Positions 1-28,667 of a stretch of DNA of 28,667 bases are shown here, piece after piece. The notes beneath the pieces were generated by a model. The model was not told the origin of the DNA and did no database searches. It saw only the letters and a list, made by a program, of their open reading frames with translations. The position numbers were made by a program, and so were the translations under genes. The number at the start of each line of letters is the position of its first letter. Within the stretch, counting starts at the first letter, position 1. The stretch covers positions 1-28,667 of IMG/VR virus record IMGVR_UViG_3300020054_000423, one strand, 5' to 3'. Source of the DNA: a virus.

Positions 1-824
1 AAGGCCACGACGGCCTCTCGCTCTTCGGCTGTTTGCTTCCCGTGGATCACTTCAGCGCGCCAGCCACGGCTGCGGTAGGCGGCCAGAACGGCCTCGGCGT
101 GGGCAATCGTCACGCAGAAGACCACGCAGCTCTTGCCATTGAAATGCTTTTCGTACTGCTCGACGGCGTCCCCAATGATCCTTGGCTTCGTCGCGCGCTC
201 CTCAATCTCTCCGCGAGCGTAATCTCCTGTCCGCTTTTTGACGCCCTCGATGTCGAGTTGCAGCTTGGGCATAAAATACCGGTATTCGCAGAGGAAGCCC
301 ATGTCCATCAGCGCGCGAGTGTTCGGACCGCGAACCATATCGTCGAAGACCTCAGACAGGCCCTTTCCGTCCAGCCTCTGGGGCGTCGCCGTGAATCCCA
401 GAACGCGAGCCTGCGGGAACTGGTTGAGCAGGTCCAGATAGGTGCTGGCCACCGTATGGTGGGCCTCATCAATTATAATCAAATCCACATCAAATAAATC
501 AAATCTTCCTTGTTTAGCTCTATTCTTCGCAGTTCCTATCATCCCGATCTGGATGTTGGCCAGCCCCGGTTGAAACGGCACGCCCGGCATCACCCGACCG
601 AACGGCACCCCCTGCTTTTGTGCGTGCGCGCAGAGCTGGTTCACGATCTCTTTTCGGTGCGCAACGATCAGAGCGCGCTTGCCCTTGGACTGCAAGCTCT
701 TCGAGATCGCCGTCAGGATGACGCTCTTTCCTCCCCCGGTGGGGAGAACCACGAGGGTTCTCCGCGCCGTTTGGAGGCTCTTGCGGGCATCCGCAATGAG
801 TTGTTTTTGGTAATCACGAAGCAT
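1..824 (-). CDS. DEAD/DEAH-box superfamily 2 helicase, 3' end cut off
   Basis: This is a superfamily 2 DNA/RNA helicase that would use ATP to unwind or translocate on nucleic acid during phage replication or recombination. The start is the ATG at 824-822, and the frame stays open to the window edge, giving about 274 residues. The N-terminus has a Q-like motif (RDYQKQLI, 3-10), then Walker A PTGGGKS (28-34), IIIDEAHH with the DEAH box at 119-122, and motif III-like FTATPQR. The start of the second RecA-like domain is present (VVFC, then IHGKQTAEER) before the cut. The gene overlaps the end of the upstream zinc/HTH gene by 11 nt, so the two are probably translationally coupled. Layout and length fit the phage UvsW/RadD-like helicase group, but the missing C-terminus prevents a precise assignment. 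Confidence 0.93.
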   Translation of the reverse strand, partial: MLRDYQKQLIADARKSLQTARRTLVVLPTGGGKSVILTAISKSLQSKGKRALIVAHRKEIVNQLCAHAQKQGVPFGRVMPGVPFQPGLANIQIGMIGTAKNRAKQGRFDLFDVDLIIIDEAHHTVASTYLDLLNQFPQARVLGFTATPQRLDGKGLSEVFDDMVRGPNTRALMDMGFLCEYRYFMPKLQLDIEGVKKRTGDYARGEIEERATKPRIIGDAVEQYEKHFNGKSCVVFCVTIAHAEAVLAAYRSRGWRAEVIHGKQTAEEREAVVA

Positions 825-1395
825 TGAGGCCTCGAATAATTTCCATTCCGTCTTCCGTCTCGACCCAGCTATCCGCTGGGATGCCGGTGACATCCTGAAT
901 CAGCTCGCGGCTTTCTCGTGACGGCCTCATTCCGGTTAGCCAGTTCTGGACATTTTTTTGCTTCGCGGCATCCAGACCGGGGTGCTCGTTCTCCGCCACC
1001 TCACGAGCAAAATCAAGAGCGCTCATGCCCTTCTCTTTCAGATACCGAGCAAACCGTTCCTGACCAGAGACACGCCGCTCCACCTGTGGATCACGCGGCG
1101 CACCAGTCGCACCCGACCGGGCGATCTTTTCAACGGTCTTCCAGCCGTTTTTCCGGGCGCTAAACTCCTCCACCGTCTCGTGCTCGCCGCAAATGCTGTG
1201 CTCGATGCACGTCGGGTTTTTGGCCCGCAGCTTTTCGTCAAACGGATCGACGAACAACGTCGGCGGATACCGGCGGCAATATCCAGCTCGGGTTTCTTCC
1301 CCGTTGCTGCTTTTAAAACCCATGTTGGGATCGACACACCACCAGACGCAGTTCTTGCAGGAGATGTTTAATCCATTTCTAGTGCTAGCTTCCAT
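814..1395 (-). CDS. Zinc-binding protein with C-terminal HTH-like region
   Basis: This 193-residue protein has a Cys-rich N-terminal half and a helical C-terminal half. Cysteines at 13, 16, 20, 40, 63 and 69, with CRRYPP (40-45) and CGEH (69-72), match the general CxxC...GxCRRxPP...CGE pattern of small bacterial zinc-binding domains. Residues about 112-178 (from QERFARYLKEKG to IPADSWV) resemble a Cro/XRE-type helix-turn-helix, so a regulatory or DNA-binding role is inferred. I chose the ATG at 1395. The frame extends upstream only to a TTG at 1461, which lies within a strong hairpin and has no good ribosome site. The Shine-Dalgarno at the chosen start (AAAGG, very close to the ATG) is weak. 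The gene lies between recT and the helicase. It could be a repressor for the operators described further right, but nothing in the sequence proves it. Confidence 0.75.
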   Translation of the reverse strand: MEASTRNGLNISCKNCVWWCVDPNMGFKSSNGEETRAGYCRRYPPTLFVDPFDEKLRAKNPTCIEHSICGEHETVEEFSARKNGWKTVEKIARSGATGAPRDPQVERRVSGQERFARYLKEKGMSALDFAREVAENEHPGLDAAKQKNVQNWLTGMRPSRESRELIQDVTGIPADSWVETEDGMEIIRGLNAS

Positions 1396-1423
1396 ACCTT
1401 TACTCGCTTTCTTATGTTGGGGT

Positions 1424-1536
1424 GGTGGACGCCTGTGCGCTTCAGCGTCCACCGGGGGCAATTGGCACCCTGCACGGCTTCGAGGGCTGGGGCTGGGTGG
1501 GTTCGCAGGTCCACCGTCCCCAGTCGCACGCCAATT
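1424..1536 (-). other. Highly structured intergenic RNA region between recT and the zinc/HTH gene
   Basis: The 147-nt gap between the recT stop and the next start folds into several perfect stems. GGTGGACGC (1424-1432) pairs with GCGTCCACC (1445-1453). CTGGGG (1487-1492) pairs with CCCCAG (1518-1523), enclosing GGTGG (1496-1500) paired with CCACC (1511-1515). An outer AATTGG (1460-1465) pairs with CCAATT (1531-1536). No U-run follows any stem in the leftward direction, so a simple intrinsic terminator is unlikely. The region could be a processing site, an attenuating or stabilising 3' structure for recT, or a control element for the next gene. Confidence 0.5.
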
Positions 1537-1542
1537 CGTGTG

Positions 1543-2502
1543 TTAGTTAAACTCCTCTTCGCCGTCGTCATCGACGTCGAACGGGATGTCGTCGCCGTCG
1601 TCCATCACCTCGCCGTCGAGCACCTCACCCGTTTCCGGGTCGTAATCGTCAGGCCCGGCAGGCGGCGGCGTGTCGTCCTTCGGCGGTTCCGGCTGTTCCT
1701 CAACCTCTTCAGCGAGCTGGTCGAGGGCCTCAGCGGCCTTCTCAACCTTCTTCGGTTTCGGTGCCCGCTTTTTCGGCTCCGGCTTCGGCAGCGCTTTCGC
1801 CTGCGGCGTCACGTCCTGCGGTTCCTGCGCCTCATACTCGTCCTCCTCAAGGTCGATTGCCTTGGCCGTCCGCTCGTCGCTGGAAGAGAACGGCAGTAGC
1901 TTGACGAGCTGGCGGATCGCCGTCTTGGTGGCCATTGCCTCCCAGTCGGTCGCCCACGGGCCGCGATCTGGTGATCCAGACCGCTTGCGGATGCGCTCGA
2001 CCTCAGCCTTGCTCATCACTTTAAACTGGTAGCCGCCGTCTTTCATCACGGCACAGGCGAACGCGCCAACCGGCTCGCCGGGGTCTTTCCAGTTCGGCGT
2101 CACCGAAAACTTCGGATCGGTGCCGCGCTGGTAGTCAACGTAATCATTTTCGTAGATGATCCCGGCGTCGATGGTACTGATCTCGCCGCTGTTCCGGGCC
2201 AGCTTGATCAGGCCACGATAGCCCGGCTGAAACTGCACCTGCTTGCCACCCCGGCCATTGCGGACGATGAGATAGCCCTCGCCCTGAATGCCGCCAATGT
2301 CGAGGCCCAGAGCTGCCGCCTCGCGGATCGCGAAGAACAGGCTCTTCTGGTCGGCCTGAAGCAGCGCTGGGTTGCGAACGACGGCGGTCACCGCCGTCTT
2401 CTTGAACTTCCCGACATCCACATGCTTCGGGAGCAGTTCGGAATATTCGTCACTGCGGGCGTCCATGCCCTGACGAAAGACTTCAATTGCACTAGCCATC
2501 AT
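1543..2502 (-). CDS. recT: RecT-family single-strand annealing recombinase
   Basis: RecT-type proteins bind single-stranded DNA and anneal complementary strands in phage recombination, usually with a partner exonuclease (not seen in this window). Family hallmarks are clear: NPALLQAD (44-51), AAALGLDIGG (62-71), VQFQPGYRGLIKLAR (89-103), YENDYVDYQRG (117-127), EVERIRKRS (168-175) and PWATDWEAMATKTAIRQL (182-199). The roughly 210-residue core is followed by a disordered tail of about 110 residues that is first rich in Lys/Pro and then very acidic. Near its end is DDIPF (304-308), the sequence that forms the SSB C-terminal tip. Two ATGs (2502 and 2499) follow the Shine-Dalgarno AGGAG at 2507-2511. 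The gene overlaps the upstream 69-aa gene by 11 nt. Length is typical of RecT plus an extended tail. Confidence 0.95.
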   Translation of the reverse strand: MMASAIEVFRQGMDARSDEYSELLPKHVDVGKFKKTAVTAVVRNPALLQADQKSLFFAIREAAALGLDIGGIQGEGYLIVRNGRGGKQVQFQPGYRGLIKLARNSGEISTIDAGIIYENDYVDYQRGTDPKFSVTPNWKDPGEPVGAFACAVMKDGGYQFKVMSKAEVERIRKRSGSPDRGPWATDWEAMATKTAIRQLVKLLPFSSSDERTAKAIDLEEDEYEAQEPQDVTPQAKALPKPEPKKRAPKPKKVEKAAEALDQLAEEVEEQPEPPKDDTPPPAGPDDYDPETGEVLDGEVMDDGDDIPFDVDDDGEEEFN

Positions 2503-2701
2503 TTTTCTCCTGCTTGGCTTCGTTGATCTTAGCGATCATGAAATCCGCCTTCTCGGCAGATTCGCGATAGATTGGCGCGTTCTTTGCGTCGGGGAACCCC
2601 GCCGCTGCCTCCCTCCACTCCGACGCCATCCGCGCCAGAGCGGCAGATACGAGCGTCCACTGCCAATCCGTGAACTCGATGGGGAAACTGTCCTCAGCCA
2701 C
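2492..2701 (-). CDS. Hypothetical 69-aa protein
   Basis: This small, mostly helical, acidic protein begins MAEDSFPIEFTDWQW and ends in a charged helix, EKADFMIAKINEAKQEKNDG. I do not recognise the family. The start is a GTG at 2701-2699 that overlaps the stop of a 24-aa hydrophobic ORF, and its 3' end overlaps the recT start by 11 nt. Its position directly upstream of recT in a chain of overlapping genes suggests it is translated with recT and may serve the recombination module, but that is inference only. No transmembrane segment or metal site is visible. Confidence 0.7.
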   Translation of the reverse strand: MAEDSFPIEFTDWQWTLVSAALARMASEWREAAAGFPDAKNAPIYRESAEKADFMIAKINEAKQEKNDG

Positions 2702-2768
2702 AGATCACCCCCAGCGCCACGATGCCTTGGATCACTCCAAGGACGATTAAAAACTCAAGTCCGGTCAT
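2694..2768 (-). CDS. Very small hydrophobic peptide (24 aa), likely membrane-inserted
   Basis: The 24-residue product (MTGLEFLIVLGVIQG then IVALGVICG) is almost entirely hydrophobic and Gly-rich, enough for one transmembrane helix. The ATG at 2768-2766 overlaps the TGA of the 144-aa gene (ATGA), its own TGA at 2696-2694 overlaps the GTG of the 69-aa gene, and an AGGAG lies about 11 nt upstream. The perfect fit into a chain of coupled genes supports translation. No family is recognised. It could be a tiny membrane regulator, a toxic peptide or simply a coupling ORF. Confidence 0.5.
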   Translation of the reverse strand: MTGLEFLIVLGVIQGIVALGVICG

Positions 2769-3199
2769 TGTCTCGTCGTCTCCTGTTTAACAAATTCAGT
2801 CGTCAGGGCCGTGATCGACAGCCCATGCTTGACCCCAAAGTTCGCCAGCACCTCTTGGATCGCGAGCCTCGGGTTGTCCGGCTGGTGCGCCGGGAAAACC
2901 GAGAGCGCATACCAGTCGTGCGCGTCCTGCAGTCCGCCGAGCAGATCAATCTGCTCCGTCGTAAACGACAGGTGCTGCGCGAGCTGGGGGACGGTCTTCA
3001 GGTTCCACTCCGGTTTAAACAGCACCTCCGGGATGACCATCCCGACAAAGTCCTTCGTCCCGTCCGCATTGCGGTAGAGCGGATACTTGCCCGGCATGCA
3101 GCCGATTGTACCCTGCCGCATCATCCGCACGCAAATATGGTCGAACAGCTCCTGCTTGGTCGCCTCCAATCGAGGCGGATCACCCTTAATCCATTTCAT
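2765..3199 (-). CDS. Hypothetical 144-aa phage protein
   Basis: A soluble protein of unknown function, beginning MKWIKGDPPRLEATKQELFD. It contains Cys at 23 and 34, a CMPGKYPLYRNADG stretch and an alpha-helical C-terminal half (LAIQEVLANFGVKHG). No catalytic motif is evident. The ATG at 3199 follows a GGGAG ribosome site (GGGAGATCAAA). It is the first gene after a 145-nt gap with strong inverted repeats, so it probably heads a sub-operon that continues through the 24-aa and 69-aa ORFs into recT. Association with recombination is inferred from neighbourhood alone. Confidence 0.8.
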   Translation of the reverse strand: MKWIKGDPPRLEATKQELFDHICVRMMRQGTIGCMPGKYPLYRNADGTKDFVGMVIPEVLFKPEWNLKTVPQLAQHLSFTTEQIDLLGGLQDAHDWYALSVFPAHQPDNPRLAIQEVLANFGVKHGLSITALTTEFVKQETTRQ

Positions 3200-3234
3200 T
3201 TTGATCTCCCGAATCAGGCAACGCTGTTGACCAA

Positions 3235-3335
3235 ACAGGAGAGCAGCCGTATTTTAAAGAGGATTGGTTGCTCTCCTGTGGCCAATCCGGCGCGGGCCTA
3301 TAAGGTTCGACTTGCCATCATCCTTGGCCCGCGCC
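3235..3335. repeat. Cluster of three inverted repeats in an intergenic gap
   Basis: The gap 3200-3344 has no gene but three perfect inverted repeats. ACAGGAGAGCA (3235-3245) pairs with TGCTCTCCTGT (3269-3279). GGATTGG (3261-3267) pairs with CCAATCC (3282-3288). GGCGCGGGCC (3289-3298) pairs with GGCCCGCGCC (3326-3335). The first two interlock, so they would be mutually exclusive or form a pseudoknot. The third could act as a transcription pause or terminator for the leftward gene at 3345-3509, although no U-run follows. An AT-rich stretch around 3250-3262 (TATTTTAAAGAGG) lies between the arms of the first repeat. Confidence 0.6.
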
Positions 3336-3344
3336 CTCATTCCG

Positions 3345-3509
3345 CTATTTCTTAGCGGCTGGCTTCTTCGCAGCCGGTTTCTCCAGCTTCACGAGGCGAT
3401 CTTTCAGCGCCTCAATCTCAGAACCTACAGCCCGACACAGGTCGCGCTGTTTATTCGACGAGGCCTCATTGGTGAGAGTCTCGTACAGATAATCTCCGAG
3501 CTTCGACAT
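3345..3509 (-). CDS. Small protein with Lys/Ala-rich tail (54 aa)
   Basis: This 54-residue protein runs from MSKLGDYLYETLTNEASSNK to a C-terminal tail with a repeated PAAKK. The middle, IEALKDRLVKLEK, is a short amphipathic or coiled-coil helix, and the basic Pro/Ala/Lys tail resembles histone-like nucleic-acid-binding tails. The ATG at 3509 follows AGGAG (3514-3518) with good spacing. The frame is open further upstream, but that part overlaps the real 137-aa gene and is a shadow. The gene starts 2 nt past the stop of its neighbour. Function unknown; nucleic-acid binding is a guess from charge. Confidence 0.75.
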   Translation of the reverse strand: MSKLGDYLYETLTNEASSNKQRDLCRAVGSEIEALKDRLVKLEKPAAKKPAAKK

Positions 3510-3511
3510 AA

Positions 3512-3925
3512 TTACTCCTCTTCTGCGTCGATGGTGGAGGGGATGGAAACGGGCCGCTTCAGGATCGTCTCCGCGAGTGAACGCCCGGCTTCCCAATCTG
3601 ACCGGGTGCCGTCCGACGTCACATGATAGCCGTTTTCGGCCATCACGCACAGGCACATGACGACGACGTCGTCGTACTGTGCATGTGGCTGCGTCGTCTG
3701 CCACACAAAATACGCGCCGCCCGGAGTAAACTTTTTCGGGATATGAAAACCGGCGTCGTCGGGCTCATCGTTGCAGACAACCGTGTATTTTACGCCGCCC
3801 AAGACGTCCACGCGGTAAGCGCGCTCCGTCTTGTCCAGAATCTGCATGCAGTCAGCCCACGCATTTGACACGCGATCCTGAGCATCTTCGCCTTCCGGCA
3901 TCGACCAGTAGTGCTTGTAAGACAT
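3512..3925 (-). CDS. Hypothetical 137-aa protein
   Basis: A soluble protein starting MSYKHYWSMPEGEDAQDRVS and ending in an acidic TIDAEEE. A central beta-rich part (YRVDVLGGVKYTVVCNDE, then GGAYFVWQTTQPH) is followed by DDVVVMCLCVMAENG. No known domain is recognised. The ATG at 3925 has a ribosome site AAGGAGAGAGAG directly upstream, partly over the stop region of the 56-aa gene, so the two are in one operon. Its size and location fit the many uncharacterised early phage proteins. No membrane segment is seen. Confidence 0.82.
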   Translation of the reverse strand: MSYKHYWSMPEGEDAQDRVSNAWADCMQILDKTERAYRVDVLGGVKYTVVCNDEPDDAGFHIPKKFTPGGAYFVWQTTQPHAQYDDVVVMCLCVMAENGYHVTSDGTRSDWEAGRSLAETILKRPVSIPSTIDAEEE

Positions 3926-3935
3926 CTCTCTCTCC

Positions 3936-4106
3936 TTACTCGCTGATGATTCCTTGGGCGATCAAGTCCCGAGCCATCCGGCCAAATGACCCTTGCAACT
4001 GATACGCGAGGCCGGTGTCGTGCAGGAACTGCCACGCCTCAATCTGCGTTTCCTCGTCTGCCTCGTCAACGCCCTCGGCGATCATGACTGCGCTGGTGAT
4101 ATCCAT
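3936..4106 (-). CDS. Hypothetical 56-aa protein
   Basis: This small acidic protein reads MDITSAVMIAEGVDEADEET and ends DLIAQGIISE. It is predicted helical, with a central WQFLHDTGLAYQLQGSFGRMA. The ATG at 4106-4104 overlaps the TAA of the 152-aa gene (TAATG), and GGAGG lies at 4116-4120, an ideal Shine-Dalgarno. The product length, overlap and ribosome site make it a confident gene although the family is not recognised. It sits in a run of small leftward genes of unknown role downstream of the promoter at 4592-4620. Confidence 0.78.
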   Translation of the reverse strand: MDITSAVMIAEGVDEADEETQIEAWQFLHDTGLAYQLQGSFGRMARDLIAQGIISE

Positions 4107-4564
4107 TAGCGTGCCTCCGGACGTTGTGCATTCTCAATGCGGATGCTGTGACGCGCGATGTCGTGCGACCAGCTCTTGCGCGCCTCGCGGACATCTGCCG
4201 GGCCGTGAGCTTCGAGGATCGCCGCGTGCCATTTGATCGCACCGTCAATCGTGTCGGCAGCGTCAACGACCGCGTCAATCAGACGCTGGCGAGCATACGT
4301 CGCCGGGCGGTAGCAGCGGCTGTCTTCGGCGTTTGCTTCGCGACGGCGGCGGCTCTCGGCCACCTGCTCGTCGGTCACAAGCGAAACGAGAAACTCCAGC
4401 GCGCCGACCAGCTCATCGCGTCCGTCCGCGTACTGGGTCTCGAACCGGTCCACCTGATTCTCATCAGCATCAACGACGAACGCGGTCCAGAGGCGCAGCG
4501 AGCGGTCGTAGAAATACAGAACGCGAAGGAAAGAGGCCGGGATCGTTTGGAAATGCGTTTTCAT
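4106..4564 (-). CDS. Hypothetical 152-aa protein
   Basis: The protein starts MKTHFQTIPASFLRVLYFYD. An N-terminal beta-like part (LWTAFVVDADENQVDRFETQYADG) precedes a long helical region with a basic patch (AESRRRREANAEDSR) and a helix-rich C-terminus. No recognised domain. The leader AGGAGAACTCAG before the ATG is the same as that used by other leftward genes (6618-6758 and, with one change, 6807-7043). It is the first gene downstream of the TTGACA-N17-GATAAA promoter, so it probably begins a leftward transcription unit. Confidence 0.82.
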   Translation of the reverse strand: MKTHFQTIPASFLRVLYFYDRSLRLWTAFVVDADENQVDRFETQYADGRDELVGALEFLVSLVTDEQVAESRRRREANAEDSRCYRPATYARQRLIDAVVDAADTIDGAIKWHAAILEAHGPADVREARKSWSHDIARHSIRIENAQRPEAR

Positions 4565-4582
4565 CTGAGTTCTCCTGTTTGC

Positions 4583-5182
4583 CTATGACCCTTTATCCCA
4601 CATATCGATCTGGATGTCAACACTCTTTTTCATTGTTTTTCGTTTTTCTGGGTTCAGCTCAGGTTTTTCCCACCCAGCCCCGGCATACATCGTGACCGGT
4701 GGGGCGACGTGGTTGGCCTTCCAGATCAACCATTGAAAGCAGTGCTGGGGCGTCGCGTCACCATCCGCAAACCAGTAAGGCCGAAATTGCATCCGCACCG
4801 ATCCGGCAAACTCCGGCATCGAGAACAGGTGAGCCCGGCCTGCGGCGTGGTCCCAGTCCGATCTGACGAGAATCGCCACGGCATCAATCGGCTCGCTGTC
4901 GAGCTGGAGCTGGTACAGCCAGTCGCGCATCAGTCGGGCGAGGGTCTTCGTCTCATAGGGCGGGTTTGTCACAATCGAGCGCGGCTTGCCATACCCATTG
5001 AACAGGCCGGGGCGCTGCTCTACGAGGCTGGAGCGCCCGTTCTCGTCAACGCAGGGGTCCGTCCACCACTTGGGCAGCATGCGCCCGGCGGCCTCCTCCA
5101 GAGCCTGCAGGCAGCGCGGATCGATGGTCTGATAGTCGTCCCGCTCGATCCGCTCGTACCCGTTGTTTCGGAATGTGCTCAC
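4583..5182 (-). CDS. Phage DNA N6-adenine methyltransferase-like protein
   Basis: It resembles phage DNA N6-adenine methyltransferases, which transfer a methyl group from S-adenosylmethionine to adenine. The catalytic motif IV, TNPPY, is intact (NPPY at 73-76). It is followed by AVAILVRSDWDHAAGRAHLF and a WLIWK segment, as in Dam-like phage enzymes. The expected motif I region is degenerate: WWTDPCVDENG (about 39-49) stands where a PAxGxG-type S-adenosylmethionine loop would be. At 199 residues it is compact but within the range of the family. I chose the GTG at 5182-5180, which overlaps the upstream TGA (GTGA) and has GGAGG 5 nt upstream; a GTG at 5194 is possible. A promoter for the downstream genes lies within its 3' end. 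Confidence 0.75.
   Translation of the reverse strand: MSTFRNNGYERIERDDYQTIDPRCLQALEEAAGRMLPKWWTDPCVDENGRSSLVEQRPGLFNGYGKPRSIVTNPPYETKTLARLMRDWLYQLQLDSEPIDAVAILVRSDWDHAAGRAHLFSMPEFAGSVRMQFRPYWFADGDATPQHCFQWLIWKANHVAPPVTMYAGAGWEKPELNPEKRKTMKKSVDIQIDMWDKGS
4592..4620 (-). promoter_or_regulatory. Leftward sigma70-type promoter inside the methylase 3' end
   Basis: On the minus strand a perfect -35 TTGACA (4620-4615) is separated by 17 bp from GATAAA (4597-4592), a 4/6 match to the -10. Transcription would begin near 4585 and serve the 152-aa gene starting at 4564. The spacer holds ACAT...ATGT half-sites around ATCGAT rather than the GACACC/GGTGTC palindrome of the other two leftward promoters. 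Confidence 0.75.
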
Positions 5183-5406
5183 TTCGGCCTCCACCCAAGC
5201 ATGAACATCGCCGAATGAATGATCAAAATTAACGGCGCAATCGCCACAAGAACCGGGCTGGCGAGAAGGCAGAAGAAGGGCGAGGCGTTTAGGTTATTCT
5301 CTTCGCAAAATTGACGGAACGACCTTGCCGCGATCAGGCACGCAGTCGCATAGGTCAGCACCCATAGCCAGAACCATTGGTTGCCCTCGATCTCCCACCC
5401 GTTCAT
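5179..5406 (-). CDS. Small integral membrane protein (75 aa)
   Basis: The product (MNGWEIEGNQWFWLWVLTYA at the N-terminus) has two strongly hydrophobic segments. The first spans about residues 11-29 (ending TACLIAARSF). The second spans about 41-70 (FFCLLASPVLVAIAPLILII, then HSAMFMLGW). A charged linker, RQFCEENNLN, separates them, suggesting a two-helix hairpin in the inner membrane. The ATG at 5406 follows GGAGGGGCC, overlaps the stop of the 38-aa membrane gene (ATGA), and its own stop overlaps the methylase start. Holin-like size and topology are possible, but the early-gene context does not support a lysis role, so I leave the function open. Confidence 0.78.
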   Translation of the reverse strand: MNGWEIEGNQWFWLWVLTYATACLIAARSFRQFCEENNLNASPFFCLLASPVLVAIAPLILIIHSAMFMLGWRPK

Positions 5407-5519
5407 AGCGGCCCCTCCATAATGCGGACGATCCACAGCGTGACCAACAGGCCCGCGCCCATCAATACCAACGCGATTGCGTCCTCGATCCACGGGCGAA
5501 TCTTCTGCCACTTACTCAT
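5403..5519 (-). CDS. Single-pass small membrane protein (38 aa)
   Basis: The 38-residue product starts MSKWQKIRPWIED and continues with one hydrophobic stretch, AIALVLMGAGLLVTLWIV (about 14-31). The positive N-terminus favours an N-in orientation. The ATG at 5519-5517 lies just downstream of a good ribosome site (AGGAGGATCGCG), overlaps the preceding gene by 8 nt, and its stop forms ATGA with the next membrane protein. Two adjacent, coupled small membrane proteins suggest they act together, but no family is recognised. Confidence 0.7.
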   Translation of the reverse strand: MSKWQKIRPWIEDAIALVLMGAGLLVTLWIVRIMEGPL

Positions 5520-5724
5520 CGCGATCCTCCTTGTCTGCAATATAGTCACGATAGGCGGCAGACAGCGCATCGTCCAGCGTGTCGCCAATGGCCGACGTGT
5601 AAAAGCCCAGCCCGCTGATCTCAGCGACGTAGCCGCTCGGTGTTTTGCTGATGATCAGAGCCAAGCCGGTGGCTGTGATCTGAGCGATGTGCTCGGACGT
5701 CTTGTTCGTCGATTTATTCCCCAT
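5512..5724 (-). CDS. Hypothetical 70-aa protein
   Basis: A small soluble protein starting MGNKSTNKTSEHIAQITATG. It has alternating beta-like segments (LALIISKTPSGYVAEISG) and a helical, acidic C-terminus (DDALSAAYRDYIADKEDRDE). The ATG at 5724 follows AACAGGAGGATTGC, a strong ribosome site, and its end overlaps the 38-aa membrane gene by 8 nt. It heads the methylase/membrane-protein gene cluster. No domain is recognised. Confidence 0.78.
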   Translation of the reverse strand: MGNKSTNKTSEHIAQITATGLALIISKTPSGYVAEISGLGFYTSAIGDTLDDALSAAYRDYIADKEDRDE

Positions 5725-5743
5725 GCAATCCTCCTGTTAAAGT

Positions 5744-5845
5744 TCAGTGTGTGACGCTTCGGGGCCTGTGATTACGTCCTCGCCCCGTTAAGTCCATCCC
5801 TGCCGCTATGTCCTTTAGCGGGGGCGGCAGGTTCACCAGCGTCAC
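5744..5845 (-). CDS. Possible small protein (33 aa) in a structured region
   Basis: A short frame from GTG at 5845 (or GTG at 5836) to TGA at 5744 would encode 33 residues: MTLVNLPPPLKDIAAGMDLT, then a basic Arg-rich end. GGAGAGA lies immediately upstream. The stretch 5725-5917 otherwise has no gene, and the candidate overlaps strong inverted repeats: CCTGCCGC (5799-5806) with GCGGCAGG (5824-5831), nested CCGCTA (5803-5808) with TAGCGG (5816-5821), and CGGGGC (5760-5765) with GCCCCG (5782-5787). It may be a structured RNA instead of a gene. Confidence 0.35.
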   Translation of the reverse strand: MTLVNLPPPLKDIAAGMDLTGRGRNHRPRSVTH

Positions 5846-5917
5846 TCTCTCCGGGGGGTGCCCAGCCCAGCCGCACTGCCGACGGGGGTGGAGTTTGAGG
5901 ACGACCGCTAAACTGGT

Positions 5918-6187
5918 TTATTCGGCTGCGCTCTCCAGCGCGTCCGTGATCTCGGTGGTGACGATGCCCTCCAGCACGCCCACAGCATCTTCGAGGTTGC
6001 CGATGGCCTCCTGCATAGCCTGACCTCGCTCGCCGTCCTGAATGCTCTCCGGCAGGGCGTCAAACGCCTCCTGCTCTTCGTCGAGAATCTCCTGAGCCCG
6101 CTCAGTAAACTCAGACAGCAACTCGGACAAGCGGCTGTCGATGTCTTCGACGAGGGTGGCGATCTGTTTTCTGCGTTGATTGTTCAT
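5918..6187 (-). CDS. Conserved phage coiled-coil protein of unknown function (89 aa)
   Basis: This acidic, fully helical protein starts MNNQRRKQIATLVEDIDSRL and contains ILDEEQEAFDALPESIQ and GERGQAMQEAIGNLEDAVG. From memory, this EEQEAFDNLPES...GQAMQEAI pattern recurs in uncharacterised proteins of many tailed phages; its role is unknown. I chose the ATG at 6187 because AGGAGG lies 7 nt upstream; another ATG 18 nt earlier has no ribosome site. The gene is separated from its upstream neighbour by a UUCG hairpin at 6214-6227. Confidence 0.85.
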   Translation of the reverse strand: MNNQRRKQIATLVEDIDSRLSELLSEFTERAQEILDEEQEAFDALPESIQDGERGQAMQEAIGNLEDAVGVLEGIVTTEITDALESAAE

Positions 6188-6213
6188 CTGTCTACCTCCT
6201 GTCATGGTGGTGG

Positions 6214-6227
6214 GGGGCCGAAGCCCC
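6214..6227 (-). repeat. UUCG-tetraloop hairpin without U-run
   Basis: Read leftward, this is GGGGC-TTCG-GCCCC, a C(UUCG)G-capped hairpin, six nt past the stop of the 104-aa gene. No poly-U follows, so it is more likely an mRNA-stabilising or processing structure than an efficient terminator. The same core recurs at 6780-6797 and, on the other strand with a U-run, at 15261-15285. Confidence 0.7.
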
Positions 6228-6232
6228 GGTTG

Positions 6233-6547
6233 TTAGCCTGCCGCGCGCTCTCGCTCCCACTGGGCCCAGACGCCGGTGAGGTCGTATTCCTTGTGCTCCT
6301 TGATCTTCCATTTCTGGACGACCGGCTCACCATCAACGTCACAGACGACGTAAGCGACGGTCTTCAGCACCTTCGCAAAGCGGCGCTGATTGTCGCCCAC
6401 GAAGATGACGTGGTTGAACCCATCGAAAGGGCTGTTCACGGCATCGGTGAACTCGAAGAGGTGGTCGAACTCCTTCTCGCGGAAGCAGCCCAGAACCGGG
6501 CACTCGTCTGCAGGAAGGCGGTCGTTGGTGTAAGGTGCAAAGCCCAT
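6233..6547 (-). CDS. Hypothetical 104-aa protein
   Basis: A soluble protein starting MGFAPYTNDRLPADECPVLG. It has a central beta-rich part (HVIFVGDNQRRFAKVLKTV, then AYVVCDVDGEPVVQKWKI) and a short helical end (AQWERERAAG). No recognised family or catalytic motif. The ATG at 6547 has AGGAGATTTCAG upstream, like other leftward genes. The UUCG hairpin lies directly after the stop codon. Confidence 0.82.
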   Translation of the reverse strand: MGFAPYTNDRLPADECPVLGCFREKEFDHLFEFTDAVNSPFDGFNHVIFVGDNQRRFAKVLKTVAYVVCDVDGEPVVQKWKIKEHKEYDLTGVWAQWERERAAG

Positions 6548-6617
6548 CTGAAATCTCCTGTGCCTGTCTCATCAGTGGTCGGGAAGCACCCCGGCCAGAC
6601 GCCCGTAGGCGTTTCGA

Positions 6618-6758
6618 CTATTTCTGGCCCTTCCAGACGTGGAAGTCGCTGACGTATTCGAAAGCCATGAAACCGCCTTCAACCTTCGTGATCTTCGCGG
6701 CCCACGGCGCGCGGCGATGGGCGGTCTTGCGGGAAGCGCATTCGATAAATTTGGTCAT
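6618..6758 (-). CDS. Small basic protein (46 aa)
   Basis: The 46-residue product starts MTKFIECASRKTAHRRAPWA and ends DFHVWKGQK; the middle (AKITKVEGGFMAFEYVSD) looks like a beta-hairpin. The ATG at 6758-6756 follows AAACAGGAGAACTCAG, identical to the leader of the 152-aa gene, and the TAG is at 6620-6618. A small hairpin (ACGCC-CGTA-GGCGT, about 6600-6613) lies just after the stop. Function unknown; the small size and net positive charge could suit a host-takeover or nucleic-acid-binding protein. Confidence 0.72.
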   Translation of the reverse strand: MTKFIECASRKTAHRRAPWAAKITKVEGGFMAFEYVSDFHVWKGQK

Positions 6759-6779
6759 CTGAGTTCTCCTGTTTGAGAT

Positions 6780-6797
6780 GGGGGGCCGAAGCCCCCC
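6780..6797 (-). repeat. UUCG-tetraloop hairpin without U-run
   Basis: Read leftward, this is GGGGGGC-TTCG-GCCCCCC, between the 78-aa gene and the 46-aa gene. It is a longer copy of the hairpin at 6214-6227. No U-run follows it, and the ribosome site of the next gene is only about 10 nt away, so processing or stabilisation of a polycistronic RNA is more likely than termination. Confidence 0.7.
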
Positions 6798-6806
6798 CCG
6801 GTTGGG

Positions 6807-7043
6807 TTAGGCGGCGACGATCACAGATGCCGGGATCGTGTGCAGAAGACCGCACCAGTCGCCGTCACGGTGAATGGTCATAATCTGCGCTTTGTCGGGG
6901 CTGTTTGCGTCCAAGCGGAACCAGACGGTGCGACCATCGAACTTGTGCAGCGGATCAGTCATTGCGCGGCCCATGCGCGGGATGAAGCCCAAAGTGAAAC
7001 CGGGTGCGTTCTCGATAGGGGTGGTGATTGCTGCGTTGGTCAT
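6807..7043 (-). CDS. Hypothetical 78-aa protein
   Basis: The product starts MTNAAITTPIENAPGFTLGF. It contains beta-rich segments FDGRTVWFRLDANSPDKAQI and MTIHRDGDWCGLLHTI, suggesting a compact beta fold. The ATG at 7043 has AGGAGAACTTAG upstream. It is the first gene after a near-consensus, operator-bearing promoter at 7087-7115, so it probably starts a strongly expressed and regulated leftward unit. No family is recognised. Confidence 0.82.
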   Translation of the reverse strand: MTNAAITTPIENAPGFTLGFIPRMGRAMTDPLHKFDGRTVWFRLDANSPDKAQIMTIHRDGDWCGLLHTIPASVIVAA

Positions 7044-7086
7044 CTAAGTTCTCCTGTTTGTCTGCCAGCCCCTTGCTGACACCCTC

Positions 7087-7115
7087 TTTATACGACACCT
7101 CGCAAAGGGTGTCAA
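7087..7115 (-). promoter_or_regulatory. Strong leftward promoter with embedded palindromic operator
   Basis: On the minus strand TTGACA (7115-7110) is followed by a 17-bp spacer and TATAAA (7092-7087), close to the sigma70 consensus. A perfect palindrome, GACACC-N8-GGTGTC (7094-7113), fills the spacer and overlaps the -35, ideal for a repressor that blocks RNA polymerase. The predicted start is near 7080, and the first gene begins at 7043. A sister element lies at 8067-8095. Confidence 0.85.
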
Positions 7116-7123
7116 CAGTTTTT

Positions 7124-8038
7124 TTAAACAAACGCCTTGCGGTACTCGGCCTCGCTAACGAACGTGCCGTCGATGTACAGGCGGCTCGGGAACTGGACAA
7201 AATCGGTCCCCAGATGGCTGGTCTTCCAGACAACGGTCTGCTCGATGCGAACGGACTTGCCGTCGCGGGTTCCGGTGATGACCCAGTCGCCATTGGAACC
7301 AGAAGCGGTCTCAACCTCAAAGCCAGCGCCCAGCTTCTCCTCGAACTTCGGCGCGAAAGCATCAACCTCGGCCTGAGCGCGGTTATATGCGTCCCAGATG
7401 ATCTGCTCCGGCTTGCCTTTGTATCGCAGGATGGTTTTGGTGATCTCAGCCGCGTGGCTGACCTGCTCTCTGGTCGCGCGCGGAGCGTCGCCCTTGATGA
7501 TGTCGCACACTGCGGAATTTGCCTCGTGAGCCAGCACGCCATCAGCAAAGCAATGGCCGTAAATTCCCCACAGGTGGTCGAACCAACCACCGATGCTCTC
7601 GCGGTGCATCCGCTCCAGCTCAGGGCGCACATGGGTTTCCATGAACGCGCGGACTTTCTCGTTGCGAAGCTGGGCGATCAGAGCTTCCTTCTCAGCCTTC
7701 TTCACTTCGCGCTCGGACTTCACCAGAGCAGCGGCTTTGATCTCGTTGCGGAGAGCAAGCAGGCCCTCAGCAACAGCCGTGTCGATGTCGAACTTCTTCA
7801 GCGCAGCCAGCTTCTTTGCTGCCTGATGAACGTAGAGCGGAAGATCGCCGACATTTTCGGAGAACTCTTTCCAACCCCAGCCATAAACCTCACCAGCGGT
7901 GCACTCAAGGTTGTGGCGCTCGATGTCCCATGCGCGGGTCACGTCTTCCTGAGCGCGCTTGCGAGCTGCTTCAGAGGTGAAGCCAGCTTCCAGAGCTGCT
8001 TTCGCCTGACCTACATAATGTTCAACGGTGCGTGCCAT
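7124..8038 (-). CDS. Conserved phage protein of unknown function (304 aa)
   Basis: The N-terminal two thirds are helical and Ala/Glu/Lys-rich (MARTVEHYVGQAKAALEAGF at the start; KSEREVKKAEKEALIAQLRN in the middle). The C-terminus is a beta-rich domain, DWVITGTRDGKSVRIEQTV then FVQFPSRLYIDGTFVSEAEY. From memory, a similar ending (QFPARIYxxGKFVSE) recurs in uncharacterised phage proteins. The ATG at 8038 is preceded by AGGAGATGACAC and the promoter at 8067-8095. Its position as the first gene of a promoter unit suggests early expression. The molecular function is unknown. Confidence 0.87.
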   Translation of the reverse strand: MARTVEHYVGQAKAALEAGFTSEAARKRAQEDVTRAWDIERHNLECTAGEVYGWGWKEFSENVGDLPLYVHQAAKKLAALKKFDIDTAVAEGLLALRNEIKAAALVKSEREVKKAEKEALIAQLRNEKVRAFMETHVRPELERMHRESIGGWFDHLWGIYGHCFADGVLAHEANSAVCDIIKGDAPRATREQVSHAAEITKTILRYKGKPEQIIWDAYNRAQAEVDAFAPKFEEKLGAGFEVETASGSNGDWVITGTRDGKSVRIEQTVVWKTSHLGTDFVQFPSRLYIDGTFVSEAEYRKAFV

Positions 8039-8066
8039 GTGTCATCTCCTGTTTGCCTATGACCCC

Positions 8067-8095
8067 TTTATACGACACCCCAGACCGGGTGTAAA
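8067..8095 (-). promoter_or_regulatory. Leftward promoter with embedded operator
   Basis: On the minus strand TTTACA (8095-8090), a 17-bp spacer and TATAAA (8072-8067) form a good sigma70-type promoter. The spacer carries GACACC-N8-GGTGTA (8074-8093), the same palindrome at the same place as in the promoter at 7087-7115 with a single mismatch. The predicted start is near 8060, 22 nt upstream of the 304-aa gene. Confidence 0.82.
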
Positions 8096-8105
8096 CACTT
8101 TTCTT

Positions 8106-8996
8106 TCATTCATGATCATTTTTTTTGAGGCCCTTCCCGGCACAGATCACGCACCCGCCGACGGCGTCCCGGCCCTCGTAGACACGCGACGCCTTGAACT
8201 TCGCGTCCGGCGAGCAGTGCTCACAGCCGCCCTCCTCAATGAACGCACCCGTCTTGCTCTCCTTATACATGAGATCGCCCAGCCTCGGCGCGAGCAGCCC
8301 CCACCGGCCACCCGGTCGAACCTGCGGCACCAGCGGCTGGTCTGGCCCAATCACCGGCATCTTACGACTGCAAAACGGCTCCACCTTCGAGCTGCGACAC
8401 CGAACGCAGTGACCGGCTCCAGAGGTGGTCGCTTGCAAGCGCTTGCCCTCGCTCCGCTTTGCCACCCGCCAGACCGTCACCCTCGGGGCAACGCCGTCCC
8501 GGATCATGCACCCAAGGCAGGAGCCCTCCAGTATATAATACGTCTGATCGCCGCCCGGCTTGCTGATGGCCTTTATATACTGTTCAGTCAGGCGTCCCGT
8601 CAGAGTGTCTACCGTGTCCTGATCGCCCGGCCCATCCATCAGCATCTTGCGAGCCCGCTTGTCCGCGAAGAACCCCTTGTACTCCTTATACTCGTGGCTG
8701 ACCTGCTCGAACAGCTCCTCATCCCCGGCCTCCAGCGCCGTCTGCTTCTGGTGCTCACGGACCATACAGCTCACGCACTTGCGGGTGTTGCGCACCCGGC
8801 GAGCGCTCTTCAATCGCGGCGGCATCTTCGCCGGGGCATTCGGATCAGACCTCCACAGATCGACGCAGGTCTGGCATCTCTCACCCCAATAGAACCAGCG
8901 GCTGGTGTTATTCGCCTCCTCATTGCTGTCTGCAGTCTCGCCATCAAGGGCGGTCTCGGTCGAACTCAACGCAATTTCAAGCGGGATATGGGTCAC
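8106..8996 (-). CDS. Protein with six CxxC motifs, probably three zinc sites
   Basis: This 296-residue protein has CxxC motifs at 41/44, 74/77, 160/163, 197/200, 258/261 and 282/285. They pair naturally into three four-Cys zinc sites with 30-, 34- and 21-residue internal gaps, suggesting three copies of a treble-clef or zinc-ribbon-like unit. The first unit is followed by a charged helical region (about 83-118). No HNH, nuclease or other catalytic triad was recognised, but treble clefs with this spacing are common in phage HNH/endonuclease VII-type and nucleic-acid-binding proteins. The start is a GTG at 8996 with AACAGGAGGCTGGC upstream. It is the first gene of the leftward arm next to the control region. 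Confidence 0.83.
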   Translation of the reverse strand: MTHIPLEIALSSTETALDGETADSNEEANNTSRWFYWGERCQTCVDLWRSDPNAPAKMPPRLKSARRVRNTRKCVSCMVREHQKQTALEAGDEELFEQVSHEYKEYKGFFADKRARKMLMDGPGDQDTVDTLTGRLTEQYIKAISKPGGDQTYYILEGSCLGCMIRDGVAPRVTVWRVAKRSEGKRLQATTSGAGHCVRCRSSKVEPFCSRKMPVIGPDQPLVPQVRPGGRWGLLAPRLGDLMYKESKTGAFIEEGGCEHCSPDAKFKASRVYEGRDAVGGCVICAGKGLKKNDHE

Positions 8997-8999
8997 GCC

Positions 9000-9537
9000 A
9001 GCCTCCTGTTAAAAGTGTTTACATGCGCTAAATGCAGGAAGAGTGTGTAATATTGCAGGGTTTTTATCAAGTCTTTTCTTTGCGCGCTAGTCGGACCGCT
9101 GTATAGCTCGATTGAATTTTTCGTTTTTTGTTTTTATACCAACAGTTTGCAGTAAAAGCATTAGAGGCGATCTCCACCCTTACATGCATATATATAGAGA
9201 GGGGGAGGGCAGGGCACCCCATCCGACCTTGAGCCGCTATCCAGTGCGTCGAGGGTCTTTTGTCTCACCCTCGTATATGGTAACCCCCTCTCCCTTTTCT
9301 TTCTTCCTTTCTTATTGAAAAGAAAAGAAAAAGAAGAAATAGAGAGACGGGGAAACGAACCCGGCAGCGCCGAGCGTGAGAAAACAGGCGAAAAATGCAG
9401 GGTGTTGGTTATATTAGAGATCACGATCTTATGCTTAACTTAAAACAAGTTAATTCTTGGAATATACAGGTTACTCAGGACGCTCTTGACATCAGGGTGT
9501 GGGCCGCTATTGTAGGGGCAGGCAACAGGAGGACAGC
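9000..9537. other. Divergent non-coding control region between the two arms
   Basis: About 540 bp without a convincing gene separate the leftward and rightward arms. It holds AT-rich stretches (9050-9140 and 9410-9470), ATATATAT near 9190, and a pyrimidine-rich block followed by a purine-rich block (about 9285-9350, CCCTTTTCTTTC then AAAAGAAAAGAAAAAGAAG) that could form a long imperfect hairpin. CGAGGG/CCCTCG is a small stem near 9250-9274. TGCAGG is repeated at about 9032, 9052 and 9396. Minus-strand promoter signals for the 8996 gene must lie here, but I see no good match. An origin of replication is possible. Confidence 0.55.
9486..9513 (+). promoter_or_regulatory. Rightward promoter at the start of the right arm
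   Basis: A perfect -35 TTGACA (9486-9491), a 16-bp spacer and TATTGT (9508-9513, 4/6) point rightward, with an expected start near 9520. The AGGAGG ribosome site and ATG of the first right-arm gene follow at once (9538). Confidence 0.75.
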
Positions 9538-10179
9538 ATGACTGATGACGAAGTTGAGAACGACCACACGACGAGCATCGAGGATGCGGCCACCGTCCTT
9601 GGCGTATCGGTAAGCACGATGGCGATCTGGCTGGAGGGCGCTCACTTTGGCTTGAGCCAGACGCCCGAGCCTGATCGGTGCTGGACCCGCGATGTGTTTT
9701 CGCTGGCGCAGATGCGGCAGGCTGCGGCTGAGACTATCAGTCTGCATCTGTACAGGGGCTCAGGCGCTCAGAACAGCGCAATCACGCGCGTCATCAATCT
9801 GTTGAGCGGCAGCATCCATAGCTGGCGTCGCTTTGTGGCGTCGCGTGCTGAGGGCTCTGTGCTGTGTTGGGTGGATTATGGCGAGTTTATGGAGCGGCAG
9901 GTGGAGGTGCCTGATCAGCCGGGGCCGCAGGACGTTCTGCCCTCGTGGCACCTCGACGTGGTGCAGCGGCTGGAGCGGCTGGAAGAGCGGTACGCCGAGC
10001 TGAAGCGGGAAAATGTGGAGCTGCGATCCCAGCAACGCGACACGAGCCTGCGCCTGAAAAACGAGCGCAAGCGGATCGACCGGGTGTTCACGCGGTTGTG
10101 TGTGCTGGATAAGCACATCGGCACGCTGTTGAGCCAGCGAGCTGCGGGTCCGCGCCCGTGGTGGAGATTCTGGAGTTGA
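9538..10179 (+). CDS. HTH-coiled-coil protein, putative regulator (213 aa)
   Basis: The N-terminus (about 12-60; SIEDAATVLGVSVSTMAIWL, then CWTRDVFSLAQM) looks like a MerR/excisionase-type winged helix-turn-helix. A central part of unknown fold follows. Residues about 135-190 form a strong coiled coil (VVQRLERLEERYAELKREN, then RDTSLRLKNERKRIDR), and the protein ends PRPWWRFWS. The ATG at 9538 has AGGAGGACAGC upstream. As the first gene of the right arm it is a good candidate for a transcription regulator, but the target is unknown. It overlaps the next gene by 22 nt. Confidence 0.8.
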   Translation: MTDDEVENDHTTSIEDAATVLGVSVSTMAIWLEGAHFGLSQTPEPDRCWTRDVFSLAQMRQAAAETISLHLYRGSGAQNSAITRVINLLSGSIHSWRRFVASRAEGSVLCWVDYGEFMERQVEVPDQPGPQDVLPSWHLDVVQRLERLEERYAELKRENVELRSQQRDTSLRLKNERKRIDRVFTRLCVLDKHIGTLLSQRAAGPRPWWRFWS

Positions 10180-10544
10180 GAGATGATCGTTTGACCCTCC
10201 TTGAACAGGAGGTGGCCGACCTGACCCGGCGCGTCGTCGGTCAGGAGTGGCTGAGAGAGCAGGTTGACGCTATGCGCGATGAGCTGCGCGCGGTGATGAA
10301 GGAGGTCGTGGAGGTCCGTAAGTTGACGCTGACCGTCATGAAAAAGCGGAAAGAGATGGCTGAGGTCATGTACGAAATGCGCTCCGCCGCGAGGGAGGCG
10401 AAAAGCATGGCGGATGATTATATCGGCTTGGCGGAGAAATACCGGCGAGGGGCATCGGCCGTGTTGTCGGAAGACGTCTCTCAAATGAAGCGGGATATCG
10501 CTAACCTGCGGGCAATAGCGGCGTACAACGAGAGACGTCGTTGA
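10158..10544 (+). CDS. Coiled-coil protein (128 aa)
   Basis: This highly helical protein has heptad-like stretches: LRDDRLTLLEQEVADLTRRV, MRDELRAVMKEVVEVRKLTL and MKKRKEMAEVMYEMRSAARE. The start is one of two consecutive GTGs (10158 or 10161) without a strong ribosome site, so translation is probably coupled to the overlapping upstream gene, which also ends in a coiled coil. The two proteins could interact. Its TGA stop is embedded in the TTGACA of the promoter at 10541. No domain is recognised. Confidence 0.75.
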   Translation: MVEILELRDDRLTLLEQEVADLTRRVVGQEWLREQVDAMRDELRAVMKEVVEVRKLTLTVMKKRKEMAEVMYEMRSAAREAKSMADDYIGLAEKYRRGASAVLSEDVSQMKRDIANLRAIAAYNERRR

Positions 10545-10568
10545 CATGGCCCTCGATCCGTGCATGAT
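10541..10568 (+). promoter_or_regulatory. Rightward promoter overlapping a stop codon
   Basis: TTGACA (10541-10546), which contains the upstream TGA, is followed after 16 bp by CATGAT (10563-10568, 4/6 match to the -10). Transcription would start near 10575, just before the AGGAGG of the gene at 10595. The wider sequence CGTCGTTGACA recurs at 21073-21083. Confidence 0.6.
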
Positions 10569-10594
10569 GGAGATATGGCAACAGGAGGGCGCCC

Positions 10595-10921
10595 ATGAGT
10601 GAAGAAAACGAAACCGAGTCCGAAGGTTTGTGGCTCGCGCCAAACGACGCCGCCGTGGTCTTTCACGGGGATGGTCGCATCGGCGGCCTGCTCCCTGAGA
10701 TCGACGACGAGGCTGGTATCATCGAGACAGACCCGTGCATGCTGGTCGCGGCCACGCTCGCTCTGCTGCAGGACACGACGCCGCTCTCGCCGGGCGGCAT
10801 GTGCCTGACGCAGTTGATAGCCAAGAAGGCTGGAGAGATCATGATCGAGGCTGCGGCGGATCGGGACCCAGAGCGCGCGTCCGCTATCATCATGCCGGGA
10901 GACGAGGGGTGGATGCAGTGA
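10595..10921 (+). CDS. Hypothetical 108-aa acidic protein
   Basis: It starts MSEENETESEGLWLAPNDAA. An early beta-like segment (AAVVFHGDGRIGGLLPEID) precedes a helical second half (MLVAATLALLQD; LTQLIAKKAGEIMIEAAADR). The ATG has AGGAGGGCGCCC upstream. Its stop overlaps the GTG of the next gene (GTGA). Function not recognised. It probably begins the transcription unit from the 10541 promoter. Confidence 0.8.
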   Translation: MSEENETESEGLWLAPNDAAVVFHGDGRIGGLLPEIDDEAGIIETDPCMLVAATLALLQDTTPLSPGGMCLTQLIAKKAGEIMIEAAADRDPERASAIIMPGDEGWMQ

Positions 10922-11397
10922 GCAACGAAGAGTGGATCACGGTAACCGAGGCAATTGTCTCATACATCCTGCCAGAGGGGTCGGTCCTTCACGAAGATCA
11001 GATGCAGGCAGCCTCTGGTTTGTTTGAGGACGGCACGCTCTCCTTCCTCGACCGGGACGACGCTGGCCGCGTTCGACGCTCGCAGGTTCGCGATATTTTC
11101 ACCACCTCGACAACCGCTCAACTTGTGCTTATTTGCCACCAACAGGCGGCCCAGCTCGACAAGTTGTTTGGTTTTATAGACGCGCTGTTTGAGCGCGTGT
11201 CAGAGGTTGAGGGGGAGATTGAGAGGCTCTGGACCCGTGCCGATGAGGCAGAAATCGAGACGAAAAAGGCGTTAAGCGAAGGTGAGGGGGCTTACTCGTT
11301 CGCTCACAGTCTTGAGTATCTCATCGCTGAAAACAGGGAGAAAATCGACTCCCTCGAAACTGATGTGGTGTGTCTGGAAGAGCGCTTCGATGACTGA
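10918..11397 (+). CDS. Hypothetical 159-aa helical protein
   Basis: The start is the GTG at 10918, overlapping the previous TGA. The protein begins MSNEEWITVTEAIVSYILPE and contains a hydrophobic helix (AQLVLICHQQAAQLDKLFGF) and long charged helices (RVSEVEGEIERLWTRADEAE; EYLIAENREKIDSLETDVV), so it is mainly coiled coil. The frame is open further upstream, but that part shadows the 108-aa gene. It overlaps the next gene by 8 nt. Coiled-coil proteins are frequent in this early right-arm segment, and they may form a complex. No family is recognised. Confidence 0.78.
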   Translation: MSNEEWITVTEAIVSYILPEGSVLHEDQMQAASGLFEDGTLSFLDRDDAGRVRRSQVRDIFTTSTTAQLVLICHQQAAQLDKLFGFIDALFERVSEVEGEIERLWTRADEAEIETKKALSEGEGAYSFAHSLEYLIAENREKIDSLETDVVCLEERFDD

Positions 11398-12262
11398 ACT
11401 TTACCGACTGAAGCATCGGGTCCACGCTCGACAGGTGCCTCCGATGCACGACGATGCCGGGCGCGCGGACTTTGCGCACTGGCTGATATACCAAGCGCGG
11501 CAATCCCCTGTCGTGTTCGAGGGGGCGGCGGTGACAATCGACACGACCTATGGCATGGTCACGGCATTCCCGACGCAATGGGTGGTCGTCACCCGCATGG
11601 GGTCGGTGATGGTCGCAAATGACAGGCAATTTAAACAGGAGTTTGAGCATGAGCCCGGAGAACGGAAGCCCTTGGACAACAGAGATGGAGATCGACCTCC
11701 TCCGCATCTGGAATCTCGGCAAAACAGCGCGGGAGACGATGATCGAGATCAACTATCTGCACTCGAAATCGTTCAGCCGGTCGGCGATAGTGGGGAAGAT
11801 CAGTCGCATGAGGGCGAATGGTCTGGTGGCGGAGAAGAGGCCGAACCCGGTGAATCTGGAGGGGGCGGAGAAGAAACGGCGCAGCCGGATCGTGGCGAAG
11901 CAGCGCCGGGAGAAGGAGCGAGCGATGAAGGATCAGGAAGCGACGGAAAAGAACCCGCTGTTCTCGGAGGTGGGGTCGAAGCAGTGCCGGTATCCGCTTT
12001 GGACGGACACGACGCCCGCGAAGCAGCGCCGGGTGTGTGGGGCGAAGACATCAACGGGAGAGCAGAGCTTCTGCGAGGCGCACCGCGAGATATGCTGGTC
12101 GAAGGAAAAGTCCAAGCCAACAAAGGGCGGGCTGTCGCTGCCGACGATCAAAGCGATAAAAGAGATGTCGAAGGACGGCGTCCCTCTGGAGAAGATAGCA
12201 CGCGTGCAGGCGGTGGCGCTGGAGCAGGTGCATTTTTACGCGGCGAGGTGAGCCATGACTGA
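11390..12262 (+). CDS. Protein whose open frame runs through the whole GcrA-like gene (up to 290 aa)
   Basis: The ATG at 11390 overlaps the previous stop by 8 nt. The first 86 residues (MTELYRLKHRVHARQVPP, later FEGAAVTIDTTYGMVTAFPT and QWVVVTRMGSVMVANDRQF) look like a normal beta-rich small protein. No stop follows: the frame stays open across the whole GcrA-like gene (offset by one base) to a TGA at 12262. The product would carry about 200 extra residues rich in Gly, Glu, Asp and Ser. That tail is either a genuine disordered domain encoded by dual-use DNA or a consequence of GC-biased sequence and a lost stop. The N-terminal part is probably real; the full length is uncertain. Confidence 0.6.
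   Translation: MTELYRLKHRVHARQVPPMHDDAGRADFAHWLIYQARQSPVVFEGAAVTIDTTYGMVTAFPTQWVVVTRMGSVMVANDRQFKQEFEHEPGERKPLDNRDGDRPPPHLESRQNSAGDDDRDQLSALEIVQPVGDSGEDQSHEGEWSGGGEEAEPGESGGGGEETAQPDRGEAAPGEGASDEGSGSDGKEPAVLGGGVEAVPVSALDGHDAREAAPGVWGEDINGRAELLRGAPRDMLVEGKVQANKGRAVAADDQSDKRDVEGRRPSGEDSTRAGGGAGAGAFLRGEVSHD
11649..12251 (+). CDS. GcrA-like cell-cycle regulator homologue
   Basis: GcrA is an alphaproteobacterial transcription factor that binds RNA polymerase sigma70 and acts at promoters with GANTC sites methylated by CcrM. Shared features here are an N-terminal HTH-like SPWTTEMEIDLLRIW (7-21), the SRSAIVGKISR motif (43-53; compare SRNAVIGKVHR in GcrA), CRYP (113-116; compare CxWP), RVCG (128-131) and FCEAH (141-145; compare YCxxH). 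A long basic linker separates the two regions, and there is a C-terminal extension, so the 200 residues are somewhat longer than usual. The ATG at 11649 has AGGAG 7 nt upstream. It lies completely within another open frame. The probable role is to redirect host sigma70 transcription; this is inferred. Confidence 0.85.
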   Translation: MSPENGSPWTTEMEIDLLRIWNLGKTARETMIEINYLHSKSFSRSAIVGKISRMRANGLVAEKRPNPVNLEGAEKKRRSRIVAKQRREKERAMKDQEATEKNPLFSEVGSKQCRYPLWTDTTPAKQRRVCGAKTSTGEQSFCEAHREICWSKEKSKPTKGGLSLPTIKAIKEMSKDGVPLEKIARVQAVALEQVHFYAAR

Positions 12263-12686
12263 GGGCGGAAGCGAGACTGAGGGCGATTGGGCGGTGGGCC
12301 GGGTCGTGTCGCTTGCGGATGAGAACGCTTACCTGAACCAAGCGCTTAGGAGCGTGATAGACGGCCTGCCCGAGCAGGCAAAGACGCGGGTTGCCGAACC
12401 GGCTGACGCGCGGGAGCTTGAGCAGTTGACAGCGCGGGTCAAAGAGCTGGAGGAGACATATCTCGACCTGAACAACCGTATCTCGCTTTTGGAGCTTGAG
12501 AGGCGTGTGGACCCGAGGGTGCGACCCACTGGCGAGATTGATCCTGTGGGGTTGCTGAAGGCGGCGCGTAAATCCGTGATGGAGGCGAGGCAAGCGTACA
12601 GTGACTCTTTGCGGGAGATGGAATTGAAGAATGCTTTTAAGCTAATTGAGGCGGTCATCAGGGAGCTGTCGCATGGCAATCAGTGA
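12255..12686 (+). CDS. Hypothetical coiled-coil protein (143 aa)
   Basis: It begins MTEGGSETEGDWAVGRVVSL, then a strong coiled coil, LEQLTARVKELEETYLDLNN then RISLLELERRV, and a second helical region (ARKSVMEARQAYSDSLREME). The ATG at 12255 follows GAGGTGAGCC and overlaps the end of the 11390 frame. Function unknown. It is the last clear gene before the packaging module and overlaps the start of a 25-aa ORF. Confidence 0.78.
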   Translation: MTEGGSETEGDWAVGRVVSLADENAYLNQALRSVIDGLPEQAKTRVAEPADARELEQLTARVKELEETYLDLNNRISLLELERRVDPRVRPTGEIDPVGLLKAARKSVMEARQAYSDSLREMELKNAFKLIEAVIRELSHGNQ

Positions 12687-12750
12687 GTCTGACGTCCGGT
12701 CGGCACTCCCGTTGACGACGGCGTCTCGTGATCGTATATTAGGCCCATGA
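12673..12750 (+). CDS. Tiny ORF (25 aa) coupled to the terminase small-subunit start
   Basis: The ATG at 12673 follows GGGAG with 7-nt spacing. It encodes MAISESDVRSALPLTTASRD plus RILGP, and its TGA at 12748-12750 overlaps the ATG of the next gene (ATGA). The next gene has no Shine-Dalgarno of its own, so this ORF could deliver ribosomes to it. It lies over the promoter at 12712-12740. The peptide itself may have no function. Confidence 0.42.
   Translation: MAISESDVRSALPLTTASRDRILGP
12712..12740 (+). promoter_or_regulatory. Rightward promoter at the terminase genes, apparently leaderless
   Basis: TTGACG (12712-12717), a 17-bp spacer and TATATT (12735-12740) form a good sigma70-type promoter. 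The ATG of the next gene is only 6 nt past the -10, so transcription would begin at or next to the start codon and give a leaderless mRNA. A GAGTC (GANTC) site lies at 12685-12689, 22 bp upstream of the -35. Confidence 0.65.
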
Positions 12751-13040
12751 GCAAGACAGATGCAGACTTGAGGGAGATCGTCGAGGCGGCAGGCAACAAA
12801 GCCCTGAAGCGCTTGCAGGAGGACGGCATCGATTTGGATTATCTCATCGCCGAGAACCTGAAGACCGACTTCAACAAGACGCTGGCCACTCTCTCTAAGT
12901 TTACGGTCCAGAAGAAAGAGACGACGGTGAGGCAGGAGACGGCAATCGAACAGCTCTCCGATTCGCAGCTCGACGCAATCATTGCTGCGGGCGAGAAGGA
13001 GATCGCTGGTCGAGAGGCGTCAGGCAAGACGAAGCACTGA
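12747..13040 (+). CDS. terS: Putative terminase small subunit
   Basis: The 97-residue helical protein (MSKTDADLREIVEAAGNKAL at the start, LSDSQLDAIIAAGEKEIAG near the end) lies directly upstream of the large terminase, the usual place for the small subunit that recognises phage DNA for packaging. It is shorter than most small terminases and no clear HTH is visible, so the assignment rests mostly on position. The ATG lacks a Shine-Dalgarno: it is either leaderless from the promoter at 12712-12740 or coupled to the 25-aa ORF. It ends 2 nt before the terL start. Confidence 0.55.
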   Translation: MSKTDADLREIVEAAGNKALKRLQEDGIDLDYLIAENLKTDFNKTLATLSKFTVQKKETTVRQETAIEQLSDSQLDAIIAAGEKEIAGREASGKTKH

Positions 13041-13042
13041 TC

Positions 13043-14707
13043 GTGCCGGACGGCGGCTTTGATTATGATCGGCTGGTCAACGAGGCCAAGCGCGAGAAGC
13101 TGCGGCGCAAGGCTCAGAACGACCTGATCGCGTTCACGCAGTACACCTACCCGAAATATAAGCCAGCGCTACTGCACCGGGCGATTGCGAAGGCGTTGAA
13201 GGCTGTGCTTGATGGCAAGCTGGATCGTCTGATGATCCTGACAGGACCGCGCCACGGGAAATCGGAGCTGTGCTCGAAACGGTTTCCGGCGTTCGCTCTG
13301 GGGCACAAGCCAGACCTGCAGTTCATCTCGACATCGGCGAACATGGACCTCGCCCGGCAGTTTGGCGGCAACGTGCGCGACATCATCGACAGCCCTGAGT
13401 ACGCGGAGGTATTCCCGCACACGAGGCTGCAGCCGGGGCAGGAGAGCCGGGAGCGCTGGGGGACGACGCAGAACGGCATCTTTCAGGCGTTTGGTACGGG
13501 TGGCCGCCCTATCGGCTACGGTGGTGACCTGATTCTTGTGGATGACCCCTTTGGCTCGATGGAAGATGCAGAATCTGAGACGGTACGCCGCAAGGTCCAC
13601 GACTGGTTCTCGACGACGCTGTATCACCGCCTGCAGCCGGGGGGTGCGATGGTGTTGATCAATCACCGGATGCACGAGGAAGACCTGTCCGGCCACCTGT
13701 TGGAGCAGCAGAAGCACGGCGGCGATGAGTGGTTCGTGCTGTCGCTGCCGACGGAGCTTAACAAGGAAGCGGCGAAGCTGATGGGCCGCAAGGAGGGCGA
13801 GGCGCTCTGGCCCGAGGCGTTCCCGCTGGAGGCCCTGCACCGGATCAAGAACAACATCGGGACGCGGGCATACAGCTCGCTGTACCTGCAAGACCCGGCA
13901 GCGGCAGAGGTGGGTATCTTCAAGCGGGACTGGTTCAACCTGTGGCCAAACGAGGAGGAGCTGCCAGTCTTCGACTTCGTGATCCAGAGCTATGATACGG
14001 CATACACGGACAAGACGTCGAACGATCCGACGGCGATGAGCGCGTGGGGCGTGTTCACGGTGCCGAAGTGGCTGAAGCGAGACTATCCGAACGCGCCCGA
14101 CAAGGGCCTGATGCTGATCGATTGCTGGGAGGATCACATCGGTTTCCCGGATTTGAAGAAGAGGATGCACAAAGAGTGGCAGAACGTGACCTACGGGGCG
14201 ACGTGGCAGGCGGAAGACGACGAGGGGCCGATGATCCACGACATGAACAACCCGATGTTCGGTCCCGGATCGAAGGTGCAGCAAGGCAAGAGCGCCGACA
14301 TTGTCCTGATCGAGGACAAGGGCTCGGGGCAGGCGGTTCGTCAGATGCTGCAGCGTGCTGGTGTGCCCGTGGTCCCATATTCGCCGGGCAAACAGGGCAA
14401 GGCGGCGAGAGGACACGCAGCGTCGCCGTTGGCTGAGGCTGGGGCGGTCTGGGTGCCGGAGAGCAAGAAGGTCGGGGATGTGGCGAGCTGGGCGGCTCCG
14501 CTGATCGCGCAGCTCTGCACGTTCACGCGAGAGGGCTCTATTAAGCACGATGACCTGTTCGACAGCGCAACGCAGGCGATGAACTACGCGATCAAGCACC
14601 GGCTGGTGGCCGACGATCCTGATCTGTTGCCTGATCCGACCGAGGGTCAGTTTGCTGATGATGAACCGAGCTTCGGGTCGATGGGTGGGCGCAACGTATA
14701 TGATTAA
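13043..14707 (+). CDS. terL: Terminase large subunit (packaging ATPase/nuclease)
   Basis: The large terminase pumps DNA into the capsid and cuts concatemers. The 554-residue protein has a classic ATPase domain: Walker A GPRHGKSE (68-75), LQFISTSANMDLA (92-104), Walker B LILVDDP (163-169) and a VLINHRMHEEDL coupling-motif region. The RNase H-like nuclease domain follows, with acidic residues in SYDTAYTDKTSNDPT (D at about 317), VLIEDKGSG (about 418-426) and HDDLFDSATQA (about 499-509). It starts with GTG at 13043, has no clear Shine-Dalgarno, and lies 2 nt after the small-subunit stop, so coupling is likely. Its end overlaps the zinc-binding gene by 8 nt. Confidence 0.97.
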   Translation: MPDGGFDYDRLVNEAKREKLRRKAQNDLIAFTQYTYPKYKPALLHRAIAKALKAVLDGKLDRLMILTGPRHGKSELCSKRFPAFALGHKPDLQFISTSANMDLARQFGGNVRDIIDSPEYAEVFPHTRLQPGQESRERWGTTQNGIFQAFGTGGRPIGYGGDLILVDDPFGSMEDAESETVRRKVHDWFSTTLYHRLQPGGAMVLINHRMHEEDLSGHLLEQQKHGGDEWFVLSLPTELNKEAAKLMGRKEGEALWPEAFPLEALHRIKNNIGTRAYSSLYLQDPAAAEVGIFKRDWFNLWPNEEELPVFDFVIQSYDTAYTDKTSNDPTAMSAWGVFTVPKWLKRDYPNAPDKGLMLIDCWEDHIGFPDLKKRMHKEWQNVTYGATWQAEDDEGPMIHDMNNPMFGPGSKVQQGKSADIVLIEDKGSGQAVRQMLQRAGVPVVPYSPGKQGKAARGHAASPLAEAGAVWVPESKKVGDVASWAAPLIAQLCTFTREGSIKHDDLFDSATQAMNYAIKHRLVADDPDLLPDPTEGQFADDEPSFGSMGGRNVYD

Positions 14708-14954
14708 CGCCCGCAAAAAGCCATATACCGAGCGCGGTGTCCGTCGTCTGCAATGCTGCGTCGCCGGGTGCAGTAATAAAGCGCAGTTCCAGTGGCAGTG
14801 CTGTGCCACCGGCAATCTATGGATGCCGATCTGCGTCGAACACGACGTCGAGCTTAACAAGATGGTTCTCGTCTGGATTGGCCACCCCGACGCGGGGCGG
14901 CTGGGTCAGGAGTACGAAGCGAGAGTGAAGGGGAAAGGTGATGCCATTCACTAG
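14700..14954 (+). CDS. Small Cys-rich zinc-binding protein (84 aa)
   Basis: It starts MINARKKPYTERGVRRLQCC and contains LQCCVAGCSNKAQFQWQCCA then PICVEHDVELNKMVLVWIG. The Cys/His spacing, together with the FQWQCCA...W.PICxxHDVELN pattern, fits a phage-encoded zinc-finger family that I recall near terminase genes. Partner and function are unknown. The start at 14700 overlaps the terL stop by 8 nt; an upstream in-frame ATG lies within terL. Its end overlaps the next gene by 14 nt. Confidence 0.8.
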   Translation: MINARKKPYTERGVRRLQCCVAGCSNKAQFQWQCCATGNLWMPICVEHDVELNKMVLVWIGHPDAGRLGQEYEARVKGKGDAIH

Positions 14955-15201
14955 GCATGAGTTGTTTGGCTATCTGCACGGCCCGCTGATGAAGCTGGGT
15001 AGGGAGCGTGGGTGCTCGTCAGTGTTGCTGGAGTTTTTCTTCGTGGACGACACGATTGACATCGTTTTCAGGTGGAGATCAGAAGGCGCTAAGGTCGGCA
15101 CGAGCTGCAGCCTGACGATGCTTGAGAAGCTGGACGACCCGATGCTGTATCTTCTGGCAAGGGCGACGGAAATCCTTGACCGGCAACGTCCCCTGAAGTA
15201 G
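14941..15201 (+). CDS. Hypothetical 86-aa protein
   Basis: The product starts MPFTRHELFGYLHGPLMKLG. A beta-rich middle (SSVLLEFFFVDDTIDIVFRW) is followed by a helical end (LEKLDDPMLYLLARATEILD). The ATG at 14941 (or GTG at 14938) follows AAGGGGAAAGG. It is the last gene before the terminator at 15261 and closes the terminase unit. No family is recognised. A TTGACC promoter candidate lies at its 3' end. Confidence 0.75.
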   Translation: MPFTRHELFGYLHGPLMKLGRERGCSSVLLEFFFVDDTIDIVFRWRSEGAKVGTSCSLTMLEKLDDPMLYLLARATEILDRQRPLK

Positions 15202-15204
15202 ATT
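15176..15204 (+). promoter_or_regulatory. Candidate promoter just upstream of the terminator
   Basis: TTGACC (15176-15181, 5/6), a 17-bp spacer and TAGATT (15199-15204, 4/6) point rightward. Transcription from it would begin near 15211 and run only about 75 nt before the strong terminator at 15261-15285, so any product would be a short RNA. The -10 includes the TAG stop of the 86-aa gene. Confidence 0.45.
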
Positions 15205-15260
15205 TCAGGTTCCGCACGCGACTTCTCCCGGCTCTCGGGATGTGTGGACCTCCCAACTGG

Positions 15261-15285
15261 CGGGGCTTCGGCCCCGTTTTTTTTT
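15261..15285 (+). terminator. Strong intrinsic (rho-independent) terminator
   Basis: CGGGGC (15261-15266), TTCG loop (15267-15270) and GCCCCG (15271-15276) are followed by nine T residues (15277-15285). This textbook terminator ends the terminase unit on the plus strand and separates it from the 15357-21081 cassette. The hairpin core is the same as the two leftward hairpins that lack a U-run. Confidence 0.95.
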
Positions 15286-15318
15286 GTGGATCACCGCCGG
15301 GTTTTATTTTTCTGGCCG

Positions 15319-15348
15319 CCGTGTTATTTTCTGTCTGTTGCAACACGG
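15319..15348 (+). promoter_or_regulatory. Hairpin overlapping the ribosome site of the polyvalent protein gene
   Basis: CCGTGTT (15319-15325) pairs perfectly with AACACGG (15342-15348). The right arm includes part of the Shine-Dalgarno CGGAG (15346-15350) of the gene starting at 15357. The loop is 16 nt. The stem could hold back translation of this gene until it opens. No clear promoter was found between the terminator and the gene. Confidence 0.5.
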
Positions 15349-15356
15349 AGTTTTTG

Positions 15357-17657
15357 ATGGGCGGCATCGTAAAGCTGGTCGAAGAGGGCGTAGGCGCGCT
15401 CACTCAGGCGATCAGGAACGCGCGCAGGCGCAGGGGGCAGTCGTCCCGCATGGGGCCTGAGAGCGGCCAGACGTATGGCGCTGAGGTGACTGGATCGTAC
15501 CGTGGGCGCAAGACATACAAACCGTCGCGCCCGATGCCAGCCCCGGATGATATGAGCTTGGAAGCGACGCGAGCCCGTATGGAGGCCGCAGGGTTCGATC
15601 CTGACAGCCCGTTCCTGTATCACAGCACGCGCTTTGGCCCGAGCATATCCTCGTCTCCGGGCATGGGTTTTTCCAGAGCTGACAGAGAGGCTCAGAAGGC
15701 TATCTTTACGTCAACTGACCCGAAATCGACCGAGCCATATGGTGGCTTGGATGACTGGGTTGAGATGGCACGGGCCGGGGGCGGGTTTCCGTCTGAGTCT
15801 GTTATGGTCCCACTGCGACATCGCGGTGAGCTGATCGACATTGATTACCCGAAATATGTGCGAGAGCGCTTCACTGATGACGAGCTTCGGGCCATTGACA
15901 TGGACCCCTATCTTCTGGAGGAGGGCTCGTCGTTCCCGTTCCGGCGACCGATCATGAGCCGCCTGATTGATGACTATAAGGGGCAGGCGGAGGGCGTTCG
16001 CGTCCGCAACATGGAAGACATCTTGCCGTGGGAATATGAGGAACTGCGAGGCGGCCCCGATTTCCAATGGCCAGATCAAACGGTTATATTTGACCCGGCG
16101 GACCTGCGTGTTCCGTGGGCTGGTTTCAGGCCAGAGCCTGACGACATGAAGATCAACGATCTGGGCTACGCCGACGGCGGTGAGGTGGATGCGTATAAGT
16201 TCAAGGGGAAGCCCTTGTCTGACGCGGTTGCCGATGCAATGAACCTCGATGAGAATGTTGACTATAGGCCCGTCATGCCATTTATCCCGTTCGTTGGGAT
16301 GAAGGACGGCTCTACCGAGCTTGGCTGGCCCCAGTCGGTGATCGACGCGGTGGCTGGCCTTATGGCATATGGGCACATGGCGAAGGGCGGGGACGTCACC
16401 TACGAGGACATAGCCAACACGGCTATGACCGTTGCCGGTGGGGGCTTGTTAGGAACCAAACCGAAGGGTGCGCTAGGGATGTTCGCGGGCAGGAATGCCA
16501 AAACGGCGGACTTGGATCGTCTGGCGCGGGCTGAGGCTATGGAGGCCGAGGGGGTGGACAGTGAAGCTATTCGCCAAGCCACAGGATGGTTTAGGGGGGC
16601 GGACGAGCACTGGCGGTTTGAGATTGATGACAGCCAATTTAAAGTGAGGGGTCGGAAGGAAGCTAAGGAGCAGAAAAACCGGCGATTGATGGAGGCCGGT
16701 GCCCTAAGTCAACTGGCAAAAGAAAAACAAATGGACTTGAAGATTCAGCCCGATCTTTTCCCAAGCGACGCCAGAGCCGCGATTGCGGATATGAAGGCGA
16801 AGGCGCGAAGCATGAGGCACCAGCCGCCGATGATGATCCCTAACAAAGACACCCTCATGGAAGATTTTGTCGATCATCCTGAGCTTTTTGAGGCTTACCC
16901 TGAGTTAAGAAAATTGATTGCAAAAGACATTGGGAACGTCTTTGATATGTTCGGTTATTATAATGACAACAAAAAGACCATTGGGCTTTCCCGACTAGCT
17001 GCGGGATCGAAGGAGCGCCCTGTAATGGCCCATGAGCTTCAGCACGCAATTCAGGCTATTGAGGGCCACGCTGGAGGCTCTAGCCCAGCTTTCTATCGGG
17101 ACAAGGATGTGCTGTCCCCGGAGTGGGATGAGTTTATTTTAAACACGCAATTGGGTGGCCCAAAGTCTGCGGATTACAAGCGTGTGGCTGATTTTGAGAA
17201 GAGGCCTGATTACTTAGACCTCGAAGACCTCGCGGAAGATATATGGATGGATAATGATTTCCCGGCTCGGTTGGATGAACTTAGAGCTGATTTGTTTAAC
17301 GCGAAGGGCAATGATGATTATGACGGGATTGACGAGGCTACAGAGAAGATCAGGAGCCTCAAGGAGTATTATGTGTATCTCCTAGAGGAGGTTGACCCTG
17401 ATTTGGCTGAGTACAAGCGGCTGAATCTGGTTGAGGGCATCCATACGAATGGACCGAGCAAATGGCTGACAGCCAACGAGGCCTACGAGAAAACTGCGGG
17501 CGAAGTCGAGGCTGTCAATGTCGAGCGCCGGTTAGATTACACGCCTCAAGTGAGGCGCGGGGCAAGCCCGAAGGTAACACAGTCTGTTCCAGATGAGGTG
17601 CAAATCAGGGCTGAGGATTATTACGCTAACGGCGGAGCATTGAGGAGAGTGAGGTGA
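15357..17657 (+). CDS. Polyvalent protein: ART-like domain plus LPD23/HELQH metallopeptidase domain
   Basis: Phage polyvalent proteins combine enzyme domains and are thought to be injected with or act on host DNA. Residues about 86-260 resemble an ADP-ribosyltransferase-like fold: FLYHSTRFG (86-94), AIFTSTDPK with a following Tyr (115-128), VMVPLRHRGELIDIDYPKY (149-167) and the closing QTVIFDPADLR (241-251). Residues about 399-546 match LPD23-type sequence (ATGWFRGADEHWRFEIDD, 408-425). The HExxH zinc motif HELQH follows at 559-563, with the possible third ligand in GEVEA (715-719). The ATG at 15357 (766 aa) follows CGGAG; the frame upstream crosses the terminator and was rejected. Its stop overlaps the next GTG. 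Catalytic activity is not proven. Confidence 0.78.
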   Translation: MGGIVKLVEEGVGALTQAIRNARRRRGQSSRMGPESGQTYGAEVTGSYRGRKTYKPSRPMPAPDDMSLEATRARMEAAGFDPDSPFLYHSTRFGPSISSSPGMGFSRADREAQKAIFTSTDPKSTEPYGGLDDWVEMARAGGGFPSESVMVPLRHRGELIDIDYPKYVRERFTDDELRAIDMDPYLLEEGSSFPFRRPIMSRLIDDYKGQAEGVRVRNMEDILPWEYEELRGGPDFQWPDQTVIFDPADLRVPWAGFRPEPDDMKINDLGYADGGEVDAYKFKGKPLSDAVADAMNLDENVDYRPVMPFIPFVGMKDGSTELGWPQSVIDAVAGLMAYGHMAKGGDVTYEDIANTAMTVAGGGLLGTKPKGALGMFAGRNAKTADLDRLARAEAMEAEGVDSEAIRQATGWFRGADEHWRFEIDDSQFKVRGRKEAKEQKNRRLMEAGALSQLAKEKQMDLKIQPDLFPSDARAAIADMKAKARSMRHQPPMMIPNKDTLMEDFVDHPELFEAYPELRKLIAKDIGNVFDMFGYYNDNKKTIGLSRLAAGSKERPVMAHELQHAIQAIEGHAGGSSPAFYRDKDVLSPEWDEFILNTQLGGPKSADYKRVADFEKRPDYLDLEDLAEDIWMDNDFPARLDELRADLFNAKGNDDYDGIDEATEKIRSLKEYYVYLLEEVDPDLAEYKRLNLVEGIHTNGPSKWLTANEAYEKTAGEVEAVNVERRLDYTPQVRRGASPKVTQSVPDEVQIRAEDYYANGGALRRVR

Positions 17658-18931
17658 GTAAGGTTCGCGCCATTTCCGAACTTGGTGAAGGAGTTTTGCG
17701 TTGGCTTTTCGGGCAACACAACATTACACCGGGCGGTCTAAAGATAGCAGATAAGGCCGGAGGCCTTTCGATGCCGTCAATTGCCATCTCGCGGGCGGAC
17801 ACACCGCTTGAGAAGTTCGGAGAGATCACGCTTATGGCCAACCCGGACCTTGTGACGCCATCCCGGACAACAAGGGTTTGGCCGAACGACGCTTATACCG
17901 GGCGGCAGCCAAGGTCTGAGACGTATTTTGCCAACAAGAAAGATTATTTAAGGAACATCGCCTCTGACCCGGATTTGGGGCATTTAAGAGATATAGGCTA
18001 CGCGCATGAGTCATTGGGTGGAATCGGAGGCGGCGTTGACGATTTCGACAAGAGGCTGAGAGAGATTCAAGCAGCGCAGGAGCTGGGGATCATCAACCCG
18101 TCTGATTATGATAACATGGGAGACCTTTGGATGGATTCGATGCAGGCCCTGCGGCAGGTATCTGATGCGTCGCGAGAAATGGCCATGAAAAATGCTGGCG
18201 GTCTTTCTAGGTACGCTGAATTGCAAGAAATGCTCCCGCGCGGGTACTCTCCGAGTGGGAACCGCCTGAAGCCTGTTCCCTACACGATTGAGAATGTTTT
18301 CAAGCAGATGAAGAAAGAGGGCGCTGGCTTTGCTGGTGGCGAGAACTTCATTTATGGAGCCCCGTCATTCCGCGCCGAGGTGTCGTATCCGTTTGATGAT
18401 TTGGCTGATATAAAGGCCAACAGGGGGCGCATATATTCCCCTGACGCAATGATGCCAGTTAAGGACCAGTTCGACGAAGACGTCATGGATGTTGCTTCTC
18501 TCGTGGCTGGTGAGCTTGGTGGTGACGGAGGGATGCGCGGGATTGATGACGCGCTTGCTTACATGACGGATTTTGCCAAGACCGGCAGGCGTCCTAAGTG
18601 GTCGGATAAAGACATTAGCCCGGAGGCTCAGGAGCGGATTAAAGAAGTAGCGCATCAGGCGCGGAATATGGCGACGGAGTATTTTGAGGCGAAGCCGCGT
18701 CGCATTGTGCAGCTCTCTGAGTTTGCTGGCGCGATGATCCCGGACGGCCTCCCTCCTGAGACTGAGCAGATACTCAAGAAGCACGGGATTGAGCGTATTT
18801 TCAAGTATGGGGAAAATGAGGATCGCGCGTCGCTTCTTCATAATTTTAAAGACCTGATGTTCTCTCTAGCCCCTTATGCTATCATCTCCGGCGTTGCCGG
18901 AGGCGCGTTGACCGAAGATGGAGAATTATAA
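17654..18931 (+). CDS. Polyvalent-associated domain protein (425 aa)
   Basis: Residues 29-86 (IADKAGGLSMPSIAISRADT, FGEITLMANPDLV, and NDAYTGRQP) match a segment that recurs in giant phage polyvalent proteins: a GGLxxPSIAIxK...FGxITLI...DAYTxRxP pattern with no known activity. The rest is helical with ELQEMLPRGYSPSG and SYPFDDLADIKANRGRIYS, also reminiscent of such proteins. A hydrophobic stretch, FSLAPYAIISGVAGGAL (about 402-418), lies near the C-terminus. The GTG at 17654 forms GTGA with the previous stop and has GGAGAGTGAG nearby; its TAA forms TAATG with the next gene. Translation of the cassette is clearly coupled. Biochemical role unknown. Confidence 0.75.
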   Translation: MSKVRAISELGEGVLRWLFGQHNITPGGLKIADKAGGLSMPSIAISRADTPLEKFGEITLMANPDLVTPSRTTRVWPNDAYTGRQPRSETYFANKKDYLRNIASDPDLGHLRDIGYAHESLGGIGGGVDDFDKRLREIQAAQELGIINPSDYDNMGDLWMDSMQALRQVSDASREMAMKNAGGLSRYAELQEMLPRGYSPSGNRLKPVPYTIENVFKQMKKEGAGFAGGENFIYGAPSFRAEVSYPFDDLADIKANRGRIYSPDAMMPVKDQFDEDVMDVASLVAGELGGDGGMRGIDDALAYMTDFAKTGRRPKWSDKDISPEAQERIKEVAHQARNMATEYFEAKPRRIVQLSEFAGAMIPDGLPPETEQILKKHGIERIFKYGENEDRASLLHNFKDLMFSLAPYAIISGVAGGALTEDGEL

Positions 18932-20355
18932 TGGCTGGTAAACTTGGCGGACTGGCAAAAGCGGCGGGATATATCGTTGACGAGGTTGGTGATGCGGTTA
19001 TGCCCTACGTCGATGACGCTATTAGTGCGGTTGAGGATTTCGCGCGTGGGCCTCGTGGGCCTAGCCGTGAAATTGACCGCATACCTTCTCGCTTGCCGGG
19101 GACAAAATCGCCTATTGATGACCCGCTTGACAGGACACTAACGATTGACAGAGAGGCAGCGGTGCGCGCTCCAGAGGTCTATGAGCACAATGTTCGGCGA
19201 CTGACCGATATTCCGGGCCTTGGTCACCTTTCTGACGCGGCTGATGTTGCCGAAATCGAAGGCGAGGCAATGAAGCACTTCGAGGACAACCTACAGTTCT
19301 TGATTGACATAACGCCAGCGGGAAAGGTGGCACGGAACAGAGAATGGTATGTCGGCGCTAATAATTTTGCGCACACTCTTGCTGACAGGTATGGGCTTGA
19401 TCACCGCAGTGTTGCTGGGACGATTGCCGCCCTTTCTCCACAGAAGGACTGGTATCAGAATGCGTCTCTGGCGGAGCGGATGGCTGATATCAATTTCCAA
19501 AAATCAGACGTGGTCACATCCAATGACATGCTCGATTTCGGGATGAACAACCTGAAAAAACAAGAGCAAATTGATGTCTTATCAGATATAGCCGGGAAAA
19601 GGCTATCTGATCTGGATACTGACTTGGAACGGGCTGTTTGGATACGTCTCTATGACGAGGTGCATAACCCTAAGCACTATCGGGAGTTCACTCCAGATGG
19701 GATGCTCGGTGATTTTGTGAAGAAGGGCGACGGCACTGACCGGAAGGTTTCTTGGGGTTCTTTCAACGAAATCATCAAGGCAGACAAGGCGCTGAGGTCC
19801 GGTGGTGATTTGGATACTTTGAGCAACCTCATGGGGACCAAGCACAAGGTGCGTTCGTTCTTTAACAACAACGCTGACCCGTTTAGCCCGTATGACGACG
19901 TGACTGGGGACACGCACCAAGTTGCCGGTAACACTCTTATGCCATATAGTGGGAACTCGGGTCCGGTGCAGCAAAACTTCGGGACTGCCTCGTTTGGTAC
20001 GGCAGGAAAGCCGGATAACTGGGTTCCGGCCAAAAGCGCGAACCCACTAGGCGTTCACGGGACGTACCCGTTCCATGCGGACGCAGTGAGGAATGTTGCG
20101 CGCCGTAACAACTTGATGGGCCGAGAAGGTCAGTCGGTCACTTGGGAAACGATCAGGGAGATGTTCCCCGCTGCCGATAAGAACCCGGAGTTTATGAACA
20201 GGGTTGCTAACATTTGGCGGTCGGTAGAAAGAGGAGAGATCAATGCAGGAGAAGCTAGAAACCGTATTGCGAGAATTGCCCGCAGACCTTCGCCCCTCGG
20301 CGAGGGAGGACGGGGTGTTGAACTACTTGATCCAAAAGAAGCGTCCACTTACTAA
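18931..20355 (+). CDS. DUF7178/HhH-glycosylase-like protein of the polyvalent cassette (474 aa)
   Basis: Residues 139-174 (WYVGANNFAHTLADRYGL, then VAGTIAALSPQKDW) resemble the (A)N..A..LA..YG......AG..AALSPQ..W pattern of DUF7178-like phage proteins. Farther on, KVRSFFNN (306-313) and VTGDTHQVAGN (324-334) occupy the place of the K..xF..N and VDTHV segments of helix-hairpin-helix DNA glycosylases, where the Asp is catalytic. A base-excision or DNA-binding role is therefore possible but unproven. The N-terminal 130 residues are unrecognised. The ATG at 18931 overlaps the upstream stop. Its last 37 codons (from about residue 438) overlap the next gene in another frame. Confidence 0.75.
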   Translation: MAGKLGGLAKAAGYIVDEVGDAVMPYVDDAISAVEDFARGPRGPSREIDRIPSRLPGTKSPIDDPLDRTLTIDREAAVRAPEVYEHNVRRLTDIPGLGHLSDAADVAEIEGEAMKHFEDNLQFLIDITPAGKVARNREWYVGANNFAHTLADRYGLDHRSVAGTIAALSPQKDWYQNASLAERMADINFQKSDVVTSNDMLDFGMNNLKKQEQIDVLSDIAGKRLSDLDTDLERAVWIRLYDEVHNPKHYREFTPDGMLGDFVKKGDGTDRKVSWGSFNEIIKADKALRSGGDLDTLSNLMGTKHKVRSFFNNNADPFSPYDDVTGDTHQVAGNTLMPYSGNSGPVQQNFGTASFGTAGKPDNWVPAKSANPLGVHGTYPFHADAVRNVARRNNLMGREGQSVTWETIREMFPAADKNPEFMNRVANIWRSVERGEINAGEARNRIARIARRPSPLGEGGRGVELLDPKEASTY

Positions 20356-20539
20356 AAAGGCGTATCGATCTCTCGCCTCCATGTTTGATTCTGAGTTGGA
20401 CGATGTTCAGATGGAGATCGTTCGGGTGCTGCCAGCGAAAGAAGACGGCGATATACAGGGGACATCCCAGCCACGCGGTCAGATGTACGACCGCCGCGTC
20501 GATGACCGGGGGTACTTCCTGCCGCCGGAGGGCATGTGA
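20243..20539 (+). CDS. Hypothetical 98-aa protein
   Basis: It starts MQEKLETVLRELPADLRPSA, continues with LNYLIQKKRPLTKKAYRSLA and an acidic helix (SELDDVQMEIVRVLPAKED), and ends GYFLPPEGM. The ATG at 20243 has a strong GAGGAGAGAT ribosome site, although it lies 113 nt inside the 474-aa gene. Both overlapping frames look like protein, so this is a genuine long overlap or an old frameshift. Its TGA forms TGATG with the next ATG. Function unknown. Confidence 0.72.
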   Translation: MQEKLETVLRELPADLRPSAREDGVLNYLIQKKRPLTKKAYRSLASMFDSELDDVQMEIVRVLPAKEDGDIQGTSQPRGQMYDRRVDDRGYFLPPEGM

Positions 20540-21081
20540 TGGGCCAGAAATACGTCGTAAACCCAGCGTTCGGTATTGAGGGCGACGAGGTAGACAGCCG
20601 CAGCAATACTGAGGCTGCGCTGGATTACCTGTCGTCGATGTCGAGAGTGGCCGGTCAGGGCCTAACGATGGGCTTCGGCGACGAAATCGTCGCGGGGATT
20701 GAGGCGGGTCTTTTCGGTGGGGATTATGACGAGGCGCTGGCTAGGGAGCGTGCTATATACGATCAAGCCTACGAAGACCACCCGGTGTCTTCGGTTCTGG
20801 TAGAGATCGGCGGCACGCTCGTTCCGGCTAGCCTGTTATTTAAGGCACTCGCCCCTCTCCGTCTCGCCCGCGCTGGTCAGGCGTCGGCGACCGGTGCTAT
20901 TGAGGAGGGCATCGCCGGGTTCGGCTCTGGGCAGGGTTTCGATGACCGTGTTGACAGTGCCGCTGAGCGTGCTCTTTTAGGCGCGGTCGCTGGGCCGGTG
21001 GTCGAGGCTGGCATGAGGTCAGCCGGTCGCGGTATCCGCAAAACTGGCGGCGCGCTTCGCCGATTCGCGAGGCGTCGTTGA
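20539..21081 (+). CDS. Gly/Ala-rich helical protein, likely internal or ejected virion protein (180 aa)
   Basis: The segment SSMSRVAGQGLTMGFGDEIV and then IEAGLFGGDYDEALARERAI, with YEDHPVSSVLVEIGGTLVPA, matches a well-known N-terminal pattern of large phage internal proteins and polyvalent proteins (xGLTxGFGDEIEA...YxEALA). The rest has hydrophobic, Gly-zipper-like helices, and the C-terminus is Arg-rich (RGIRKTGGALRRFARRR). The ATG at 20539 has GGAGG 8 nt upstream. Possibly a membrane-interacting ejection protein located in the virion; the role is inferred from the pattern. It is the last gene before the portal. Confidence 0.75.
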   Translation: MGQKYVVNPAFGIEGDEVDSRSNTEAALDYLSSMSRVAGQGLTMGFGDEIVAGIEAGLFGGDYDEALARERAIYDQAYEDHPVSSVLVEIGGTLVPASLLFKALAPLRLARAGQASATGAIEEGIAGFGSGQGFDDRVDSAAERALLGAVAGPVVEAGMRSAGRGIRKTGGALRRFARRR

Positions 21082-21106
21082 CACCGGGCCGTAGAACCGT
21101 CATTTT
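21078..21106 (+). promoter_or_regulatory. Candidate promoter upstream of the portal gene
   Basis: TTGACA (21078-21083) contains the stop TGA of the preceding gene and lies in the same CGTCGTTGACA context as the promoter at 10541. The best -10 after 17 bp is CATTTT (3/6), so the promoter is weaker than the others. A small hairpin, GTCAT-TTTT-ATGAC (21099-21112), lies downstream. Confidence 0.45.
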
Positions 21107-21133
21107 TATGACAGCACCATAGAGGGTATTTTG

Positions 21134-23839
21134 ATGGGCGGACGCGAGCGTATGCCGGGCATGGGGCCGGAGCTGACAGACGCAGAAGAGGTTCTCTTCG
21201 GCGAAGAAGAGATGATGCCTGATGGGGGTATGATCGACGTCGGCGTTGAGGAAAACGCCTTCGATGAGATGTCTGAAGAAGACCTCATGGAGCTGATCAT
21301 GGGCGGCGGCGAAGAGCTGCCCGAAGAGAACCCGATTAACGAGTTTTCGGTTAACTTGGCGGACTATCTGGACAAGGCCGTTCTGGATGGTATTGGCGAA
21401 GAGCTGTGCCTCCTGATCGAGAACGACGTTGAGGCGCGTAAGAAACGCGCGGAGCAGTACGAGGAAGGGATCAAGCGCACAGGGCTCGGTAACGACGCGC
21501 CCGGTGGGGCTGATTTCCCCGGCGCATCTCGCGTGGTTCACCCCATGCTGGCCAAGTCTGCCGTTGATTTCGCGGCCACCGCTTCGAAGGAGCTGCTCCC
21601 GCCTGATGGGCCGGTTAGAGCGAAAATCCTGAACGAGGAAGAGCCGACAGCGCTGAAGCGTGCGGAGCGCAAGAAGCGTCATATGAACTATGTGCTGATG
21701 CACAAGGTGCCTGAGTTTGTCCACGAGCACGAGCAGTGCTTCACGCAGCTCCCGCTTGGCGGCGATGGTGCGATGAAGTGGTGGTGGGAAGATGGCCGCC
21801 CGAACTGTGAGTTTCTGACCACCGACCGGGTGATCCTGCCATATTACGCGACCGGGTTCACGTCCGCGCGTCGTCGCACCCTGATCTACGATCTGGAGAA
21901 GGTCGAGATCGAGCGCCGTGTCCGTGAGGGCATTTACATCCGTGGGCCGTTTGACGATGCGGAGAGCCAGAGCCCAGAGCAGAGCGGGCCGGAGCTGGCC
22001 AACGAGAAGGTCGAGGGTAAGGAAGAGACCGGCAGCAATCTGGATGGTGTGCGCCGCCTATATGAGGTCTACGTCTATCACAACATGGACGGCGAAGACC
22101 CGCTCCTGATTGAGAATAGCGATGAGCAGCTCGAAGGGGACGGCACGGACGAGAGCAATTCAGACAGCGCGCCGGGCTGGTACATCATTACGATTGACGA
22201 GTTGTCGAAGGAAGTCGTCGCGATCTACCGGAACTGGGACGAGGAAGATTTCATTGCGCGCGGCGTGATTACGGAGATTCAGCACGTCGTTCCTTGGGGT
22301 TTCATCCCGTGGGAGGGCGCGTACCACGTCGGTATGACGCACATCATCGGCAGCATCTCGGGCGCTACGACAGGCGCTCTCAGGGCGTTGCTCGACAGTG
22401 CTATGATCCAGAACACTCCGGGCGGCATCCGTATGAAGGGTGCTCGCACGTCAGGCGAGAACATCAACCCGTCGCCGACGGCTATTACTGAGATCGATGG
22501 CGTTGAGACGGATGACATCCGCAAGGTGTTTATGCCATTCCCGTATGCTGGTCCCTCGCCGGTTCTGTTCCAGTTGCTGGGCTTCTTGGTCGAGCAGGGG
22601 CAGAGCGTCGTCGCGACGGCATCGGAGAAAATCGCAGAGGTTAATCCACAGGCCCCGGTCGGCACCACGCTGGCGCTGATTGAGCAGGGCGCGAAGGTTA
22701 TGTCCAGCATCCACATGAGGATGCACCGGGCGATGGCGGCAGAGCTGCAGATCGTTCACCGCTTGCTCGCGGAGAACATGAGCGACGAAGAGCCGCTCGA
22801 TCTGGCGTCGAAGGATATGATCACGGCGGAAGAGTATCAGGTTCCAATGGACGTGATGCCGGTGTCGGACCCGAACATCTTCGCTGAGGCCCAGCGCTAC
22901 GCGATGCTGAACGAGGTCGTGAACCTGATTTCCAATCCGGTTTTCCAGAACCTGAACTGGGATGTTGAGGCGATTGCTCGCCGCATTCTGGAGCAGCTCA
23001 AGGTTCCCGACCCGCAGTCGCTATTGCCGGAACCGCCGGAACCACAGCCTGCGAACGCGGTCGAAGAGAACGTCCAGATGACGAACGGCGCGCAGCAACA
23101 GGTGTTCCCGCATCAGGATCATGAAGCGCATCTGGTGATCCACCTGCTTTACCTGTCTAGCCCGATCTTCGGTCAGAACCGAATCATTGTTCAGACGCTG
23201 GCCCCGGCCATGCTGCAGCACATCAAGGACCACCTGTCTATGTGGTACGCGAAGGCAATGGGCGAGGCCGTTGAGCAGATGACGCAGATACCGATGGAAC
23301 AGCTCATGCAGGTTGACGCCCAGCCGCAGTCTGCGGACCCTGAGCAGCAACAGCAACAGCCTCAAACGGACCAGATGTCCACGCTCTTTGCGAACGTGGC
23401 TAGTGACGTCGTGAACGGCGCTGGGACGATGTTCCAACAGCTCCCGGCTATCATTGAGATGACGACGAAGCTGCTTGAGGAATTGAACCCGAACGAGGTT
23501 CAGATCGAGGCGGTGAAGGCTCAGGGAGATGCGAACCTGAAGATCGCTCAGGCGGAACAGATCAAAGCTCAGGTCGATGCTATCGACAGTGAGCGCGAAG
23601 AGAACAGAAAAGACATCCAGCTCGGGCTCGATGCGCAGATCAAGCGCCGCGAGCAGGCCCGTAAGGAGCGCGAGACGGATGCACGGATCGAGGAGGCGGA
23701 GGACAAGCGCGCCGCCGATCTCGAAAAGGCAGCGGCACAGATCGAAAGTTCTGAGTATGTCGCGGAAGCCAACAATGAGACGCGCTTGACCATTGCGGAG
23801 ATGCAGAACGATGGGAAAGAAAGCCCCAGCGACCGGTAA
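21134..23839 (+). CDS. Portal protein
   Basis: The portal forms the dodecameric ring through which DNA enters and leaves the capsid. The 901-residue protein has a long acidic N-terminal extension, then GADFPGASRVVHPMLAKSAV, the portal-like FTQLPLGGDGAMKWWWEDGR and LTTDRVILPYYATGF segments, MTHIIGSISGATTGALRALL, a TPGGIRMKGAR loop and QAPVGTTLALIEQGAKVMSS, all typical of podovirus/siphovirus portals. The C-terminal part is helical with a Gln-rich stretch (PEQQQQQPQTDQ) and a charged coiled coil. The ATG at 21134 follows AGAGGG with 7-nt spacing; a TTG one codon before is less likely. It overlaps the 33-aa ORF at its 3' end. Confidence 0.92.
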   Translation: MGGRERMPGMGPELTDAEEVLFGEEEMMPDGGMIDVGVEENAFDEMSEEDLMELIMGGGEELPEENPINEFSVNLADYLDKAVLDGIGEELCLLIENDVEARKKRAEQYEEGIKRTGLGNDAPGGADFPGASRVVHPMLAKSAVDFAATASKELLPPDGPVRAKILNEEEPTALKRAERKKRHMNYVLMHKVPEFVHEHEQCFTQLPLGGDGAMKWWWEDGRPNCEFLTTDRVILPYYATGFTSARRRTLIYDLEKVEIERRVREGIYIRGPFDDAESQSPEQSGPELANEKVEGKEETGSNLDGVRRLYEVYVYHNMDGEDPLLIENSDEQLEGDGTDESNSDSAPGWYIITIDELSKEVVAIYRNWDEEDFIARGVITEIQHVVPWGFIPWEGAYHVGMTHIIGSISGATTGALRALLDSAMIQNTPGGIRMKGARTSGENINPSPTAITEIDGVETDDIRKVFMPFPYAGPSPVLFQLLGFLVEQGQSVVATASEKIAEVNPQAPVGTTLALIEQGAKVMSSIHMRMHRAMAAELQIVHRLLAENMSDEEPLDLASKDMITAEEYQVPMDVMPVSDPNIFAEAQRYAMLNEVVNLISNPVFQNLNWDVEAIARRILEQLKVPDPQSLLPEPPEPQPANAVEENVQMTNGAQQQVFPHQDHEAHLVIHLLYLSSPIFGQNRIIVQTLAPAMLQHIKDHLSMWYAKAMGEAVEQMTQIPMEQLMQVDAQPQSADPEQQQQQPQTDQMSTLFANVASDVVNGAGTMFQQLPAIIEMTTKLLEELNPNEVQIEAVKAQGDANLKIAQAEQIKAQVDAIDSEREENRKDIQLGLDAQIKRREQARKERETDARIEEAEDKRAADLEKAAAQIESSEYVAEANNETRLTIAEMQNDGKESPSDR

Positions 23840-23912
23840 GTCCGGCCAGTGCGGTAACTCCAACGGCGTCAGCCAGCGGAAGAACCTCGCCATGAAGGGA
23901 TGCAAGAAATAG
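23811..23912 (+). CDS. Small basic protein (33 aa) overlapping the portal gene
   Basis: The frame encodes MGKKAPATGKSGQCGNSNGV plus SQRKNLAMKGCKK, a very basic peptide with two Cys. The ATG at 23811 has a GGAG about 10 nt upstream and lies within the last 29 nt of the portal gene, in another frame. The overlap style fits the rest of the arm, and a small basic ORF in this position is plausible, but no family is recognised. Confidence 0.5.
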   Translation: MGKKAPATGKSGQCGNSNGVSQRKNLAMKGCKK

Positions 23913-23913
23913 C

Positions 23914-24129
23914 GTGAATCGGCAGCCACGCTACTATGAATCGGAGACGGTACATCGATTCATAGACAGACTTGAACAGGAGATAAGTGAGAGGCAGGAA
24001 GCCCTGTGGAAGACGCATGAGCCAGAGACGTACTCGCGACGGTCTGGGATCATCTCAGGGCTTTCTCAATCGTTAGACATTCTTCATAGCCTTCAGGAGG
24101 AGTTAGATGAAGAAAAAAACAAACTTTGA
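23914..24129 (+). CDS. Hypothetical 71-aa helical protein
   Basis: It starts with a GTG at 23914 just after the previous stop: MNRQPRYYESETVHRFIDRL. It continues as a helical, charged chain with LSQSLDILHSLQEELDEEKN at the end. No strong ribosome site is present, so it depends on coupling to its neighbour. It overlaps the co-chaperonin gene by 23 nt. Probably a small accessory to the head genes. No domain is recognised. Confidence 0.7.
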   Translation: MNRQPRYYESETVHRFIDRLEQEISERQEALWKTHEPETYSRRSGIISGLSQSLDILHSLQEELDEEKNKL

Positions 24130-24505
24130 TCCGTGGCCTCAAGTCGATCCGGGCGTGAAACCGGTCGGGGCACGCATTCTCGTTCAGCTTCGCTCTGTTC
24201 AGGAGAAAACGGCTGAGGGGATTTATCTTCCCAACGAGACGAAAGAAGCCGAAAAGTGGAACACGCAGGTTGGCAAGGTCATTTCGACCGGGCCGCTCGC
24301 GTACAAGGACCGGCGCACGATGGAGCCCTTTGAGGAGGGCGCGTGGTGCGAAACCGGAATGTTTGTTCGGGTTCCTAAGCATGGTGCTGACAAGTTCGAG
24401 GTCGAGGCAGAAGGCGGGCAGAAAGTTCTGTTTGGCATCTTCGACGACACGAACGTCATTGGGCAAATCACCGGCGACCCGCTTGCGGGCGCGGCAGCAT
24501 ATTAG
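24107..24505 (+). CDS. GroES-like co-chaperonin
   Basis: GroES-type proteins cap the GroEL chamber; phages such as T4 and RB49 encode their own versions (Gp31, CocO) to fold the major capsid protein. Visible marks are VGARILVQLRSVQEKTAEGI and YLPNETKEAEKW (the GroES start, with the KTAGGIxLP mobile-loop pattern), VGKVISTGP, FEEGAWCETGMFVRVPKHG and a C-terminal VLFGIFDDTNVIGQI. At 132 aa it is longer than bacterial GroES (about 97 aa), with an insertion around 60-80. The ATG at 24107 follows AGGAGGAGTTAG. Its place between portal and capsid genes supports a role in capsid folding. Confidence 0.82.
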   Translation: MKKKTNFDPWPQVDPGVKPVGARILVQLRSVQEKTAEGIYLPNETKEAEKWNTQVGKVISTGPLAYKDRRTMEPFEEGAWCETGMFVRVPKHGADKFEVEAEGGQKVLFGIFDDTNVIGQITGDPLAGAAAY

Positions 24506-24515
24506 GAGCTGACAA

Positions 24516-25496
24516 ATGGGTGCAAGAGAGCGCGAAGAGATCGAGGATCAGGAAGACGAGACCCGGTCAAATGGAATGATTGAGGTGGGCGACCCCGGAG
24601 ACGACGGTGACTTGGAGCTTTTTGAGGACACCGACGAGGAAGACGATCAGGAAGAAACGGAAGATTTGTCCGATGACGATGGCGACGATTCGGACGACGA
24701 CGATTCTTCGGAGGAAGAGCCGGAAGAACTGAGCGCTGAAGATCAGCGCAAGCGGAACCGGTCCAAGCGTCAGACGCGACGTCAGCGAAAGCGTGGTGAG
24801 CGTGAGGCTCGCGAAAACCTAATCAAGTCTCAGAGCGAGACGATCCACCAGCTTCAGGAGCGTCTGGCTGCCGTTGAGAGCCGTCAAGGTTCTGGCGATC
24901 TGGCGCGGCTGGACAGCGCCATCGAGACGGCGAAGCGGAATATGGGCATTGCGCGCAGGCGTCGAGCTGAGGCTATCGAGAGTGGCGATTCAGAGGCGTT
25001 TGAGGCTGCGGATGAGGCCTTCCGTGAGAATGAGCGGGCGGCTATAGGTTACGAGAGCGTCAAACAGCGCTACGTTCAGGCCCAACGTCAGCCTCAGCCG
25101 ACACGACCTGATCCAAACCTACAGCGTCACGCTCAGTCGTGGATGGACCGGAACACATGGTTTGACCCGAATGGATCGGATGAGGACAGCCGGATCACCA
25201 GCGCCATTGATGATGGATTGGTGGCTGAGGGCTGGAACCCGTCCACCCGTGAGTATTGGGACGAGCTGACAGCCAGAACGCGAGAGCGGCTGCCTCATCT
25301 GTTCGAGGGTCGCCAGCAACGCCAGCGCAAGAAGAGCCCTGTTCGAGGTGGTGGCAATGGTGGAGGCCGGTCTGGAGGCGCCGCAGCCCCTCTCACGGCG
25401 TTCGAGCGCGAGGCTGTTAAAAACTGGAAAGCGGCGGGCTTTACAGACGCCGAAATCCGCACTGAATTGAAACGCGCCCGCGCTAATCAGCGCTAG
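24516..25496 (+). CDS. Putative scaffold protein
   Basis: Scaffold proteins guide capsid assembly and are usually acidic, helical, extended and located just before the major capsid gene. This 326-aa protein has an extremely acidic N-terminal region (DEEDDQEETEDLSDDDGDD and similar), a basic stretch (RNRSKRQTRRQRKRGERE), a long coiled coil (LIKSQSETIHQLQERLAAVE), a Gln/Pro-rich part, a WxD-containing segment (SWMDRNTWFDPNGSDED), and a C-terminal helix-rich domain ending FTDAEIRTELKRARANQR. The ATG at 24516 has AGGAGCTGACAA upstream. The order (co-chaperonin, scaffold, capsid) supports the call, though no protease motif is seen. Confidence 0.78.
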   Translation: MGAREREEIEDQEDETRSNGMIEVGDPGDDGDLELFEDTDEEDDQEETEDLSDDDGDDSDDDDSSEEEPEELSAEDQRKRNRSKRQTRRQRKRGEREARENLIKSQSETIHQLQERLAAVESRQGSGDLARLDSAIETAKRNMGIARRRRAEAIESGDSEAFEAADEAFRENERAAIGYESVKQRYVQAQRQPQPTRPDPNLQRHAQSWMDRNTWFDPNGSDEDSRITSAIDDGLVAEGWNPSTREYWDELTARTRERLPHLFEGRQQRQRKKSPVRGGGNGGGRSGGAAAPLTAFEREAVKNWKAAGFTDAEIRTELKRARANQR

Positions 25497-25516
25497 GGCT
25501 TGACGGAGCAAAAAAA

Positions 25517-26131
25517 ATGGCTAAGAATACTGGGAAAGACGCGGATGAGATTCTCGACGATCTGTTGGATGTCGAGGATGGACCCGAGCAAGACGCAAGA
25601 GTTGCTTCCCGTGGGAACGTAGCTCGGACGAGGAATGCAGACGACCCTCGCGTCGCGACAGGTAGGGCACATGCCCGAGAGGAGCGACAAGAAGAACTGG
25701 ATGATCTCGATGATATTGTCACCGATTTCACCTTTGATGTTCTTCCGAACCTGCCGCAGATGGATGGCTTTCATCTTGTTTGGCTTTCGACTACGAACCA
25801 GCAAGACCCGATCTACCGGCGAGAGCAGATGGGCTACGAGCCCGTTACGCCGGAAATGTTTGGGGAGCAAGGCTTCAAGCTGCGTAGCTTCGCAATGAAG
25901 TCTGGAGACTATCCGGGCGTTATCAGCATCAACGAGATGCTCCTGTACCGGATCAGTCAACGGCGCTACGAAGCGGTCATGAACCACTTCCACGAGAAGC
26001 AGCCTCTCGATAGCGAGGCAGCGATCCGGGAGGGAGCGGAGCAGATGATCCAACAGAGCGGCGGAGAAGGCAAAATCATTGCGGAGGGTTTCAATGAGCT
26101 GGGTCGGCCTACTGACCGGCCCGTCTGGTAA
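25517..26131 (+). CDS. Virion-associated protein of unknown function (204 aa)
   Basis: After a charged, disordered N-terminal third (DADEILDDLLDVEDGPEQDA), the protein has VLPNLPQMDGFHLVWLSTTN followed by QQDPIYRREQMGYEPVTPEM, a pattern I recall from uncharacterised phage proteins located near the capsid genes (LPxxPGYHxxWLSTTNxxDxIxRRxxxGYxPV). The C-terminus is helical. Its role in the head is unknown, but it is probably a structural or maturation protein. The ATG at 25517 follows a GGAG. Confidence 0.75.
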   Translation: MAKNTGKDADEILDDLLDVEDGPEQDARVASRGNVARTRNADDPRVATGRAHAREERQEELDDLDDIVTDFTFDVLPNLPQMDGFHLVWLSTTNQQDPIYRREQMGYEPVTPEMFGEQGFKLRSFAMKSGDYPGVISINEMLLYRISQRRYEAVMNHFHEKQPLDSEAAIREGAEQMIQQSGGEGKIIAEGFNELGRPTDRPVW

Positions 26132-26153
26132 CCTCTGAGTAGGAGAGAGCGCA

Positions 26154-26729
26154 ATGCCTTCCACTTCTGAGCCGTTTGGCTTTCAAGCCGTTCGGACTGT
26201 AGATGGTGCAAAGCAGCCGCAGTATCAGATTTTCGATGGCGGGATTCCTTCCGCTTACGGCACGGCCATTTACTTTGGTCAGCCGGTGAAACTGGTAACC
26301 GGTGGCACCATTCAGCCCGCTGCGGTTTCTGACCGCCTTCTCGGTGTCTTTGCTGGCGTTGAATACGTCGATGCAGAGGGCCGCGTCCGCGTGTCCGAGC
26401 ACTGGACAGCTAGCACCACGCTGCTGGCCGGTACATCCACCAAAGTTCGCGTCTACGTTGACCCGAACATCATTTACCGCGTCCAGACCGACGCAACGAT
26501 GGCGCAGACCGCTATCGGTGATCAGGCTGACTCGGTTAACCCGACGAACAACTCGCAGGGGTATTCCACTGCGCAGTTGGATGCGACGTTGGTTGGGGCT
26601 GGCAACAACGCCCAGTTCCGCGTTATCGGTTTGTCGTCTGAAGAGGGCAACGACTGGGGCGATACCTACGTCAATGTGCTGGTTCAGATTTCTGAGCACG
26701 CATACGTCGCTGACGCTGCTGCGATCTAA
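26154..26729 (+). CDS. Capsid decoration-like protein (191 aa)
   Basis: The protein starts MPSTSEPFGFQAVRTVDGAK and has IPSAYGTAIYFGQPVKLVTG then LLGVFAGVEYVDAEGRVRVS. It resembles proteins usually found just upstream of phage major capsid genes and thought to decorate or stabilise the shell: a beta-rich fold with a GFxPV opening. No Cys; many Thr, Asn, Gly and Val, as for a virion surface protein. The ATG at 26154 follows AGGAGAGAGCGCA. Its place between the 204-aa protein and the capsid gene fits this role; direct evidence is lacking. Confidence 0.77.
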   Translation: MPSTSEPFGFQAVRTVDGAKQPQYQIFDGGIPSAYGTAIYFGQPVKLVTGGTIQPAAVSDRLLGVFAGVEYVDAEGRVRVSEHWTASTTLLAGTSTKVRVYVDPNIIYRVQTDATMAQTAIGDQADSVNPTNNSQGYSTAQLDATLVGAGNNAQFRVIGLSSEEGNDWGDTYVNVLVQISEHAYVADAAAI

Positions 26730-26742
26730 GGAGGGTTGAACA

Positions 26743-27654
26743 ATGCCTATTATGACATCGACCCAATTTAAGTCGATTGTAGAGCCGATCATGAACCGTG
26801 AGTTCAACGGCGTCTACAACCAGCGTGCCGATGAGTACAAGGCGATCTTTAAAGAAGAAAAAGGGATCGCACGCAACTACCATGAGGAACCAGTGCTTTT
26901 TGGCTTCGGCTCGGCACCGGAACTGCCTGATGGTACTGCGGTTACCTACCAATCGGGTGGTGTCCTGTACATCGCTCGTGCGTGGTACAAGGTCTACGGT
27001 CTGGCGTTCGCGCTGACCAAGGTTCTTGTCGAAGATGGTGACCACATCCGCATCGGCAGCGTCTACTCCCAGCACCTCGCTCAGTCCATGATCGAGACGC
27101 GGGAGACCACTGCAGCGAACATCTTGAACCGCTCGTTCAACAGTTCGTACACCGGTGGTGACGGCGTGTCTCTGGTCAACACTGCTCACCCGACCCGTTT
27201 CGGCACTCAGTCGAACCAGTTGGCGACCGCTGCGAACCTCTCGCAAACGTCACTTGAGCAGATGCTGATCCAGATTCGCAAGATGACGGACTCGACTGGA
27301 CGTAAAATCCGCATCACCCCGCAGAAGCTGGTGGTGTCGCCGGACAATATGTTCCAAGCCGAGACCATCCTGAACTCGGTTCTGCGTCCGGGTACTGCCA
27401 ACAACGATGTCAACCCGATCAAATCGATTGGGCTGCTTCCGGGCGGTACTGCTACCCTGTCCCGCCTGACGTCTTCGACGGCTTGGTGGGTCCAGACGGA
27501 TGCTCCTCGCGGTCTGATGATGATGAACCGCCGGAGCATGGAACGCTCGATGGAAGGTGACTTTGAGACCGATTCAATGCGGTACAAGGCCACTGAGCGT
27601 TACGTTCCGTTCTGGGTTGACTGGCGCGGCGTGTTCGGCACGGCGGGTGTCTGA
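26743..27654 (+). CDS. Major capsid protein (HK97-fold type)
   Basis: The 303-residue protein begins MPIMTSTQFKSIVEPIMNRE. It carries LYIARAWYKVYGLAFALTKV, ETRETTAANILNRSFNSSY then GVSLVNTAHPTRFG, ITPQKLVVSPDNMFQAETIL, and SSTAWWVQTDAPRGLMMMNR near the end, followed by a typical DWRGVFGTAG C-terminus. These features match HK97-like and Mu gpT-like major capsid subunits. It has no long N-terminal delta domain, consistent with a separate scaffold. The ATG at 26743 has AAGGAGGGTTGAACA upstream. A strong hairpin follows the stop codon. Confidence 0.92.
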   Translation: MPIMTSTQFKSIVEPIMNREFNGVYNQRADEYKAIFKEEKGIARNYHEEPVLFGFGSAPELPDGTAVTYQSGGVLYIARAWYKVYGLAFALTKVLVEDGDHIRIGSVYSQHLAQSMIETRETTAANILNRSFNSSYTGGDGVSLVNTAHPTRFGTQSNQLATAANLSQTSLEQMLIQIRKMTDSTGRKIRITPQKLVVSPDNMFQAETILNSVLRPGTANNDVNPIKSIGLLPGGTATLSRLTSSTAWWVQTDAPRGLMMMNRRSMERSMEGDFETDSMRYKATERYVPFWVDWRGVFGTAGV

Positions 27655-27660
27655 TCTAGT

Positions 27661-27682
27661 GGGGGCCGGTACGCTGGCCCCC
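27661..27682 (+). repeat. Strong hairpin after the major capsid gene, without U-run
   Basis: GGGGGCC (27661-27667) and GGCCCCC (27676-27682) form a perfect 7-bp GC stem with an 8-nt loop. There is no T-run after it, so it may act as a partial terminator or an mRNA stabiliser that raises capsid mRNA level relative to downstream genes. The next ribosome site (GAGGAG) follows at once. Confidence 0.72.
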
Positions 27683-27704
27683 GCGCAACTCTGAGGAGAA
27701 AGAC

Positions 27705-28418
27705 ATGACACACGTTTCTGACGGCCTTCGCATCGGCGACGCATATTACGGGCGTGCAGTGGGTTCTGATCCTGCTGGACGTGAGGATCGTGGCGTTCCG
27801 TCCATGACGGAGACCTCAATTCTCGTCCCAATCGAACTTGGCGCTCCTGCAGCGGCAGACCCGGATGGAATTTGCGTGAACCAGTCCACGACTGGCGCAG
27901 CAAGCCTGACCATCACCGGTGCTCTGGCGTCTAATGGTGTGGCTACGTTCGACGTTCCTCGCACGGTGTCTATGACATCGACGGCGAACGAGAGTGGTGT
28001 GACGTTCACCATCACCGGCACGGACAAGTATGGGGCAGCTCTTGTTGCTGATCTCGCTGGCCCGAACAACACCACTGTCAACACGCCTCAAGCGTTTAAG
28101 ACGGTGACTGCTGTTGCCGTTGATGGCAACCTGACTTCGACGCAGGTCGATGTTGGTTCCTCTTCGATTCTCGGTCTCCCGTACCACCTGTTGAATGCGG
28201 GCAAGATTCTTGGTATCACTGAGGACGGCCTCACCGCCACCGGCACCATTGTCGCTGGTTATGGTGTGACCGAAGTTGCAACAGCCACGACCGCCGATGT
28301 TCGCGGGACTTATACTCCCGAGAGCACGCTGAACGGCTCCGTTTACGTTAGCCTCCTGATGGTCGCTGACGGGTCTTCCAAGGCCAGTGCTTACGGGACG
28401 GATCAGTACGGCGGCTAA
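27705..28418 (+). CDS. Putative structural protein, beta-rich (237 aa)
   Basis: This Thr/Ser/Gly/Ala-rich, Cys-poor protein (MTHVSDGLRIGDAYYGRAVG at the start; SLTITGALASNGVATFDVPR and NESGVTFTITGTDKYGAALV in the middle) looks like a chain of beta-sandwich modules, common in virion decoration or fibre proteins. The gene immediately follows the major capsid gene and has GAGGAGAAAGAC before its ATG, so it is probably a head or head-tail accessory protein. No precise family is recognised. Confidence 0.75.
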   Translation: MTHVSDGLRIGDAYYGRAVGSDPAGREDRGVPSMTETSILVPIELGAPAAADPDGICVNQSTTGAASLTITGALASNGVATFDVPRTVSMTSTANESGVTFTITGTDKYGAALVADLAGPNNTTVNTPQAFKTVTAVAVDGNLTSTQVDVGSSSILGLPYHLLNAGKILGITEDGLTATGTIVAGYGVTEVATATTADVRGTYTPESTLNGSVYVSLLMVADGSSKASAYGTDQYGG

Positions 28419-28429
28419 CAGGAGCCGAC

Positions 28430-28667
28430 ATGACTGATTCTGCCCAAGCAGACACAAACAAGCGCCCTGTCGCGATTATCGCGATGGGGCGTTCGTATAA
28501 CGACTGGAACATGGCGCACTGGATGCGGACGAACGCTGGCGCGATCCCGGATAATGTTGAAGTCTGGGGTGTGAACGCGGTGGCCCGGACTTTGAAGGTT
28601 GACCGCCTGTATCACATGGACCCGGTCGGCATGTGGTTCGATGGGATAACGCACACGAAGGACACTG
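28430..28667 (+). CDS. Phage protein with a possible Rossmann-like start, 3' end cut off
   Basis: The visible 79 codons start MTDSAQADTNKRPVAIIAMG and continue with RSYNDWNMAHWMRTNAGAIP and VWGVNAVARTLKVDRLYHMD. The pattern of a beta strand with a Gly loop (VAIIAMGRSYNDW) and the VWGVNA...DRLYHMD segment recurs in phage proteins resembling nucleotide-sugar or Rossmann-type enzymes, but no function is known. The ATG at 28430 has CAGGAGCCGAC upstream. The frame is open to the window end. Confidence 0.75.
   Translation, partial: MTDSAQADTNKRPVAIIAMGRSYNDWNMAHWMRTNAGAIPDNVEVWGVNAVARTLKVDRLYHMDPVGMWFDGITHTKDT

Follow-up and report, generated by a model that had tools for sequence, protein, structure and literature searches.

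Gene content of the terminase-portal interval

The window analysed here, a virus record of 28,667 bases taken at its full length, carries the following features from the gene for the terminase large subunit (TerL) to that for the portal protein (E-values from iterated profiles run optimistic).

13043..14707, + strand: TerL gene, the left landmark of the slot (phrog_38, E 2.7e-96)
15259..15278, + strand: hairpin and U-run resembling an intrinsic terminator, upstream of the cassette (8 pairs, 6 of them G-C)
15357..17657, + strand: P1, 766 aa, with an N-terminal ART-like part, LPD23, a putative HELQH metallopeptidase and a disordered tail
16479..16646, + strand: LPD23 domain of P1, residues 375-430 (Pfam PF18838, E 1.1e-24, 86.4 bits, cut-off 27)
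17031..17045, + strand: HELQH zinc-peptidase motif of P1, residues 559-563, from a 34-sequence alignment
17654..18931, + strand: P2, 425 aa, with a PBECR5 (predicted nuclease) domain and an uncharacterised C-terminal part
18931..20355, + strand: P3, 474 aa, with DUF7178 (PF23802) and a predicted HhH-DNA-glycosylase-like fold
20243..20539, + strand: P4, 98 aa, starting inside P3
20536..21081, + strand: P5, 181 aa, Gly/Ala-rich (phrog_5880, E 1.5e-16)
21134..23839, + strand: portal (head-to-tail connector) gene, the right landmark of the slot

The interval between the two landmarks holds two small ORFs followed by five coupled ORFs, P1 to P5, referred to here as the cassette. A preliminary description of this DNA, which took the five to be pieces of one giant phage polyvalent protein, had placed all of them correctly, including the 98 aa P4 and the Gly/Ala-rich P5, and the overlaps that it read between them are present: GTGA joins P1 and P2 at 17654-17657, TAATG joins P2 and P3 at 18931, and GTGA/TGATG joins P4 and P5 at 20536-20541. 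P4, which is preceded by a good ribosome-binding site, overlaps P3 by 113 nt (20243-20355) in a different frame, and 52 nt separate the end of P5 from the portal ATG at 21134. The strong terminator said to lie upstream of the cassette is less secure: the hairpin and its U-run are there, but the region has no more terminator-like hits than shuffled sequence (nine found, 9.4 expected).

The portal protein is 38-42% identical to those of Caulobacter phages RW and GB2A and to that of MW202545; in GB2A (L001, 2445-5248), the TerL annotation is in two parts, separated by a DNA methyltransferase gene. A GroES-like co-chaperonin gene, conserved in relatives, is found between the portal and major capsid genes of the window (24107-24505; phrog_3188, E 1.2e-8).

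Domains of the five proteins

The LPD23 domain previously read in P1 is borne out by its Pfam score. For the HELQH metallopeptidase the motif stands, H559, E560, Q562 and H563 being near-invariant in the alignment of 34 sequences of relatives, but the Pfam match to the DUF6782 metallopeptidase is weak (E 0.0017, 18.1 bits) and falls below the 27-bit cut-off; the fold matches of this part, to jannalysin and IrrE, are also weak. The start of P1, described as ART-like, has no Pfam match, although residues 1-285 weakly resemble the ART-PolyVal profile (PF18760; hhalign probability 16%, E 0.0016 over 47 columns), and a true ART-PolyVal domain occupies the equivalent place in one relative, L131. The AlphaFold model of P1 has good confidence in LPD23 and the peptidase only. 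Among predicted viral structures it matches large polyvalent protein associated domain proteins (best E 8.4e-13); Foldseek of P1 against the PDB gave no significant match, and the PDB rows obtained in a second look fall mostly on the helical stretch 601-694, hence are uninformative.

What had been called a polyvalent-associated domain in P2 is PBECR5 (PF18814; E 9.1e-15, 55.6 bits against a cut-off of 25), matched over profile positions 20-96 of 239 only. From start codon to end, P2 aligns with a 519 aa gene of Roseobacter phage CRP-901; a search pattern built from P2 alone matched no viral contig, and the alignment with CRP-901 was needed.

The DUF7178 assignment of P3 likewise holds (E 5.1e-17, 62.9 bits against a cut-off of 27), and the HhH likeness suggested for it is seen in the predicted fold. 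Three residues of P3, K172, D173 and D327, are invariant. The AlphaFold model of this protein has a pLDDT of 86.6 and is disordered from residue 455 onward. All nine of its best rows in the second-look PDB comparison belong to the HhH-glycosylase superfamily, headed by the queuosine glycosylase DUF2419 (Z 8.7 over 223 residues, rmsd 4.3); Z is 7.8 against AGOG and 5.6 against OGG1, whilst unrelated rows reach 3.5 at most. As Foldseek itself found no significant match for P3 in the PDB, the HhH-GPD glycosylase-like fold predicted by the model is a lead, not proof.

The only profile match to P4 is a weak one, phrog_22556, and no relatives were found in phage records. P5 has relatives in the N-terminal portions of longer phage proteins, and also in a gene found near the P2 relative in the CRP-901 group. 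No MuF domain was detected by Pfam in any of P1 to P5, and a search of NCBIfam returned nothing useful. With LPD23 and the conserved, putative HELQH peptidase domain, P1 has at least two domains in one chain, as polyvalent proteins do by definition; P2 to P5 have one recognised domain or none each, leaving P1 as the only one of the five that is polyvalent by itself.

A variable slot in related phages

The interval between the TerL and portal genes was surveyed in 101 loci selected by the portal gene alone; these are metagenomic and many are partial, and because relatedness makes loci non-independent, any test based on counting loci or motifs is no more than indicative. The slot varies greatly in size, being 150 bp or less in 34 loci, 150-1000 bp in 15 and more than 1 kb in 52. 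ORFs of at least 120 aa number one in 34 of these 52 larger slots, two in nine, three or more in seven and none in two, the commonest filling being a single long ORF; the largest, in the wider set, encodes 2315 aa. Domains found on slot ORFs are ART-PolyVal, PcfJ, GP88, ASCH, LPD23, DUF7178 and DUF6782, and ORFs combining LPD23 with the peptidase occupy the slot in 17 loci, the window included. Two slot ORFs near a DUF7178 ORF (L038, 13267-15642; L059, 3406-5859) contain long low-complexity Ala/Ser/Pro or Gly-Thr repeats.

The domains recognised in the cassette are those of polyvalent proteins, as had been proposed, and a fused relative of the kind that this proposal calls for does exist: in L320, a single 2415 aa ORF immediately 3' of the portal gene contains PBECR5, ART-PolyVal and LPD23. 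A 758 aa ORF in the terminase-portal slot of L131 carries ART-PolyVal, LPD23 and DUF6782, which is the architecture proposed for P1. The same parts also occur as neighbours in various orders. The LPD23-peptidase part of P1 (P1c) is followed by P3 as an adjacent ORF in L072, L078 and L081, P3 is followed by P2 in L250, P5 is followed by P1c in L214, and P2 lies near P5 in eight loci of the CRP-901 type, CRP-901 included. CRP-901 and the window both have a PBECR5 gene accompanied by a P5-like gene, which in CRP-901 lies some 170 bp downstream; unlike in the window, the CRP-901 pair sits between the portal and GroES genes, and the terminase-portal slot there is empty.

Since fused, neighbouring and solitary forms are all seen, reassortment of the domains has produced fusions as well as sets of neighbours. 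The statement that they are normally fused was too strong: solo PBECR and other domains have already been described (PMC5512222), and the median length of ORFs here is only 575 aa for the P2-type domain and, among complete ORFs, 774 aa for the P3 type. The view of the cassette as a split polyvalent protein is hence only partly upheld, since fused relatives exist but solo forms are common, and the set in the window is only partly split, as P1 is itself multidomain. A frameshift or assembly artefact as the source of the split was considered and rejected; P2 aligns from start to end with the stand-alone gene of CRP-901, and DUF7178 ORFs to which P3 aligns are widespread as separate genes.

Exchange of the cassette between sister phages

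Comparison with a sister phage (L084) draws attention to four further features of the window.

16167..16181, + strand: YADGG in P1, the point where P1 of the sister phage ends (as YANGGALRRLR-stop)
17622..17636, + strand: YANGG at the C terminus of P1, which ends YANGGALRRVR
17628..17651, + strand: 24-nt stretch AACGGCGGAGCATTGAGGAGAGTG, which recurs unchanged at the end of the otherwise dissimilar second cassette gene of the sister phage
21122..21133, + strand: right end of the exchanged stretch, directly ahead of the portal ATG (blastn homology resumes at 21122)

The TerL genes of the two phages have no nucleotide difference in 554 codons, and their portal genes differ by 39 synonymous and four non-synonymous changes in 867 aligned codons. 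The first 46 residues of P1 are identical; beyond these the sister phage has a diverged allele, which over 273 codons shows 81 synonymous and 71 non-synonymous differences. Homology between the cassettes ends just past YADGG, by 16212. P1 of the window runs on past this point into LPD23 and the peptidase. From the YAxGG inside P1 to the ribosome-binding site of the portal gene, the sister phage has other genes, and the cassette has been replaced. A sister phage with an identical terminase and other cassette genes is a new observation, and as its gene set differs at the same place, P1 to P5 are not inherited as a fixed unit.

Two gene ends recur in cassette genes of the two phages that are otherwise dissimilar. 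The 24-nt stretch is likely to include the ribosome-binding site of the next gene, P2; it is a repeat at the level of DNA, and could stem from recombination or from a ribosome-binding site in common. The last 19 residues of P4 match the tail of a 731 aa cassette gene of the sister phage, with a score that none of 100 shuffles reaches; a relative of P5 in the sister phage is not significant (12.5% of shuffles reach its score). The G+C content of the cassette is 54.2% in the window and 53.8% in the sister phage, against 61.6% for TerL. A search for further close relatives of the window using a portal DNA pattern found only the contig of the sister phage. A second divergent patch distinguishes the two phages at 10735-11800 of the window, where identity is 80-92% amid otherwise identical DNA; it includes a 220 aa gene at 10735.

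A short motif enriched in slot proteins

In an unguided count of all patterns of the form a-b-x-c-d over 107 non-redundant slot ORFs (85,336 aa), MAxGG, YAxGG and FAxGG ranked at the top, beside only runs of unknown residues and one other pattern. The three occur 38, 38 and 35 times, where shuffles give 1.8, 2.4 and 2.1. V is often found two residues after the GG, giving the consensus [MYF]AxGGxV. The enrichment of this motif in slot proteins is a new finding, and a search of open-access text for the motif strings retrieved no relevant paper. The DNA differs in 87 of 93 copies, which implies that the constraint acts on the protein, and makes it unlikely that the motif is in general a DNA recombination site. 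Of the copies in L320, those at 1112, 1344 and 1724 come after the PBECR5 part, the ART and the LPD23-peptidase, respectively, and one at 2388 is near the C terminus.

YAxGG may be a generic flexible linker or surface loop with no specific partner, an explanation to which we give somewhat less than even odds: most copies are in linkers rather than domains, those of P1 sit in low-confidence, probably disordered stretches of the AlphaFold model, and the composition around the motif is not unusual. A mere linker, however, accords poorly with a place among the most enriched spaced patterns, with the absence of any copy from the portal and terminase proteins, and with the clustering of copies at C termini, where the last 30 residues contain 19 of the 128 copies found in 182 cargo ORFs, 3.9 being expected. 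Our own reading of these sequences is that the motif may be a module-end signal. In a more specific and rather unlikely form of this reading, [MYF]AxGGxV would be a common signal of ejected cargo, either a cleavage site or a capsid-docking tag, placed at the ends of modules and letting domains be fused, cut or separate yet still loaded.

In phages with filled slots, a repeat protein that also has many copies of the motif is encoded downstream of the major capsid gene, and it could be the partner of such a signal. A repetitive Lys/Gly-rich protein starting MGQFKPMVKM, with many copies of [YF]KKGG and YAxGG, has its gene about 5 kb past the portal gene in the following loci.

L002, 18808-20157: MGQFKPMVKM repeat protein
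L119, 17376-18410: MGQFKPMVKM repeat protein
L128, 12673-13857: MGQFKPMVKM repeat protein
L148, 13606-14613: MGQFKPMVKM repeat protein

By the criterion applied, motif-rich genes of this kind accompanied filled slots in 11 of 23 loci, and short or empty ones in none of 18 (Fisher p 0.0008, relatedness being ignored).

A probable interchangeable cassette of ejected cargo

The block in the window is most likely a cargo cassette in the variable terminase-portal slot of a podovirus-like phage lineage, and we assign a probability of roughly 0.65 to its being an interchangeable cassette of proteins that are made late, enter the capsid, are ejected with the DNA and act in the host. Polyvalent proteins of phages and conjugative elements are a class for which packaging and injection have been proposed (Iyer et al. 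2017, PMC5512222). The cassette resembles them in having LPD and PBECR domains, with candidate ART-like and metallopeptidase domains, adjoining terminase and portal genes, in a terminase-portal phage and among late structural genes; it differs in that its domains are spread over coupled ORFs, in a slot that in relatives holds one long ORF or nothing. Packaging and ejection we infer from this gene position and from what has been published on polyvalent proteins (PMC5512222), and enzymatic activity of the cassette proteins is presumed. Filled relatives mostly use one long polyvalent-type protein, whilst the window spreads the same kinds of domain over translationally coupled ORFs. The proteins would be made late alongside the head proteins, enter the capsid and be ejected together with the DNA, after which P2 as a PBECR5 nuclease, P3 as a glycosylase-like DUF7178 enzyme and P1 through its ART-like and zinc-peptidase parts might act against host defences or reprogramme the host; recombination would swap cassettes between near-identical phages. 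Co-ejection of enzymes with the DNA, as proposed for the cassette, is the mechanism of T4 Alt, an ART, and of the virion RNA polymerase of N4, which has a peptidase domain; both are packaged and ejected head proteins (PMC5512222).

About one third of the portal-selected relatives are without any slot genes, which shows that these are dispensable and counts against the cargo reading. It would suit late accessory genes, moron-like and serving anti-defence or host modification, which occupy a tolerant insertion site between terminase and portal genes and are never packaged, as would the G+C content of the cassette, lower than that of its flanks, and its replacement as a block. We consider this rather unlikely, because what mostly fills the slot is long proteins of the polyvalent type, for which packaging has been proposed (PMC5512222), and because a motif common to slot proteins suggests a common fate. 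That the five ORFs are fission products of one giant polyvalent protein and still form one complex, as the preliminary description had it, would fit the fusion in L320 and the coupled start and stop codons but is improbable given how common solo versions of the domains are, the assembly of polyvalent proteins from solo domains that the literature favours (PMC5512222) and the different gene set of the sister phage.

Giant polyvalent proteins are thought to be injected, and the question is how so many unrelated domains share one route. Near-identical phages with a natural exchange whose border falls at a shared short motif offer a tractable test of what can be loaded into a capsid and of whether a fused and a split version are equivalent. 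Should the motif signal loading or processing, sequence alone would suffice to identify ejected effectors in many environmental phages.
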